Positions 1-64,000 of a stretch of DNA of 64,000 nucleotides are shown in pieces. The DNA comes from Azospirillum thermophilum (lineage in GTDB: Bacteria > Pseudomonadota > Alphaproteobacteria > Azospirillales > Azospirillaceae), in the NCBI RefSeq assembly GCF_003130795.1, contig NZ_CP029352.1, forward strand, positions 722,001 through 786,000. The letters run 5' to 3'. The number at the start of each line of letters is the position of its first letter. Position 1 is the stretch's first letter. The notes under the pieces are model-generated. The model was not told where the DNA came from. It saw only the letters and a program-made list of their open reading frames with translations, and ran no database searches. Made by a program: the position numbers and the translations under genes.

Positions 1-1
1 C

Positions 2-835
2 TCGCTCTCCACCATCTCCACCCATTTCTCCGACCTGGAGGCCCGGCTCGGCGTGCGGCTCTGCCGGCGCGGCCGGTCGGGATTCCAGCTCACCGCCGAG
101 GGGCAGTCGGTCTACGAGGAGCTGCGGCGCGTCTTCGACACGCTCGACCGTTTCCAGGCGCGGGTGCGGGGCCTGCGCGACCGGCTGACCGGGACGCTGA
201 CCATCGGGCTGGTCGACAACACCCTGACCGACCCCAAGGCCCGGCTGGAGCGCGTCTTCGCCCGCTTCTCGGAGGAAGCGCCGGAGGTCTCGCTGTCGAT
301 CAACGTGCGCCCGCCGAACGAGCTGCTGCGCGACGTGATCGGCGGCCAGCTCCAGGTCGCCATCTCCAGTTTTCCGCGCATCATCCCCAGCCTGTCCTAC
401 CAGGACCTCTACCAGGAAACGAACCACTTCTATTGCGGCGAGGGGCATCCGCTCTTCACCGCCTCCGAGGAGGCCATCGACCTGGACGAGGTGCGGCGCT
501 ACCGCCTCGTCTCCCGCGCCTACTGGGGGTATCGCGACCTGAAGATCTTCGCCATCACGACGCCCAAGGCGACGGTCTCCGACATCGAGGGGGCGGCGCG
601 GCTGATCCTCTCCGGCACCTATCTCGGCTATCTGCCCGACCATTTCGCCGCCGGCTATGTGAAGCAGGGCCGGCTGCGGGTGCTGCTGCCCAAACAGCTG
701 TCCTATCAGGCGCCGTTCCAGGTGGCGTACGACGCCAACCGGGCGCGCAGCCCGGTGGTGGAGCTCTTCATCGCCATCGTGAAGGAGGAGCTGGGCAGCG
801 GCGGCCCGCGCGGGTCCGTCAGCCTGCCGCCCTGA
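2..835 (+). CDS. LysR-family transcriptional regulator (5' end outside window)
   Basis: Reading frame open from the first bases of the window, so the true start lies upstream. The first residues (SLSTISTHFSDLEARLGVRL) are the second half of a LysR winged HTH recognition region, followed by the linker helix and a substrate-binding-type effector domain over the remaining about 240 residues. LysR proteins bind promoter DNA as tetramers and respond to a small-molecule co-inducer; nothing here identifies the ligand. The target is unknown because the divergent neighbour is outside the window. Family call is firm, function is not. Confidence 0.88.
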   Translation, partial: SLSTISTHFSDLEARLGVRLCRRGRSGFQLTAEGQSVYEELRRVFDTLDRFQARVRGLRDRLTGTLTIGLVDNTLTDPKARLERVFARFSEEAPEVSLSINVRPPNELLRDVIGGQLQVAISSFPRIIPSLSYQDLYQETNHFYCGEGHPLFTASEEAIDLDEVRRYRLVSRAYWGYRDLKIFAITTPKATVSDIEGAARLILSGTYLGYLPDHFAAGYVKQGRLRVLLPKQLSYQAPFQVAYDANRARSPVVELFIAIVKEELGSGGPRGSVSLPP

Positions 836-971
836 CCGTCCCCTTGTCCGGGGCGGGGCCTCGCGCCCTTTGTCGGGCGCCGCGGATTTTGCGGCTTCTG
901 TTGTCCCCATCCGGCCGTGCCGCTACTCTGCCCGCGTCACCACCCGAATCATGGTTCCCCGCCTGGCGACC

Positions 972-1118
972 GGCCATCGCCCGGCGTCCGCCATCGCCCG
1001 GCGTCCGCCATTGTGCAGGCCCCGCACAACGTACGTACAAGAAAGGAAAGCCTAATCCACTGATTTCAAATCAGGAAATGGCGATATCGCAATTGTGCGG
1101 CGGAAAAACACCGCACAA
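972..1118. promoter_or_regulatory. Cluster of palindromes in an 837-bp gene-free region
   Basis: The stretch 836-1672 has no convincing gene. Inside it lie a 17-bp tandem repeat (CCATCGCCCGGCGTCCG twice, about 974-1007), TTGTGC-N7-GCACAA (1011-1029), GTACGTAC (1031-1038), CTGATTT-C-AAATCAG (1060-1074), GCGATATCGC (1081-1090) and TTGTGCGG-N10-CCGCACAA (1093-1118). Two sites share the TTGTGC/GCACAA half-site with different spacing, which looks like operator DNA. The regulator is unknown. From 1119 to 1672 I see only GC-rich then AT-richer DNA, presumably the upstream region of the response regulator gene. Confidence 0.4.
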
Positions 1119-1672
1119 CCCGCCCGACACGGCCCAGATCGCGTGCAGCCCGACCGCTTTCCTGCCGACATACGGCTTCCGTATCCGGTGACGCCTTCTT
1201 CATCCGGCCGTTGTTGGTGCAGGTCTGTGGCGGTCGGCCGGTGTCCGGCCCGTGCCGGGAACCGCCGGGCCTGTAGGCGGCAGCCGCGATACTCCCCCCT
1301 CATCGCGGCTGCCGTCATTCCCCGCCCGGCTCCACCCCGTCCCCGCCCGGCGGGACCGCAGGTCCGACCCGATCCCGAAGGAACCGAATCAGTGCTGATC
1401 CCGTCCGAATTTTTCCGGCTATGGCTGGAAAGATCGGAACGATCTTGTTTCCGGATCTGTAATGTCTAAAGGCATGATGCGAAGTCATTGCTTCGCTTAT
1501 GACAGAGCTTTCATGCGTACTCCGATCGTTTGTCTTAAGCCATAGGGTGCCTCACGTTGTGGTGCCGCGCCAAGCCAGCTTGGGAATCAGGTGTATGTCC
1601 GTGATTTATTTCGCGTGCATCGCAAAGGCGCCTCAGGAAACGGACCCGCCAGCCACAGGAAGGAGGCTCTGA

Positions 1673-2401
1673 ATGACCCACCATGGCCGCTATTCGATCG
1701 GTCCAGGACGTGCCGGGGCCGTCTTCGGGGAAATGGAGGCCGCAACGGTCGCTCCGCGGTTTCTCGTGGTCGACGACCACGCACTGATCCGGCACGGGCT
1801 CGCCCTTGCCCTCAGGATGCGGTTTCCCGCCGCCACCGTCTTCGAAGCCGGATCGCTGGCCGAGGCATCCCGCCGCGTGCGGTCGGTCGGCAACCTCTCG
1901 GCGGTCCTCTACGACCTCCAGATGGGCGACACGGACGGCCTGCCGGGGGTGGAGACGATGCTGCGGATGCTGGACGGCGTTCCGCTGATCGTCGTCTCCG
2001 CCTCTCCCGATACCCGGGTGATCGCATCCTGCATCCGGGCCGGCGCCCGCGGCTTCCTGCCCAAGGGCAGCAATCCGGAGGTTCTGGACCATGCGCTGCC
2101 GATCGTGCTCGGCGGCGGCATCTATGCTCCGCTGCCGCAGCCGGTGGCCGCGGTACCCGAACCGATCACCCTGACGCCCGGTGCGCCTGCCGGCGACAAC
2201 CCGGTCGCCCAGCTCACCGAACGGCAGCGCGAGGTGCTGAAGCTGCTGCTGCAGGGCCAGTCGAACAAGGAGATCGCCCGCTCTCTGGGCGTGCTGGAGG
2301 GGACCATCAAGGTCCACCTGCGCAGCGTCATGCAGCGGCTCGGCGTGCGCAACCGCACCCAGCTCGCCCTGATGGCGGCCAGGGCCGGCATGCCGATCTG
2401 A
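1673..2401 (+). CDS. LuxR/NarL-type response regulator
   Basis: A 242-aa protein with an N-terminal receiver domain (about residues 27-145) and a C-terminal LuxR HTH (about 178-240; TERQREVLKLLLQGQSNKEI). The receiver has the acidic pair (VVDDH), a phospho-acceptor Asp in VLYDLQMGD and the conserved Lys in FLPKGS, so it is probably phosphorylated by a sensor kinase. No kinase gene is adjacent, so it is an orphan here. The start is supported by a strong AGGAAGGAGG ribosome site at 1657-1666. The N-terminal 26 residues before the receiver are unusual but are retained because of this site. Target genes cannot be inferred. Confidence 0.9.
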   Translation: MTHHGRYSIGPGRAGAVFGEMEAATVAPRFLVVDDHALIRHGLALALRMRFPAATVFEAGSLAEASRRVRSVGNLSAVLYDLQMGDTDGLPGVETMLRMLDGVPLIVVSASPDTRVIASCIRAGARGFLPKGSNPEVLDHALPIVLGGGIYAPLPQPVAAVPEPITLTPGAPAGDNPVAQLTERQREVLKLLLQGQSNKEIARSLGVLEGTIKVHLRSVMQRLGVRNRTQLALMAARAGMPI

Positions 2402-2504
2402 GCCGCCCGACCGGAGCCGATCCGGCCGGAGAGGAGGGCCGGACGGGAGGGGGAGGGGAGGCGCCCGCCGGCGCTCCCCTGGTGTGTCGTCGACTGGTAT
2501 GCCG

Positions 2505-3380
2505 TCAGGCCGAGGACGTGGCGTCCATCTGTTCCGTCTGCGCGCCGGAGCCCTGGCGGGCGGCTCCCAGCACGGGCGCGGCACCCAGCGGCTCCGCCTG
2601 CTTGGCGGAGAACTGGCCCTTGCCGTCGAGCGACGGACCCTGGGTGAAGCGGCCTTCCGGCGGCGGTTCGCCGTTGCGGTCGGTGCCGGCAAAGACGTAG
2701 CTGAACTCCCGGTTTTCCAGGGACTGGTCGAAGCTGTTGGGGATCGGCAACTGCGCGGCCGGGCCGCCCAGTTCCTCGATCACCGCCAGCCACTGCTGCT
2801 GGTGCATGGTGTCGCGGGCGATCAGGAAGCTCAGCATGTCCTTCATGCCGGGGTCGTGGGCGGCGTTGTAGAGGCGCACCGCCAGCGTCCGGCCGGTCGC
2901 CTCCGCCGTGATGTTGGCGAACATGTCGGCGGCGAGGTTGCCGCTGGCATAGACGTGCGAGCAGTCGAAGGGCGCGCCGTCGGCATTGCCGGGGAACGCG
3001 GCCAGCCCGGTGGAAAGCAGGTGCTTGTGCAGCATTCCTTCCACCATGTGGCGGGGCCGCTCGCCGCCCATCACCGCGTTGACCACCGGGTTGGCGGCCG
3101 CCGTGCTCTCCTGCAGCGACAGCGGAGCGTTCTCCAGGTTCAGGGCGACCGCGGTCGCCAGCATCTCGATATGGCCGATCTCCTCGGTGGCGGTGTGGAG
3201 CAGCATGTCGCGGTACTTGGTGTTCGGGCTGCGGTTGCCCCAGGCCTGGAAGAAATACTGAAGGCAGACGCGAAGCTCGCCCTCGACCCCGCCGATCGCC
3301 TGCTGTAGCTGGCGGGCGAACAGCGGGTCGGGTGTCTCGACCTTCACCGGATACTGTAGCCGCTTGTCGTGAAAATACAT
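2505..3380 (-). CDS. Manganese catalase family protein
   Basis: A 291-aa protein that opens with the family signature MYFHDKRLQYPVKVETPDPL and carries the ferritin-like four-helix metal-ligand motifs: E in GGVEGEL, EEIGHIE around residues 66-72 and a later E/H pair (MHQQQWL). Manganese catalases dismutate hydrogen peroxide with a non-haem dimanganese centre. The C-terminal about 60 residues are rich in Gly/Pro/Asp, as in other members. It is monocistronic, convergent with the response regulator upstream and separated from rpoZ by 133 bp. A role in peroxide or stationary-phase stress is known for the family; regulation is not visible. Confidence 0.92.
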   Translation of the reverse strand: MYFHDKRLQYPVKVETPDPLFARQLQQAIGGVEGELRVCLQYFFQAWGNRSPNTKYRDMLLHTATEEIGHIEMLATAVALNLENAPLSLQESTAAANPVVNAVMGGERPRHMVEGMLHKHLLSTGLAAFPGNADGAPFDCSHVYASGNLAADMFANITAEATGRTLAVRLYNAAHDPGMKDMLSFLIARDTMHQQQWLAVIEELGGPAAQLPIPNSFDQSLENREFSYVFAGTDRNGEPPPEGRFTQGPSLDGKGQFSAKQAEPLGAAPVLGAARQGSGAQTEQMDATSSA

Positions 3381-3513
3381 GCATCACCTGCCGCTAAAGG
3401 AAGGAAGCCTTCAGAACAGGCCTGCGTGTTGATAATTACTTGCAACGCCGTGGTATGTCGGGAGACCAGGAACGCTCATCGATCGGTGCGTGGCCGCTCC
3501 CGCCCTGGCGGAG

Positions 3514-3969
3514 CTAGGGGCCGACGTCGCCGTCGGCATCGCGGCCGACCACGTCGTCCTCGGTCATGCCGAAGGCCCGCTCCGGATCGCCGTCCATGTC
3601 CGACAGCAGGTCCTCGTCCTCGGCGATGCCCTCCTCGGCGTCGCTCATCGCGTCGTCGTCCTCGAGCGAGTTGTTGGAGACGGCGGCCCAGTCATGCTCT
3701 CCGGCCATCAGCTCCTTGATCTCCTCCTCCGGCTCGTCGGCCTCGACAGCCTTCTGATGGCCGCGGACCAGTGCCTCCTGGAGCTCGGGAATGGAGACGG
3801 CCCGTTCCGCGATCTCGCGCAGTGCGACCACGGGGTTCTTGTCGTCGTCGCGCTCGACGGCCAGCGGGCCGCCGGCCGACATCTGACGGGCGCGGCGGGC
3901 GGCCATGACCACGAGGTCGAAGCGGTTCGGGACCACGAGGACACAGTCCTCTACGGTGACGCGCGCCAT
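3514..3969 (-). CDS. rpoZ: RNA polymerase omega subunit
   Basis: A 151-aa protein starting [20 protein letters not shown], the canonical RpoZ opening, with RARQMSAG and [11 protein letters not shown] further on. Omega binds the beta' subunit and helps RNA polymerase assembly and, in many bacteria, ppGpp response. The first about 75 residues are the conserved fold. The second half is a strongly acidic Asp/Glu-rich tail (residues about 80-151), longer than in E. coli omega (91 aa) but common in alphaproteobacteria. The ribosome site AGGAGG precedes the start. spoT/relA, often next to rpoZ, is not in this window. Confidence 0.95.
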
Positions 3970-3996
3970 GGGCGTCCTCCTTCGTCAGTTGGGGGC

Positions 3997-4236
3997 TCAG
4001 CGGTCTTCGGTCCCGGCCGGAGCGCCGGTGTCGGGCGGCTCCTCGCGGGCGAGGCTGGGGTTGATGGTCTCGCGCCGCTGGCGCGCCAGCTCCGGGTCCG
4101 GGCTCGGCGTCATGTCGGCCTGGCTGACCATTCCCGCGTCCTGGTGCAGAACCTCGCTCGGCGGCCGGACATCGGTCGCGGCGGTGCCGAGGCGGGGATC
4201 CGGCGAAGCGGGGGCGGCTTTGGTCGGGTCGGTCAT
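3997..4236 (-). CDS. Small hypothetical protein, Pro/Asp-rich
   Basis: Not recognised. A 79-aa product (MTDPTKAAPASPDPRLGTAA at the start) with low complexity, many Pro, Asp and Glu and no membrane segment. It is probably disordered. The ATG at 4234-4236 is preferred over an upstream in-frame start because a ribosome site (AGGGAG) lies just ahead of it. It lies 27 bp upstream of rpoZ in the same direction, so the two may be cotranscribed. No function is proposed. Confidence 0.5.
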   Translation of the reverse strand: MTDPTKAAPASPDPRLGTAATDVRPPSEVLHQDAGMVSQADMTPSPDPELARQRRETINPSLAREEPPDTGAPAGTEDR

Positions 4237-4355
4237 GCTGTGGCTCCCTGTTCCGTCGACAGGCCGGATCAGGGAAAACAGCGCAAGCACCGTCACCGCT
4301 GCCCCGGCTTCCCCGGTTCATCCGCGGTATGCGGGAGGACGGGGGGCTGCCCGGG

Positions 4356-4559
4356 TCAGGAGCCCAGCAGGTCGTTGATCGCGTCGGCGCAGCGGTTGTG
4401 GGAATCGCACCGGCGGCAATCGACGGAGCCGTCGCAGCGGACGTTGCGGTACCGGTCGATGCTGTCCAGCAGCCGCTTCTTGCTGGCGTCGTCGATGACG
4501 TCGGCAAGGCGGACGGTCGTCATGGCGTCGGTGATCAGGTCGATGTGGTCCGGGCTCAT
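4356..4559 (-). CDS. Small Cys-containing hypothetical protein
   Basis: Not recognised. A 67-aa protein whose second half has four cysteines and a His (VRCDGSVDCRRCDSHNRCADAI), a spacing compatible with a small metal-binding site. The preceding half is predicted helical (MSPDHIDLITDAMTTVRLAD). It is in the same orientation as the rpoZ group, 120 bp upstream of the previous small gene. The composition and Cys pattern make it more likely real than a chance frame. Function unknown. Confidence 0.55.
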   Translation of the reverse strand: MSPDHIDLITDAMTTVRLADVIDDASKKRLLDSIDRYRNVRCDGSVDCRRCDSHNRCADAINDLLGS

Positions 4560-4701
4560 CCCTTGCCCTCAGCCGCAGGGTCGCGGTGCCGCATACTCCC
4601 ATAACTGCGTGGAGGGCTCAAACAACGTACGGAAACGAAATGCATGCAATTTGCGACAAACTGCTGGTGAATTTTTCCAGGTTGAAACGGCGCGCCGCCC
4701 C

Positions 4702-4914
4702 CTACTCTCGGCGGTCTTGTCCGGCTGGATGCGCCGCGGTCTGCGGACACTCGACGATCAACTCGGCGCCGTCCACCCGCAGATAGCTGTCGACCGCCAC
4801 CCGCCGGCGCTGGATGTCGTCGTTCAACATGATCTGGGCATCGGCCAGGGTCAGCGGGCGGCCATCATAATAGGTGCGGCCGTCGGCGTGGCGGATCAGG
4901 CGGAAGGCGTTCAT
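4702..4914 (-). CDS. Small hypothetical protein
   Basis: Not recognised. A 70-aa product starting MNAFRLIRHADGRTYYDGRP, with a GGGGGAGAA ribosome site directly upstream, which supports translation. It looks like a small alpha/beta protein with alternating hydrophobic residues (RVAVDSYLRVDGAELIVEC) and no signal peptide. It lies alone between two gene-free stretches. From 4915 to 5309 I see no gene; that region holds an AT-rich patch (about 5018-5050) that could be a promoter for one of the flanking genes. Confidence 0.5.
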   Translation of the reverse strand: MNAFRLIRHADGRTYYDGRPLTLADAQIMLNDDIQRRRVAVDSYLRVDGAELIVECPQTAAHPAGQDRRE

Positions 4915-5309
4915 CTGGTTTCTCCCCCTCGTTCGCCTCGTACAACAGTGGGGAGCTCCGGTCTATTCCCGCGGATGCGGTGTGCGGGCGGCCTGTGACA
5001 TCGGGGAAAGATGTGTCGAATTGAATTAAATCAATCCCGCACCGTATAAGGGGCGATACAGTGCCCGCCTTTTTCGGGGTCGCCTCCGCCCCTCCGGCCG
5101 CAAGCGGCGGGATGCGCGAAGACGATCCGCATCAAATGCATACGGATGAAGGCGCAGGGTGGCAGGGCGCAACCCCGGGCAACAAGCGGGATACAGGAAT
5201 GCATCGTTTGCTCGCCTGGAAGGGTTGGAAATTGCGTAAGAGGCGGTGCTAATCTCATCTTGTTCCTCTTTCAACAGCCTATGGTCCCGGCGTCGGCCGG
5301 TTCGTCACA

Positions 5310-7463
5310 GTGAGAGAAGCCTTGCAAGAGCCACCGGCGGAAGACGCAGTCGAACGGGAGGAGAGCTCCGCCTCGGATCTGCCGCGGGCGCCGGAGTTCC
5401 TGGCGTCGCTTGCCGCAAGTTTCCTTGACCATGCCGACTTCGCCATCGCCTATCTCGACGCCGACTATGTCTGCCGCCATGCCGATCACCGCTTCGCGAC
5501 GGCGCTGAACCGCCGGCCCGGGGAGTTGATCGGCCGCTGCCTGGTGACGCTGGAGCATGCGGTCGCCCGCGCCCTGGCGAAGGCGGTGGCCCATGTGGCG
5601 GAGAAGCGGACCGCCGCCCCGTTCGACTGCGTTCTCGACCTCGGCGAGGGGGAACGGCTGGTGCTGTCGGGCTGCGTGCTGCCGCATCACAGTTCGGACG
5701 GCCGCCTTGCCGGCTTCCTCGGCGCCTTCCAGCCGGTGGCGGATCCGGCCCGCATCGCCGATTTCGTCGTCCGCCGCGACCCCTTCGTCACCACGCTGCT
5801 GGACGCGGCGGTGGATGGCATCATCGTCTCGGACCGCACGGGCGTCATCCGCTCGATCAACCGGGCCTGCTGCACCATGTTCGGCTATGAAGAGGCCGAG
5901 CTGGTCGGGCAGAGCATGAATGTGCTGATGCCGTCGCCCTTCGCCCGCGACCACGACCGCTACATCGACTCCTACCTGTCCTCCGGACGGGCCAAGATCA
6001 TCGGGATCGGGCGGGATACGCTGGCCCGGCGCAAGGACGGTTCCGTCTTCCCGGTCCATCTCAGCGTGGGCGAGGCCCGGCTGGGGAGCGAGGTGACCTT
6101 CGTCGGCATCATCCGCGACATCTCCGAGCGGCTGGCGGCGGAACAGCGCGCCTCCTACCTCGCCCGCCACGATCCGCTGACCGGAGTCCTCACCCGCACC
6201 GCCTTCCTGGAGGAGTGCGAGGCGCTGATGGCCGCCGCCGGCGCGCCGGGGGAGCCGAAGCCCTTCGCGCTCTACGCCCTCGACGTCGACCAGTTCAGCG
6301 ACGTGAACGAGGCCTTCGGCTTCCATGTCGGCGATGCCGCGCTGAAGGCGCTGGTCACCCGCGTGACCGAGGTGATGCCCGAGGGCACCTACATGTGCCG
6401 CATCGCCGCCGACGAGTTCGCGGCGCTGGCACGGGTCGAGGGGGCGGAGCATGCCAAGGCGCTGGCCGATGTACTGCACGACCGGCTGACCGCGTCCATC
6501 TATGCCGACCGTCACTGGGTGCGGCTGCGGCTGTCCATAGGTGCGGCGGTGCAGGACGACGCGGTCCAGACGCTGGAGGACCTGAACGCGAAGGCGAAGC
6601 TGGCGCTCCAGGCGGTGCAGCACAACGGCGGCAACGGCGTGTGCTTCTATACGCCGGACATGGCCGCGGCGGCGACCCGCCGCATGATGCTGACGGTCCA
6701 CCTGAACCACGCGATCGAGCGGGGCGAGTTGCGCCTCGTCTACCAGCCGATCGTCGACGGCGACAGCGGGCGTGTCGTGGCGGCGGAGGCCTTGCTGCGC
6801 TGGAACCACCACAGCCTGGGTATGGTCTCGCCGGCGGAGTTCATTCCGGTGGCCGAGGAAAGCGGCCTGATCGTCCCGATCACCGACTGGGTCATCGCCA
6901 CCGTCATCGGCCAGATGGTCGAGTGGGACCGGGGGGGCGTCCTGCCGGACCGGGTGTTCATCAACATTTCCGGCCAGCAGTTCCTGCGCGGCAACCTGAC
7001 CCGGCGGCTGGAGGAGCTTCTCGCCCCGCACCCCGAACTGAAGGAGCGTCTGGGGCTGGAGATCACCGAGCAGGCCGCGGTCCGCGATCTCAAGGTGGCG
7101 GTGCGGACGCTCGGCGACCTCGCCGGCATCGGCATCCAGGCGGCGATCGACGATTTCGGCTCCGGCTACTCCTCGCTGAGCTATGTCCAGCAGTTGCCGG
7201 TCGCCAAGCTGAAGATCGACCGCGCCTTCGTCATCGACGTGCCGGCCAATCCGAAGAGCAACGCACTGGTCCGTGCCGCCGTGGGCATGGCGCACGGCCT
7301 CGGGCTCTCCACCGTGGCGGAAGGGGTGGAGACGGAGGAGCAGCGCCGCTTCCTCGTCTCCGTCGGCTGCGACATGCTGCAGGGCTACCTGTTCGGCCGG
7401 CCGATGACGCCGGAGGCGCTGGCCGCGATGGTGCGCGGTCAGCAGGCGGAGGCGGGCGCCTGA
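5310..7463 (+). CDS. PAS-PAS-GGDEF-EAL cyclic-di-GMP protein, likely haem-PAS phosphodiesterase
   Basis: A 717-aa protein. Order: first PAS (about 20-140), second PAS (about 150-275), degenerate GGDEF (about 290-450), EAL (about 460-715). The GGDEF signature is AADEF (366-370), so diguanylate cyclase activity is unlikely. The EAL domain keeps its catalytic set: EALLRW (E493), NISGQQF, EITEQ, DDFG (D614 D615), K in LKIDRAF and E in AEGVETEEQ, so c-di-GMP hydrolysis is expected. The second PAS resembles FixL: H215 in DHDRYI and R235 in IIGIGR are 20 residues apart, as are the haem-ligand His and the distal Arg of FixL. The start used is GTG at 5310; the ribosome site is weak. The gene converges on the antiporter gene with a 9-bp gap. 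Confidence 0.9.
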   Translation: MREALQEPPAEDAVEREESSASDLPRAPEFLASLAASFLDHADFAIAYLDADYVCRHADHRFATALNRRPGELIGRCLVTLEHAVARALAKAVAHVAEKRTAAPFDCVLDLGEGERLVLSGCVLPHHSSDGRLAGFLGAFQPVADPARIADFVVRRDPFVTTLLDAAVDGIIVSDRTGVIRSINRACCTMFGYEEAELVGQSMNVLMPSPFARDHDRYIDSYLSSGRAKIIGIGRDTLARRKDGSVFPVHLSVGEARLGSEVTFVGIIRDISERLAAEQRASYLARHDPLTGVLTRTAFLEECEALMAAAGAPGEPKPFALYALDVDQFSDVNEAFGFHVGDAALKALVTRVTEVMPEGTYMCRIAADEFAALARVEGAEHAKALADVLHDRLTASIYADRHWVRLRLSIGAAVQDDAVQTLEDLNAKAKLALQAVQHNGGNGVCFYTPDMAAAATRRMMLTVHLNHAIERGELRLVYQPIVDGDSGRVVAAEALLRWNHHSLGMVSPAEFIPVAEESGLIVPITDWVIATVIGQMVEWDRGGVLPDRVFINISGQQFLRGNLTRRLEELLAPHPELKERLGLEITEQAAVRDLKVAVRTLGDLAGIGIQAAIDDFGSGYSSLSYVQQLPVAKLKIDRAFVIDVPANPKSNALVRAAVGMAHGLGLSTVAEGVETEEQRRFLVSVGCDMLQGYLFGRPMTPEALAAMVRGQQAEAGA

Positions 7464-7472
7464 CGATCCGGC

Positions 7473-9326
7473 TCAGTCGGAGCCGGCGGCACCGTCCGGA
7501 CGCCGCTTGCGCTCCTGCTGCCGGCGCTGCCAGCGGCGGAAGGACCGGCTGCCCCACCAGCCGCGCAGCCGTCCCCACAGCTCCTTGGGGCGGCTGAACA
7601 GGGCGACGCGCGGCTTTGCCACCGGGGTCGGCTCCAGCGCCAGGCCGATCGACTGGATCTCGCCGTCCTCGATGTCGCGGACGATCAGTTCGACACCGCC
7701 CATGCGCACCCGGTCGCCCAGTTCGCAGGCGCCGCCGAATTCCATCTGCAGCAGGTCGCGCAGGGTCCGCTGGGCGTTCGCCAGCGACAGCGGCAGGCCA
7801 TACATCTCGGCGATCTGACCGACCGTCGCGTCGGGGTTCAGGACCAGGTCCCCGTAGAACTCCCGGTCGTTCTGGTCGAGCGGGCGGCTGCCCCCGAACA
7901 GCTTGTCGATCAGGACGAGCCGGCCGGGAGCGGCGAAGACGTAGACATGATCGCCCGGCTGCAGCGGCTTTGCCTTGTGCAGGGGAACGACGCGGCCCTC
8001 GCGGATCACCAGCGACGGGCGGGCCCAGCGGGGCAGGCGCTGCCCGCGGGCCGCCGGGCTCTGCGCATGAACGCGATAGGCCACCAGCTCCTGATCGGCC
8101 TCGCCCGGCAGTTCCAGCTCGACGCGGTCGACCGGACCGCGCCGCGGCGGGACGATCAGCCCGAGCCAGCGCGCCATCGGCCCGATCGTCCAGCCCTGCA
8201 CCAGCAGCGAGGTGATCACCACCAGGAAGGCCGTGTTGAAGATCACCTGCCCGCCCGGCAGGTCGCCCAGCACCGGGACCAGGGCCAGCAGCAGGGACAC
8301 GGCGCCCCGCAGCCCGACCCAGGCCATGAAGGTCGACTCGTTGGCCGAGAAGCGGAACGGCAGCAGGCAGAGCCAGACGGCCAGCGGCCGGGCCACCAGG
8401 ATCAGCACCGCCGCGACGCCGAGCCCCGGCAGGAGGATGCGATCGAACTCCCGCGGGGTGGCGAGCAGGCCGAGCATCACGAACATGACGATCTGGCTGA
8501 GCCAGGTCAGGCCGGAATGGAACCGCCGCAGTTCCAGGGCGCCGCGGAGCTTGACGTTCCCGGCATAGAGCCCGGCGATATAGACGGCAAGATAGCCGCT
8601 GCCGCCGATGATGTTGGTCCCGGCGAACAGGAACAGCGCGAAGGCCAGCGTGACGACCGGGTTCAGGCCGGCCTCCAGCTTCGCCCCGTTGATGAAGGCG
8701 ACCAGCAGCCAGCCGCCGGCGAGCCCCAGGATGCCGCCGCCGCCGATGGCGCGTACGAACTCCAGCGCCACGTCCCAGGGCGTGCCCCAGCCATGGACTG
8801 CCGCTTCCACCAGGATGATGGTCAGCATGATCGCCATCGGGTCGTTGGAGCCCGATTCGATTTCCAGCGTGGAGCGGACCCGGTCGCGCAACGTGATCCC
8901 GCCGGCCCGCAGCAGGAAGAACACCGCGGCCGCGTCGGTGGAGCTGACTGCGGCGCCGACCAGCAGGGACTCCACCCAGGGCAGGTCCAGCAGGTAATGG
9001 CTGGCGGCCCCGACGATACCGGTCGTGATGGCGACGCCGACCGTGGCGAGCGACATGGCCGGCCAGGCGGCGGCACGGTAGCTCGACAGCTTCGTGTCGA
9101 AGCCGCTTTCGAACAGGATGACGGCCAGCGCCATCGAGCCGATCAGGAAGGCGGAGTCCGCATCGTTGAAGCGGATTCCGCCGATGCCGTCCTCGCCCGC
9201 CAGAAGGCCGACCGCCAGAAAGATCAGCAGCAGCGGCGTTCCGACCCTGAGTGCCAGATAGCTGGTCAGGATGCTGGCGATCAGCAGGGAGGACCCGATC
9301 AGGATGATGTAGCTAGCCGCCTCCAT
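7473..9326 (-). CDS. Potassium/proton antiporter, NhaP2/CvrA type
   Basis: A 617-aa inner-membrane protein: about 12 hydrophobic segments forming a CPA1 Na+(K+)/H+ exchanger core (residues about 1-400), including SSTDAAAVFFLL and ESGSNDPMA, which match the ion-binding Asp motifs. This is followed by a cytoplasmic TrkA-C-like domain (LQPGDHVYVFAAPG) and a CorC/HlyC-like C-terminal domain (about 500-590). Such proteins export K+ for proton uptake and are thought to be gated by the C-terminal domains. The start was moved to MEAASYIILIG because the hydrophobic core begins there and a GAGG site precedes it. Monocistronic. Confidence 0.9.
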   Translation of the reverse strand: MEAASYIILIGSSLLIASILTSYLALRVGTPLLLIFLAVGLLAGEDGIGGIRFNDADSAFLIGSMALAVILFESGFDTKLSSYRAAAWPAMSLATVGVAITTGIVGAASHYLLDLPWVESLLVGAAVSSTDAAAVFFLLRAGGITLRDRVRSTLEIESGSNDPMAIMLTIILVEAAVHGWGTPWDVALEFVRAIGGGGILGLAGGWLLVAFINGAKLEAGLNPVVTLAFALFLFAGTNIIGGSGYLAVYIAGLYAGNVKLRGALELRRFHSGLTWLSQIVMFVMLGLLATPREFDRILLPGLGVAAVLILVARPLAVWLCLLPFRFSANESTFMAWVGLRGAVSLLLALVPVLGDLPGGQVIFNTAFLVVITSLLVQGWTIGPMARWLGLIVPPRRGPVDRVELELPGEADQELVAYRVHAQSPAARGQRLPRWARPSLVIREGRVVPLHKAKPLQPGDHVYVFAAPGRLVLIDKLFGGSRPLDQNDREFYGDLVLNPDATVGQIAEMYGLPLSLANAQRTLRDLLQMEFGGACELGDRVRMGGVELIVRDIEDGEIQSIGLALEPTPVAKPRVALFSRPKELWGRLRGWWGSRSFRRWQRRQQERKRRPDGAAGSD

Positions 9327-9478
9327 ACGCCTCGTTACTGGTGTTCGGGGGACCGCCAAGGGGCGGAGCGGGACGATCTTGGCGGTTTTGCATCGTCCCT
9401 GCAAGCCGCTCGGCCCAGGCTTAGATCGTCAGACCACGCCGCCCCACCATTTGTTGTGTGCCCTGGGATGTCCGCTGG

Positions 9479-9964
9479 TTACGACACCAGCCGCCACGTG
9501 CCGTCGTTCTGGCGGCAGGCGGTGCCGCGGGCGACCTGGCGCTCGCCACTGACCGTGATGGTATGGGTGTAGTCGCGGCAGGTCTGGCCCGACTGGCTCT
9601 CGTAGGTGCGGGTCGGCTGGATGACGCCGCTGTTGTTGCTCTGCGGATTGTTCCAGGTGATGGTCTGGTTGTTGGTGACCGCCTGTTCCTCCGCCGTCTC
9701 CGCGCGCTGGCGGTCGTCGCCGGTGAAGCGGCGGCCGAGTTCGCGGCCGGCATAGGCGCCGACCAGGGTGCCGACCGCGGTGGTGATCAGCTTGCCGGTG
9801 CCGCCGCCGAAGCGCGATCCGACGAGGCCGCCCGCCACGGCGCCGCCGAGCGTGCCGACGGTCTCGCCGGTGCTCATGTTGCTGGTCTGGCAGGCGCCGA
9901 GCGACAGCGACAGGACAAGCACCGCGCAGGCCGCCTTGCTGCGGCCGGTCTTCAGGATGGACAT
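9479..9964 (-). CDS. Glycine-zipper outer-membrane lipoprotein (17 kDa surface-antigen type)
   Basis: A 161-aa protein with a lipoprotein signal peptide ending in the lipobox LSLGAC (Cys25). A Gly-rich two-pass zipper follows (GTLGGAVAGGLVGSRFGGGT to GAYAGRELGRRF, about residues 36-80), and then a C-terminal domain of the rickettsial 17-kDa surface-antigen/RT0821 type (CRDYTHTITVSGERQVARGTA). Family members sit in the outer membrane; function is poorly known. It is divergent from the small glycine-zipper lipoprotein gene at 10137; the 172-bp gap between them should hold both promoters. Confidence 0.85.
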   Translation of the reverse strand: MSILKTGRSKAACAVLVLSLSLGACQTSNMSTGETVGTLGGAVAGGLVGSRFGGGTGKLITTAVGTLVGAYAGRELGRRFTGDDRQRAETAEEQAVTNNQTITWNNPQSNNSGVIQPTRTYESQSGQTCRDYTHTITVSGERQVARGTACRQNDGTWRLVS

Positions 9965-10136
9965 TGAAACCTCCCTTCGTCCTGGTCCCTTCGGTCAAGG
10001 TCCGCAGGGAAGAACCGCAAAGCTTGGCCGTTGGTTCCTGGGCCTGATCCGTCCGGATGACCACTCCGTCGAAGGGAAGCAAAAGCCCCCTTCGCGTGTT
10101 TAGGAGATGAGCGAACGCCTGAAGGAGGGTTTGACG

Positions 10137-10316
10137 ATGTCTCGTTTGCGTCTGATCGGAGCCGTTTTTGCGCTTCTCTCGCTGGCCGCCTGCTCCACCG
10201 GCGGCGTGGTCGGCGGTGCGGCCGGCGCGGCCGGCGGCTACGCCGTCGACGGCAAGCGCGGTGCGGTCATCGGCGGTCTGGGCGGTGCCGCCCTCGGCCA
10301 CGCGCTGGACAACTGA
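10137..10316 (+). CDS. Small glycine-zipper lipoprotein
   Basis: A 59-aa precursor with signal peptide MSRLRLIGAVFALLSLAAC; the Cys is the lipidation site. The mature part (about 40 residues) is a glycine zipper (GGVVGGAAGAAGGYAVDGKR then GAVIGGLGGAALGHALDN), probably inserted in a membrane. The start at 10137 is chosen because GGAGGG lies 10 bp upstream and the signal peptide starts there; a longer in-frame start at 10107 lacks this. It is related in design to the divergent 161-aa lipoprotein, so they may share a regulator. Function unknown. Confidence 0.75.
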   Translation: MSRLRLIGAVFALLSLAACSTGGVVGGAAGAAGGYAVDGKRGAVIGGLGGAALGHALDN

Positions 10317-10341
10317 GCGGGAGACGCGGGGAGAGGCGGAC

Positions 10342-11364
10342 TCAGCCGCGCTGCGGCTCGTGCGTGGTGACGCGCGGGCCGTTGGCGAAGACGGACAGCG
10401 CATCGTGCAGATCCGGCAGGACGCGCTCCACAGCCGCCTCTCCTTCGCGGATGCAGTCGTCGGCCCGGTCGAATTCGGTCAGGCCGATGTGGCCCAGCCG
10501 CGGCGTGATGTGGACGTCGGGCGGCTCCCCGGCCAGCCGCGACCGGGTGATGCGGTCGGTGACGATGCCGAGCGAGGAGACCATGACGCCGAACAGGCTC
10601 GGCCCCTCGTAGTCGCGGCGGAAGATGCGGCGGGCCAGCGCGCCGATCCCGGTCGGGGCCTGGATCTCCGGCGACCGTTCCTCCAGCAGCTTCAGCAGAT
10701 CGAATCCGGCGGCGGTGGCGACCGTCGATCCCGGTTTGCGCGCCTTGCCAAGGATGTCGGAGGCCAGATTGACCGCGATCACCATCTGCGCGCCGAGCGC
10801 CCGGCAGGCCGAGACCGGCACCGGATTGACCAGGGCGCCGTCCACCATCCAGCGGCCGTCCACCGCCGCCGGCGGAAACACCCCCGGCAGCGAGATCGAG
10901 GCGCGCATCGCGGCCACGAGGTCGCCGTCCTGCAGCCAGACCTCGTGCCCGGTGACCAGATCGGTGGCGATGGCGGCGTAGGGGACGGGAAGCTCTTCGA
11001 TCCTCAGGTCGCCCAGGTGGTGCCGCATCTCGGCCATCAGCCTCTCGCCGCCGATCAGCCCGCCCCCCTGGCGCAGCCGCAGGTCCAGATAGCCGACGAT
11101 CTTCATCCGGGTCAGGCCCCGTGCCCAGGCCTCCAGCGTGTCCAGCTTGCCGGCGAGATGGACGCCGCCGACCAGCGCGCCGACCGAGCTGCCGCAGATG
11201 ATGTCGGGTTCGATCCCGCAGCGCTTCAGTGCGCGCAGCACGCCGATGTGGGCCCAGCCCCGGGCGACGCCGCTGCCGAGCGCCAGCCCGATCCGCGGCC
11301 GGTTCCGGCCGCCGCCGTTTCCGCCCGGGTTGCTTCCGCCCACGCCGTTTCCGAACAGGCCCAT
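10342..11364 (-). CDS. Patatin-like phospholipase (RssA/NTE type)
   Basis: A 340-aa protein with the patatin fold: oxyanion loop GSGVARGWAHIGVL near residue 30, nucleophile elbow GSSVGA (Ser in GxSxG) near residue 60 and the catalytic Asp in MVDGALVNPVP, giving a Ser-Asp dyad. These enzymes hydrolyse acyl esters of membrane lipids; the true substrate is unknown. The N-terminal about 20 residues are Gly/Asn-rich. The start at MGLFGNG is supported by GGAG a few bases upstream. It converges with the small lipoprotein gene. Confidence 0.9.
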   Translation of the reverse strand: MGLFGNGVGGSNPGGNGGGRNRPRIGLALGSGVARGWAHIGVLRALKRCGIEPDIICGSSVGALVGGVHLAGKLDTLEAWARGLTRMKIVGYLDLRLRQGGGLIGGERLMAEMRHHLGDLRIEELPVPYAAIATDLVTGHEVWLQDGDLVAAMRASISLPGVFPPAAVDGRWMVDGALVNPVPVSACRALGAQMVIAVNLASDILGKARKPGSTVATAAGFDLLKLLEERSPEIQAPTGIGALARRIFRRDYEGPSLFGVMVSSLGIVTDRITRSRLAGEPPDVHITPRLGHIGLTEFDRADDCIREGEAAVERVLPDLHDALSVFANGPRVTTHEPQRG

Positions 11365-11460
11365 GTGCCGCTCCGCAAGCTGGGATCGCTGCGCCAACTG
11401 ACCATCCTATGGTCGGGACCGGTTAACGAAGGCTGGATGCCGCGGTCGGAAGTGCCGGCG

Positions 11461-11769
11461 TCAGATCAGTTCGCCCTGCCTCTCGTCCACCGCCGTGGCG
11501 CCGGCAGCCTGGGACGGCCCGCAAAGCAGCACGTCGCGCCCGCTTCCGGTCAGGCGGCAGACCAGCCAGTCGGGCTTCAGCGGGTTGTCGAACCAGCGCT
11601 CCGCCCAGCCGGCCTTCAGGCAGGACTCGATGGTCTGCTTCTTCACCCGCTGGCCGTGCTCGTCGAACAGGGGGAGCTTCCCGCCGGGCTGGTCGAGGCC
11701 CCGGCTGAGCCAGGCCCGTTGCTGGGCCGTCGGCGAGCGGCGGGAGCCTGGTCGGCGCGGTGCGGCCAT
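11461..11769 (-). CDS. Hypothetical protein, possible winged-helix
   Basis: Not firmly recognised. A 102-aa basic N-terminus (MAAPRRPGSRRSPTAQQRAW) followed by VKKQTIESCLKAGWAERWFD and PDWLVCRLTGSGRDVL, which reads like the recognition helix and wing of a small winged-helix protein. The start was chosen over the longer frame because GAGGTG directly precedes this ATG, and the longer version would overlap the cutA leader. No partner gene is visible. DNA binding is an inference only. Confidence 0.6.
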   Translation of the reverse strand: MAAPRRPGSRRSPTAQQRAWLSRGLDQPGGKLPLFDEHGQRVKKQTIESCLKAGWAERWFDNPLKPDWLVCRLTGSGRDVLLCGPSQAAGATAVDERQGELI

Positions 11770-11887
11770 GTTCACCTCGGCAGGCGTGACGGATCGGGTG
11801 GTGCCCGGGACGGGCTGTGGCAATGTTGGGGCACTATAGGCGAAACCATCCGCCCGATGCACCGTGAACAAGAGGGAACCGGAAGCC

Positions 11888-12229
11888 ATGGAAGACAGCG
11901 ATACCGCCGCGGACGAGCCCGTCGTCCTCGCCTACATCACCGCCGGCTCGCGGGAGGAGGCCCTGCGCATCGGCCGCGCCCTGGTGGAGGAGCGGCTGGC
12001 GGCCTGCGCGAACATCCTGGACGGCATGACCTCGGTCTATCGCTGGAAGGGGGTGGTGGAGCAGGCCGACGAGGCGGTGCTGATCGCCAAGACGCGGCGC
12101 TCGCTGTTCGACCGTCTGGCGGCCCGGGTGCGCGACCTGCACAGCTATGACGTGCCCTGCGTCATCGAGCTGCCGGTGGAGCGGGGCGACCCCGGCTATC
12201 TCGGGTGGCTGCGCGAGGCGACCGCCTGA
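11888..12229 (+). CDS. cutA: Divalent cation tolerance protein CutA
   Basis: A 113-aa CutA1-family protein, with VVLAYITAGSREEALRIGRA, EERLAACANI, YRWKGVVEQADEAVLIAKTR and SYDVPCVIELPV all in the usual order. CutA forms very stable PII-like trimers; E. coli mutants have altered copper tolerance but the molecular role is unsettled. The ATG at 11888 follows GAGGGAACCGGAAG; a GTG at 11864 in the same frame is possible but less well placed. It is divergent from the gene at 11461-11769 and is followed 100 bp later by an MFS gene in the same direction. Confidence 0.93.
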   Translation: MEDSDTAADEPVVLAYITAGSREEALRIGRALVEERLAACANILDGMTSVYRWKGVVEQADEAVLIAKTRRSLFDRLAARVRDLHSYDVPCVIELPVERGDPGYLGWLREATA

Positions 12230-12328
12230 GTCGCCGCGCCGCATGCCCGCCATGCCGGTGGCGCAGTGGACCCGTTCCGGTTCGCGTGAGAGTTTCATGG
12301 GGCAATCATCCAGAGTCGGAGAGGTTCG

Positions 12329-13534
12329 ATGAACGACACATCAGCCCGGCTGTCGGTCGGCTTCTCGTGGATCGGCCACTCGCTGATGCACATCGTCTCC
12401 GCTCTCTACCTGACGGTGGTGCTGGCGCTCGAGAGGGAGTGGCGGATCTCCTACGACGACCTGATCCGGCTGTGGACCCTCGGGGCGCTGCTGATCGGTC
12501 TCGGCGCGCCGCTCGCCGGCTGGCTGGGCGACCGCTGGGGCTCCGCCCGGATGATGGCGGTCTTCTTCCTGATGACGGGGGCCGGGTCGGTCGCCGCCGG
12601 CCTTGCCGACGGCCCGTCGGCCCTGATGATCGCGCTGGCGGTGCTGGGGCTGGGGGCGTCGATCTACCACCCGGTCGGCATGGCCTGGATCGTCTCGAAC
12701 GCGGCGAACCGCGGCAAGGCGATGGCATGGCTCGGCCTGTTCGGCACCTTCGGCGTGGCGACGGCCGCGGTGGTGGCCGGCACCCTGATCGAGCTGTGGA
12801 GCTGGCGGGCCGCCTTCATCCTGCCCGGGGCGATCTGCCTCGTGCTGGGATTCGTGCTGGCCGTCCTCATCTCCGCCGGGATCGTGCGGGAGCGGCACGG
12901 CGATGCCAAGCCGCAGCCGGCGCCGTCGCGCGGCGACGTGGTGCGGGCCTTCATCGTTCTGTCGGTGACGATGGTCTGCGCGGGCATCATGTTCAACGCC
13001 ATGCAGGTGGTGCTGCCCAAGCTGTTCGACGCCCGCCTCGGCCAACTGCTGGGCGGCAGCACGCTCGGCGTCGGCGGGCTGGTGACGCTGGTCTATCTGG
13101 TGGCGGCGCTGCCGCAGTTCATCGGCGGATCGCTGGCGGAGCGCTACTCGCTGAAGCGGCTCTACACCCTCTGCCTGTTCATCCAGACGCCGATGATGGC
13201 GGCGGTCGCCGTGCTGGCCGACCTGCCGCTGGTCGCCGCCGCGGCGCTGGTGGTCATCGCATCCCAGACGCAGATCCCGGCGGAGAACCTGCTTCTCGCC
13301 CGCTACACCCCGGGCAAGCATCGCGGGCTCGCCTATGGTGCCAAGTACATCCTGTCCTTCGGTGCCGGACCGCTGGCCGTCCAACTCGTCGCCATGGTCT
13401 ATGAGCGGACCGGCGACTTCACCGTGCTCTACCTGATCCTGGCCCTGCTGGCCGCCGTGGCCTTCCTGGCGGCTCTTCTGCTGCCGGACGACCGCAAGCC
13501 GGCGCCGGTGGTGGCGCCCGCCCCCGCCGAATAG
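12329..13534 (+). CDS. MFS transporter
   Basis: A 401-aa protein with about 12 hydrophobic segments and MFS motif A-like sequence GWLGDRWGSARMM between segments 2 and 3, plus HPVGMAWIVSNAANRGKAM after segment 4. A repeat of motif A-like residues (GGSLAERYSLKRLYT) lies in the second half. The substrate cannot be told from sequence. GGAGAGG lies 6 bp before the start. The C-terminal tail is Pro/Ala-rich. It converges with the SPOR lipoprotein gene, 7 bp apart. Confidence 0.88.
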   Translation: MNDTSARLSVGFSWIGHSLMHIVSALYLTVVLALEREWRISYDDLIRLWTLGALLIGLGAPLAGWLGDRWGSARMMAVFFLMTGAGSVAAGLADGPSALMIALAVLGLGASIYHPVGMAWIVSNAANRGKAMAWLGLFGTFGVATAAVVAGTLIELWSWRAAFILPGAICLVLGFVLAVLISAGIVRERHGDAKPQPAPSRGDVVRAFIVLSVTMVCAGIMFNAMQVVLPKLFDARLGQLLGGSTLGVGGLVTLVYLVAALPQFIGGSLAERYSLKRLYTLCLFIQTPMMAAVAVLADLPLVAAAALVVIASQTQIPAENLLLARYTPGKHRGLAYGAKYILSFGAGPLAVQLVAMVYERTGDFTVLYLILALLAAVAFLAALLLPDDRKPAPVVAPAPAE

Positions 13535-13541
13535 GCGGCGG

Positions 13542-14327
13542 TCACATCCGGCCGGGGTGCTCCTCCGGCAGCGCCGCCACCGCCAGATCGCTGTCGCCGC
13601 CGCCGCTCCAGGGCAGGAGCCAGATCCCCTTCAACCCGGCGGCACGGGCGACCGCCACCTGTTTCAGCGCCTCGGCCTTCGCAGCCGGCTGCAGCACCAC
13701 GCGATGGAAGGTCCGGCCGCGCACCGCCGCCTGGACGATGCGGGCCTCCACCGGGTGAAAGCGGCTTTGCAGAAGCCTGTCCCGCTGGACCTCCGCCTGT
13801 TCCCGCCGGATGAAGCTGCCGACCACGACGAGGAAACGCTTGTCGTCCGCCGGGGCGGATGCGGCCGTGATCCCCCGCCGTTCGGGCAAAGGCGGCGGCA
13901 CGGGGAGCGCGGACTGTTGTTCCAGGGTGTCCGGCGGTGTTGCCGTGGGCTTCACCGCAGGCAGTGGGACCGGGCCGGGGGCGGCGACCGCATCGCTCAG
14001 CGTCCCGGCCGATGCGTCGGCAACCTGGATCCTGGCGTCGGCGGGCTGACCGGGCGGAACGGTCTGAACCTCCCGCATCAGCTCGGCCAGCAGCGGCGTC
14101 GGCGGGGCGTCCCGGCAGACGGCGCCCTCGCGCAGCAGGTTCATCATGGCGCAGTCACGGTCGGCCGCCAGCGAGAGGAGATGGTCGGTGCTGGTCTTCT
14201 CCGTCCGCAGATAGAGCACCGCATCGACGTAGAAGGATGCCACCGATACCCCGACCGGCACCCCGGCGCATCCGCCGAGCCCGACGGCCGCCAGCGCCGC
14301 GACGCTCACCGCCAACCCGCATCGCAT
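13542..14327 (-). CDS. Lipoprotein with C-terminal SPOR-like domain
   Basis: A 261-aa protein starting MRCGLAVSVAALAAVGLGGC, a lipoprotein signal with Cys20 as lipidation site. The middle (about 90-160) is a Pro/Ala linker. The C-terminal about 75 residues (FLVVVGSFIRREQAEVQRDR onward, ending LKGIWLLPWSG) match the SPOR pattern, which binds denuded peptidoglycan at division septa. The start was chosen for the GGAGG site and the signal peptide. The family role suggests envelope or cell-division function; that is inference. Confidence 0.75.
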   Translation of the reverse strand: MRCGLAVSVAALAAVGLGGCAGVPVGVSVASFYVDAVLYLRTEKTSTDHLLSLAADRDCAMMNLLREGAVCRDAPPTPLLAELMREVQTVPPGQPADARIQVADASAGTLSDAVAAPGPVPLPAVKPTATPPDTLEQQSALPVPPPLPERRGITAASAPADDKRFLVVVGSFIRREQAEVQRDRLLQSRFHPVEARIVQAAVRGRTFHRVVLQPAAKAEALKQVAVARAAGLKGIWLLPWSGGGDSDLAVAALPEEHPGRM

Positions 14328-14473
14328 GAGCGCCTCCGCCAGATCGTGGGGGTTCCGTCCGGCAGAGTCACAGCCTGTTGTAGGGCAAGTCAACGAACGC
14401 GGGTGGATGGCCTACCTTTGCCACAACCGTTCGCAGGAGGCAGTATCCGCAAGAGAGCAAGGGGTGTGACGGC

Positions 14474-14776
14474 CTATCGCCTCCGCTCGCGGATGCGGGC
14501 ATGGCCGTCGGTGAACTCCGGCGGCTTCCGCTTCACCCATCGGATGAAGGCGGCGATCTCCGGATGGCCGCGCAAGGCCTCCACGGTGCTGTAGTGGTCG
14601 CGAAGCTGCTGCTCGCTCAGCACCGCATGGATTTTGCCATGGCAGATCCGGTGCATCGTCACCGTCTCGCGCCCGCCATAGGTCCGGGGGACGAGGTGGT
14701 GTTCATTGACGCTGGCGCCCGGGACGAGCGGGCGGCCGCAGAGCGGGCAGGGCGGGGACGGATCGGAAGCGGGCAT
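14474..14776 (-). CDS. HNH endonuclease-like protein
   Basis: A 100-aa protein with a CPLCGRPL zinc knuckle, an HH core (VNEHHLVPRTYGG) and the second half RICHGKIHAVL, giving the HNH/beta-beta-alpha-metal nuclease pattern with paired Cys. The tail is basic (RWVKRKPPEFTDGHARIRER). Stand-alone HNH proteins of this size are common in alphaproteobacterial chromosomes and their targets are usually unknown. There is no phage context here. Confidence 0.75.
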   Translation of the reverse strand: MPASDPSPPCPLCGRPLVPGASVNEHHLVPRTYGGRETVTMHRICHGKIHAVLSEQQLRDHYSTVEALRGHPEIAAFIRWVKRKPPEFTDGHARIRERRR

Positions 14777-14870
14777 GGACGGCGGACTGCTGGCGGGGCG
14801 CGTTCGTCAGGGACGGTGGTCGATATGGGGGACGGCCCTGCCGATCCCCAGCCCTGGTCGCCGACATGGA

Positions 14871-14903
14871 AACGGGGGAGCCGCGCGAGTCGGCTCCCCC
14901 GTT
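14871..14903 (-). terminator. Hairpin terminator downstream of carA
   Basis: AACGGGGGAGCCG (14871-14883) pairs with CGGCTCCCCCGTT (14891-14903) around a short loop, 29 bp past the carA stop on the minus strand. The T run on that strand is short (GTTTCC), so it is a GC-heavy hairpin with a weak U tract. Confidence 0.6.
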
Positions 14904-14931
14904 CCGTCCTCAAGCCGCTGGAGGATGAGGC

Positions 14932-16100
14932 TCAGGCGGCCTTGCCCTTCATCAGCTCGACGAAACGGTCGAACAGATAGTGGCTGTCCTGCGGACCGGG
15001 CGAGGCTTCCGGATGGTACTGGACCGAGAAGACCGGCTTGCCCTTCAGGCGGATGCCCTCGTTGGTGCCGTCGAACAGGCTGACGTGGGTCACCTCGGCG
15101 TCGGCCGGCAGCGTCTCCGGCACCACGACGAAGCCGTGGTTCTGGCTGGTGATCTCCACCTTGCCGGTGGCGAGGTCCTTCACCGGGTGGTTCGCGCCGC
15201 GGTGCCCCAGGGGCATCTTGGTGGTCTTGGCGCCGAGCGCCAGCGACAGCATCTGGTGCCCCAGGCAGATGCCGAACATCGGCACGCCGGTGTCGAGCAG
15301 CCCCTTGATCGTCGGGACGGCGTACTCGCCGGTGGCGGCGGGGTCGCCGGGGCCGTTCGACAGGAAGACGCCGTCCGGCTTGTGCCGCATCACGTCCTCG
15401 ACCGTCGCGGTGCCGGGAACCACGGTCACCTTGCAGCCCGCCGCGGCGAGGCAGCGCAGGATGTTGCGCTTGGCGCCGAAATCCATCGCCACGACGTGGA
15501 ACTGCGGGCTCTCCTGCGTGCCGTAGCCCTTGCCCAGCTCCCAGGCGCTCTCCGACCAGCTGTAGGTCTGGCGGCAGGAAACCTCCTTGGCGAGGTCCAT
15601 GCCTTCCAGCCCCGGCCAGCCCTTGGCCTTGGCGACCAGCGCGTCGATGTCGAACTTGCCGTCCGGCGCATGGGCGACGACGCCGTTGGGCGCGCCCAGG
15701 TCGCGGATGCGGCGGGTCAGCCGCCGGTATCGACGCCGGCCAGTCCGATCAGGCCGTAGCTCTTCAGCCACTCGTCGAGGTGGCGGGGAGGAGCGCCAGT
15801 TGGACGGGTCGGTGATGTCGGCGCGCAGGATGAGGCCGCGCGCCGCCGGGTCACCGTCTCGATGTCCTCAATGTTGGTGCCGGTATTGCCGATGTGGGGG
15901 AAGGTGAAGGTGATGATCTGGCCGGCGTAGCTCGGGTCGGTCAGGATCTCCTGGTAGCCGGTCATGGAGGTGTTGAAGCACACCTCGCCCACCGAATCGC
16001 CGATCGCTCCGATCCCTCGGCCGCGGAACACCGTGCCATCGGCAAGGACCAGCACACCGGTGTGGACGGCATCATCAGCGAGGGGAGTCGATTGAGACAT
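14932..16100 (-). pseudogene. carA: Carbamoyl-phosphate synthase small subunit, frame disrupted (possibly by sequencing error)
   Basis: Encodes glutaminase subunit CarA, which supplies ammonia to CarB for arginine and pyrimidine synthesis. The N-terminal half starts MSQSTPLADDAVHTGVLVLA; the C-terminal class-I amidotransferase has the nucleophile Cys in GICLGHQM and the His/Glu pair in QYHPEASPG. Compared with the expected protein, three one-base changes lie in G runs on the plus strand: one G missing at 15848-15850, one extra at 15785-15788, one missing at 15726-15727. The net result is a stop near 15717 and a second frame from about 15771 to 14932. Protein similarity is excellent on both sides and within the shifted 60-bp stretch. 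carA is normally needed for prototrophy, so assembly error is the leading explanation. carB is not in the window. Confidence 0.9.
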
Positions 16101-16480
16101 GGGTGGGGAACCTTCCCGATAACCGCGGCCGGCGACGGATCATGACCAAGTCATGACGGGGCGGCGGAACGGCGACGGCCATGCGTCCCGCCGGGCGCGC
16201 ACGCAGAACCGCTCGGCTCCGGAACCCCGTCCGTGGAACGGGCGGCGGGCGGATCGAGTGGGCGGTTCGGGTGGACCGGTGTTTCTATATGACGATTGGA
16301 TGGAGGATTTCCAGAAATTGCTTCACCGGACCGCCCCGTTTCCGGCGATGGGCTGGGCCGCGCCCGTGCATGTGCATTTGCCGTGGAAATCCGAGGCCAT
16401 TTCCGGAATATTCCGCTTTTCCGTTTCCGGAAACACGGCCGGAGTTACAGGACGGCCGGACCACACGAAGGACTGAGACG
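16101..16480. promoter_or_regulatory. Divergent intergenic region carA / yqeY
   Basis: 380 bp without a gene between divergent carA and yqeY; both promoters should lie here. Visible structure: TTTCCGGAATATTCCG (about 16399-16414) and TTTCCGGAAA near 16426-16435, giving two overlapping TTCCGGAA-type palindromes that could be an operator. No tandem -35/-10 pair is convincing. Confidence 0.35.
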
Positions 16481-16942
16481 ATGCTGCGCCAGCAATTCAA
16501 CGACGCCCTGAAGGAGGCGATGCGCGCCAAGGACCAGCGCGCTGTGTCCACCATCCGGATGATCCTGGCGGCGCTGAAGGACAAGGACATCGCGGCCCGC
16601 CCGCAGGGCGTGGCCGACGGCATCGACGACGCATCCATCCTGTCGATGCTGCAGGGCCTGGTGAAGCAGCGCAACGAGTCGGCGGCGCTCTATGAACAGG
16701 GGGGCCGCCCCGAACTGGCCCAGCAGGAGCGCGAAGAGATCACGGTGATCGAGCGTTTCCTGCCCAAGCAGATGAGCGAGGAGGAGGCGAAGGCCGCCAT
16801 CTCCGCCGTGGTCGGCGAGATCGGGGCGACCAGCATCAAGGACATGGGCAAGGTGATGGCGGAGCTGAAGGCCCGCTACGCCGGACAGATGGACTTCTCC
16901 AAGGCCGGGCCGCTGGTCAAAGCGCAGCTCTCCGGCGGCTGA
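16481..16942 (+). CDS. GatB/YqeY domain protein
   Basis: A 153-aa protein starting MLRQQFNDALKEAMRAKDQR, the typical YqeY opening, with ERFLPKQMSEEEAKAAISAV and IKDMGKVMAELKARYAGQMD in the C-terminal three-helix domain shared with the tail of GatB and GatE. It probably binds tRNA but its role is not established. The start is set at 16481 by the family N-terminus, not the longer open frame upstream. It precedes dnaG in the same direction, as in many alphaproteobacteria. Confidence 0.92.
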   Translation: MLRQQFNDALKEAMRAKDQRAVSTIRMILAALKDKDIAARPQGVADGIDDASILSMLQGLVKQRNESAALYEQGGRPELAQQEREEITVIERFLPKQMSEEEAKAAISAVVGEIGATSIKDMGKVMAELKARYAGQMDFSKAGPLVKAQLSGG

Positions 16943-16979
16943 GGCGGTATGGCGGTCGCTGCCGGCCGCATCCCCGAAA

Positions 16980-17021
16980 GGGTCTAGACCCATCGCGAGC
17001 CGGACCGTTGCTGCGGTCCGG
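16980..17021 (+). other. 12-bp palindrome and hairpin between yqeY and dnaG
   Basis: GGGTCTAGACCC (16980-16991) is a perfect palindrome. Eight bases later CCGGACC (17000-17006) pairs with GGTCCGG (17015-17021) around GTTGCTGC. There is no U run after it, so it is not a standard terminator; it could slow transcription into dnaG or be an operator. Confidence 0.4.
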
Positions 17022-17073
17022 CGCGTTCTGCTGTAGGGTTCCCCTGATCCTCCCACGTCGGTGACGTCTGCCC

Positions 17074-18999
17074 ATGGCCTTCCCGCCCCAGTTCCTGGAG
17101 GAGTTGCGCAGCCGTCTGGCGCTGTCGGACGTCGTGTCCAAGCGGATGCGCCTGATCCGGGCCGGCCGCGAGTACAAGGCCCCGTGCCCCTTCCACAACG
17201 AGAAGACGCCCTCCTTCTACGTCAACGACCAGAAGGGATTCTTCCACTGTTTCGGCTGCGGCGCCCACGGCGACATCATCGGCTTCGTGATGCGCCACGA
17301 CAATCTGGCCTTTCCCGAAGCGGTGGAGCTGCTGGCCGGGGAGGCGGGCCTGCAGGTCCCCCGGCCGACCGAGGAGGACCGGCACCGCTATGAGCGGCGC
17401 AAGACGCTGCATGACCTCGTGGAGCAGGCGGCCCGCTGGTTCGAGCATCAGCTCTACGCTCCCGCCGGACGCGCCGGGCTCGACTACCTGAAGCGGCGCG
17501 GGCTCGACCCCGACATCATCGCCCGCTTCCGCCTGGGCTTCGCCCCCGGCGACTCGGGCGCGTTGCGGCAGGTCCTGCTGAAGCAGGGCTTCTCCGACGA
17601 GGACATGATCACCGCCGGCCTGCTGAAGCAGCCGGAGGACGGCCGTGCCCCCTACAGCTTCTTCCGCAACCGCGTGATCTTCCCTGTGACCGACCGGCGC
17701 GGTCAGGTCGTGGCCTTCGGCGGGCGGATCCTGGAGGGGGACGGGCCGAAATACGTCAACACCTCCGACACGCCGCTCTTCCACAAGGGGACCCTGCTCT
17801 ACGGCCTGTCGCGCGCCCGGCAGGCGGCGGCGGACGGCAAGCCGGTGATCGTCGCCGAAGGCTATATGGACGTCATCGCGCTGGTCCGCGCCGGCTTCGA
17901 CGGGGCGGTGGCACCGCTCGGCACCGCCCTGACCGAAACCCAGGTGCAGGAGCTGTGGAAGCTGATTCCGGCGGACGAGAAGGTGCCCTTTCTCTGCTTC
18001 GACGGCGACAATGCCGGCCGGCGCGCGGCGTGGCGCGCGGTGGAGCGCATCCTGCCGCACCTCGCCCCCGGCCAATCCGCCCGCGTCGCCTTCCTGCCGG
18101 AGGGAGAGGACCCCGACAGCCTGATCAAGGTCCACGGCGCCCGGGCGATGCAGAATGTTCTGGAGGAGGCCATCCCCCTCTCCGATGCCGTCTGGCGGAT
18201 GGAGACGGAGGGGCGGCCGAGCGATACCCCGGAAGCGAAGGCGGCGGTCAAGGCGGCGCTCGAGGCGCGGGTCTCCACCATCGGTGATCGCGACGTGCAG
18301 TCCTTCTACCGCACCGAGATGCGCCGCCGGGTGGACGAGGCCTTTGCCCCGCCGCCGCGCCAGCGCTCCGGCTACGGGGCGGGCGGATGGGCTCCTGGTC
18401 CCTGGCAGCCTGGGCAGCGCCCCGGCCAGCCGCCGCGCCGCCATGTCGCAGGCATGCCCGGGCTGCGCACGGCGGCCCCGCCCGGCTACCGCCGCCGCCG
18501 CCCGGCCCAGCTCGCCAGCGCGCGGGAGCGTGTGCTTCTCGCCGTGCTGATCAACCATCCGGACCTGTTCGACGAGCTGGGCGAGCCGCTGGGACTGGTG
18601 CCGTTCGGCGATCCGGAGCTGGAAAAGCTGCGTTGCGCGGTCATTGAATGGCTTTCCGGCGATCAGAACCGCGACTCGGGACTTGACGCCGCAGCCCTTT
18701 GTCGCCACTTGTCATCCGCCGGCCATGAGGCGGTGGTTGGTACTCTGTTGTCCGAGGCGACTTATGTCCACGCGGGGTTCGCCCGCCCGGACGCGTCCCG
18801 AGAGGAGGCGCGGAAGGGATGGTGGCCTGCGTGGCAGCATCTGCATCACCGTCAGGTGATGGCGGATCTTCGGGAAGCGGAGGCGGCCCTGGCCCGGGAC
18901 AACAGCGAAGCGAACTTCGCGCGGGTCGTGGCTCTTCAACAGGAGGTCATAAAATCCGGAATGGGTATGACGGATGACAGTGACTTTGACGATACCTAG
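17074..18999 (+). CDS. dnaG: DNA primase
   Basis: A 641-aa primase that makes RNA primers at the replication fork. The N-terminal CHC2 zinc domain is complete (CPFHNEKTPSFYVNDQ then FHCFGCGAHGD, residues about 38-68). The catalytic TOPRIM core shows VIVAEGYMDVIAL (Glu) and LCFDGDNAGRRA (DxD-like metal site). A Pro/Gly/Arg-rich linker (about 425-480) leads to the C-terminal helicase-binding domain. Length is usual for the family. Followed by rpoD after 157 bp, the conserved macromolecular-synthesis order. Confidence 0.97.
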   Translation: MAFPPQFLEELRSRLALSDVVSKRMRLIRAGREYKAPCPFHNEKTPSFYVNDQKGFFHCFGCGAHGDIIGFVMRHDNLAFPEAVELLAGEAGLQVPRPTEEDRHRYERRKTLHDLVEQAARWFEHQLYAPAGRAGLDYLKRRGLDPDIIARFRLGFAPGDSGALRQVLLKQGFSDEDMITAGLLKQPEDGRAPYSFFRNRVIFPVTDRRGQVVAFGGRILEGDGPKYVNTSDTPLFHKGTLLYGLSRARQAAADGKPVIVAEGYMDVIALVRAGFDGAVAPLGTALTETQVQELWKLIPADEKVPFLCFDGDNAGRRAAWRAVERILPHLAPGQSARVAFLPEGEDPDSLIKVHGARAMQNVLEEAIPLSDAVWRMETEGRPSDTPEAKAAVKAALEARVSTIGDRDVQSFYRTEMRRRVDEAFAPPPRQRSGYGAGGWAPGPWQPGQRPGQPPRRHVAGMPGLRTAAPPGYRRRRPAQLASARERVLLAVLINHPDLFDELGEPLGLVPFGDPELEKLRCAVIEWLSGDQNRDSGLDAAALCRHLSSAGHEAVVGTLLSEATYVHAGFARPDASREEARKGWWPAWQHLHHRQVMADLREAEAALARDNSEANFARVVALQQEVIKSGMGMTDDSDFDDT

Positions 19000-19156
19000 C
19001 TGTTAAGGCGGCTGGGACACGATGTTGGAGACCAGGGCCGGACGTCAGGTTCGGGGATGGTACCACAGCCGGGGTCACGAGGGGCGGGCGGCGCGAAACC
19101 GCGGCCGGGCGCACCTTGTCTTTTTTCTAATGGGGTAATGCGGGGGCACCGATCGC

Positions 19157-21133
<1,977 letters not shown>

Positions 21134-21161
21134 TCCGGGCAGAGTGCTGAAACGAAGAAGC

Positions 21162-21189
21162 GGGGACCTTGACGGGTCCCCGTTTTTTT
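21162..21189 (+). terminator. Rho-independent terminator after rpoD
   Basis: GGGGACC (21162-21168), loop TTGACG, GGTCCCC (21175-21181), then seven T (21183-21189). A textbook intrinsic terminator, placed to end the dnaG-rpoD transcript. Confidence 0.93.
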
Positions 21190-21290
21190 GTGTCCGCTAC
21201 CGTGGTTGTGCTGATCCAAATCGCCGCGGTTGCGGAACGGAGTTGCAAAGCGGGGGCCTCCTGTCGCAAATTCGCCTTCCCTTGGGATAT

Positions 21291-21366
21291 GGGCCTGTAG
21301 TTCAGCGGTTAGAACGCGCCGCTCATAACGGTGTTGTCGTCGGTTCGAATCCGGCCGGGCCCACCA
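21291..21366 (+). tRNA. tRNA with CAU anticodon (Ile2 or Met)
   Basis: 76 nt including an encoded CCA. The acceptor stem GGGCCTG pairs with CGGGCCC, allowing one G-T; D arm GTTC-AGCGGTTA-GAAC; anticodon arm CGCCG-CTCATAA-CGGTG with one non-Watson-Crick pair, anticodon CAT; T arm GTCGG-TTCGAAT-CCGGC. CAU tRNAs can be initiator Met, elongator Met or Ile2 (lysidine-modified). The first acceptor pair is complementary, so it is not an initiator. The overall shape is closer to Ile2, but I cannot prove this without comparison. Its 3' end is the integration site of the island. Confidence 0.9.
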
Positions 21367-21368
21367 AC
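21346..21368 (+). repeat. attL: 23-bp direct repeat in tRNA 3' end
   Basis: From CGAAT in the T loop through CCGGCCGGGCCCACCAAC, identical to 57249-57271. It covers the tRNA 3' end, CCA and two further bases, the usual core for tyrosine-integrase islands. The integrase gene starts 96 bp later. Confidence 0.88.
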
Positions 21369-21464
21369 TTACATCCAACACGTTGGAAACTCTGAAGCCC
21401 TTGCAGCGCAAGGGCTTCACTGCTATTCGGCCTGCTAGATTCCTGTTAGATCGCGGGTGAGGAG

Positions 21465-23051
21465 ATGGCTGGCTCGACGCACCGTACGAAGGTCGATGGT
21501 CTGTGGGTTTTCCAACTGGCCATCCCGGCCGATTGCCGTGAGGAGTTGGCCCGCCGCTTCCCTGAGGAGTACAGGGGGCAAAAGGTCATCCGCCGTAGCC
21601 TGGGCACCGGCAATGCCCGTGAGGCTGAGGTCAAGGTGCGCGAGCACCTCGACAAGTGGCGTAGCCGGATCGACGCCATCAGGGGGCCGAGGAACCCGGA
21701 GAAGCTGACCCCGCTCCAACTTGCCGCTGTCGAGGAGCTACGGTCGTTGGGGTATCATATTTCACTCGATAGCGAGCCGGACCACGAAGGAGCAGTGCCC
21801 GCGCCTCCTGCCGAATCAGCGCGGACCTTCCGCGAGCTTGAGCGAGGGTTCGCGGAACGTCGGTACGCCTACGCCCACGGAAAGATGGTTGAGAAGCTGG
21901 CCGCCGCCGGCCTGGACCTTGATCCTGATGTTGCGCTCGAAGGGGAGCGCCAGCGGATCGCCGCGCGCCTGGACGCGGTCGAGCGCGCCGCATCAGTGGT
22001 TGCCGGCGATGTGGCTGTGAATAGGCCCTCGGCCTTCGCGACCATGGACACACTGTTCGAGCGCTGGAAGCGCGAAGCGCGCCCGACCGTCAGTTCGATT
22101 CAGGAATGTGAATTCAGTGTTCGTCGCTGGCGCGAAATGCACGGTTCGGTGGCTGTGGATCGAATCACCAAGCCGATGGTCCGTGCGTTCCGCGACGCGA
22201 TGCTGTCATTTCCGACCCGCCTGAGCAACGGGGAGGCGGCTCTACCGCTCCAGACAATACTGGACAAATACCAAGACAAGGACGTGCCGCGGGCTTCCAT
22301 CGCGTCGGCGCGTAAGCGGTTAAGCTTCATCAAGACGCTGCTGTCTACCGCCGTCGATACCGGCCTAATCCCGGAAAGCCCAGCCGAGGGCGTTCGGATC
22401 AAAGACGACGGCGCGAAGCCTGGGCAGGAGCGGCGGGCCTTCACGGTTGCCGAGTTGAAGATCATCACCGACAGGCTTGCGGACCAGGACGAATCGTTCC
22501 GTTGGGTGACGCTGCTGGGCATCTACACCGGCTGCCGCCTTGGTGAACTCGTCCAGTTGGAGGCGGCCGACGCGCGCGTCGAGGACGGCGTGACCTTCAT
22601 CGACATCAACGCGGCCGGCGGCAAGTCGATCAAGACTGGCTCGTCCATTCGTCGTGTTCCGCTGCACCCCGACATCCGTAACGCCTTCCTGGCGTTCGTG
22701 GAAGGCAAAAAGGGGCGGCTGTTTCCGGACATCAGGCCGGGAACCAACGGCGATATCACCGACCTGATTTCCAAGCGTTTCAACTACTGGCGCAAACGGG
22801 TCGGGCTGACAGGGCAGGGGCTCTGCTTCCACTCGTTAAGGCACAGCTTTAAGGATCGGTGCCGCGAGGCCGGAATCGCCGAAGAAGTTCATGATGCGCT
22901 GACCGGTCATGCCGGGGGCGGCGTTGGCCGAAGGTACGGTGGCCGTCCGCCGTTGAAGGTGCTGGCCGAAGCGGTCGCCAAGCTCCAGTTCCCCAATGAA
23001 TTACTTCAAGAACACGTTGAAGTTAATCGGTCTAAGTCCAAAACGTCATAA
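21465..23051 (+). CDS. Tyrosine site-specific integrase of the island
   Basis: A 528-aa integrase. The N-terminal part ([20 protein letters not shown]) is a DUF6538-like arm domain found in many island integrases; a SAM-like core-binding region is in the middle (about 195-290). The catalytic domain shows Arg in [15 protein letters not shown], a beta-hairpin Lys ([20 protein letters not shown]), His-x-x-Arg in [21 protein letters not shown] and a terminal Tyr in RRYGG. It would recombine attP with the tRNA 3' end. It sits immediately inside attL and reads away from the tRNA, the usual layout. Confidence 0.95.
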
Positions 23052-23212
23052 GGTTGCGGACTCGCCGCTGATTAGTCATGCTGGGCGCGCAAAAGGAAAC
23101 CGCCGCGTTGGCGCGCGGCGGAATCCGGATAACAACATGAGGGCTTGCTGGTGCCCCGAATCTATGCCGGAACGGCATTGGGTGCAAGTCCTCGCAGCGA
23201 GAGCTTGCCCCG

Positions 23213-26200
23213 ATGGTCGCACTGCCTGGACCTCACCCCTATCTTGCCGACGACGGGCCGCTCCCCGCCCAGCGAGCCGAGGAAGCCGCCCGCCGCTACT
23301 TCGAGGACGCTGTTGACAAGGTGCGCAACGCTGCCAGCGGCAGCAGAAACAACACCCTGAGTTCCTGCGCCTACGCGGTCGGCCGGCTGGTCGGCGGCGG
23401 CTACATCAGCGAGAGCGAAGCCCGCTCGGCCCTGGAGGCCGCTGCGCAGTTCGCCGCGATGCCGGCCCGAGAGGCGCATGCCACCATCACCAGAGCCCTC
23501 GCGCGTGGCGCCGCCAAGCCGCGCGATCTGGAAGCCGAGCGCGGTGAGCGGCGGGGCCAGCGCCGGGCGACCAGTGCGCCACGGCCGGCACCCGCACCGT
23601 TCAAACAGCCCGCACCGACCAAACCGGCCGGCCCGCCGGTCACGGTGCCGCACCTCGACGACGCGCCGGCCATGTGGGCGATGAGCGTCGCTGTGGACGC
23701 CGCTGCCGACCGTCGTGATGTCCGCTATCTGGTGCGCCGGGCCTTGCGGCCGGACACGTCTGCTGTCCGCTACCAACCCTATTGGAAATCACTGTTTTAT
23801 CCGTATCGGTTGCCGGGTGGCGCCATCCAGGCGGGCCAGCGCCTTCCGTTGACGGAGGACGGCGGATTCGCCGACCCTCGCAAACGCCCCTTCACACGCG
23901 GCGAACTCCTCAACTCCCTGTTCGTCATCGAGGCCACCGTCGAAGACGGCCCGTCCGTTCTGTGCGATGGACCAGAGGACGCCCTGGCCTGCTATCAGGC
24001 GACTGGCTGGCGCTGCTTCGGCTCGGGCGGCAAAAATCGCTTCCGCCACGTCGCCGACCACCTTCAGCCCGGCGACGTGCTGATCTATGTCCGCGACCGC
24101 GACAACACCGACAACGCCGAATACGAACCCATTGAGCGTGCCTGCCGGGCGAAGCAGATCACGGCCATTGCCCTTGACCCGCCCGACCACCTGTTGCTGG
24201 ACGGTAAGCCGGTGAAGGACGTGAACGACGTGCTGCGCGCCGCGGGCAACGAGGCCGTGCGGACGTGGCTGGAGGGGGCGCTTGCCGCCGCCCAGCCGGC
24301 CGGGGAGGCGCTGAACGACAACGGCGTGCGCGCACCTGACCCCCAGCCGTCACCAGAGCCCCCCGACGATGCGGACGAGCCGCACCACGGGCCGGTGCCT
24401 GCCTACTTCCCGGCGCCCACCGAGCCACGCGAGGCCGCGCTGGCGCGCCTGCGGCGGACCGTCGCCGAGTTCTTTGAGGCCACTACCGGCCCGGCGGCGG
24501 CCCGTGCGGAGTTTGAGCGCCGCCGCATCGCCGGCATCAAGGACGAGATGGAGCCCTGGGAAAAGGGCGCGGCGACCAAGCGAATCACCGCGGAGGTGTG
24601 CGCCGAGTTCGGCGTTGCCGACCTGCACCAGCCGGGCCGCCGGCTGTTTCTGACGGGCGGGAACGCCTGCAAAGCCGCTGCCGAGGAGGTTGCGGCCATC
24701 CGTTTACCGCTGTCCGTTTGGTGGCTGGCGCCGTCGCTGCGGGCCGCCGAAGCGCGCGCCGCCTCTTACCGCAAGATCGCAGGCCCCGACAGCCTGCCTG
24801 CCTACATAGTGCGTGGGCGCACCGCCCAGGACCCGAGGAATCGCAAGGTAACCATGTGCCGGCGGCCGGATGTTGCCTACAAGGCTGCCGAGTCCGGACT
24901 GTCCGTAAGGGAGAAGGTCTGCCCCGACTGCCAGTATCGGGATAGCTGTGGCTACTTGCGGCAGGACCGCGAGATCGCGGCCATGGGTGGGCGGGGCGTG
25001 TTCATCGCCAATCACAACTACGGATTCCTGCCGGGGTGCCCGGCCCCTATGCCGCATCTGGTGGTCGCCGACGAATCAATGATCCAAGTCGCCTACACGC
25101 GGCTGATCGTCGACCCGGCTGCGCTGGAGACCATGACGTGGCTTGGCGGCAGGTTGGACGAGGGATTCCCATTCAGGCGCGTGCTGGACGGTACGCGCAA
25201 GGCGTTGACCGGGCCGAATGCGCTGGAGCGACTGCGCACCATGGTGAAGCGCGGCGATATCGAAATCGCCGCCAGCATCCTCGAACGGACCGCCACGGGC
25301 GAGGCGGGCAAGGCTGTTGATGACGGTGGTGGCGACCCCGTGATCGTCGAACGTCTCGATGCGGTGGAGCGGCGTCACGCCTTGAAGATCGCCCGCCTGT
25401 TGCGTCTCGTCGCCAACGAGTTCGACCAGCCGCGCGCCACGTTCAACGCGGTCCGATTCGACTCTGAGTACCCGGTCAAAGTGGACGGGGAGGTGAAGCG
25501 CCTGCCGCGCATCCTGGGGTTCGTCGGGCGTGAACTGAGCCTGCCGCAACAGGTGCCGATTCTGCACCTGGACAGCACGGGGAACCCCCGGATCGTCCGA
25601 AAGATCTTCGGTGAGGACATCGAGCACGTTCATGTGCCCGTCGAGCGCCTAGGGGCAGTGGTCGGGACCACCGGGAAGAACTACGCCCGCCAGAGCATCA
25701 TCGGCACCGACGCCGCCGGCCGTGAACTGCGGCCGGACGAAGCAGATCGGCTGTGCCGCGAGATCATGGCCGTTCGCGAAGCGCTGCCGGGCGAAACCAT
25801 CGTCTCGGGCAACAAGGACGTGATCGAACACCTGACGGACAAGTATGGGCTGCCGATGCAGTCCTCTGATTGGTTTGGCGCTGTGCGCGGCATGGGGGCC
25901 GACGACGCGGTGTCGGCCCTGGTGGTCGGCCGCGACCAGCCGTCCACCACCGATGCCGAGGACATGGCCCGGCCGTTTCTGGCGGATGACCCCATGCCGC
26001 TGATCCACGCCGACGCCTACATGAAGGAGGTGCGTGGCCGCCGCATGAGCGACGGCAGCGTGGTGGCGGTCACCGTCGAGGTTCACCCCGACTACCGCGT
26101 CCAAGACATGCTGGAGCAGGTGCGGGAGGCTGAGATCGTCCAGGCGATGGACCGGGTAGCACCGACCAACGGCGCGCGGATGGTGGTGCTGATGAACAAC

Positions 26201-26917
26201 CTCGTCCTCGACGTGACCTACGACAAATGCGTCCGTCACGCCGAACTGGTCGCGGGCGGGGCGCGGTGGGAGCGGGCACTGGCGATGCGGGGGGTGCTGC
26301 CGCTCAAGCCGGCGGAGATGCACCGCATCTGGCCGAATCTGTGGGAGTCCGAACGGTCCGCGAAGTGGGAGATCGCCGAGAAGGTCGGTCCGGTCTGGGA
26401 GCGCTTCACTGGACAGGATTCTCAAATAATAGAATTTCATTTGGAAAACCTGTCCAGTGAAGGGGTGGTCGGAGTCAGCTACCGGCCGGTGGGTCAGCGT
26501 GGCGGCCCGCCTACCAGGGCGCTGGTGGACCTGCGTCGTCACCCCGACCCCGCCGCCGCGCTGGCCGATCTGCTGGAGGTGGCCGTCACCGTGGTGGACA
26601 TGCCGACCACGGCCGCGCCGAAGGCCGGCGTGGCGCCCGTGGTGGAGCCTGTGGCGGACGTGGCGCCCGTAGCGCAGTCCGTTGCCGCGCCGCTGCCGGC
26701 CGGGCCGGGGCTGATCGGCGAGCCGCCCATCGTTACCGTGGCGCCGCCGCCTGAGCTGTGGGGCGGCTGGGCGACGGAGGCAGAGGACCCGTTGGCGGGT
26801 GTCGAGGCGCCGGAGGACGTAGAGCGGGCGGCGCTGCAGGAGTTCGACGTGGGGTTCGTGGATGCGGTGGGGGATGAGGAGGCGTGGGCGTTCCCTGACC
26901 CTGTGCCGATCATCTAA
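23213..26917 (+). CDS. Large primase/helicase-like mobile-element protein
   Basis: A 1234-aa protein. Residues about 245-330 look like a Toprim-type primase domain (SVLCDGPEDALACYQATGW, then LIYVRDRDNTDN and VKDVNDVLRAAG), as in plasmid and phage primases. Residues about 470-625 contain a possible degenerate P-loop (FLTGGNACKA), a four-Cys cluster (MCRRPDV, then VCPDCQYRDSCGYLRQ) and a DEAD-like VVADESM, reminiscent of DinG-type iron-sulphur helicases. The rest is unassigned, and the C-terminal about 120 residues are Val/Pro/Ala-rich. It is probably the island's replication protein. Domain boundaries are my reading; alternatively it is a defence-type helicase. Confidence 0.65.
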   Translation: MVALPGPHPYLADDGPLPAQRAEEAARRYFEDAVDKVRNAASGSRNNTLSSCAYAVGRLVGGGYISESEARSALEAAAQFAAMPAREAHATITRALARGAAKPRDLEAERGERRGQRRATSAPRPAPAPFKQPAPTKPAGPPVTVPHLDDAPAMWAMSVAVDAAADRRDVRYLVRRALRPDTSAVRYQPYWKSLFYPYRLPGGAIQAGQRLPLTEDGGFADPRKRPFTRGELLNSLFVIEATVEDGPSVLCDGPEDALACYQATGWRCFGSGGKNRFRHVADHLQPGDVLIYVRDRDNTDNAEYEPIERACRAKQITAIALDPPDHLLLDGKPVKDVNDVLRAAGNEAVRTWLEGALAAAQPAGEALNDNGVRAPDPQPSPEPPDDADEPHHGPVPAYFPAPTEPREAALARLRRTVAEFFEATTGPAAARAEFERRRIAGIKDEMEPWEKGAATKRITAEVCAEFGVADLHQPGRRLFLTGGNACKAAAEEVAAIRLPLSVWWLAPSLRAAEARAASYRKIAGPDSLPAYIVRGRTAQDPRNRKVTMCRRPDVAYKAAESGLSVREKVCPDCQYRDSCGYLRQDREIAAMGGRGVFIANHNYGFLPGCPAPMPHLVVADESMIQVAYTRLIVDPAALETMTWLGGRLDEGFPFRRVLDGTRKALTGPNALERLRTMVKRGDIEIAASILERTATGEAGKAVDDGGGDPVIVERLDAVERRHALKIARLLRLVANEFDQPRATFNAVRFDSEYPVKVDGEVKRLPRILGFVGRELSLPQQVPILHLDSTGNPRIVRKIFGEDIEHVHVPVERLGAVVGTTGKNYARQSIIGTDAAGRELRPDEADRLCREIMAVREALPGETIVSGNKDVIEHLTDKYGLPMQSSDWFGAVRGMGADDAVSALVVGRDQPSTTDAEDMARPFLADDPMPLIHADAYMKEVRGRRMSDGSVVAVTVEVHPDYRVQDMLEQVREAEIVQAMDRVAPTNGARMVVLMNNLVLDVTYDKCVRHAELVAGGARWERALAMRGVLPLKPAEMHRIWPNLWESERSAKWEIAEKVGPVWERFTGQDSQIIEFHLENLSSEGVVGVSYRPVGQRGGPPTRALVDLRRHPDPAAALADLLEVAVTVVDMPTTAAPKAGVAPVVEPVADVAPVAQSVAAPLPAGPGLIGEPPIVTVAPPPELWGGWATEAEDPLAGVEAPEDVERAALQEFDVGFVDAVGDEEAWAFPDPVPII

Positions 26918-26952
26918 TCGGTTGCATTAAAAACGGAGAAAATCAACAATTA

Positions 26953-26980
26953 GGCGCGGCAAAAAATCGGAAGCCGCGCC
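26953..26980. terminator. Inverted repeat after the primase-like gene
   Basis: GGCGCGGC (26953-26960) and GCCGCGCC (26973-26980) form an 8-bp perfect stem with an A-rich loop, 36 bp after the stop. No strong U run follows, so terminator status is likely but not certain. The rest of 26918-27135 is AT-rich with no gene seen. Confidence 0.5.
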
Positions 26981-27135
26981 CTTCTTAGAAGGTCCGTGTT
27001 GGTAGATTTTTTGTATTTATAATATGACGTAGTACATTTTATTATGAGTATCTGCAGCATTTATTCTCGACGGCTTTATAAGCGCGTTGGGTCCGTCTTT
27101 TGATAGAGCGGGCTGGTAGCCCAAAATGACAACGG

Positions 27136-27164
27136 TTGACAAAGGGGGGCGTTGTGCATATGTT
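27136..27164 (+). promoter_or_regulatory. Near-consensus sigma-70 promoter
   Basis: TTGACA (27136-27141), 17-bp spacer, TATGTT (27159-27164). The -35 matches consensus and the -10 matches four of six. Transcription would start near 27171, about 180 bp ahead of the HTH gene and immediately before the hairpin at 27174. Confidence 0.6.
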
Positions 27165-27173
27165 TTGATGCAG

Positions 27174-27210
27174 AGGCCGTGTGTCCGCATTTTGCGGGCC
27201 ACGGCCTTTT
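27174..27210 (+). terminator. Strong hairpin with T run in the HTH gene leader
   Basis: AGGCCGTG (27174-27181) pairs with CACGGCCT (27200-27207), with an inner CCGC/GCGG stem and T-rich loop, then TTTT (27207-27210). It starts a few bases after the predicted transcription start, so it is either an attenuator of the downstream HTH gene or the end of a very short RNA. Confidence 0.6.
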
Positions 27211-27348
27211 CCGTTCCGGCATACTGGCATGCCGGATCGCCCCTGAAATCGTTGCAATACCTGCGCACCTCGATCTGGGTGCGCCAGCCCCGCCAAGCCG
27301 AGCCTCGTCAGGATCGGTGTCGCGACCTCGCGCATAAGGATTTAGGCG

Positions 27349-27663
27349 ATGGAGCAGTTGATCGACCGTGATTACTACGCCCTCAAGGACATCGCCGAAT
27401 ATTACGGCATGAGCGAGCGCACGGTGCGACGCTGGGTCGATGCCGGTGACCTGCCAGCGGTCCTCGTCGGTGGCTCCCTGCGGATTCCGCGAAACTCGTT
27501 GTACGCCTTCGACGCGAAGGTCCGCGCGAGCCGCCCCCGGAAGCGAACAAAAGGGACGGCCTCATCCAGTCACTCGACGATCACCATGACCACCGGCATG
27601 ACGCCGGCCATCCCGCTTCCGCCGGTTGAAGAAGCTCGACGTCGGACCAGCGCCAAAAACTGA
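27349..27663 (+). CDS. Excisionase-like HTH DNA-binding protein
   Basis: A 104-aa protein. Residues about 7-52 form a MerR/excisionase-type winged helix (YYALKDIAEYYGMSERTVRR then DLPAVLVGGSLRIPR), the classic helix-turn-helix plus wing arrangement used by Xis and AlpA-like proteins. The remaining 50 residues are basic and low-complexity. It likely controls excision or transcription of the recombinase pair that follows. 27664-27887 has no gene. Its promoter and attenuator lie upstream (27136-27210). Confidence 0.8.
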   Translation: MEQLIDRDYYALKDIAEYYGMSERTVRRWVDAGDLPAVLVGGSLRIPRNSLYAFDAKVRASRPRKRTKGTASSSHSTITMTTGMTPAIPLPPVEEARRRTSAKN

Positions 27664-27887
27664 TGCCGAGGCGACGGTCACTCCCTGTCACCCAATGTCA
27701 TTGATTATCATTCAGTTTTTGGCACGTCGGGAAAGCTGTCCAAACACGGTGGGGGCTTTTGCCAGGACCGTTTTCCCGAAATCAGCGCACTGACACTGCC
27801 TGGCATCCCGTGACAGCGCCTGCCGTGGGCAGAGTCGCCCGAGTCACGGCTCGTGCCGCCTAACCCATCAACACAAAGGAGTAGCAC

Positions 27888-29714
27888 ATGACCACGCCGA
27901 CTCCGGCGGTGGCGACGCTCGCCGACGTCTTGGCGGCGATCGACACCGCCGACCTTTCCCCCATCGAAAAGACACACCTCCGCAGCGCTGTCTCGCGCAC
28001 CAGCACTTGGCTGGAGCGCCCAGTGAATGCCATCCCGGCCGACCGCAGAAGCCTCGGCCCCGCCCTGAAAGCTCTTCAGCGCCGCTGTGCCGCCCATGGC
28101 GTCACCCCGAAGTCGGTTTCGAACGTCCTGGGCCTGCTAAACCGAGGCCTCGATCTCGTGGATCGCCGGCCATCCGCCTTGCCGCCCGTGTCCGCTCTTC
28201 GGATGCAGGAATGGCGAGACCTTTACGCGGCGTGGCGAGCCCTCGTGCCCAAGGCCTACGGCCCACTCACCATACTGATCCGCTACTGTGACGCGAACGA
28301 CATCGCCCCCGGAGACGTCGAAGACGCTGTCGCCGAGCGGGTCATCGACTACATGAGCCAAGTCCGGCTGCGCGACCGGGACACCGCGGTCCATCACCTT
28401 CGCGGCTACTGGAATGCGGCCATCGACCTCGTCCCGGGATGGCCCCAACGGCGCCTGACCATCGGGCTCAAGGTTCGTCCCAAGGCGACGCTGGAGCTGT
28501 CAGCCTTTCCGGCGAGCTTCCGCGCCGATCTCGACCGCTTCCGGCGGATCGCCGCCGGTCTGTCCGAGGCCGAGGAACCGGCGGGACGGCGGCGCTATGA
28601 TTTCTCAGTCGTCGTTGCCACAGCGGTGGCGGACAACGCCCGAGGCGTCCGACAGACCCTGAAACCGCTCAGCGCGGAAAGCATTTCCGGTTGCATCAAT
28701 GCCGTTGTGATGGCGGCGACCGCGCTGGTCGCACAGGGCGCCACAATCGCGGACATCAAGGGCGTCGCGGACGTCGTTACCGCCCGCGGCCTCGCCGCCT
28801 TGGTCAACTCTGTGCTCGACCGCCTGGAGGGGCGGGCCAAGATCACGCGGCACGTGAACAACCTCGTCGGTTTCCTGCTGATGGTCGGCGCCCGCATGCG
28901 ACCTGACTTCGCCGAGGATCACGAATTCCATGCCCTCGCCCGCCAGATCAGGGCGGACTTCGCCGTCGAGGAGGGCATGACCCTGGACAATGCGAAGATC
29001 CTGGCGCAGTTCGACGATTCGGCGGCGGTGCGCGCCCTATTCGAGATGCCGGGCACCGTCATCGCGCGCGTCGAGGCCACGAGGGCGGCGCGGAAGCGGC
29101 GCGGCGTCGATCCGGAGATCACACCGCGCATGGCCCTCCAGGTTATGCATGCCGTGGCTGTGATGCTCCTCTTGTCATTGCCGGTCCGCGTCGGCACGCT
29201 GGTTCGGACCGAGTGGAGCCACGTCCGGCTTCCGAAGACGCGCAACGCGCCGGGCTTCATCGACTGGCCGGCCGAACTGATCAAGACAGGCACAGAAGCC
29301 TCGGTGGAACTCCAGCCGCGGAAAATGCAGATATTGCGGCTGTGGCGCGATGTTTACCGGCCCCTGCTGTGCGATGCTCAGTCCAACAACTTCGTTTTTC
29401 CGGCGAAGAGCGGGCCTGGTCATCGCAACCGGTCGACCTTGGGCAACTACCTGTCCGCTCTGGTTCGGAAGCACGCGGGACTGAGAATTTCCAGCCATAA
29501 ATTCAGGCATCTGGTGCGCACGCTCGTGCTCGACGCCGACCCGAGCGCGGAGGCGCTGGCCAACGCTCTCTTGGGCCATGCCCCCGGAAGCCGGGCGGCC
29601 CATCGGTATGGCACAATTCGGCCGACCATCGCCAGCCGCGCGTTGGCCGGCATTCTGGAACGCCAAGCCGCTGCGGCGAAGACGCGCCCCTCCCGGTCCA
29701 GGAGGGCGTCATGA
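27888..29714 (+). CDS. Tyrosine recombinase, first of an overlapping pair
   Basis: A 608-aa protein, unusually long for this family. The last about 220 residues hold the catalytic signature: Arg in SLPVRVGTLVRTEW, His-x-x-Arg in SSHKFRHLVRTLV, LLGHAPG and Tyr in AHRYGTI. The N-terminal 380 residues contain a core-binding-like region and otherwise unassigned helical sequence. The stop overlaps the next gene's start by 4 bp (ATGA), so translation is coupled. AAAGGAG lies upstream. Pairs or trios of such recombinases occur in mobile elements; RIT elements have three. Confidence 0.85.
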   Translation: MTTPTPAVATLADVLAAIDTADLSPIEKTHLRSAVSRTSTWLERPVNAIPADRRSLGPALKALQRRCAAHGVTPKSVSNVLGLLNRGLDLVDRRPSALPPVSALRMQEWRDLYAAWRALVPKAYGPLTILIRYCDANDIAPGDVEDAVAERVIDYMSQVRLRDRDTAVHHLRGYWNAAIDLVPGWPQRRLTIGLKVRPKATLELSAFPASFRADLDRFRRIAAGLSEAEEPAGRRRYDFSVVVATAVADNARGVRQTLKPLSAESISGCINAVVMAATALVAQGATIADIKGVADVVTARGLAALVNSVLDRLEGRAKITRHVNNLVGFLLMVGARMRPDFAEDHEFHALARQIRADFAVEEGMTLDNAKILAQFDDSAAVRALFEMPGTVIARVEATRAARKRRGVDPEITPRMALQVMHAVAVMLLLSLPVRVGTLVRTEWSHVRLPKTRNAPGFIDWPAELIKTGTEASVELQPRKMQILRLWRDVYRPLLCDAQSNNFVFPAKSGPGHRNRSTLGNYLSALVRKHAGLRISSHKFRHLVRTLVLDADPSAEALANALLGHAPGSRAAHRYGTIRPTIASRALAGILERQAAAAKTRPSRSRRAS

Positions 29715-31114
29715 GCTGGCGGGACGACGCCTACCGCGCGTTTACCAAATGGGCGATTGCGGCCGGAGAGGGCACCGCAGAGCTGACCCCGGAGATTCTG
29801 GAGCGCTTCATCGCCCACCTGCGGACCAACGCCACGCCCAAGACCCGGATGACCCGACTGCACGGCCTGCAAGGCGCCCTGCGCGAGCGGCTCCCCGCCG
29901 GCATCGACTTGGCCTGGGTGGAGCGGCGGGTGCGCGAGGAGTGGGAGATGTCCAGCCTGGGCCGTCGCGGGCAAGGACCGGGGCGAGGCCACGCGAGCAA
30001 GGCACGCCGCCATCGTCTGCTCGTCGAAGAGTGGCCGAGCGAAGCGCGCGACCGATGGGAGCGCGCCACGCGCGGTCCCGATCCGGGCAAACGGCGCCGA
30101 TATGCGGCCAAGCCGACGGCCGACGAGACTGCCGGCGCGGCCGTCAAATGGGCCGCGGCAACCCGCGACAAGGTCGAGCGGGTCATCGGCCTGTTGTTCC
30201 GAGTCGCCCTGGACCGGGGCCTTCCCCTCGACGTCGTGCCCGAGAGCGTTCAGGCGTTCATCGACCACCACAGCGAAAAGGGGAACAGCTTGTACGGACT
30301 GGCCTGCAATCTCGACCATTTGGCGATGGCCGTCCGCGTGTTGTGGCCGGAGCGCGACTGGCATTGGCTGGCCCTCACGGCCTCGCGGTTGCATGCCGTG
30401 GCGGAGCAACAGCCGCGGAAGCGCGATCTCACCGACGTTGGCGTCGTGCCCGCCGAGGTCGAAGCACTGGCGTGGGAATTGATGCGCGAGGCCGTCCGGA
30501 GCCCGCTGGCCGTGCGATCTGCCGGCAAGTACCGTGACGGTCTGCTGCTCCTGTTCTTCCTGCACCACCCGGTTCGCCGGCGCAATGCCGCGGAAATGCG
30601 AGTCGGGGAGCACCTGATTACCGAGGACCATGGGTTTCGTCTGGTTTGGTCGGAGACTAAGAATCGGCAACCACGTGTCGATCGGCTTGCCGACCGCCTT
30701 GTCGAGCCGATGAAGACATACCTTCGGACGTTCCGGCCGACTCTGCACAGGCCCCACAGCGACGACGCGCTATGGCTGTCGGCGGCGAATGACTCCCTCG
30801 GAAGTCCGTTGACGGGGAAAGGGATTTTAGAAGCCATAGCTGGGCGCGTGAAACGCCGGCTTGGCGGCCATATTTGGGCTCATCTTTTCAGACATTGGGG
30901 GGCGATGATGATCGTCGACCACAGCACGGCCGACGCGCATCTGATCGCCCCGCTGCTTGGCCATCGCGATCCGCGGTCCGCCCGATTCTACATTTCCCTG
31001 GCGAAGACCCGAGGGGCGTCCTCACGTCTGGCGGACATGGTCGAAAGGTTCTATCGGCCCAGGAAGCATGCGTATATTCGCCGGCCGACATTGCGAAAGG
31101 CCGACAGGGCGTGA
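29711..31114 (+). CDS. Tyrosine recombinase, second of an overlapping pair
   Basis: A 467-aa protein with Arg in HHPVRRRNAAEM, a likely Lys in WSETKNRQPRV, His-x-x-Arg in HLFRHWGAMMIV, LLGHRDPRSARFYI with Tyr, and a basic tail. It overlaps the upstream recombinase by 4 bp. Sequence between the two proteins is not close, suggesting distinct DNA-binding roles in one complex. It ends next to an IS256 remnant, so a third recombinase gene could have been lost there; that is speculation. Confidence 0.85.
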   Translation: MSWRDDAYRAFTKWAIAAGEGTAELTPEILERFIAHLRTNATPKTRMTRLHGLQGALRERLPAGIDLAWVERRVREEWEMSSLGRRGQGPGRGHASKARRHRLLVEEWPSEARDRWERATRGPDPGKRRRYAAKPTADETAGAAVKWAAATRDKVERVIGLLFRVALDRGLPLDVVPESVQAFIDHHSEKGNSLYGLACNLDHLAMAVRVLWPERDWHWLALTASRLHAVAEQQPRKRDLTDVGVVPAEVEALAWELMREAVRSPLAVRSAGKYRDGLLLLFFLHHPVRRRNAAEMRVGEHLITEDHGFRLVWSETKNRQPRVDRLADRLVEPMKTYLRTFRPTLHRPHSDDALWLSAANDSLGSPLTGKGILEAIAGRVKRRLGGHIWAHLFRHWGAMMIVDHSTADAHLIAPLLGHRDPRSARFYISLAKTRGASSRLADMVERFYRPRKHAYIRRPTLRKADRA

Positions 31115-31241
31115 TTAGCAAATGCACCGAGCGCTGGAACAGCGGTTTGCTGTTCATGCTGCCGTACAGGTCGTTCACTTTCCTCCGGTCGTCCCGTTCA
31201 GTTTCGAGCGCACTGTGCAGCCTATCCAAGAACCTGCGCAC

Positions 31242-31421
31242 AAGCAGCACAGCACGAACCCGCTGGAACGTCTGAACAGCGAGATCGAGCGGAGGACCAA
31301 AGCCGCCGGCATCTCCCCCGGGGAAGGGGCGGTCAGCCGCCTCGTCGGTGCATTGCTGCTCGAACCGCACGACGAGTGGGCGGCGTGCCGGCGGTACATG
31401 ATCATGGAAAGCCTGAATTAG
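31242..31421 (+). pseudogene. IS256-family transposase, C-terminal remnant
   Basis: About 60 residues (TNPLERLNSEIERRTKAAGI then EGAVSRLVGALLLEPHDEW and RRYM) match the C-terminus of Mutator/IS256 transposases, which contains the last catalytic-domain helix. The N-terminal about 340 residues are missing; the open frame upstream from 31122 is unrelated. A dead fragment lying directly ahead of the first CRISPR leader. Confidence 0.8.
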
Positions 31422-31547
31422 CTGTGCCACCCTCAAGCCGCTGATCCGTTGCCCATTGCAGCGGAGTAGGCCGGCGGCTTCAATTCGCCGAAGAGCACAT
31501 AGGCCTCCTCAGACAACACGCTCCGGGGGCACACTCCAAAACGGTCT

Positions 31548-31591
31548 GGTTCTTTGACAAAGTGAATGAAATCAGCGTGGTACGAGGCAGG
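31548..31591 (+). promoter_or_regulatory. Leader-proximal motif of CRISPR array 1
   Basis: GGTTCTTTGAC-AAAGTGAAT-GAAATCAGCGT directly before the first repeat. The same motif, with four or five substitutions, lies at exactly the same 44-bp distance before array 2 (41960-42003). Leaders carry the promoter and the Cas1-Cas2 docking site, so both arrays could be fed by one adaptation machinery. The leader continues upstream toward 31430. Confidence 0.8.
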
Positions 31592-32781
31592 GGATCCCCC
31601 GCATGTGCGGGGATAGACCCAAGCTGACCGGGGGGATGGGTAAGGCCGACGCGGATCCCCCGCATGTGCGGGGATAGACCCGAGGCAACGGGGGTACGTT
31701 ATTGGGGAGAGGCGGATCCCCCGCATGTGCGGGGATAGACCCACCCCGCGGCGGGCCCGGATGGCGGCCGGTGTGGATCCCCCGCATGTGCGGGGATAGA
31801 CCCGCCGCGCCTCAGAGCAAGCCGCAGTCTTTCACGGATCCCCCGCATGTGCGGGGATAGACCCCTCCCAGCCGTTCAGAAAGTAGTCGACCAGCAGGAT
31901 CCCCCGCATGTGCGGGGATAGACCCATGGGGCAGGCGATCGGTTGGCGGCCGGCCGCGGATCCCCCGCATGTGCGGGGATAGACCCGATACGGTCAGCTT
32001 CTCCCCGAGACAAAAGCGGGATCCCCCGCATGTGCGGGGATAGACCCGGCATCAAGATCAACGCGAGCCGGCAGGACGCGGATCCCCCGCATGTGCGGGG
32101 ATAGACCGTCAATGTCCGTCAGTACGCTGAGCGCGCTCGCGGATCCCCCGCATGTGCGGGGATAGACCCGCCACCGCGCCCGGCTCCGGCAGGCTGAGGC
32201 CGGATCCCCCGCATGTGCGGGGATAGACCCCTGACGCTGCAGGGCCAGGACGAGCATGGGGCGGATCCCCCGCATGTGCGGGGATAGACCCTGCGCAGAC
32301 ATGCAGTCGACGTACTTGTTCCCGGATCCCCCGCATGTGCGGGGATAGACCCTGGTTGCGGAGCGGCCGATCTTCTTCCGCCTCGGATCCCCCGCATGTG
32401 CGGGGATAGACCCAATCGGGTGGCTGCTGCGCGGGAGAGCCGGTGGGATCCCCCGCATGTGCGGGGATAGACCCTCGCAGGCGTCGCAGAAATCAGCCAG
32501 TTCCGCGGATCCCCCGCATGTGCGGGGATAGACCCATGACCCCCTTCACGCCGGTCACGTCGGAGACGGATCCCCCGCATGTGCGGGGATAGACCCTCGG
32601 CAGGTAGATGCCGCGGGTCGGATTGACGGGATCCCCCGCATGTGCGGGGATAGACCCCTCGCATCCGAGGCGCTGAATGTCGGCCATGAGGATCCCCCGC
32701 ATGTGCGGGGATAGACCCTCCGCCAGGGCGGCCAGCACGTGCAGCACCAGGGTTCCCCCCGGTATCTGCGGGGGTAGGCCC
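31592..32781 (+). CRISPR. Type I-E CRISPR array 1
   Basis: Nineteen 29-bp repeats at exact 61-bp steps from 31592 to 32690 with 32-bp unique spacers, plus a degenerate twentieth repeat at 32751-32781. The repeat starts GGATCC, has stem CCCCGC-ATGT-GCGGGG and ends ATAGACCC, which becomes the crRNA 5' handle after Cas6e cleavage. Only the repeat at 32080 differs (last base G). Orientation is plus: leader on the left, decayed repeat on the right. A further decayed copy (GGTTTCCCGCC then GCGGGG) lies at 32814-32842. The rest of 32843-33029 is the cas3 upstream region. Confidence 0.97.
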
Positions 32782-32813
32782 TTGGGCTTTGCCCCGCCGA
32801 TCCGGCCGGCGGC

Positions 32814-32842
32814 GGTTTCCCGCCTGTGCGGGGAAAGCTCTT
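32814..32842 (+). repeat. Decayed CRISPR repeat beyond array 1
   Basis: GGTTTCCCGCCTGTGCGGGG followed by AAAGCTC, 63 bp after the previous degenerate repeat. It begins GGTT like the array 2 repeat, not GGAT like array 1. Confidence 0.65.
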
Positions 32843-33029
32843 CGGCATCACCCCTAATTCGGCACCGCTATCTTCGCCCAAAGCGGGACACTGTTGGCTC
32901 AACGATCCGCTACTCATCACAAGTAGCGCCGCCAGCACGAGCGTTTCGCTGTTAGGGATTGCCACCATGGAGGCTAACGATCCATAATTTGAAACGATCT
33001 CCGTTTGTTCGCGCAAAAAGAATCGCCTT

Positions 33030-35621
33030 ATGGCTGTTGATGTCCGATCCCCCTGGGGAAAGTTTGACGGTCAGTCGGGTGACAGCCATCACCTCGCGCA
33101 TCATTGCGCCGATGTTGCCGCCTGCTTCGAAGCTATCGCCGGGCTCCCCGTGGTCCGCTCACGGATGGCCGCAGCCGGGGGCGTTCCGTTGTCGCCGCGT
33201 GGTCATGCGCGCCTGACGGCTATTGCGTTTCTTCATGACGTGGGAAAGCTGCATCCAGGTTTCCAAGCCAAGGGTTGGCTGCCCGATGCGAATTCCGGCC
33301 ATCGTCCACCGCCGCGCGGCCATCTTGCCGAGGGCGTGGCACTGCTGATGCGGGACTCCGGTGCGGAGCGGATCTGGCGGCCATTGGGCCTGTCCCATAT
33401 CGACTGGTGGGATGATCTGCACCCTTTCATTCTGGCCTCCCTTGCCCACCATGGCCGGCCGGTCGACAGCTTGGCGATGAAGGGCGGCTGGGATCCTCAG
33501 GCGGTGGCCGGCGCAGTCTACGATCCCGCCGACGGTGCCCGGATCATGGGGACGGCGTTGCGGGCTTGGTTTCCTGACGCCTTCGCTGACGGTGCGCATG
33601 AACCTCTCCCTGCTCCACGGCTGCAGCACCTGTTCGCCGGCCTTGTGGCCCTGGCCGACTGGCTGGGGTCCGACACGCGCTTTTTCCCATTCGAGAAGGA
33701 TTTCCGGGAAGACTACATCGCGACGGCCCGAGCAAGGGCCGCCGAAGCGGTATCGCGGATCGGTCTTTACGTTGAAACGGTGCGTCGGCTTGCCACCGGA
33801 CGAGCGGGCTTCACCGATCTTACCGGCTTCGTGGCTCCAGCCCCCCACCAGCAGGCGGTTGCGGAGGTGGCTGCTGATCAACGGCTGGTGATTTTGGAAG
33901 CCGAAACCGGGGCGGGTAAGACCGAGGCCGCCTTCTGGCGTTTCGCCCGGCTGTTCGCTGCGGGTGCGGTCGATGGCCTTTATTTTGCCTTGCCCACCCG
34001 CTCTGCCGCCATTCAGATTCATGGCCGGGTGAACCGGATGCTGGAACGGTTGACCGGGGCTGGCGGGCTGAAGGCCGTGCTGGCGGTTCCGGGCTACCTC
34101 AAGGTTGGTGAGGCGGTGGGCGAGGCCCTGCCTCACTGGCAGGTACGCTGGGATGACGCGGGCCTGCGCGCCGATGATGACCTCGCCGCCCGCTGGGCCG
34201 CCGAAAACGCCAAGCGCTACCTCGCCGCGCCGGTCGCCGTGGGGACGGTCGATCAAGCAATGTTGGGCGCGCTTCAGGTCAAGCACGCCCACCTCCGCGG
34301 CGCCTGCCTGTCCCGCTGCCTGCTGGTCATCGACGAAGTTCATGCCAGCGACCGCTACATGGCCGAGATCCAGGCCAAGTTGCTTGAAAACCATCTCGGC
34401 GTGGGCGGCCACGCGCTGTTGATGTCAGCAACATTGGGGTCGTGGGCGCGCACCCGGTGGCTCGGCGGGCGCGGGGCGCCGGACTTCGCCACGGCGGTTG
34501 CTGCCCCCTATCCCGCGGTCTGGACACGCGGGGCCGCGGAGCCTCGCGATGTGAACGGACCCGACGCACGGGTCCGCCACAAAACCGTAGCGATGAGTCT
34601 GGCGTCCGGTTGGGCACCGGACCATGCCGCACGGCTGGCGCTGGCGGCCGCCCGCGACGGGGCGAAGGTTCTGGTAATCCGCAACACCGTCAAGGCCGCG
34701 GTCGCGACCTGGGACGCGATCCGGGAAGCGGACGTCGACGGGCTTTTGCTGCGGGTGGCCGGCGGACCGGCGCTGCATCACAGCCGCTTCGCGGTGGAGG
34801 ATCGCGAAGTCCTCGACCGCGCGGTGGAAACGGCGCTGGCCCCGGACGAACGGCGGGGTTGCGGCGGCTTGATCGTCGTTGGAACACAGACTGTGGAACA
34901 GTCGCTGGACATCGACGCCGACCACCTCATCACCGATCTGTGCCCTGTGGATGTTCTGCTCCAACGGTTGGGGCGACTTCACCGCCGGGCCGGCGTGCTA
35001 CGCCCGCCGGGGTTCGAGACGCCATCTTGCACGGTGCTTGCTCCGGAAGCGGGGTTGGAGCCGCTGCTGGCTCCGCGCTTCGACAACGGACTCGGCGCGT
35101 TCAAGACGAACGGGGCACTGTCCGGCGTCTATATGGACCTGTCCGTGCTGGAATTGACCCGGAGGCTTGTGGCCGAACGGGCGGAATGGACGATCCCCGA
35201 ACAGAACCGGCTGCTGGTCGAAAGCGCCTTGCACGAGGACTGCATTGAGGCGCTGCACCGCGAGCTCGGGAACCGGTGGAGTGCCTATCGCGAGTGCTTT
35301 CTGGGCGGAGGCGACGCCAAGGCACAGGCGGCGAAGGCGGTGGCCTTGTCAACCCGATCCCCCTTCGGTGACGAACCCTTTCCCGACGACGATACCACGA
35401 TCCGCACCCGCCTGGGTGCCGAGGGAGCGCGGCTGACCCTGCCGCACCCGGCGGTGGGGCCGTTCGGTCGGGAGATCACGGCGCTGACCTTGCCCACCCA
35501 TTGGTCCCAGGGCCTCGACCCTCGTGCGCCCGTGACGGTCGAATCCTCCGACGGAATGCTCCGCCTGTGCGTCGGTGACCGCTGGTTCCGTTATGACCGG
35601 CGGGGGGTAGGACGGTGTTGA
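33030..35621 (+). CDS. cas3: CRISPR-associated nuclease/helicase Cas3
   Basis: An 863-aa single-strand nuclease-helicase recruited by Cascade to degrade targeted DNA. The N-terminal HD domain has HHLAHHCADVA and FLHDVGKLHPGFQ. The SF2 helicase has Walker A ETGAGKTEA (about residue 292), DEVH in LLVIDEVHASD, MSATLGS and motif VI VDVLLQRLGRLHRR. Order and length fit type I-E. All key residues are present, so it should be active. Followed by a 271-bp gap before cas8e, unusual in an otherwise overlapping operon. Confidence 0.96.
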   Translation: MAVDVRSPWGKFDGQSGDSHHLAHHCADVAACFEAIAGLPVVRSRMAAAGGVPLSPRGHARLTAIAFLHDVGKLHPGFQAKGWLPDANSGHRPPPRGHLAEGVALLMRDSGAERIWRPLGLSHIDWWDDLHPFILASLAHHGRPVDSLAMKGGWDPQAVAGAVYDPADGARIMGTALRAWFPDAFADGAHEPLPAPRLQHLFAGLVALADWLGSDTRFFPFEKDFREDYIATARARAAEAVSRIGLYVETVRRLATGRAGFTDLTGFVAPAPHQQAVAEVAADQRLVILEAETGAGKTEAAFWRFARLFAAGAVDGLYFALPTRSAAIQIHGRVNRMLERLTGAGGLKAVLAVPGYLKVGEAVGEALPHWQVRWDDAGLRADDDLAARWAAENAKRYLAAPVAVGTVDQAMLGALQVKHAHLRGACLSRCLLVIDEVHASDRYMAEIQAKLLENHLGVGGHALLMSATLGSWARTRWLGGRGAPDFATAVAAPYPAVWTRGAAEPRDVNGPDARVRHKTVAMSLASGWAPDHAARLALAAARDGAKVLVIRNTVKAAVATWDAIREADVDGLLLRVAGGPALHHSRFAVEDREVLDRAVETALAPDERRGCGGLIVVGTQTVEQSLDIDADHLITDLCPVDVLLQRLGRLHRRAGVLRPPGFETPSCTVLAPEAGLEPLLAPRFDNGLGAFKTNGALSGVYMDLSVLELTRRLVAERAEWTIPEQNRLLVESALHEDCIEALHRELGNRWSAYRECFLGGGDAKAQAAKAVALSTRSPFGDEPFPDDDTTIRTRLGAEGARLTLPHPAVGPFGREITALTLPTHWSQGLDPRAPVTVESSDGMLRLCVGDRWFRYDRRGVGRC

Positions 35622-35892
35622 CAAGGGAGTTGGGTTCACCTACCACTTTTGGAGCGCTTCGTAAACTCCTCTCCAGTTCAGACGTTGGTGAAAATCATGG
35701 TGGTTGGTATCTCCTTTGAAATCCGCACCAGACGTTACAGCCTGCTCGTATCGCTGGGCTTCCGTGACTCTGGGAAAGACTATATGTTTCGCCCTACCCA
35801 GAACACCTCTGGGGATAGCCCGGTCTGCACCGGCGAGGGCTCGTTTCCCCCGCATTCGCGGGGTATAAAGAGAATCGGCTGGGGGAGGAGAG
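35622..35892 (+). other. cas3-cas8e gap with two CRISPR-repeat-like hairpins
   Basis: Unit 1 (about 35794-35822) has stem CCCAGA-ACACC-TCTGGG followed by GATAGCCC, close to the repeat handle ATAGACCC; the stem bases differ from the arrays but still pair. Unit 2 (about 35843-35871) has GTTTCCCCCGC-ATTC-GCGGGG, matching 18 of the first 21 bases of the array 2 repeat, with a different tail (TATAAAGA). About 20 bp separate them. TTGACA lies at 35618-35623. A 67-codon frame with ATG at 35697 crosses the region and overlaps the cas8e start; I do not trust it as a gene. TATAAA at 35864 could also be the -10 of a cas8e promoter. Confidence 0.55.
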
Positions 35893-37494
35893 ATGAATAA
35901 TCTCCTTACTCAGCCGGTCTTTTCGCTGTCCCCTGGCGGTCGGGTCACGCTTCCGGGGCTCATGGCCGCTTTGGCCCGCGACGCGGTGGATGACTTTCCG
36001 GCGCTCCGCCCGCATCAGGACCCGGCATGGCATATGTTTCTGGTCCAGTTGGGGGCCATTGCCCTGTACCGGGCAGGGTTGTCCGATCCCCCCGCTGACG
36101 AGGACGAGTGGCGCACCCTGTTGCGCGCCCTCACCCCGGATCACCCCAACGACGAGCCCTGGCGTCTGGTCGTAGAGGACTGGAGCCAGCCAGCCTTCCT
36201 GCAACCGCCTGTGCCGCCCGGGGTGACGCTGGGCAACGGGGCCGAAACGCCCGACGCCATCGACCTGCTCATCACCGCAAAGAACCACGATCTGAAACAG
36301 GCGGTCGCGCGCGGCGCAGGTGCCGAGGATTGGGTGTTCTCGCTCGTGTCGGGTCAGACGGGGGACGGGTACAACGGCGCCGGAAACTACGGCGTCTCGC
36401 GGATGAACGGCGGTTCGTCCTCACGCCCGCTGCTGGGGCTGGCACCGGCTGGTCCCGGCAAAACCCTCAGCCCGCGGCCCGGCGCGTGGTTCCGCCGCGA
36501 TGTCCGGGTGCTACTGGCGGGGCGCGCCGATGCACGGGACGATCCCGACCCGACCGCGCCGAACTTCGCTGAGGACGGCGGGCACGCCCTGCTGTGGTTG
36601 CTTCCCTGGCCGGAGGGTGAGCAGCTTCGGCTGGCGCAGCTCGATCCCTGGTACGTCGAGGTGTGCCGACGTGTCCGCCTGTCGGAATCCGCAGGCCGCA
36701 TCATCGCCCACAAAGGGAACTCCAAGGCGGCGCGCGTGGACGCCAAACAGGCGAACGGCGTTGTCGGCGATCCCTGGGCGCCGGTCCACAAGACCGAGAA
36801 CAAAAGCCTGACCCTGGCCGGCCGCGATTTCGACTATCGCCTGATGAGCGATCTGCTGTTCTCCGGCAACTGGATTCTTCCCACGCTGGCCCGCCCCGCG
36901 CCCTTCGAACCGGCGCGCACGCCTTACCTGCTGGTCGCGGCGGCGTTGGCACGCGGGAACAGCAAGACGGAGGGGTTCAAGCGGCGCGAACTGCCCCTGG
37001 ACGGACGCGTGGCGCAGGCGATGGCCGACGCGAACGGGCGGCACAGGCTGGAAACCCTCGCCCGGGAACAGGTCGAAGAGATCAAACGCTTCGATAAGGC
37101 GCTGCGCGGGGCGCTGGCGGTGGTCGCGGCGGGCGGCGAATGGAACGGTGTCACGAAGGAGCATTACGCCCACGCCGAGGCGACGGGGCTCCGGTTCGAC
37201 CGCGCCGCCGACGGAATGTTCTTCTCCCATCTCTGGGCGCGCTTCGACGCGCAGGAGACGGGCGGCGAGGCCGTGGCGGCCGCACGCAACGACTTCGCGA
37301 AGGCGCTTTGGGCGGCGGCCCGCGCCCTGTTTGATGCCGCCTTGCCGTCCATCCCCTGCCACGCGCGGCTTCGCCCGCGAGCCGAAGCGCGGGCGCGCCG
37401 CCGGCTGTGGGGCGACACGGACCTGCGCGCCCATTTTCCAACCCTGTTCGCGCCCCAATCCGAAAAGGTGACCGCCGATGCCACCGCTGAATGA
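35893..37494 (+). CDS. cas8e: Cascade large subunit Cas8e (Cse1/CasA)
   Basis: A 533-aa large subunit of the type I-E surveillance complex; it recognises the PAM and recruits Cas3. It starts MNNLLTQPVFSLSPGGRVTL, the usual Cse1 opening, with HQDPAWHMFLVQLGAIALYR and a long C-terminal four-helix region. GGGGGAGGAG precedes the start. It overlaps cse2 by 17 bp. The length is typical. Confidence 0.92.
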   Translation: MNNLLTQPVFSLSPGGRVTLPGLMAALARDAVDDFPALRPHQDPAWHMFLVQLGAIALYRAGLSDPPADEDEWRTLLRALTPDHPNDEPWRLVVEDWSQPAFLQPPVPPGVTLGNGAETPDAIDLLITAKNHDLKQAVARGAGAEDWVFSLVSGQTGDGYNGAGNYGVSRMNGGSSSRPLLGLAPAGPGKTLSPRPGAWFRRDVRVLLAGRADARDDPDPTAPNFAEDGGHALLWLLPWPEGEQLRLAQLDPWYVEVCRRVRLSESAGRIIAHKGNSKAARVDAKQANGVVGDPWAPVHKTENKSLTLAGRDFDYRLMSDLLFSGNWILPTLARPAPFEPARTPYLLVAAALARGNSKTEGFKRRELPLDGRVAQAMADANGRHRLETLAREQVEEIKRFDKALRGALAVVAAGGEWNGVTKEHYAHAEATGLRFDRAADGMFFSHLWARFDAQETGGEAVAAARNDFAKALWAAARALFDAALPSIPCHARLRPRAEARARRRLWGDTDLRAHFPTLFAPQSEKVTADATAE

Positions 37495-38065
37495 GACCGT
37501 AACGGCGATTTCCGCCCGACTTCTCCACCTTGATCCCGGCCCGCTGGCCGAACTGCGGCGGATGGAGCCGGACGGTGTCGGAACCCCGGATTTCTGGCGC
37601 TTGGCTGCCGAACATGGCTTCAACCAAGCGCAAATCGGCATCTGGATGCGGATCGTCCGCATCATGGCGATCCTGTCCGACAAGGGCGCGCTGGAAACGC
37701 GGGAACCGCTCCACGATTGGAAACGTCCGCTGGGCGCCGCACTCGCCGACGGGGGCGACAAGGACTGGGCTCCCGCACCCGGCGACGAGCCGATCCCCGC
37801 GTTGTCGGAGGCCCGCTTCACCCGCTTTCTCGCCCTGCCGCCGGATGAGCGGGGCGAGGCACTGGAACGCATGGCGCGCGCGCTCGCGCGCAGTCGTCGG
37901 TCCGGTCATGGCTTGGACTGCGCCGACATCGCAGCGATGCTTCTGTTCCGCGACGATCCCCGTCCGCCCCGGAAGCTCGCGCGCGATTTCTACAACCGCC
38001 TTGATGGCGCCAAGCGCCGCGCCGAAGGCGAAAAAGCCGAGAACGAAAAAGAAGGAACCGCCTGA
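37478..38065 (+). CDS. cse2: Cascade small subunit Cse2 (CasB)
   Basis: A 195-aa helical protein, beginning MPPLNETVTAISARLLHLDP, with GPLAELRRMEP and ALARSRRSGHGLDCADIAAM, typical of Cse2, of which two copies line the belly of Cascade and stabilise the displaced strand. The C-terminus is Lys/Glu-rich. It overlaps cas8e by 17 bp and cas7e by 1 bp, consistent with coupled translation. Confidence 0.9.
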   Translation: MPPLNETVTAISARLLHLDPGPLAELRRMEPDGVGTPDFWRLAAEHGFNQAQIGIWMRIVRIMAILSDKGALETREPLHDWKRPLGAALADGGDKDWAPAPGDEPIPALSEARFTRFLALPPDERGEALERMARALARSRRSGHGLDCADIAAMLLFRDDPRPPRKLARDFYNRLDGAKRRAEGEKAENEKEGTA

Positions 38066-39195
38066 TGTCCCGCTCCCGCTTTCTGCAAATCCATACGCTG
38101 CACACCTACACCGGCGCCTTGCTGAACCGCGACGACACCGGGCTGGCGAAGCAGCTTCCCTATGGTGGCACCTTCCGCACGCGCATTTCCTCCCAATGCC
38201 TGAAGCGGCACTGGCGCAAGGCCGACGACGTGCACGCGCTGTCGGAGATCGACGGCGCCGAGGACTCGTTCCGCTCCCGCGAGCTGGTGACGGAACGTGT
38301 GATCGCCCCCTTGCGCGCCGAGTTCCCCAAGGAGGTCATCGACGCCCTGGAGCCGGAACTCCAGAAGGCCGTTTACGGCGAAAAGGCCGACAAGGGCAAG
38401 CGCAGCCGCCAGACCCTGCTGCTGGGCGCGCCCGAACTGGCGTGGCTGGCCGGCGAGGCGAAGCGTCTGGCCGCTGAGGCCACCGACGCCAAGGCTGCGA
38501 AGACTGGCGTCGCCGACTGGGCCAAGAGCTTCAAGGACAACATCAAGGCGCTGCGCGAGGCGACGGCCCTGCCCGGCGGCCTGACCGCAGCCCTGTTCGG
38601 CCGAATGGTCACCTCCGACCCGGCGGCCAACATCGACGCGCCCGTTCACGTCGCCCACGCATTCACCGTTCATGCGCAGGAATCCGAAAGCGACTATTTC
38701 ACCGCCGTGGACGATCTGAGGAGGGATGAGGACGACAGCGGCGCCGACACCATCCAGGAAACAGAACTGACCTCCGGCCTGTATTACGGCTATGTCGTGA
38801 TCGACCTGCCGGGCCTCATTGCCAACTGCGGCGGGAATGCCGCTCTCGCCGGGGAGGTCGTCCACAATCTCGTCTACCTGATCGCAGAAGTGTCGCCGGG
38901 CGCCAAGCTCGGTTCCACGGCCCCTTATGGCCGGGCGGAACTGATGCTGCTGGAGGCGGGCGACCGCCAGCCGCGCAGCCTCGCCGCCGCCTATCGCAAG
39001 GCAATCGCGAACGACCTGGAGGTGGCGGCCGAGACACTGTCCCAGCATCTGGGCAAGCTTGATGGGATCTACGCGACCGGAGAGGCGCGGCGTCACCTGT
39101 CGATGGCGGACGCTGCCCCGCCCTCATCCGCGCCGGGATCCTTGGCCGAACTGGCCGACTGGGCGAAGGCGAAGACACTTGAGGCCGCGCAATGA
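38065..39195 (+). CDS. cas7e: Cascade backbone subunit Cas7e (Cse4/CasC)
   Basis: A 376-aa RAMP-type protein; six copies form the crRNA-binding backbone. It starts MSRSRFLQIHTLHTYTGALL and contains LPYGGTFRTRISSQCLKRHW and VHVAHAFTVHAQESESDYFT, hallmarks of Cas7e. Length is as expected. It overlaps the neighbours by 1 and 4 bp. Confidence 0.95.
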   Translation: MSRSRFLQIHTLHTYTGALLNRDDTGLAKQLPYGGTFRTRISSQCLKRHWRKADDVHALSEIDGAEDSFRSRELVTERVIAPLRAEFPKEVIDALEPELQKAVYGEKADKGKRSRQTLLLGAPELAWLAGEAKRLAAEATDAKAAKTGVADWAKSFKDNIKALREATALPGGLTAALFGRMVTSDPAANIDAPVHVAHAFTVHAQESESDYFTAVDDLRRDEDDSGADTIQETELTSGLYYGYVVIDLPGLIANCGGNAALAGEVVHNLVYLIAEVSPGAKLGSTAPYGRAELMLLEAGDRQPRSLAAAYRKAIANDLEVAAETLSQHLGKLDGIYATGEARRHLSMADAAPPSSAPGSLAELADWAKAKTLEAAQ

Positions 39196-39950
39196 GCGCG
39201 GACGCAACCGGCACCGGGCATCGATGGCTGATCCTGCGGCTGGAAGCGCCCTTGCTGGCCTTCGGCGGCGTGGCCATCGACGCCGTGGGGGTGACGCGGG
39301 ACTTCCCCGCCGTCTCGATGCTGACCGGGCTGTTTGCCAACGCGCTGGGGTGGGACCGGACTGAGGTGGAGGCGCACCAGGCGCTTCAGGACCGTCTGGT
39401 CTACGGCGCCCGGCGCGACCGGGCGAACCCCCTCGGCCTCCTGACCGACAGCCAGAACGCGCAGCTGGAGGCGAGGGAGCGCGGCTGGACCACATGGGGC
39501 CGCCCGGAGGAACGCGGCGGCGGCGGGCAGGGCATTCACCGGCGGCGGCGCGATTACCACGCCGACGCCTGCATCCAACTGGTGGTCCGCCTTGATCCGG
39601 CGGACGGAACGCCGGACCTCGACGCCCTGGCGGCGGCGCTGGAGCGCCCGGCCCGGCCGTTGTTCATCGGTCGCAAGCCCTGCCTTCCCACCCACCCGAT
39701 CTGGGCGCCGGGAATGGAGGTGACGGCGCCGACCGTCCATGCCGCGCTGTCTTTGCTGGCGCCCGCCGACGATGCCGACGATCCGCCCTGGTCCGCGCTG
39801 TGGCCCGCCGACGAAGGGCCGAAAACTGGCCGGAACGTCCATCGCGTGACGGCGCTGGCCGATCGGCGCAATTGGCGCACAGGCCTGCACGGCGGCACCC
39901 GGATGGTCGTGGAAGGATGCATCGGCGTCAGCCCGGAGACAGCGCCATGA
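39192..39950 (+). CDS. cas5e: Cascade subunit Cas5e (CasD)
   Basis: A 252-aa RAMP protein that caps the crRNA 5' handle. Characteristic pieces: LILRLEAPLLAFGGVAIDAV, FPAVSMLTGLFANALGWDRT and GRKPCLPTHPIW. It overlaps cas7e and cas6e by 4 bp each. Length is typical of type I-E. Confidence 0.92.
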   Translation: MSADATGTGHRWLILRLEAPLLAFGGVAIDAVGVTRDFPAVSMLTGLFANALGWDRTEVEAHQALQDRLVYGARRDRANPLGLLTDSQNAQLEARERGWTTWGRPEERGGGGQGIHRRRRDYHADACIQLVVRLDPADGTPDLDALAAALERPARPLFIGRKPCLPTHPIWAPGMEVTAPTVHAALSLLAPADDADDPPWSALWPADEGPKTGRNVHRVTALADRRNWRTGLHGGTRMVVEGCIGVSPETAP

Positions 39951-40747
39951 CCGCCCTCCACCTGATCCGCCTGCCCGTGGATATGAAGGCGCTGTTCCGG
40001 TGGGCCGCCGAACGGAACCTGGGGCAGACCGACGGCGGCGGCTTCGACGATGGCCGCGTGCTGCACCATCTGCTGTCGGAAGCGTTCGGCAAGGGCCGGC
40101 TTCAGCCCTTCCGGCTCGTCGTGGAACCGCGCGGTGGCCGGGGAAGCCTCTACGCCTATTGCCGTGCCGACGCGGCGGGATTGAGGGACGAAGCCCACGC
40201 CGTCGCCCCGCCCGAGCATCTTGGAGTGATCGACCTGGCGGCACTGGCGGGCAAGCCGATGCCGGACGATTGGCGGACAGGCCGGCGGCTGGGGTTTGAG
40301 ATCCGCGCACGTCCGGTGCGGCGGCTGCTAAAGCCACTGGCCGAAGCGGGCAAGCGGCCCTTCGCAGAGGGGGACGAAGTGGACGCCTTCCTGGTCGCGG
40401 TCCTGCGCCATCCCGTGGAAGACCGAACTCCGGACCATCCTTCTGGTGGGCGCGAACTGAGCCGGGAGGTGGTTTACGCCGGCTGGCTGGCCGAGCGGCT
40501 GGCGGGGGCTGCCACGCTGGCTGCGGTGCGGCTCGACTCCTTTCGGCGCCACGCCGCCAGCCGCAAGGGCCGCCAGGGCGGAGCGGCGACACTGGAGGGA
40601 CCGGACGCGCTGTTGCGCGGCGAGCTGGAGATTGGCGATCCTGAAGCTTTCCAACTGGCGCTGGAAAAGGGGGTCGGGCGGCACCGGGCCTATGGCTTTG
40701 GAATGCTGATGCTGCGGCCGGCCGCTGGCGGATCGACGGGATGCTGA
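39947..40747 (+). CDS. cas6e: crRNA-processing endoribonuclease Cas6e (CasE)
   Basis: A 266-aa RAMP endonuclease that cuts the repeat hairpin on its 3' side and stays bound to it. It starts MTALHLIRLPVDMKALFRWA; the C-terminal Gly-rich loop GVGRHRAYGFGMLMLRPA is diagnostic. The catalytic His is probably in the N-terminal third (DDGRVLHHLLSEAFG). The start was taken at 39947 from the family N-terminus and 4-bp overlap with cas5e, not from the longer open frame. It must process both arrays, whose stems are identical but loops differ. Confidence 0.92.
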   Translation: MTALHLIRLPVDMKALFRWAAERNLGQTDGGGFDDGRVLHHLLSEAFGKGRLQPFRLVVEPRGGRGSLYAYCRADAAGLRDEAHAVAPPEHLGVIDLAALAGKPMPDDWRTGRRLGFEIRARPVRRLLKPLAEAGKRPFAEGDEVDAFLVAVLRHPVEDRTPDHPSGGRELSREVVYAGWLAERLAGAATLAAVRLDSFRRHAASRKGRQGGAATLEGPDALLRGELEIGDPEAFQLALEKGVGRHRAYGFGMLMLRPAAGGSTGC

Positions 40748-41649
40748 GCGGACGCCTGGGCCTGGACAAGGCCCGCATCCCTCACGGCGACCGGCATGGC
40801 CTTCTCTGGCTCGACCGGGGCCGGCTGGAGGTGGAAAGCGGCTGCCTGCGGTTCGTGACCGCTGGCGGCGGCGAACTGGCGGCGGGAGACTACCAAATCC
40901 CGCACCAGGGCGTGTCGATTGTTCTGCTCGGCCCCGGATCGAGCGTCACCCACGACGCCCTGCGGCTTCTAGCACGGCACGGCTGTGGCCTTGCCGCGAT
41001 CGGTGAGGGGGCCGTGCGCGTATACACCGCCCCGCCCCTGATGCCGGACAGTTCCGCCGCCGCGCGGGCGCAGGTGACCTTGTGGGCCGATCGCGAGACC
41101 CGGATGGAGGTGGCCCGTGCGATGTATGCGATGCGGTTCGACGAGATTGTCCGGACCCGCGACATCGAGGTGCTGCGGGGACGGGAAGGCGCGCGGATCA
41201 AGGAAAGCTACCGGCTGGCCGCAGAACGGTACGGCGTCCCGTGGCGGGGCCGGGACTACGACCGCGCCGCGCCCGATTCCGCCGATCTCGCCAACCAGGC
41301 GATCAACCATGCCGCTACCACGATGACCGCCGCCGCGTCGGTGGCCGTCGCGTCCATTGGAGCCATCCCCCAACTCGGTTTCGTTCATGAGGATTCGGGA
41401 CAGTCGTTCGTTCTCGATATCGCCGACTTGTACCGTCACGACATCACGCTCGACATCGCGTTCGGCGCGGCCAAGGAGGCGATGACAAAGCCCGAATCGG
41501 TTGATCGTCTGGTCCGCCGCCGAGCCGCGCGGCTTTTCCGTCGGAAGTCGGTGATCCCGTCCATGATTGACCGGATCAAGACGCTTCTGCGGCTGTCCGG
41601 GTCTGACGGTGGGGAGAACAGCCACGATGACGGCAGGGAGACGGGCTGA
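40741..41649 (+). CDS. cas1: Adaptation integrase Cas1 (type I-E)
   Basis: A 302-aa integrase that with Cas2 inserts new spacers. It starts MLSGRLGLDKARIPHGDRHG; conserved metal ligands appear in the C-terminal helical domain (NQAINHAATTMTAAASVAVA; GFVHEDSGQSFVLDIADLYR). The I-E subtype is clear from length and context. It overlaps cas6e by 7 bp and cas2 by 1 bp. Confidence 0.95.
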   Translation: MLSGRLGLDKARIPHGDRHGLLWLDRGRLEVESGCLRFVTAGGGELAAGDYQIPHQGVSIVLLGPGSSVTHDALRLLARHGCGLAAIGEGAVRVYTAPPLMPDSSAAARAQVTLWADRETRMEVARAMYAMRFDEIVRTRDIEVLRGREGARIKESYRLAAERYGVPWRGRDYDRAAPDSADLANQAINHAATTMTAAASVAVASIGAIPQLGFVHEDSGQSFVLDIADLYRHDITLDIAFGAAKEAMTKPESVDRLVRRRAARLFRRKSVIPSMIDRIKTLLRLSGSDGGENSHDDGRETG

Positions 41650-41954
41650 TGCCCATGGTCGTCGTGGTCACACGCGATGTCGAAGACCGCTATCGCGGCT
41701 TTCTGGGGTCGGTGATGCTGGAACTCGCCCCCGGCGTCTACGCCCACCCGCGCATGAGCGCCGGTGTGCGCGGCCGTGTCTGGTCAGTGCTGACCGACTG
41801 GCATGACTCGCTGCGCCGGGGCGCCATCGTAATGACCTGGGCTGACCGTGCCGCCGACGGCGGCCTCGGCCTCGCTAGCCTTGGTGACCCGCCCAAGGAT
41901 ATCGTTACGCACGGCGCTTTCCTTCTCGTCCGACGCCCCTTGCGGCGAAGCTGA
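41649..41954 (+). CDS. cas2: Adaptation protein Cas2 (type I-E)
   Basis: A 101-aa ferredoxin-fold protein of the I-E (CasTM/Cas2e) group: MPMVVVVTRDVEDRYRGFLG and LELAPGVYAHPRMSAGVRGR are typical. It acts as the central scaffold of the Cas1-Cas2 complex. Array 2 begins 50 bp after its stop. Confidence 0.93.
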   Translation: MPMVVVVTRDVEDRYRGFLGSVMLELAPGVYAHPRMSAGVRGRVWSVLTDWHDSLRRGAIVMTWADRAADGGLGLASLGDPPKDIVTHGAFLLVRRPLRRS

Positions 41955-41959
41955 CGGCC

Positions 41960-42003
41960 GGTTCTTTGATAAAGTGAATTAAGTCAGTGTCTTATAGGGC
42001 AGA
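41960..42003 (+). promoter_or_regulatory. Leader-proximal motif of CRISPR array 2
   Basis: GGTTCTTTGAT-AAAGTGAAT-TAAGTCAGTGT, the counterpart of the array 1 motif at the same 44-bp distance from repeat 1. It sits between cas2 and the array, the usual leader position. Confidence 0.8.
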
Positions 42004-43067
42004 GGTTCCCCCGCAGACGCGGGGATAGACCCGAGGTGAAGCGATGACGATGACAGCCGTCGATGGTTCCCCGCAGACGCGGGGATAGACCCTGACGCCG
42101 CCCACGCAGGGCAGGCAGCCTGACGGTTCCCCCGCAGACGCGGGGATAGACCCGCCGCCGCCATTGTCTGCAAAGCCGATGCAGAGGTTCCCCCGCAGAC
42201 GCGGGGATAGACCCCCGATCGTGCGCACGATCAGCGATCCGGACGCGGTTCCCCCGCAGACGCGGGGATAGACCCATCGTTGATGGGGTGCGGCTGGACC
42301 ATCGGTCGGTTCCCCCGCAGACGCGGGGATAGACCCAGCCGGATGGTTGGGAACACCGCCAAGGACTTGGTTCCCCCGCAGACGCGGGGATAGACCCCGC
42401 ACCATGAGCGTGCCGTGCGGGTAGGGTGCGGTTCCCCCGCAGACGCGGGGATAGACCCTTTACCGTCGGTTTCTGGCGCGAGTCGGTCCCGGTTCCCCCG
42501 CAGACGCGGGGATAGACCCCTTCTATGGCATCTACGACGCGCCGGATCGGGGGTTCCCCCGCAGACGCGGGGATAGACCCAGCCGCGCGCTGGTGGAGCA
42601 CTGGCTCCAACGGGTTCCCCCGCAGACGCGGGGATAGACCCTGGATGGCCGTCGCTCCAGTATCCGTCACGGAGGTTCCCCCGCAGACGCGGGGATAGAC
42701 CCGACCAGCACGTCTCGGTGCTCGGCATCTACGAGGTTCCCCCGCAGACGCGGGGATAGACCCCCGCGCGCCGTCATCGGCGGGAACATGCCGCCGGTTC
42801 CCCCGCAGACGCGGGGATAGACCCAAGACAACCTTCCCGAGTCCGTTGGTTGACTGGGTTCCCCCGCAGACGCGGGGATAGACCCCGCAAGAGCACGCCC
42901 GAGGAGCTGGCGGCCCTGGTTCCCCGCAGACGCGGGGATAGACCCTCCGGGGCGTTTGTCCGCACCGGTACGGGGAAGGTTCCCCCGCAGACGCGGGATA
43001 GACCCTGACTTGGTACGACTTCGACAGCGTTGTTTTCGGTTTCCCTGCAGGTGCGGGGGGAAGAGGC
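42004..43067 (+). CRISPR. Type I-E CRISPR array 2
   Basis: Seventeen repeats from 42004 to 43005 with 32-bp spacers, then a degenerate eighteenth (43038-43067). The repeat starts GGTTCC, has stem CCCCGC-AGAC-GCGGGG and ends ATAGACCC. Three repeats are 28 bp because one C (42065, 42918) or one G (42978) is missing. Orientation is plus, leader at the cas2 side. 43068-43244 between the array and the IS66 end shows only a short unassigned coding-like fragment. Confidence 0.97.
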
Positions 43068-43325
43068 GAACGAGGCAATCGCCCAGCGGGCCGAGGACGA
43101 GGCGTTCGCCGCGCTGGATGCGGCTCTGGCAACGCCGCCGGGTGAAGTTGGGGGTGTCGGGAGTGCGTGCGCTGCTGGCGTTCGTCATCGACGAGGCCGA
43201 GGGTGACCCGGACCTCAGCCGGAACGGACTGGCTGCGCTGAAGCGTAAGCGGTGTTCTGGCGTCACCTTCCAACGGAAGCAGGGCGGAGCGAAGCTCCCG
43301 GATCGCATGATCGGGAGAACGATTT

Positions 43326-43730
43326 GTGTCTGCGCTCGACCTTACGCTTGACCAGGAGCCCGTGCGGGTGCGCCGGATGGAGGTGATCACCGGCGATGTG
43401 GGCCGCCGGACCTGGTCGCCGGAGGAGAAGGAACGGATTCTGGCCGAGGCCGCGGTGCCGGGGGCTGTTGTTTCCGAGGTGGCTCGGCGTCACGGATTGC
43501 GGCCCCAGCAAGTGTTCGGCTGGCGCCGGGAAGCGCGTGCCGCCAACCGCTTCCAGGAAGAGGGCTTGGTGTTCGCGCCGGTGGTGCTGGACACCACGCC
43601 GCCCCCAGCCGTGCCGAAGGAGCTCCCGGCCATTGAGGTGCGGATCGGCGATGCGGTGGTGCGCGTGCCGGCCGGCATGGACAGCGCCACCGTCAAGGCG
43701 GTGCTGGGCGCGGTGAGGGCGTCACGGTGA
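43326..43730 (+). CDS. tnpA: IS66 accessory protein TnpA (OrfA)
   Basis: A 134-aa protein. The HTH region RRTWSPEEKERILAEAAVPG and VARRHGLRPQQVFGWRREAR are typical of the IS66 first ORF, followed by a tail with IEVRIGDAVVRVPAG. It overlaps tnpB by 4 bp. Required with TnpB for transposition in studied IS66 elements. Confidence 0.9.
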   Translation: MSALDLTLDQEPVRVRRMEVITGDVGRRTWSPEEKERILAEAAVPGAVVSEVARRHGLRPQQVFGWRREARAANRFQEEGLVFAPVVLDTTPPPAVPKELPAIEVRIGDAVVRVPAGMDSATVKAVLGAVRASR

Positions 43731-44080
43731 TCGGCATCGAGGGCGCGGTGCGAGTTCTGGTCGCCGCCAAGCCGGTCGACTTCCGCAAGGGCATGGATGG
43801 GCTGGCCGCCCTGGTGCAGCAGCAACTGGGGGCGGATCCCTTCAGCGGGGTCGTTTACGTCTTCCGCTCCAAGCGAGCCGATCGGGTGAAACTCCTGCAC
43901 TGGGATGGCACCGGACTGGTTCTCATCGCGAAGAGATTGGAGGCCGGCCAGTTCCGCTGGCCAGCGATCCGCGACGGCGTGATCCGGCTGACCCCGGCTC
44001 AGCTCTCGGCGCTCGTCGAGGGCCTGGACTGGACCCGGGTCCGCGCCGTGCGGGGGCCTCGGCCGACGTCCGCCGGCTGA
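43727..44080 (+). CDS. tnpB: IS66 accessory protein TnpB (OrfB)
   Basis: A 117-aa protein with the family pattern VRVLVAAKPVDFRKGMDGLA, VYVFRSKRADRVKLLHWDGT and GQFRWPAI. Role in transposition is required but mechanistically unclear. This is the IS66 TnpB, unrelated to the RNA-guided TnpB of IS200/IS605. Starts at ATG overlapping the tnpA stop. Confidence 0.92.
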   Translation: MIGIEGAVRVLVAAKPVDFRKGMDGLAALVQQQLGADPFSGVVYVFRSKRADRVKLLHWDGTGLVLIAKRLEAGQFRWPAIRDGVIRLTPAQLSALVEGLDWTRVRAVRGPRPTSAG

Positions 44081-44150
44081 TCTGCGACACAGCGACTCGC
44101 CCGCGGCTTCGAGGGCGAAGACCGCAGGCGGTGCGGCTATACTGGCGGAC

Positions 44151-45746
44151 GTGACGACCGCGCCCGAAACCCTGCCCAGCGATCCTGAAGAGTTGCGTGC
44201 CCTGCTGCTGGCCGAACGGGTCCGGCATGCCGCGGAGCTGACGGCGGCCCGCTCCTCGGCCGAAGAGGAGATCGCCCGGCTACGCCAGATCATCCGGGAG
44301 CTGCAGCGCCATCGCTTCGGCCGGCGGGCCGAGCGCCTTGATCCGGACCAGCTGGCCTTGGCGCTGGAGGACCTGGAGCAGACGCTGGCCGCCAAGGAGG
44401 CCGAGCCCGCCGGTTCCGCTGCGGCCAAGCCGGCCCCCTCGGCCCCCGGCGCCGGGTCAATCGCGGCAACCTGCCAGCCGATCTGCCGCGCGAGGAGATC
44501 CTCATCGATGTCGCCGACAAGACCTGCCGATGCTGCGGCGGCGCGCTGCATCCCATCGGCGAGGATGTCTCGCAGCGTCTCGACCTCGTCCCGGCCCGCT
44601 TCCGGGTGCTGGTGACCCGCCGCCCGAAATACGCCTGCCGCCAGTGCGAGGAGGGCGTCGTGCAGGCCCCGGCGCCGGCGCGCATCGTGGACGCCGGCAT
44701 CCCCACCGAAGCGCTGATCGCCCACGTTCTGGTGTCCAAGTTTGCCGATCACCTGCCGCTCTACCGCCAAGCCCAGATCTACGCGCGCCAGGGTGTCGAT
44801 CTCGACCGCTCCACCCTGGCCGACTGGGTCGGGCGGGCGGCGTGGTACCTGCGGCCCCTGCATGAGCGGTTGCTCGCCAACCTGAAGGCGTCGGGCAAGC
44901 TGTTCGCCGAGCCCGCAGGGCCAGCGAAGCTACGAGACGACGGCGCCGGTGCTCGACCCCGGACGGGGCGGCACGAAGACCGGCCAGCTCTGGGCCTATG
45001 CGCGCGACGATCGCCCCTGGAACGGACCGGAGCCGCCGGCGGTGGCCTACGTCTATGCTCCCGATCGCAAGGCGGAACGGCCAGTGACGCACCTGCAGGG
45101 GTTCACCGGCGTGCTCCAGGTCGACGGCTACGCCGGCTATCGCAAGCTGGCCGAGGGCGGAGCCGTGCGCCTCGCGTTCTGCTGGGCGCATGTCCGCCGG
45201 GGCTTCTATGATCTCCAGACCGGCGGCTCGGCGCCGATCGCCAGCGAAGCCTTGCGGCGCATCGCCCAGCTGTACGCGGTGGAGGCGGAGATCCGAGGCC
45301 GTGCCCCCGAGGCGCGCCGCCGGGAGCGCCAGGCCCGCTCGACGCCGCTGATTGCGGAACTGAGGGCGTGGCTGGAAAAGCAGCTGGCGACGGTGTCGCG
45401 CAAATCGACATTGGCCGAGGCGATCCGCTACGCGCTCAGCCGCTGGGAGGGGCTGACGCTGTTCCTCGACGACGGCCGGGTGGAGATCGACAGCAACAGC
45501 GTGGAGCGCAGCATCCGCCCGCTGGCCCTCACGCGAAAGAATGCCCTGTTTGCCGGCAGCGACGGCGGCGGCGAGCACTGGGCGACCATCGCGTCGCTGG
45601 TGGAAACCTGCAAGCTCAGTAGCGTCAATCCGCAGACCTGGTTCGCCGATGTCCTGACCAAACTCGCCGGCGGACATCCGATCACTAGGCTCGATGAACT
45701 GCTGCCCTGGGCCTATGCCCGGCAGGCCGAAACCGCCGTGGCCTGA
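44151..45746 (+). pseudogene. tnpC: IS66 transposase TnpC of element A, two frame breaks
   Basis: DDE-type transposase in three frames. The N-terminal part (44151 on) has the leucine-rich coiled coil and RHRFGRRAERLDPDQL. The first break is one missing C in the run at 44443-44447. The second is a 22-nt insertion at 44911-44932, inside the codon for the predicted first catalytic Asp; removing it gives LFADETTAPVLDPGRGGTKT. The C-terminal part has QVDGYAGYRKLAEGG, CWAHVRRGFYDL and the conserved SNSVERSIRPLALTRKNALF. The zinc-ribbon-like CRCCGG is also present. It ends 13 bp before the right inverted repeat. Confidence 0.9.
44911..44932 (+). repeat. 22-nt double mini-hairpin insertion in tnpC (element A)
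   Basis: Two adjacent 11-mers: GCCCGCAGGGC (stem GCCC, loop GCA) then CAGCGAAGCTA (stem AGC, loop GAA; contains GCGAAGC). Precise removal restores the DDE codon and the reading frame. The same insertion, with one substitution, is in element B at 47827-47848. Confidence 0.85.
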
Positions 45747-45759
45747 AAACACCGCTTAC

Positions 45760-46474
45760 GATAGGCCGGCGGCTGCCAGAGGATCTTGCAGGCGGAGAGG
45801 TTGCGCTGGACGACCGGAAGCGACAGGCCGGCGGATCGCGCCCACAGGAAGACCTGGCGGGCGCTGCCCAGTTCGCGGAACTTGCGGAACAGCATCCGGA
45901 TGGCGTCGGCGACGCGCTCGTCCGGATCGATCTCGATCCGCCCGGCCTCACTCCAGCAGTAGCCGGGCGGCAGCGTGAACCGCAGCTCGCCTCTTCGAGC
46001 CTTGCCGTCGCGGGCTTCGATGCCGCGCTGGCGCAACAGGCTGAGCTCGTACTCCGACATCGTTCCCTTCAGTCCGAGCAGCAAGCGATCGTTCAACAGC
46101 CGTGGATCATAGACCCCGTCCGGATCGATCACCAACGTCCCAGCCAGGGCACAGAGGTCGATGAGGTGGTGCCAATCCCGGCCGTTTCGGGCCAAGCGCG
46201 ACGCCTCGATGCAATAGACCGCGCCGACCGTGCCGGCGCAGACGGCCGCCGCCAGCTTCTGGAACCCCGGCCGTGCCTCCAGCCCGGACCCGGAGCGGCC
46301 GAGGTCCTCGTCGATGATCGCCACGTCGACGAAGCCGGCCGTGCGCGCCGCGTCGGCCAGCGCATATTGCCGGCGGCGGCTCTCGGCGTGGCCGGTCACC
46401 TGGCCGGGAGTGGATTGGCGGACATAGATCGCGGCCCCGCGGCCGAGGTGATCAGCGGTGATCTTGAGGCTCAT
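45760..46474 (-). pseudogene. Serine recombinase, 3' end removed by IS66
   Basis: About 238 codons remain of a large serine recombinase. The resolvase domain has IYVRQSTPGQ (nucleophile Ser21), AIIDEDLGRSGSG and CIEASRLARNGRDW; the recombinase domain begins with RRGELRFTLPPGYCW and breaks off after SACKILWQPPAYR at the IS66 end. Such enzymes move elements between att sites. It is preceded by two overlapping small genes in the same direction, a common arrangement for this group. It is not functional as it stands. Confidence 0.88.
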
Positions 46475-46631
46475 GGCCGCCCTCCTCGTGCTCCGCGCCT
46501 GGCCGGGCGCCCGCGGCTTCCAGGAGCAGGTCCGCCAGCGCCCACACCGCTTCGTCCGGGATCACGACGTTCAGGGGTGGGGCGTTGAGATCCAGCGACA
46601 GCTGGTTCATCGGCCGCGGTCGTCTGATCAT
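46452..46631 (-). CDS. Small protein upstream of the serine recombinase
   Basis: Not recognised by family. 59 aa (MIRRPRPMNQLSLDLNAPPL then NVVIPDEAVWALADLLLEAA). GAGGAGG lies 7 bp before the ATG, a strong ribosome site. It overlaps the recombinase start by 23 bp, so it is translationally linked to it. The hydrophobic-helical part suggests a folded peptide rather than a chance frame. Confidence 0.6.
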   Translation of the reverse strand: MIRRPRPMNQLSLDLNAPPLNVVIPDEAVWALADLLLEAAGARPGAEHEEGGHEPQDHR

Positions 46632-46965
46632 CGGCAACCTCCTCGGTGGGTGGGATGTCCGATGGTGCGTGATCGCCGGCTCGGCTCCGCAAATCCGAGA
46701 GAACTGCCGCCAATGCCCCAAGGGCGACGGTGCCGACCTGCGGCGGTCCCAACGCGTCCATCCCCAGGCAGGAGGCCGCGTCGCACATCCAGGCCGGCAG
46801 TTCGCGGGCGTTTCCTGGGCGCTCCTCCAGCCAGATCACCGGATGACCGCTGCGGACGGTTCGGCTCACCACCCGGAGCGTCTGCCCGTACAGCGGGTGC
46901 CACGGGTATTCGACCCGCGCCGACTCGAATCTGTATGCCGAATGATGCTCGGTCTTGGACTGGCG
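46471..46965 (-). CDS. DUF5372-like protein, start uncertain
   Basis: Reads YPWHPLYGQTLRV, VSRTVRSGHPVIWLEERPGN and ELPAWMCDAASCLGMDALGP, a pattern of small proteins (DUF5372-like) found ahead of recombinases in mobile elements. The frame is open from 46965, but no ATG/GTG/TTG precedes WHPLYG; the first start in frame is GTG at 46872, which would remove the conserved beginning. It may be 5'-truncated by the IS66 element B junction. It overlaps the two downstream genes. Function unknown. Confidence 0.5.
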   Translation of the reverse strand, partial: RQSKTEHHSAYRFESARVEYPWHPLYGQTLRVVSRTVRSGHPVIWLEERPGNARELPAWMCDAASCLGMDALGPPQVGTVALGALAAVLSDLRSRAGDHAPSDIPPTEEVADDQTTAADEPAVAGSQRPTPERRDPGRSGVGAGGPAPGSRGRPARRGARGGRP

Positions 46966-47826
46966 TCACACCGTGCCGGTGTCGCGGCCGACCGCAGCGG
47001 GATGAATGGCAGAAAAAGTGAGGAAAACCGCGGGCTTGGCTGGCCTGGACCCATGATCCGCGATACAATCGGCCATGCGCTTCGACCTCGACAACCTGCC
47101 CACTGATCCAGCCCTGCTGCAGCAGATGGTGCGCGATTTGGCCGAGGTCGTGGAGCGCCAGAAAGCCGATCTGGCGGAGTTGGAGGCTCTGCGTCAGCAG
47201 CTCCGGCAGATGCAGCGCACCGTCTTCGGGCGCCGCTCCGAACGGCTCGATCCCGATCAGCTCGATCTCGGGTTGGAGGAGCTGGAGGCGGACATCGCCC
47301 GGGTCGAGGCCAAACTCGCAGCCCCTGAACTGGAACCGTTGGCCCCTGCGGAACCACCCAGCCGTGGCCGCGACTTGCCCGATGATCTGCCACATCACGA
47401 TCTCACGCTCGAGCCGCCCGGGCTGGAGTCCGGCGCTGGTGTTTGCCCCTGCTGCGGCGGGGCTTTGCATGAGGCCAGCGAGACGGTGGCCCGGATGATC
47501 GACTACGTGCCGGCCCAGGTGCGGGTGCTGCGCATCCGCCGGCCCAAATACGCCTGCCGCGGCTGCGGCACGCTGCATCAGGCGCCGGCCCCGGAGAAAC
47601 CGATCGCTAGGGGGATGGCGACGCCGGCGATGCTGGCGCACGTCATCACCAGCCGCTACTGCGATCATCTGCCCTTCTACCGCCAGGCGCAGATCCTGGC
47701 CCGCAACGGCTTTCCTGTTGACCGCTCGGTTCTGGCGGGCTGGGCGGGACAGGCGTGTTGGTGGCTGGAGGCGCTGCATGAGGAGTTGGCCAAGGCCCTG
47801 TTCGCCTCGGCCAAGCTGTTCGCCGA

Positions 47827-47848
47827 GCCCGAAGGGCCAGCGAAGCTA
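47827..47848 (+). repeat. 22-nt double mini-hairpin insertion in tnpC (element B)
   Basis: GCCCGAAGGGC (stem GCCC, loop GAA) then CAGCGAAGCTA (stem AGC, loop GAA). 21 of 22 bases match the insertion in element A and the position in the gene is the same codon (GA|C, first predicted catalytic Asp). Confidence 0.88.
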
Positions 47849-48432
47849 CGACACGCCGATGCCGACGCTGGCGCCGGGAACCGGCCGGGTGAAGACCGGA
47901 CGGCTGTGGGCCTATGCCCGCGATGACCGGCCCTGGCAGGGGCTGGACCCGCCGGCGGTGATTTACGCCTACACCAGCGATCGCAAAGGCGAACGCCCAG
48001 CCGCCCACCTGCGGGAGTTCTGCGGGGTGCTGCAGGTGGACGGTTACGCCGGGTTCGAACGGCTGGCTGCCGGCAATCGGGTCGTGCTGGCGGCCTGCTG
48101 GAGCCATGCGCGTCGACGTTTCTACGACCTGGCCGAAAACGGTTCGCCGATCGCCGCCGAGGCACTTCGCCGCATTGCCCGGCTTTACGCGATTGAAGAG
48201 CGAATCCGTGGCCGCACGGCCGATGAGCGCCGGCAGCTTCGACAAGCCGAGGCAGCTTCCCAGGTGGCGGAACTGAAGGCGTGGCTGGAGCACGAACTTC
48301 CCCGCCTGCCGGGCCGCTCCAAGCTGGCCGAGGCGATCCGCTATGCGCTCGGCCGCTGGAAGGCGCTGTGCGTCTACCTGGATGACGGCCGTGATCTTGC
48401 CCCGGTTGGGTGGACACAGGTTCACGCAGATC

Positions 48433-49281
48433 TTAGCTCGGCCTGTTCGGGGTGATGTATCCGATGGCCGAGTGGGCGCGTTGGCGATTGTAGTAGGTTT
48501 CGATGTAGGCGAACACCTCCCGGCGCGCCTGGTCGCGGGTTTCGAACCGAGTACGATGGACCAACTCGACCTTGAGAGTGTGGAAGAAGCTCTCCATGGG
48601 AGCATTATCGTAGCAGCAGCCCTTGCGCGACATGGATTGCCGCATCCCGGCCGCCTGCAACAGGTCCCGGTAATCCCGGGAGGCATACTGACTGCCGCGA
48701 TCGGAATGCTGGATGAGGCCCACGGCTGGCCGTTGACGCTGGATGGCCATGACCAGGGCGGAGGTGGCGAGTTCGGCGCGCATATGGTCGCGCATCGCCC
48801 ATCCAACGATCTTCCGGGTCGCCAAGTCGAGGAGAGCCGCCAGATACAGCCAGCCTTCAGCGGTGGGCAGGTAGGTGATGTCGGCAAGCCAGACCCGGTT
48901 GGGCTCGGCTACCTGGAAGGCCTGGCCCAGCAGATCGGGAGCGACTGGCAGGCCATGGCGGCTGTCGGTCGTGACGGGCCGGAACCGGCGTGCGGCGGCA
49001 CCCCGGATGCCGTGCCGGCGCATCAGACGCGCCACCCGGCCCCGGCTGGCGGCGACGCCCTCCGCGCGGAGGGCTGCATGCACGCGCGGGCTGCCATAGC
49101 GGCCATGGTGGTGACCATGAACACGTCGGACCTCGACCAGAAGCTGTCGGTTGGCGGCGGCCCGCTGGCTTTCCGGCCGCCCACGCCACGCGTAGTAACC
49201 GCTGGCGGACACCTCGAGCACCGAGCACATAAGCCGGGTCGGGAACTCGTCCCGGTGGTCCTCAATGAAGCGGAACCTCAT
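48433..49281 (-). CDS. IS3-family transposase OrfB (copy 1, altered C-terminus)
   Basis: A 282-aa integrase-type (rve) transposase: WLADITYLPTAEGWLYLAAL (first Asp), HSDRGSQYASRDYRDL (second Asp), DNAPMESFFHTLKVEL (Glu). Its last residues (YITPNRPS) differ from copy 2 (YITPEQAELRSA) because a run at 48449-48452 has four G instead of five. Normally expressed as an OrfAB fusion by -1 frameshifting at the A-rich site TTTAAAAAAG (minus strand of 49311-49320). Confidence 0.92.
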   Translation of the reverse strand: MRFRFIEDHRDEFPTRLMCSVLEVSASGYYAWRGRPESQRAAANRQLLVEVRRVHGHHHGRYGSPRVHAALRAEGVAASRGRVARLMRRHGIRGAAARRFRPVTTDSRHGLPVAPDLLGQAFQVAEPNRVWLADITYLPTAEGWLYLAALLDLATRKIVGWAMRDHMRAELATSALVMAIQRQRPAVGLIQHSDRGSQYASRDYRDLLQAAGMRQSMSRKGCCYDNAPMESFFHTLKVELVHRTRFETRDQARREVFAYIETYYNRQRAHSAIGYITPNRPS

Positions 49282-49601
49282 CTCAGTGTTTCCGAGAAGA
49301 TGCTGATGGCCTTTTTTAAAATGTCGCGTTCCTGCCGGACGCGCTCCAGCTCGCGTCGCAGCCTCGCGATCTCCGCCGTCTGCTCATCCGGCTTGGCCGG
49401 CATGGCCGTGTCGGATACGGCAGGGGAACCAGACCGTGGGCGCGGCGGGTGGCCTTGGGCTACCCGCCGCCAGTTCCGCAGCACCGAGGCCTGCAGGCCC
49501 AACTCCCGCGCCACATGCTCCAGGGGCCGACCGCTCGCTTCCAGCAGGGCAACAGCCTCACGCTTGAACTCGTCCGTGAAGGATCGCCTCGTCTTCGTCA
49601 T
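49278..49601 (-). CDS. IS3-family OrfA (copy 1)
   Basis: A 107-aa HTH protein (TRRSFTDEFKREAVALLEAS; LGLQASVLRNWRRVA) with a leucine-zipper-like C-terminus (IARLRRELERVRQERDIL) for dimerisation. It ends 1-4 bp into the orfB start; the slippery A run sits near its 3' end. Identical in copy 2. Confidence 0.93.
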   Translation of the reverse strand: MTKTRRSFTDEFKREAVALLEASGRPLEHVARELGLQASVLRNWRRVAQGHPPRPRSGSPAVSDTAMPAKPDEQTAEIARLRRELERVRQERDILKKAISIFSETLR

Positions 49602-50099
49602 CAGACACCTTCCCGCTCCACTCGGAGCTTAGCTGAGATGTCCACCGAACCGAGGCAAGATCACCGGGTGGAGATGGATACCAACACGGTGGAGCGCTGC
49701 ATCAGACCGGTAGCCATCGGCCGGAAGAATAGCCTCTTCGCCGGCTCGGAGGGCGGTGGCCATCGCTGGGCGGTGATCGCCTCGCTGGTTGAGACCTGCA
49801 AGCTCAACGGCGTCGAGCCGTTCGCCTATCTGCGCGACGTCCTGGAGCGCATGGTGAACGGCTACTCCGCCGCACGCCTTGCCGATCTGCTCCCCTGGAA
49901 CTGGAAGCCCGCCGTCAACGCCTGATCCGGTGCGATCACGCTCCGCTTACGATGCATCCTTCTCGGCCAGTCAGCACGGATTTCCCTCTTGCGCCCGAGG
50001 GGCCGTCCACACATGGTTTCTTCGACGGTCAACGCTGTTCACCGGTATTTGGTGAAAGGGCCGTCCACCACATCACCTCACCTCACGGGTTGGGGCACG

Positions 50100-53000
50100 T
50101 CAGCCGAACCAGCGGCTGACGTCGCCGGTCCGGCCGAGGATGGTGACGCTGGAGCCGGGGCGCAGGTCCAGGATGGTGCTGCCACCCGACACCCGGGCCG
50201 ACGCGATCACCGTGGCGAGCCCGATCGACGGGTCCGACAGCGCCAGCCGGTCGACGCCCGGCACGAAGTCGGCCACCGCCACGGTGCCGGAGGCGGCGCC
50301 GAAAACGAAGAGGTCCGCTCCCTCGCCACCCCAGCCGATGTCGTTTCCCTGGTCGAGGAACAGCAGGTCGTCGCCATCCCCCCGACCAGAATGTCGGCCC
50401 CGGCTCCGCCAAAGATCGTGTCGTTGCCGGTGCCGCCGAACAGCGTGTCGTCGCCCTCGCCGCCGTCCAGCGCGTCGGCCCCGGAGCCGCCGTCGGCCAC
50501 GTCGTTGCCGCCGCCGAGCACCAGAAGGTCGCTGCCCGACCCGCCGAAGACCGTGTCGCTGCCGGCGCCGCCGAACAGCGTGTCGTCGCCCTCGCCGCCG
50601 TCCAGCGCGTCGGCCCCGAGCCCGCCGTCGGCCACGTCGTTGCCGCTGCCGAGCACCAGGATGTCGTCGCCCGCCCCGCCGAAGACGGTGTCGTCGCCCT
50701 CCTCGGCGAACAGCACGTCGTTGTCCTCGTTTCCGTCGGCCAGGTCGTTGCCGCCGCCGAGGGCGATGAGGTCGTTGCCGGTCCCGCCCGACACGGCGTC
50801 CGCGCCGGCACCGCCGGACAGCCGGTCCTCGCCGGAGCCGCCGAACAGGGTGTCCTCGCCCTCGCCGCCGTCGATGACGTCGTTCCCCGAACCGCCATCC
50901 AGCATGTCCAGGCCGCCGCCGCCGAAGACGGTGTCGTTGCCGGCGCCCATCCCGACCCTCTGCGCGGCATCGTCGCCGTAGAGCCGGTTGTCGCCCGCCC
51001 CGCCGGTGACGATGGCCGGCCCCATGACGAAGGCGAAGTCGATCTCGTCCAACTGCAGCACCGTCCCGACCGGCAGCCCGCCGGCGTCGATCAGCAGCGC
51101 CTCCGCAGCGCCGGTGCCGCGGAGCGCGACGGGGGCCGTCGCGCTGCCCTGCGGGGCGGTCGGCACGATGGAGCGCACGGTGAGACCGCTCGGCCCGGCC
51201 GGCGAGGCGAAGGCGGCGGCGATGGCCGCGGCCAGCCCGCTCCCGCCGCCGCTCGCGGCGACGCGTTCCTGCAGCACTCCCGCCAGGACCGCGGCCGCCT
51301 GCGCCGGGGTCTGCGGCGCCTCCGGCCCGGTCGCCGTCAGGGACAGCCCCGCCGGCAGCGCCGCGGCCAGCAGCGGCGTCGTGCCGTCCGACGCGGTCCC
51401 GCCGGTCAGGGACAGCGGCACCGGCGCCGTGCCGCCGGGGGGAACCGCAACGCTGAGCGTCTGCCGGCCGGCGGCGTCGGTCGTCATCTCGACCGCCGCC
51501 TGCGGGCCGTTGCCGTCCCCCACCGCCAGGAAGCGGGAGACCACGTCCGTCGCCGCCGAGGTGGTGCCGCTGGACGGATCGACCGCCACCAGCAGGAAGT
51601 CGTTGTAGCCGCCGGAGGCCAGCGGCACGGACAGGCTGAAGGCGGTCTCCCCCGCAGCCAGCGTGACGGATCCCGCCAGGGCCTCGCCGCTGTCCAGCCG
51701 GCCGTTGTTGTCGGCGTCACGGTAGACCTCCACCCGCGATCCGGCGGCGGCGCTGCCGGTCAGCCGGACGGCCGTGGCGTCATAGGTGACAGCGCCCAGC
51801 GCCGGGGCGGGCATGCCGACGACGAGGCGCGCCGTCGATGGGGCGGAGTTCAGGCTGCCCACCGCCGCGTCCACCAGAACATAGGTGACGGTCGCGGTGC
51901 CGAGATGGCCGGCGGCCGGCGTGAAGCGCAGGTCGGCGCCGCCGGCCGCCAGGGGCAGCACCGTCCCGGCCGGCCCCAGCAGGATGGCGGACCCGTCGGC
52001 CGCGGCGAGCGTGCCGCCGCTCACCGCCAGGATGCGCATGCCGGCGGGCGGCACGCCGTCCGGATCGCTCAGCACGGCCGGCGCGATGCGCAGGTTGGCG
52101 GCGGCCGGCCGGCTGTCGCGGATGACCGCGGCGGCCCCGCCGTCCGGGGCGGTCGCCGCCACGTCGCCGCCCGCCGCCGGCAGGGCGGCGACCGGCAGGG
52201 TCAGGGTGCCGCTGCGGTCCGGCAGGGCGGGATCGGCGAAGTCGGCCTCCAGCCGGATGGTCGCCACGGTGGCGCCGGGGACGGGCGTCATCGTCAGGGT
52301 CGCCAGGACCCGGCCGACCGCGCTAGCGGCCCCGCCCAGCGCCATCGCGCCGTTGCCGAGGTCGGTGACCTGCACCCCGGCGACGGCGGACAGGGCCAGG
52401 ACGGCGCCGGCCGGCGTCAGCCGCACCGTCACCTGCCCGTCGTCCGGGTTCTCCAGCCGCAGGCCGGACAGTGCGGCCGTCTGCCCGACGATCAGCGCGT
52501 CCAGCCGCGGCAGGGTCAGGGAGGTGCCGTTCAGCAGGGCGAAGCTGGCGCTCGCGGTGGCCGGAACGGTGCGGGCGTCGCCATCCTCCACCCGGGCCGT
52601 CAGGGTGGCGGTTCCGGCCGTGCCCGCGGTGAAGCCGAGGGTGGCGAGGGTGGCGTTGATCGCGGCGGCCGGCCCGCCGATGGTCAGGCCGCCGGCCCCG
52701 TCGGCGGTCACCGCCGCCCCGGCCGCCGCCGCGGCCGACAGGGTGCCGCCGGTGACGCCCAGCCGCAGGGTCAGGCTGTCCCCGTCGGCGTCCGCCACGC
52801 TCAATCCCGGCAGGAGCGCCGTCGTGCCGGCCAGCATGTTGGGCAGCGCCGGCAGGGTCACGGTCGGGGAATTCAGCAGCGTCAGCGCGATGCTGCCGCC
52901 GGCGTCCGGCGTCGCGGGATCGCCGTCGGAGACGGTGACGCCGATCGAGGCGGCGGTCCGCCCGGCCGTCCCGGTGAAGCCCAGCGTCGCCAGCGAGGCG

Positions 53001-54805
53001 TTGACCTGCGCCACGCTGCCGCTCACCGTCGTGACGCCGGCCAGGGTGGCGACGGTGGCCGGTCCGCCCACGGTCAGGCTGCCGTTGAGCGGCGTCAGGG
53101 TCACGGTGACGGCCGCGCTGTCCCCGTCGGCGACGGACAGGCCGGGGATCGCGGTCGGGCTGCCGGCCAGCAGGGTCAGGGAGGCCGGCGCGCTCAGCCG
53201 CGGATCGACCGGGTCCTCGTTGCGGATGGTGCCGGTGGCGGAGGCGGTGGCGATGACGGCGCCGCCCGGGTTGGACAGGGTGACGGTGAAGCCTTCGTCG
53301 CTCTCCACGGCCGTGTCGCCGGCGACCTGGACGGTGATGGTCTTGCTGGTCTCTCCCGGCGCGAAGCTGACCGTGCCGGAGGGCAGAACGCCACCGGTGA
53401 AGTCCGCGGCGTCGGCCGCGCTCGGACCGCTTCCGGTCACCGCATAGGCGACCGAGGAACTGCCGGTGGTGTCGCCGGAGCGGGTGACGGTGAAGGTGAA
53501 GGCAGTCGGTCCGTTGTCGCCTTCCGCCTTGGAGGCATCGGCGGCGGCGATGGTCAGGACGGCGGTCGCTCGGGTGTCCGACAGCAGGACCGGCGGCGCC
53601 GTCCCGAAGCGGGCGAACTCGACGCCGGTCAGCGTGGTGGTTCCGCTGCTGCCAACCACCCGGACGGTACCGTCCGCTTCCACTGTGACGGTGTAGGCCG
53701 AGCGCTCGCCATCGAAGACCGCAATGTCGGTGCCGGCGCCACCCTGCAGAACGTCGTTGCCCGGCCCGCCGACCAGGCTGTCGTCGCCGTCGCCGCCGTC
53801 CAGCGTGTCGTCGCCGTCCTCGCCGTACAGCGTGTCGTTGCCCTCGTCGCCATAGAGCTGGTCCTTGCCGGTCCAGCCGTACAGCACATCGTCGCCGAGG
53901 TTGCCGTGGAGCAGGTCGTCGCCGCCCTGCCCGAACAGGGCATCGTTGCCCTCCATGCCGTAGACCCGGTCGTCGCCGTCGAGCGCGAAGATGGTGTCCG
54001 CCCCGGCGAGCCCGACCAGAAGGTCGCTGTCCATGGTGGGGGCCAGATTGACGCCCAGTACCGAGAGATGGACCTGCGGGTCGCTGCCGAAGCGGACATA
54101 TTCGACGTCATGCAGGCTGTCGACGCCGTCGGGCTTGTAGACCAGATAGTCGGTCGGCCCCGGCCGGAGAATGAGATAGGAGGTCCAGGGGCCGGCATAA
54201 ACGACGACGTCGTCTCCGGCGCCGCCGTCCAGCGTGTCGTTGCCGCTGCCGCTGTCCAGCGTGTCATTGCCGTCACCGCCGAACAGCTGGTCGTGGTCGG
54301 CACCGCCCTGCAGCAGATCGTTGCCCGCGCCGCCATACAGCCAGTCGCGGCCGGCGTTGCCGGTCAGCGTGTCGTCCCCGCCGTTGCCGACGATCAGGTC
54401 GCTGGAGCTGTTGCCGGTCAGCGTATCGTTGACCGCCCCTCCGATCAGGCCTGGCGCATAATCAAGAGTCAGAAAATTGACGTTTTGATCAGAAAAATAG
54501 TACTTATCCGTTAGCAGATAGTACCAGTTGTCCAAAGCGGCAAGAGGATCGCTACCTCCCTCCTTGACCCTAAGCACCAATCCGCCATCATAGAAGCCAA
54601 AGTAGTAGGTCGTCGACCAGCCGCTGGGAGCATTCTGAAGCGACACCCTCTCGTCGTAGCGGAACACGCCGTCATCGGTGGTGCCAGCCCGCTCCAAGAT
54701 AGTGAAGCCGTTTTGCCGGGCTCCAGTTCTGTTTGGCGTGATTGTGGCGATGCCATTTCTATAATTTATATCGTAAACGTAAAGACCAGTAAAGGATGCA
54801 ACCAT
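50100..54805 (-). CDS. RTX/Calx-beta secreted calcium-binding protein (one frame break near 3' end)
   Basis: About 1568 aa when one base is restored. Order: short N-terminal region (1-110), RTX nonapeptide repeats GGxGxD (about 110-220 and 265-365), a Calx-beta domain (about 410-520), a long series of Ala/Val/Gly-rich cadherin-like modules (about 530-1300) and a second RTX block (about 1330-1500). The tail DFVPGVDRLALSDPSIGLAT with ILDLRPGSSV fits a type I secretion signal. A C run at 50378-50383 has six where seven are needed; otherwise the frame stops at 50207. It is probably exported by a type I system, which is not in the window. Role (adhesin or surface layer) is inference. Confidence 0.85.
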
Positions 54806-55524
54806 ATATCATCACCGTCTGTTTTTTTGACGACAGGTCTTATTTCCATCAAGGAGCAACGATTTGTTTTCTTTTTATTTTATGGATTGCTTAGAGCGTT
54901 ACGCTGAATTGGTGCCGGAAAACACAAGATTTATTTCCTCCCTCTAAGGCGTTATTCGGAGGGTGGAAGCTGTGCCGACAGCAGATCTAGCTCAGGGTAG
55001 CCCGCTGCCATATCCGATCGAAAAGGCCGCAGCCACACGCTTTTCACGGGAAACCGGGAGTGTGTCATGCTGTTCTGATCGGTGTCGAGAAAGACTCCAT
55101 TGCTCGGGAAGGACCTGCGAGTCCTTGAGCGTGGGTTTTGTAGACCGTAATGACGATTATTACCGCTCGTTCCGAAATTGCGCGCGGCGCCACCAAACCT
55201 AAGAGCAGTGGCCAACGCTTCCCTCAAACATGCCGGACACGATGGTGTCCATGGGTCCTCTAGGGGCCGATACGACCAGCATTGACCGTCATCTGGACTT
55301 CAAATCCGCCTTCCCGTTTGCGAGCGTGTTGAGACAGGATGTCACCTCCGCGCCTGCGCTGCTCCATATGCTTGCTTAAGGTCAGTGTAGTAGCTCAGGA
55401 TTGCACAAGTCCAGGTGGCGTCGTTGCCGAATTGTAGCCAAATGCGACAAAGTGCCGCTGGACTCTGTTATAAAATCCTAACATTTAATTATATTCGCAG
55501 CCGCTTGCCTGAGGCGCCTTCAGC
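54806..55524. other. Gene-free, AT-rich stretch upstream of the RTX gene
   Basis: About 720 bp with no convincing gene on either strand. It is richer in A/T than its surroundings (for example 54818-54890), so it likely holds the RTX gene promoter. I see no repeat or IS end before the inverted repeat at 55525. Confidence 0.4.
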
Positions 55525-55539
55525 GGCTCTGTTGCAAAG

Positions 55540-55818
55540 TTGGCCGGCACGCGGCGGAATGGCTGGACGCTGTTGGGAGCCAAGCCGTGTCGGCCTATTA
55601 AGGGGCGCCACTTCGAGGGTGAGATCGTGCTCTGGGCGGTGCGCTGGTACTGCCGATACGGCATCAGCTACCGTGATCTCGAGCAGATGATGGCCGAGCG
55701 CGGCGTCACGGTCGATCATTCAACGATCTACCGCTGGGTGCAGAAGTACGCGCCGGAGATCGAGAAGCGGCTACGCTGGCAGTGGCGCTGCACACGGTCA
55801 ACCAGCTGGCGGGTCGAC
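55540..55818 (+). pseudogene. IS6-family transposase, N-terminal fragment
   Basis: About 90 residues: [60 protein letters not shown] and STSWRVD, ending exactly where the first catalytic Asp region (RVDETY) should continue. The break at about 55819 is the junction with the rplB fragment. No active site beyond the first Asp remains. Confidence 0.88.
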
Positions 55819-55822
55819 AGAC

Positions 55823-56002
55823 GCGCTTGTGACCGCCGCCCATCCGGCGCGCGGTGATGCGGCCGGTGTTGTTGCGGCCACCGGACTTGGTCAGGCCCTG
55901 GGTGAGGGTCTTGACCGGCTTGCCCTTCCACAGCTCCGAGCGGTCGACGATGACCAGCTGGCGGAGCGACGGCGTAATCGGGCGGTATTGCTTCAGAGCC
56001 AT
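55823..56002 (-). pseudogene. rplB: Ribosomal protein L2, first 60 codons only
   Basis: [20 protein letters not shown] through [15 protein letters not shown] is an unmistakable L2 N-terminus. The protein should be about 275 aa; it stops at the junction with the IS6 fragment. It follows rplW with a 16-bp gap that includes a ribosome site, as in the S10 operon. As truncated it cannot supply L2, so another copy must exist elsewhere. Confidence 0.93.
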
Positions 56003-56018
56003 CGGATCACACTCCCGC

Positions 56019-56336
56019 TCAGATGCCCGTGGTCACGTCGATCTTGTTACCCTCGGCGAGGGTGACGACGGCCTTCTTGAAGTCCGAGCGACGGCCGATG
56101 GTGCCGCGGAAACGCTTGGTCTTGCCCTTGGTGATCAGGGTGTTGACCGCGGTAACCTTCACATTGAACAGGCCCTCGACGGCCGCCTTGATCTCCGGCG
56201 TGGAGGCCATCAGCGGAACGCGGAAGGTGACCTGGTTATGCTCCGAGGCCATCGTCGACTTCTCGGTGATGACAGGAGCCAGAATCAGATCGTACATCCG
56301 CTCCCGGCTCACCGCAGGTTTCGACTGCTTGCTCAT
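56019..56336 (-). CDS. rplW: Ribosomal protein L23, apparently intact extra copy
   Basis: A 105-aa protein ([60 protein letters not shown]). L23 sits at the peptide exit tunnel and docks trigger factor and SRP. The gene looks complete, with start and stop, but rplD is missing upstream, rplB is truncated downstream and the surroundings are transposon debris. It is probably a duplicated piece of the chromosomal operon. Whether it is expressed is unknown. Confidence 0.93.
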
Positions 56337-56341
56337 TTCAG

Positions 56342-56449
56342 ATGCGGGGCGAGGCGCGCCTCGTCGAACGCGCCTTCAACGTCGGACCCTGCGTGCTCAC
56401 CGAGGCCGTACAGTTCATCAGCCAGCAGCTCGAACCCCAGGACGCATAG
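56342..56449 (+). other. Short unassigned frame next to the rplW segment
   Basis: 35 residues ([20 protein letters not shown], then EAVQFISQQLEPQDA). It could be the C-terminal scrap of a transposase, but I cannot place it in a family. Confidence 0.3.
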
Positions 56450-56511
56450 CGTCGGCGGTGATGCCCGTAATCATCATCTCGCGCCTGCCGACAAACTATG
56501 CAACAGAGCCC

Positions 56512-56961
56512 ATCAATATGCTGAACAAGGTGCCAAAGACGCACCAGCCGGCGATGAAGACCGACCTGAAGGAGATCTGGATGGCGGCCGATCGCGCCTC
56601 GGCCACGGCGGCGCCGACCACCTTCGAGAAGAGATACCCGGCCAAGGACGCCAAGGCGGTGGACTGTCTGAGCAGGGACCGCGACGCGCTGCTCGCCTTC
56701 TACGCTTTCCCCGCTGAGCACTGGGCCCGTGCGGGCGCCAATCCGATCGAAAGCGTGTTGGGCATGGTCCGGCACCGCACGGTGCGGGCCAAGGGGGCGC
56801 TGCCGCAGGACACTGCCAAGCTGATGGTCTTCAAGCTGATCTCCGCCGCCAAGACCTGGCGCCGGCTGAACGGCGAAACCCTGTTGCCCAAGGTGATCCG
56901 AGGCGTCACCTTCCGCGACGGCGTCGAGGTCACCGACGCCACGGCACAGGACGCCGCCTGA
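56512..56961 (+). pseudogene. IS256-family transposase, C-terminal remnant
   Basis: About 150 residues: KTDLKEIWMAADRASATAAP, CLSRDRDALLAFYAFPAEHW, ANPIESVLGMVRHRTVRAKG and FKLISAAKTWRRLNGETLLP match the last third of Mutator/IS256 transposases, including the catalytic Glu (NPIES). The N-terminal two thirds are missing; the break coincides with the IS6-type end at 56510. It differs from the other IS256 scrap at 31242. 56962-57209 has no gene. Confidence 0.88.
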
Positions 56962-57248
56962 CCAGGCCATCACCCAAGTTCCTCCATGGCGCAGTTGGCC
57001 ATGCACGCGCTTGAGTTCGACGGTCTGGTCCTTGCCCGTAAATGCTGGCCCGCCGGCAACAGGCACTGAGGCTGGATGCGTCGGCCAGCCCGCGTCGGTA
57101 CGGCTGAACTGACTACAGAGTTTCTGGGACCGGCCCAGCCGGCTAAGCCGACTAGAAACAGCACCCAAGTTTCTGTTAGAAATCCTGTTACAATTTTCGT
57201 TCATTACGGCTAATCGATTGATTTATATAGGAAATTCCTCATCCGAAC

Positions 57249-57271
57249 CGAATCCGGCCGGGCCCACCAAC
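57249..57271 (+). repeat. attR: 23-bp copy of the tRNA 3' end
   Basis: Identical to 21346-21368, including CCGGCCGGGCCCACCAAC. Read on the minus strand it lies inside the end of the integrase pseudogene (translated as WWARPD), typical of integrases that terminate at a tRNA. Confidence 0.88.
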
Positions 57272-58114
57272 CGCTTCCAGAGGATTTCGGCAGGTCGTCG
57301 GAGTCCTCCTCGGCGTCGCGGCACGCAAGCGGCACGCAGATGCCGGCCTCGGTATTTCGGTACAGTGGATGGGTGGCCTTCAACTCCTTCCGGATGACGC
57401 TCACAGTACCACCCGACACACCCGTCCGTCGGACCACCTCCGCGTGCGGCACGCCGGACAGGATCAGCTCCCGAACCTCTTGGCGTTTGACCTCGCCGAT
57501 GCCGTGCCGGCGCGCCCGGCCAGTGAAGCTGATCTCGATCTCAGAACCGAGCGCTGCCTGTGGGCGGTCAATCTGGGCGCGCTTCAGGTGCTTGCGCATC
57601 TCTCCCATGACTTCCTCAATGGCCTCCAGAGCATCGGCCAAAAAGCCGGGCTCGTAGGGTGCATAGATCGATGTGGTAGCGGCCGAACCGTCCGGCAGGT
57701 GGCCCAGGAACAGGCTGATCTGCTCGGTGGGAACGCGCCGCTTGCGCATCTCGCGAGCCATTCCGTGCCGGATCGAGTACGGGGTGACGCGCTCGTCCAA
57801 CCCCGCAGCCTCGCGAGTGATCCGCCACATGTGCAGAATGGAGCGGATCGGCTGGTTCCGGTAGCTGATGTACCGGCCACTTTTCCCCACCGGCTAACTG
57901 AGCCATGGGCGCAGCGTCGGTGAGACCGGCACCACCGGCCGGAACTTCTTGTTCTGGACGCGGCCGGGTGGATTGAGGTCGAGAAGCCCGTGCTCCGAGT
58001 CGTACTGCGCTGGTTCAATGTCCAGAACGGCCGCCGGGCGGGCCAATGGGGCGCGGTACGGTTCGATGAGACACCCGGCTGCGGTAGATTGAACCGCAAC
58101 CGGAGGTCATTGAG

Positions 58115-58510
58115 ATGGACAAGGAACAGGGGGGTAAGCCCGAGGGGGCGCCGGAGCGCGCCCACCACGCTGGCTCAGGCGCCCCCTCGGGCGCGGACGC
58201 CAGCACGCCCCAACGCTTCTCCGCGGCGCGCAAGGTGGCGGCGGTCACGCGCCTGCTGCGCGGCGAACCGCTGGAGGTGGTCGCCCGCGAGCTGAACGTC
58301 ACGGTGGCGCGCCTGTCGGAGTGGCGCGAGCGCGCCCTGGCGGCGGCCGCGTCCGCCATGAAGGAACGCGAACGCGACGAGCGCGATGAGGAGATCGCGC
58401 GCCTGAAGGCCAAGGTCGGCGAGATCACGATGGCCAACGAGCTGCTGGAGGAAAAGATCGCCGCCCTGGAGGGCAAACGCCCTTTGGCCCGACGGAGGCC
58501 GAGGCGATGA
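58115..58510 (+). CDS. IS OrfA, HTH protein
   Basis: 131 aa: disordered N-terminus, HTH (FSAARKVAAVTRLLRGEPLE; VARELNVTVARLSEWRERAL) and a coiled-coil end (IARLKAKVGEITMANELLEE). Overlaps the transposase gene by 4 bp (ATGA), so translation is coupled rather than frameshifted. Confidence 0.88.
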   Translation: MDKEQGGKPEGAPERAHHAGSGAPSGADASTPQRFSAARKVAAVTRLLRGEPLEVVARELNVTVARLSEWRERALAAAASAMKERERDERDEEIARLKAKVGEITMANELLEEKIAALEGKRPLARRRPRR

Positions 58511-59418
58511 GCCGGACCACCTCGCCCTCCACCGGTCGCCCCTACGGTCTGGCCCGGGTTGCTCGGACGTGGCGGGTATCCCGCGCCACTGTGTATCGCC
58601 ACCGGGCGGTCGGCCCGGCACCGATGCCCGGGCGCCGAGGTCCGCTCGGCCCCTGCTCGGATGCCGAGTTGGTCGAGCACATCCGCCAGCAGATCCTCGT
58701 CTCGCGCTTCCATGGCGAGGGATATCGCAAGATCTGGGCGCGTCTGCGCTTTGCGGGGATCCGCACCTCGGCCCGCCGGGTAAGGCGGCTGATGGGCGCA
58801 CACGGGCTGCTGGCGCCGCATCGGGTCGGGCGGCGGCGCGCACGGGCGCACGACGGCACCATCGTCACCGAGACGGTGAACACGATGTGGGGCACCGACA
58901 TGAGCGAGACGATCACCGTGGCCGAGGGCGTGGCGCGCGTCTTCATCGCGGTCGATCACGCCAACTCCGAGGTAGTCGGCATTCACGCCTCGAAAAGCGG
59001 CAACCGCTTCGAGGCCCTGGAGCCGGTCCGCCAAGGCGTGCTGCGCCACTTCGGCGCCATCGGCCCGGGCGTCGCGACCGGGCTGAAGCTGCGCCACGAT
59101 CACGGCTCGAACCACATGTCCGGCGACTTCCAAGCCGAGATCACATGCCTGGGCATCACCAGTTCACCGTCCTTTGTGCGCGAGCCGGAGGGCAACGGCG
59201 TGGCCGAGCGCTTCATCCGGACGCTCAAGGAGAACTTCCTCTGGGTCCACACCTTCGACACCATCGAGGAGCTGCGCCGCGCTCTGGTCGAGTTCGCCCG
59301 CCACTACAACGAAACCTGGCTCGTCGCCCGGCATGGACACCGCACTCCGGCCCAGGTGCGCGCCGACCAACTTCGGGTTGATCAGCCGTCGTGCGCCGAG
59401 CTACCCTTGGCCGCCTGA
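58507..59418 (+). CDS. IS OrfB, rve-type DDE transposase
   Basis: 303 aa: HTH_21-like region (SRFHGEGYRKIWARLRFAGI), then the RNase H fold with Asp in MWGTDMSETITV, Asp in LRHDHGSNHMSG and Glu in EPEGNGVAERFIRTLKENFL. All three catalytic residues are present and the frame is intact, so the element may be active. Confidence 0.92.
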   Translation: MSRTTSPSTGRPYGLARVARTWRVSRATVYRHRAVGPAPMPGRRGPLGPCSDAELVEHIRQQILVSRFHGEGYRKIWARLRFAGIRTSARRVRRLMGAHGLLAPHRVGRRRARAHDGTIVTETVNTMWGTDMSETITVAEGVARVFIAVDHANSEVVGIHASKSGNRFEALEPVRQGVLRHFGAIGPGVATGLKLRHDHGSNHMSGDFQAEITCLGITSSPSFVREPEGNGVAERFIRTLKENFLWVHTFDTIEELRRALVEFARHYNETWLVARHGHRTPAQVRADQLRVDQPSCAELPLAA

Positions 59419-59670
59419 AGAAGCCCAGCCGGGTGTCTCAAATCCGGGCCGCGGTACACGCCGGGCGGGCCAATGTGTTGGAGGCGATCAGCAGGAACAG
59501 CAGCATGTGGCGCGATTGCGCCGCATCGATAAGGCGCGCCAGCTCCTCGGGCGTGATCGGGCGGCCTTTCGGCTGGCGCGCCCGCTTTGCTTCGGCGGTG
59601 ACGGTCCCGAAGATGTGCGGGACTTCGGCCAACTCCTGCCTGATCTTGCCCCGGTTGGGTGGACACAGGT

Positions 59671-60531
59671 TCACGCAGATCTTAGCTCGGCCTGTTCGGG
59701 GGTGATGTATCCGATGGCCGAGTGGGCGCGTTGGCGATTGTAGTAGGTTTCGATGTAGGCGAACACCTCCCGGCGCGCCTGGTCGCGGGTTTCGAACCGA
59801 GTACGATGGACCAACTCGACCTTGAGAGTGTGGAAGAAGCTCTCCATGGGAGCATTATCGTAGCAGCAGCCCTTGCGCGACATGGATTGCCGCATCCCGG
59901 CCGCCTGCAACAGGTCCCGGTAATCCCGGGAGGCATACTGACTGCCGCGATCGGAATGCTGGATGAGGCCCACGGCTGGCCGTTGACGCTGGATGGCCAT
60001 GACCAGGGCGGAGGTGGCGAGTTCGGCGCGCATATGGTCGCGCATCGCCCATCCAACGATCTTCCGGGTCGCCAAGTCGAGGAGAGCCGCCAGATACAGC
60101 CAGCCTTCAGCGGTGGGCAGGTAGGTGATGTCGGCAAGCCAGACCCGGTTGGGCTCGGCTACCTGGAAGGCCTGGCCCAGCAGATCGGGAGCGACTGGCA
60201 GGCCATGGCGGCTGTCGGTCGTGACGGGCCGGAACCGGCGTGCGGCGGCACCCCGGATGCCGTGCCGGCGCATCAGACGCGCCACCCGGCCCCGGCTGGC
60301 GGCGACGCCCTCCGCGCGGAGGGCTGCATGCACGCGCGGGCTGCCATAGCGGCCATGGTGGTGACCATGAACGCGTCGGACCTCGACCAGAAGCTGTCGG
60401 TTGGCGGCGGCCCGCTGGCTTTCCGGCCGCCCACGCCACGCGTAGTAACCGCTGGCGGACACCTCGAGCACCGAGCACATAAGCCGGGTCGGGAACTCGT
60501 CCCGGTGGTCCTCAATGAAGCGGAACCTCAT
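59671..60531 (-). CDS. IS3-family transposase OrfB (copy 2)
   Basis: 286 aa with intact DDE residues as in copy 1 and the full C-terminus (YITPEQAELRSA). This copy has five G at 59698-59702, which is the likely correct state. Expected to be made as an OrfAB fusion. Confidence 0.94.
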   Translation of the reverse strand: MRFRFIEDHRDEFPTRLMCSVLEVSASGYYAWRGRPESQRAAANRQLLVEVRRVHGHHHGRYGSPRVHAALRAEGVAASRGRVARLMRRHGIRGAAARRFRPVTTDSRHGLPVAPDLLGQAFQVAEPNRVWLADITYLPTAEGWLYLAALLDLATRKIVGWAMRDHMRAELATSALVMAIQRQRPAVGLIQHSDRGSQYASRDYRDLLQAAGMRQSMSRKGCCYDNAPMESFFHTLKVELVHRTRFETRDQARREVFAYIETYYNRQRAHSAIGYITPEQAELRSA

Positions 60532-60851
60532 CTCAGTGTTTCCGAGAAGATGCTGATGGCCTTTTTTAAAATGTCGCGTTCCTGCCGGACGCGCTCCAGC
60601 TCGCGTCGCAGCCTCGCGATCTCCGCCGTCTGCTCATCCGGCTTGGCCGGCATGGCCGTGTCGGATACGGCAGGGGAACCAGACCGTGGGCGCGGCGGGT
60701 GGCCTTGGGCTACCCGCCGCCAGTTCCGCAGCACCGAGGCCTGCAGGCCCAACTCCCGCGCCACATGCTCCAGGGGCCGACCGCTCGCTTCCAGCAGGGC
60801 AACAGCCTCACGCTTGAACTCGTCCGTGAAGGATCGCCTCGTCTTCGTCAT
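60528..60851 (-). CDS. IS3-family OrfA (copy 2)
   Basis: 107 aa, identical in sequence to the copy 1 OrfA: HTH plus leucine-zipper-like end, with the slippery TTTAAAAAAG (minus strand, about 60561-60570) near its 3' end. Confidence 0.94.
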   Translation of the reverse strand: MTKTRRSFTDEFKREAVALLEASGRPLEHVARELGLQASVLRNWRRVAQGHPPRPRSGSPAVSDTAMPAKPDEQTAEIARLRRELERVRQERDILKKAISIFSETLR

Positions 60852-60939
60852 CAGACACCTTCCCGCTCCACTCGGAGCTTAGCTGAGATGTCCACCGAAC
60901 CGAGGCAAGATCAATCGGACGGTGTCCGTCGTCGGATGC

Positions 60940-62265
60940 TCAGTGCGTCTCCGCAGTCCGGCGGCTGGCGATGCGTGCGGCAAGGGCCGTGACAGCGGCG
61001 ACGCTGATCACGGAGGTGGCGATCACGTAGAAGCTCGGCGCCATCTTGTTCCCTGAACTCGCGATCATCGCCGTCACGATCAGCGGCGCGAAGCCGCCGA
61101 ACAGCGTCACCGAGATGTTGTAGCTGAGCGCCAGGCCGGTTCCCCGCGTGCTGGTCGGGAAGATTTCCGACAGCAGTGCCGGCGCCGGGCCGAGCGACGC
61201 GGCGATCAGCAGGCCGACGATGGCCTGCACGGCCAGCAGCGTGCCAACCGCGGGCCAGTGGTTGAGGGCCAGGAAAAGCGGATAGGAGGTGAGGCCGGCC
61301 GTCGCCAGCGCCAGCGACAGCACGCGGAAGCGGCCGAACCGGTCGGACAGGCTGCCGAACACCGGCGCCGCCACCATCAGCGTCAGGCCGGTGATCATCG
61401 CCCCGACGAACGACGACGTTTGCGGGATGTGCAGTTGCGTCGTGGAATAGGTCGGCATGTAGAGCTTATGGACGTAGTTGAAGCCGGTAATCCCGGCGAC
61501 GACGCAGATGCCCAGCAGCAGGCACAGCCCATCCCGCGTCACCACCACGCGCAGCGGCGACTTCTCCGGCTTCCTGGCAGCAATCTTCAGGAACTCCGGG
61601 GTCTCGTCGATCTGGTTGCGGATATACATGCCGACCGGTCCCACCAGAAGCCCGAACCCGAAGGCCACGCGCCATCCCCAGTCCGCCAGTTGGGCCTCGG
61701 TGAGAAGCGCGCTCAGCAGCGCGCTGATGCCGGCCGCCACCACCGTGGCCAAGCCCTGGGTCGAGGACTGCCAGCTCGCGAAGAAGCCGCGGCGGCCGGC
61801 AGTCGAATGCTCTACCATGAAGGCGGTCGCGGCGCCGAACTCGCCGCCGGTGGAGAAACCCTGCAGCAGACGGGCGATGACCACCAGCAGCGGGGAGAGG
61901 ATGCCGATCTGCGCGTAGGTCGGGGCAAACACGATGATGGCGGTGCCCACCATCATGATCATGATCGACAGCGTCAGCGATGCCTTGCGTCCCGCGCGGT
62001 CGGTGTAGGCGCCAAGCACGATGGCGCCCAGCGGCCGGGCGAGATAGGAGATGCCGAAGGTCCCGACGCTCAGCAGCAGCGACGTGGTGTCGTCGGTCGC
62101 CGGAAAGAACAGCTTGCTGATCACGACGGAAAAATAGCCGTAGATCAGCAGGTCGTAGAATTCGAGCGTGTTGCCGATGCTCGCGGCGAACACCTCTTTC
62201 CATGGCCCCCGTTTCGGCTTTACCGACGTCTCGCTCCAGGCGATCGACTGGTTTTCGACAGACAT
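60940..62265 (-). CDS. MHS-family metabolite:H+ symporter (MFS)
   Basis: 441 aa with about 12 membrane segments. The N-terminus (WKEVFAASIGNTLEFYDLLI) and motif A (GAYTDRAGRKASLTLSIMIM) are typical of the KgtP/ProP/ShiA group, as is ARLLQGFSTGGEFGAATAFM. These take up organic acids or zwitterions with protons. It lies downstream of and in the same direction as the AbgA-like hydrolase (119 bp apart), suggesting it imports that enzyme's amide substrate; that is inference. AAGGGG precedes the start. Confidence 0.9.
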   Translation of the reverse strand: MSVENQSIAWSETSVKPKRGPWKEVFAASIGNTLEFYDLLIYGYFSVVISKLFFPATDDTTSLLLSVGTFGISYLARPLGAIVLGAYTDRAGRKASLTLSIMIMMVGTAIIVFAPTYAQIGILSPLLVVIARLLQGFSTGGEFGAATAFMVEHSTAGRRGFFASWQSSTQGLATVVAAGISALLSALLTEAQLADWGWRVAFGFGLLVGPVGMYIRNQIDETPEFLKIAARKPEKSPLRVVVTRDGLCLLLGICVVAGITGFNYVHKLYMPTYSTTQLHIPQTSSFVGAMITGLTLMVAAPVFGSLSDRFGRFRVLSLALATAGLTSYPLFLALNHWPAVGTLLAVQAIVGLLIAASLGPAPALLSEIFPTSTRGTGLALSYNISVTLFGGFAPLIVTAMIASSGNKMAPSFYVIATSVISVAAVTALAARIASRRTAETH

Positions 62266-62384
62266 GAGAATGCCCCTTGTTCGTGTTCCATTGCGATAGC
62301 CGCCTTCTTTTCCGAGGCGTTCTTTTCTGGTGGCGATGCTCTGCCGTGCGGCCCGGGGCCGCCGGCGATGTCGAAGACTGAAGG

Positions 62385-63707
62385 TCAGAGATGTCCCGCT
62401 TCGGGAAGCGGGGTCAGCAGGAGGCGGGCGATCCGTTCCAGCAGTTCGGTCCCGATCGACAGGGACTCCTCGTCGAAGTCGAAGCGGGGATTGTGATGAA
62501 CCGCGCCGAGCTTGGAGCCGATGCCGAAATAGACGGCCTGGCCGCCGCGGTCCTGCACCCGCCGCATCATTTCGGCCGCGTCGTCGCTGCCCTTGAAGGA
62601 TACGTCGTCGCGGACCGTGTGCACCCGCGACATGCTCTGCGCCGCGGCACCGACAAGCTGCGCGAGGGAGCGGTCGCTGCTTGCCGAGCAGGCCTCTCCC
62701 GCCAAGTCCACCTGGAAGGAGACGCCGTGCATCGCCGCCGCCCCCTCGATCACGCGATGTGCGGCTTCCTTGAGGAACTGCAGTGCCTCGGTGCTTTCCG
62801 AGCGGAGCTCCAGCGCCAGACGCGCGGTGCTGGGAATGGTGTTGCGCGACTCTCCGCCGGACAGCATCCCGACATTGACGCGCGTATCGCCGCCGCCGTG
62901 GCGCGGAATGGCCATCAGGTTCTGTGCGGCGACGCAGGCGGCCAGCAGCGCGTTGCGGCCCTCCTGCGGCGAGACGGCGGCATGGGCCCCGGTCCCGGCA
63001 AACGCCACGTCCAGCTTCACGCTGCCCAGGATATCCCTGTACCCGCTGATGATCTCGCCCACTTGACGGGCCTGGACGCCGAGATGGCAGCCGATGAAGC
63101 GGTCCACGTCATCCAGGACGCCGGCGGCCACCATCGCCCGTGCTCCCCGCAGCCCTTCTTCGGCGGGCTGGAAGATCAGCCGGACTTCGCCGGCGATACG
63201 GTCCCGCCATTGGGTGAGCGAGCGGGCGAGGGCCAATCCCATCGCCGCATGGCCGTCATGGCCGCAGTTGTGATGGGTGTTGGCACAGGTCGAGGCGTAG
63301 CCGTCCCGAGCGGGCAGGTGCTCCTCGCTCCGCGATTCCCCTCCATGATTGGCGTCGAGGTCGAAGCGGAAGGCGATGGTCGGACCGGGGGCGGTGCCTT
63401 TCAGACAACCGACAACGCCGGTGAAGCCGTTGCGCAGCGCTCCGGCCGTCTCCGGATCGGCCCCGAGTTCAAGGGCCCGCTCGTAGAAGAAGTCGAGCTC
63501 CTGCTGCGGCGGCAGTCCCAGGCGGGCGTCGGCGCGCACCACGTCGGCACCCCAGCGGACCTCCCAGCCCAGGCCCCGGAGCGCCGCCACGACCTTGCTG
63601 GCCGTGAACACTTCGCACCAGCCCGGCTCCGCGACGCGGTGCAATTCGCGCCGGTCGGCGATCAGCTGCATGTCGAGGCGGGGCGTCGATAGGGGACTCT
63701 CGATCAT
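62385..63707 (-). CDS. M20-family amidohydrolase, AbgA-like
   Basis: About 440 aa. Metal-binding motifs: DLDANHGG, HHNCGHDGHAAMGLALA, FQPAEEGLRGARAM (catalytic Glu pair) and a C-terminal His in AVHHNPRFDFDEES. The order and NHGG/CGHDGH pattern resemble AbgA (p-aminobenzoyl-glutamate hydrolase subunit), with dimerisation domain in the middle (GTGAHAAVSPQEGRNALLAA). The start at 63707 (MIESPLSTPRLDMQLIADRR) fits family length; ATGs at 63749 and 63806 are also in frame. Substrate is uncertain. Confidence 0.88.
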   Translation of the reverse strand: MIESPLSTPRLDMQLIADRRELHRVAEPGWCEVFTASKVVAALRGLGWEVRWGADVVRADARLGLPPQQELDFFYERALELGADPETAGALRNGFTGVVGCLKGTAPGPTIAFRFDLDANHGGESRSEEHLPARDGYASTCANTHHNCGHDGHAAMGLALARSLTQWRDRIAGEVRLIFQPAEEGLRGARAMVAAGVLDDVDRFIGCHLGVQARQVGEIISGYRDILGSVKLDVAFAGTGAHAAVSPQEGRNALLAACVAAQNLMAIPRHGGGDTRVNVGMLSGGESRNTIPSTARLALELRSESTEALQFLKEAAHRVIEGAAAMHGVSFQVDLAGEACSASSDRSLAQLVGAAAQSMSRVHTVRDDVSFKGSDDAAEMMRRVQDRGGQAVYFGIGSKLGAVHHNPRFDFDEESLSIGTELLERIARLLLTPLPEAGHL

Positions 63708-63853
63708 CGAATCGTTGTGCCTTACGGAGGAAGCGTCGATTACGGACATATTAGGGACAGTACCTCTGACCTGAGTCAAGCGGGATTGAGGACCTATTAC
63801 GGACATGGCTTATTGGCTACATGCGTGAAGCGGGCCAGCGGGGAAGGGTGCAG
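63708..63853. promoter_or_regulatory. Divergent promoter region with direct repeats
   Basis: ATTACGGACAT occurs at 63739-63749 and 63796-63806, 57 bp apart in the same orientation, between the hydrolase gene and the divergent gene at 63854. It could be an operator pair for the product of either gene. Confidence 0.4.
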
Positions 63854-64000
63854 ATGATCGGGGTGGTAGGCCCGGACGATACGGTCGAACTGATCAAGCG
63901 CGTGGCCCGGGAAAGCGGCCTTGGGCAGGTGCTGGTCACGGCGACCTACGCGGTGCCGGAAGACACCCCGCGGCTGGTCGGTGCCCTTCTTCGCGTCTGC
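63854..64000 (+). CDS. Unidentified gene, 3' part outside window
   Basis: Only the first 49 residues are seen (MIGVVGPDDTVELIKRVARE, GLGQVLVTATYAVPEDTPRL). Not recognised. The opening looks like the start of a Rossmann-like or sensory domain. GGGGAAGGG lies 5 bp ahead of the ATG; an in-frame ATG at 63821 is less well placed. Divergent from the hydrolase-transporter pair, so a regulator of it is plausible but unproven. Confidence 0.55.
   Translation, partial: MIGVVGPDDTVELIKRVARESGLGQVLVTATYAVPEDTPRLVGALLRVC

Follow-up and report, generated by a model that had tools for sequence, protein, structure and literature searches.

Two interrupted IS66 transposase genes

The window, meaning the whole 64,000-nucleotide stretch of the Azospirillum thermophilum genome that was analysed, contains two different IS66 elements, both read on the forward strand. 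The tnpC gene of IS66-A lies at 44151..45746 (+), next to two open reading frames at 43326..43730 (+) and 43727..44080 (+), which we presume from their position and from the usual IS66 organisation to be tnpA-like and tnpB-like, respectively. The tnpC gene of IS66-B is split into a 5' part at 47075..48396 (+) and a 3' remainder at 49665..49925 (+, start approximate) by a nested IS3 element at about 48400-49665. Each gene is additionally broken by a 22-nt insert, and gene A carries a second frameshift near 44455, upstream of its insert.

Copy A (44911..44932, +, GCCCGCAGGGCCAGCGAAGCTA) consists of a first hairpin at 44911-44921 (GCCC GCA GGGC), a C at 44922, a second hairpin at 44923-44931 (AGC GAA GCT) and a closing A at 44932. 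Copy B (47827..47848, +, GCCCGAAGGGCCAGCGAAGCTA) is arranged likewise, with hairpin 1 at 47827-47837 (GCCC GAA GGGC), C at 47838, hairpin 2 at 47839-47847 and A at 47848. The two copies are identical at 21/22 positions and each splits a GA|C codon, confirming the earlier note's claim that the same 22-mer occupies the same codon of two different IS66 tnpC genes. The target sites, 44908..44935 and 47824..47851 (both +), read ..CGA|insert|CGA.., and the boundaries of the insert can be drawn in two ways, one base apart (GA|..CTA|C or G|A..CT|AC). In genes A and B alike, the Pfam DDE_Tnp_IS66 match breaks at profile position 72 and restarts at 74, which identifies the split codon as the Asp of the A-D-[DE]-T motif, taken here to be the first catalytic Asp.

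Precise removal of the insert was said to restore both frames. Locally this holds, as the reading frames join in A and B once the 22 nt are removed; over their full lengths it does not, because of the second frameshift in gene A and the nested IS3 at the end of gene B. No Rfam match was found between 42000 and 50500 of the window, and the 22-23 nt insert holds neither a reading frame nor a known self-splicing RNA, the traits of inteins and homing introns.

Anatomy and distribution of the element

Searches across genomes, which the earlier note had proposed, recovered 26 full copies of 22 or 23 nt. Of these, 25 come from 12 of 82 Azospirillaceae genomes, and Azospirillum lipoferum 4B supplies the last. 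Their consensus, [GCCC-G(N)NA-GGGC] C [AGC-GNA-GCT] A, describes two adjoining mini-hairpins. Stem 1 is invariant in all 26 copies and stem 2 in 25, a conservation to which the later search patterns themselves contribute in part, while the loops vary (loop 1 keeps a G..A form in 25/26). Since GCCC.. at one end does not pair with ..GCTA at the other and both hairpins are internal, no terminal inverted repeats were seen by eye or by folding. On the reverse strand, the element reads GTAG at the junction, with the G contributed by the target, followed by the two hairpins.

All 26 copies lie in transposase genes, in 13 combinations of IS and position and in both orientations; the host genes belong to IS66, IS3, IS21, IS5 and ISKra4, with representatives matched to models of these families and the remainder assigned by similarity. 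Every copy frameshifts its gene, as neither length is divisible by three. This restriction to IS genes exceeds what simple tolerance predicts.

The catalogue rests on several patterns, each read against a reversed control where one was run. A 27-base pattern with up to three mismatches gave 20 matches in nine of the 82 family genomes and none in the control; mismatches fell in loop 2, at the final base or in the target flank and spared the stems, aside from one doubtful match in an IS3-like orfA (L112, three mismatches), which is excluded from the counts. A gapped pattern gave 33 matches against eight in the control, of which 25 were the element and the other eight lacked stem 2. A 20-base pattern with up to three mismatches gave 29 matches in the window's own genome, below its reversed control (48), and only the three matches with zero or one mismatch represent the true element there. 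A 25-base pattern with three mismatches returned chance matches in real search and control alike. In the window, a rough pattern with three mismatches to copy B gave one match against a chance expectation of zero.

Half-element patterns were also used. Searched in nine genomes, the left half recovered the copies already known and a half copy in G023 (L028/L114), along with two more matches (G011 and G000). The right half (one mismatch, 82 genomes) matched in 60 genomes, and these matches are mostly chance, since the reversed control also matched in many genomes; no longer version occurred among those read, which comprised all zero-mismatch and some one-mismatch matches. Among all matches read, no longer parent element with the same ends was seen, and the suggestion that the insert is the scar of a lost intron thus finds no support.

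Beyond the family, a wider contig scan listed 17 contigs, six of them with the GA..C context, all from Azospirillaceae, and ten without it; a Rhodobacteraceae metagenome-assembled genome (L040) has the GA..C letters, but its joined frame is not open and it was taken as chance. In a class-level sample, the only pattern match outside the own genome was unrelated. Plasmid searches found copies in B510, TSH58 and 4B; Methylobacterium sp. DM1, among the weaker matches (E about 0.3-10), lacks the hairpin. One query against phages and one exact pattern against IMG/VR gave no match. Among the best 120 of 652 related proteins, one more IS66 (P0001, from a metagenome) has the same insert at the same codon, as read from its protein sequence. 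A literature search of titles and abstract openings found no description of this element, nor of ISAzs20.

An insert of just 22 nt could be an assembly, adapter or chance artefact. As a general account this is already refuted: copies occur in separately deposited records (B510, TSH58, 4B, A. melinis, A. canadense, SYSU D00513 and N. amazonense), and the 27-base reversed control is empty. The distribution could alternatively reflect host-driven silencing, in which a cellular system deliberately places the hairpin into transposase genes. The confinement of all copies to such genes in five IS families and the consistently out-of-frame lengths fit this idea, which we consider very improbable nonetheless: no such system was found (PF01797 being the sole search), tolerance of insertions in dispensable genes accounts for part of the bias, and copies occur in just 12 of 82 genomes.

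Target site and repeated changes at one site

Inserts share a short target of about S-GA|C-V-A, in either gene orientation, with three exceptions among the 26 copies. In 17 pairs of filled and empty sites, the difference is exactly the insert, with no duplication beyond a possible 1 nt. Flanks matched without mismatch over 48 positions in three of these pairs and with 1-9 mismatches in the remaining 14. Site A has empty relatives in L113, L157, L158 and L160, and site B in L150 and L151 (flank mismatches 0/48). In IS66-B and in the IS3 tested, CGAC[CG]A occurs once, at the site used.

The earlier note envisaged intein-like targeting of an active-site codon. It is true that the first Asp motif of IS66 was struck in three lineages, and that Asp codons of IS3 (HHS-D) and IS21 (VY-D), which we also assume to be catalytic, were struck as well. 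However, Asp codons in IS5 and in IS3 (SY-D), presumably non-catalytic, were struck too, and the IS3 V-G-W and IS66 Trp-Trp copies lie antisense at non-Asp sites. What the sites share is the short motif, from which insertion at Asp codons largely follows.

Phylogenies indicate that the same site has changed repeatedly. In the IS66 tree, insert-bearing sequences fall in three lineages with close empty relatives beside each; a fourth change depends on protein segments in which own B and empty copies do not differ, and three lineages are therefore claimed. The IS3 tree requires three changes, at least two of them forced by supported branches. Repeated gains at the same site are the simplest reading, although the changes could in part be precise losses. 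Shared ancestry, as raised earlier, may apply to own B and G037, whose inserts may stem from one common event in the B-type DNA tree (they agree in six codon states against the two empty copies), but it is not supported for all IS66 inserts. Nor is the 22-mer confined to a single decaying IS66 lineage, the outcome that the earlier note named as a refutation.

Homologous gene conversion between IS copies, after one or a few original insertions, would also place inserts at one codon in three IS66 lineages, and own A and B are 3 kb apart. We regard this as quite improbable: outside a stretch of about six bases the IS3, IS5, IS21 and ISKra4 sites have little in common with IS66, own A and B differ in their loop variants, and flanks match their own lineage up to the junction.

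Fate of the interrupted genes

In strain B510, all seven copies of ISAzs20 carry the insert. One is flanked by an 8-bp target duplication, and another such duplication is split between two other copies, indicating that the IS moved while carrying the insert. RefSeq annotates its transposase as a single 1645-nt coding sequence spanning the insert, and this length (3n+1) implies an annotated frameshift. These observations raise the alternative of a recoding element, at which the ribosome would jump over the insert or change frame, or the transcript would be trimmed, leaving the transposase active. In addition, the three long copies that were read each have an open tnpC frame once the flanks are joined, and own B appears strongly constrained downstream of the insert, up to the nested IS3 (0 non-synonymous and 23 synonymous differences from the empty G045; 1 and 22 from G026). 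If the inserts of own B and G037 share an origin, own B stayed constrained afterwards.

Recoding is nevertheless improbable, and translational bypass is unlikely to be the general explanation. The two insert lengths, 22 and 23 nt, would call for different net shifts, the IS3 V-G-W and IS66 Trp-Trp copies lie on the strand opposite to the gene, and a shifted read-through would put another residue in place of the first-motif Asp. Only copy A has matching codons for take-off and landing (GAG..GAG), with no general match by eye. The G037 copies, moreover, look relaxed: among 20 lineage-specific codons, the two copies share eight that are non-synonymous. Cys codons in the zinc-finger region are among these, in keeping with an inactivated gene.

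A probable mobile micro-element

We favour, with a probability of roughly 0.73, the reading that the 22-mer is a copy of a non-autonomous mobile micro-element of 22-23 nt that is moved in trans. The earlier suggestion of a tiny mobile element is upheld by the 13 IS/position combinations, five IS families, exact empty sites and repeated changes at one site. The moved unit would be a hairpin-folded single strand, probably of DNA, because stems are kept, loops drift and duplications are lacking; it may be joined by a trans-acting single-strand recombinase or via an RNA copy. Insertion without duplication at a short fixed target, a trait of IS200/IS605-type single-stranded DNA transposition, was observed here with exact junctions. 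Confinement to IS genes would combine the tolerance of dispensable transposases with some target preference, as reported for the pneumococcal RUP element. The usual effect is probably inactivation of the transposase, and insert-bearing IS such as ISAzs20 most likely owe their movement to a TnpC acting in trans.

Neither a master copy nor an enzyme that mobilises the element was identified among the sequences searched. The Y1 transposase family PF01797 is enriched in carriers (7/12, two of the matches weak, versus 15/70 non-carriers; Fisher p = 0.013). Despite this, RAYT/Y1 mobilisation was set aside, as the main carriers have no match; the five carriers without one are G000, G013, G022, G037 and G058, and they include the window's own genome.

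In summary, the micro-element appears to rank among the smallest mobile DNA elements, and may act as a brake on jumping genes. Its 22-23 nt would be close to the smallest size at which a DNA element can still insert with precision. Kept stems and drifting loops point to recognition of a folded strand, and a machine that joins so short a hairpin at a six-base site would represent new biology, with possible use as a tool. Annotation is affected as well, since the interrupted ISAzs20 transposase appears in RefSeq as one coding sequence. A bolder and doubtful version is that an enzyme inserts the double mini-hairpin preferentially into transposase genes, at recurrent sites across IS lineages, and perhaps excises it precisely. 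If true, this would be the smallest site-specific mobile parasite of mobile elements or, alternatively, a reversible off-switch used by bacteria or rival elements against insertion sequences.

Comparison with known systems

Short hairpin inserts that are translationally bypassed are found in coding genes in T4 gene 60 and as yeast mitochondrial byps. Unlike these, the micro-element shows no common matched codons, has two out-of-frame lengths and includes antisense copies. It resembles MITEs in being apparently non-autonomous, but has neither terminal inverted repeats nor a multi-base target duplication.

REP or GTAG palindromes, mobilised by RAYTs, are likewise very short dispersed hairpin DNA; on its reverse strand, the micro-element reads GTAG at the junction ahead of its two hairpins. 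Some REPs are reported to be situated inside genes (PMC3733652). The micro-element differs in having two tiny hairpins instead of one stem, few copies and exact insertion in IS genes, and 5/12 carriers lack a Y1 transposase match.

The double-hairpin and repetitive hairpin-forming elements of mitochondria are longer than 22-23 nt. They are organellar, whereas the micro-element is bacterial and sits in transposase genes. One account describes them as mobile-looking, some double and some inside genes, with an RNA route suggested in Allomyces because duplications are lacking (PMC2800124).

The micro-element behaves like RUP, the repeat unit of pneumococcus, in accumulating in transposase genes of several IS families. 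RUP is about 107 bp long with terminal repeats, while the micro-element, at 22-23 nt, is free of terminal repeats and of any multi-base duplication, and its target is GA|C. RUP is reported to be small and non-autonomous, to target regions with IS elements at sites containing TA, and to inactivate the transposases of IS from more than six families (PMC2229807). The micro-element would be a second case beside RUP, structurally unrelated, of small elements that may keep IS activity in check.

Two inserts in IS66 transposase genes

The two IS66 tnpC genes of the window carry the inserts where an earlier note had placed them (copy A at 44911-44932, copy B at 47827-47848), and the inserts are identical at 21 of 22 nucleotides. 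In both genes, the insert splits the GA|C codon of the A-D-[DE]-T motif, and the PF03050 (Pfam) matches that flank it stop at profile position 72 and restart at 74. A rough pattern at three mismatches from copy B matched once in the window, with none expected by chance. The IS66-A gene has a further frameshift near 44455, while the end of the IS66-B gene is interrupted by a nested IS3-type element (48400-49665).

The surrounding DNA has features of its own. A CRISPR-like array (41984-43390), with the repeated readings GLSPRLRGN and SIPASAGEP, lies directly upstream of IS66-A, and a serine-recombinase-like ORF (45713-46474, minus strand) separates the two IS66 elements. Genes for similar recombinases lie next to a truncated ISAzs20, an IS66-type element, in Azospirillum sp. 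B510 (locus L144) and the IS66 of another B510 locus, L103. A very long ORF (50207-54805, minus strand) with many GGXGXDXXX-like repeats is presumably of RTX type.

Prevalence and anatomy of the element

A third copy in the same genome lies antisense in a transposase gene that we take, by similarity, to be IS3, adjoining a fragment likewise taken to be IS256. At locus L001 of this genome (~3212-3250; C1:848722), the junction between IS256-like and IS3 fragments is only a few bases away from the insert, as might follow from a hairpin-promoted deletion.

Across 82 Azospirillaceae genomes, a 27-base pattern allowing up to three mismatches gave 20 matches in nine genomes, against none for the reversed control. 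Looser patterns found copies with a four-base first loop; a gapped pattern gave 33 matches against eight for its reversed control, 25 of them the element and the other eight without stem 2. The catalogue held 27 full copies, or 26 once the doubtful locus L112 was left out: 25 in 12 of these genomes and one in A. lipoferum 4B. The shared insert described in the earlier note is real and more general than two genes. Carriers include B510 (seven copies), TSH58 and A. sp. SYSU D00513 (two each), A. melinis, A. canadense and Nitrospirillum amazonense. In a class-wide sample of 385 genomes, the element was found in the window's own genome only; the sample also gave one unrelated pattern match.

The element reads GCCC-loop-GGGC, C, AGC-loop-GCT, A. 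All 26 copies have the same stem 1 and 25 of them the same stem 2, although the later search patterns fixed the stems and the G and A of loop 2, and hence much of this anatomy. The 27-base search, which tolerated mismatches at any fixed position, is therefore the fairest test, and there, L112 apart, no mismatch falls outside loop 2, the flank and the final base. Loop 1 is GAA (14), GCA (4), AAA (1), GCAA (2), GCGA (2), GTCA (2) or GCCA (1), and loop 2 GAA (14) or GCA (12). DNA folding predicts both hairpins in 11 of 12 variants, the exception being that of L247, with modest energies (-3.2 to -4.3). The sequence d(GCGAAGC) is known for its unusual stability. The IS3 linker at L107, L189, L190 and L192 contains another, unlike micro-insert, approximately in frame, ~40-42 nt long and forming a strong hairpin (GCGGTTCC..GGAACCGC).

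Host genes and target choice

Transposase genes host every one of the 26 catalogued copies. Pfam or NCBIfam models, run on representatives only, give the families as IS66, IS3, IS5, IS21 and ISKra4; NCBIfam scores fell under the curated cut-offs because the queries were fragments. The ISKra4 case L208 had no Pfam match, and L247 was assigned to this family by likeness to it. There are 13 combinations of IS and position. Within IS66, these are the first Asp in three lineages (A, B and ISAzs20) and, antisense, a Trp-Trp site (L242). IS3 is entered at a V-G-W motif (antisense, two IS types), at HHS-D and at SY-D, IS21 at VY-D, and IS5 at P-D-H or its equivalent (three copies); ISKra4 (L208, L247) completes the set.

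The target is S-GA|C-V-A, where the bar marks the insertion point, with exceptions at L109 (TGA), L242 (CCA) and L245 (C-T-T). IS66-B and the tested IS3 each contain a single CGAC[CG]A, at the site used, which partly explains why the same position is used repeatedly; IS66-A and ISAzs20 contain four apiece. The earlier idea of active-site targeting comes down mainly to an effect of the short motif.

The bias towards transposases is harder to explain. Of the 590 [CG]GAC[ACG]A sites in two B510 plasmid stretches, one picked for its ISAzs20 copy, annotated transposases hold 52, unannotated DNA 70 and other genes 468. If only transposases and unannotated DNA tolerate insertion, the chance that 13/13 fall in transposases is near 0.43^13, or ~2e-5, a rough figure since annotation is incomplete and the sample small and IS-rich. 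This restriction is the real puzzle.

Precise and probably repeated insertion

In 17 pairs of insert-bearing (filled) and empty copies, the insert is the exact, sole difference at the site. Flanks differ at 0/48 positions in three pairs (B against L150 and L151, and IS3 L114 against L191) and at 1-9/48 in the other 14. A protein tree of IS66 (29 rows) places the filled copies in three lineages (A, B with the copies of genome G037, and ISAzs20), with close empty copies beside each. The program counts four forced changes, the fourth resting on protein segments that are the same in own B as in empty copies; for the B type, a DNA tree (6 rows) is compatible with either a single shared event or separate events in own B and G037. 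An IS3 tree (26 rows, five filled) needs three changes, at least two of them forced. These changes may be gains or precise losses, and gains are favoured because empty copies are abundant.

In A. melinis (L028/L114), an IS3 with an antisense insert also bears the first 13 nt of a sense element at HHS-D, where the IS3 gives way abruptly to unrelated DNA, apparently a deletion junction within the element.

Consequences for the host IS

Inserts of 22 or 23 nt, lengths not divisible by three, frameshift every host gene. ISAzs20 is nevertheless present in B510 as seven copies, all filled and identical over 629 bp around the insert, which counts against simple inactivation. One has an 8-bp target duplication, and two share another duplication between them. 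No near-identical intact ISAzs20 was found in B510, where the nearest relative (79%) has Lys at the Glu of the C-terminal motif; a close empty relative occurs in another genome (L167). The IS66 tnpC of L103, on the B510 chromosome, is otherwise open, with the conserved C-terminal Glu replaced by Lys. RefSeq gives the ISAzs20 tnpC as a single CDS of 1645 nt, so the interruption seems to be annotated as a frameshift; the literature searched gave no sign of its recognition as a repeated element.

Downstream of the insert and up to the nested IS3, own B differs from the empty copy of genome G045 by 23 synonymous and no non-synonymous changes. Either the insertion is very recent or function persisted. 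The G037 copies have eight non-synonymous changes among 20 shared lineage-specific codons. Recoding, by which insert-bearing transposases would still be made, is kept alive by the seven filled B510 copies and is, in our view, improbable; we favour recent insertion combined with mobilisation in trans.

Possible mechanism and parallels

The element is oriented, has a fixed short target, leaves no duplication and keeps its stems while its loops drift, all of which suggests recognition of a folded single strand. The obvious candidate mobiliser would be a Y1 (IS200/IS605/RAYT) transposase. Matches to Y1 (PF01797) are over-represented in carriers (7/12 versus 15/70 non-carriers) and absent from 5/12, among them B510, TSH58 and the genome of the window. 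Another HUH enzyme may act instead, or an RNA route such as has been suggested for Allomyces hairpin elements (PMC2800124). The closest behavioural parallel is RUP, the repeat unit of pneumococcus (PMC2229807).
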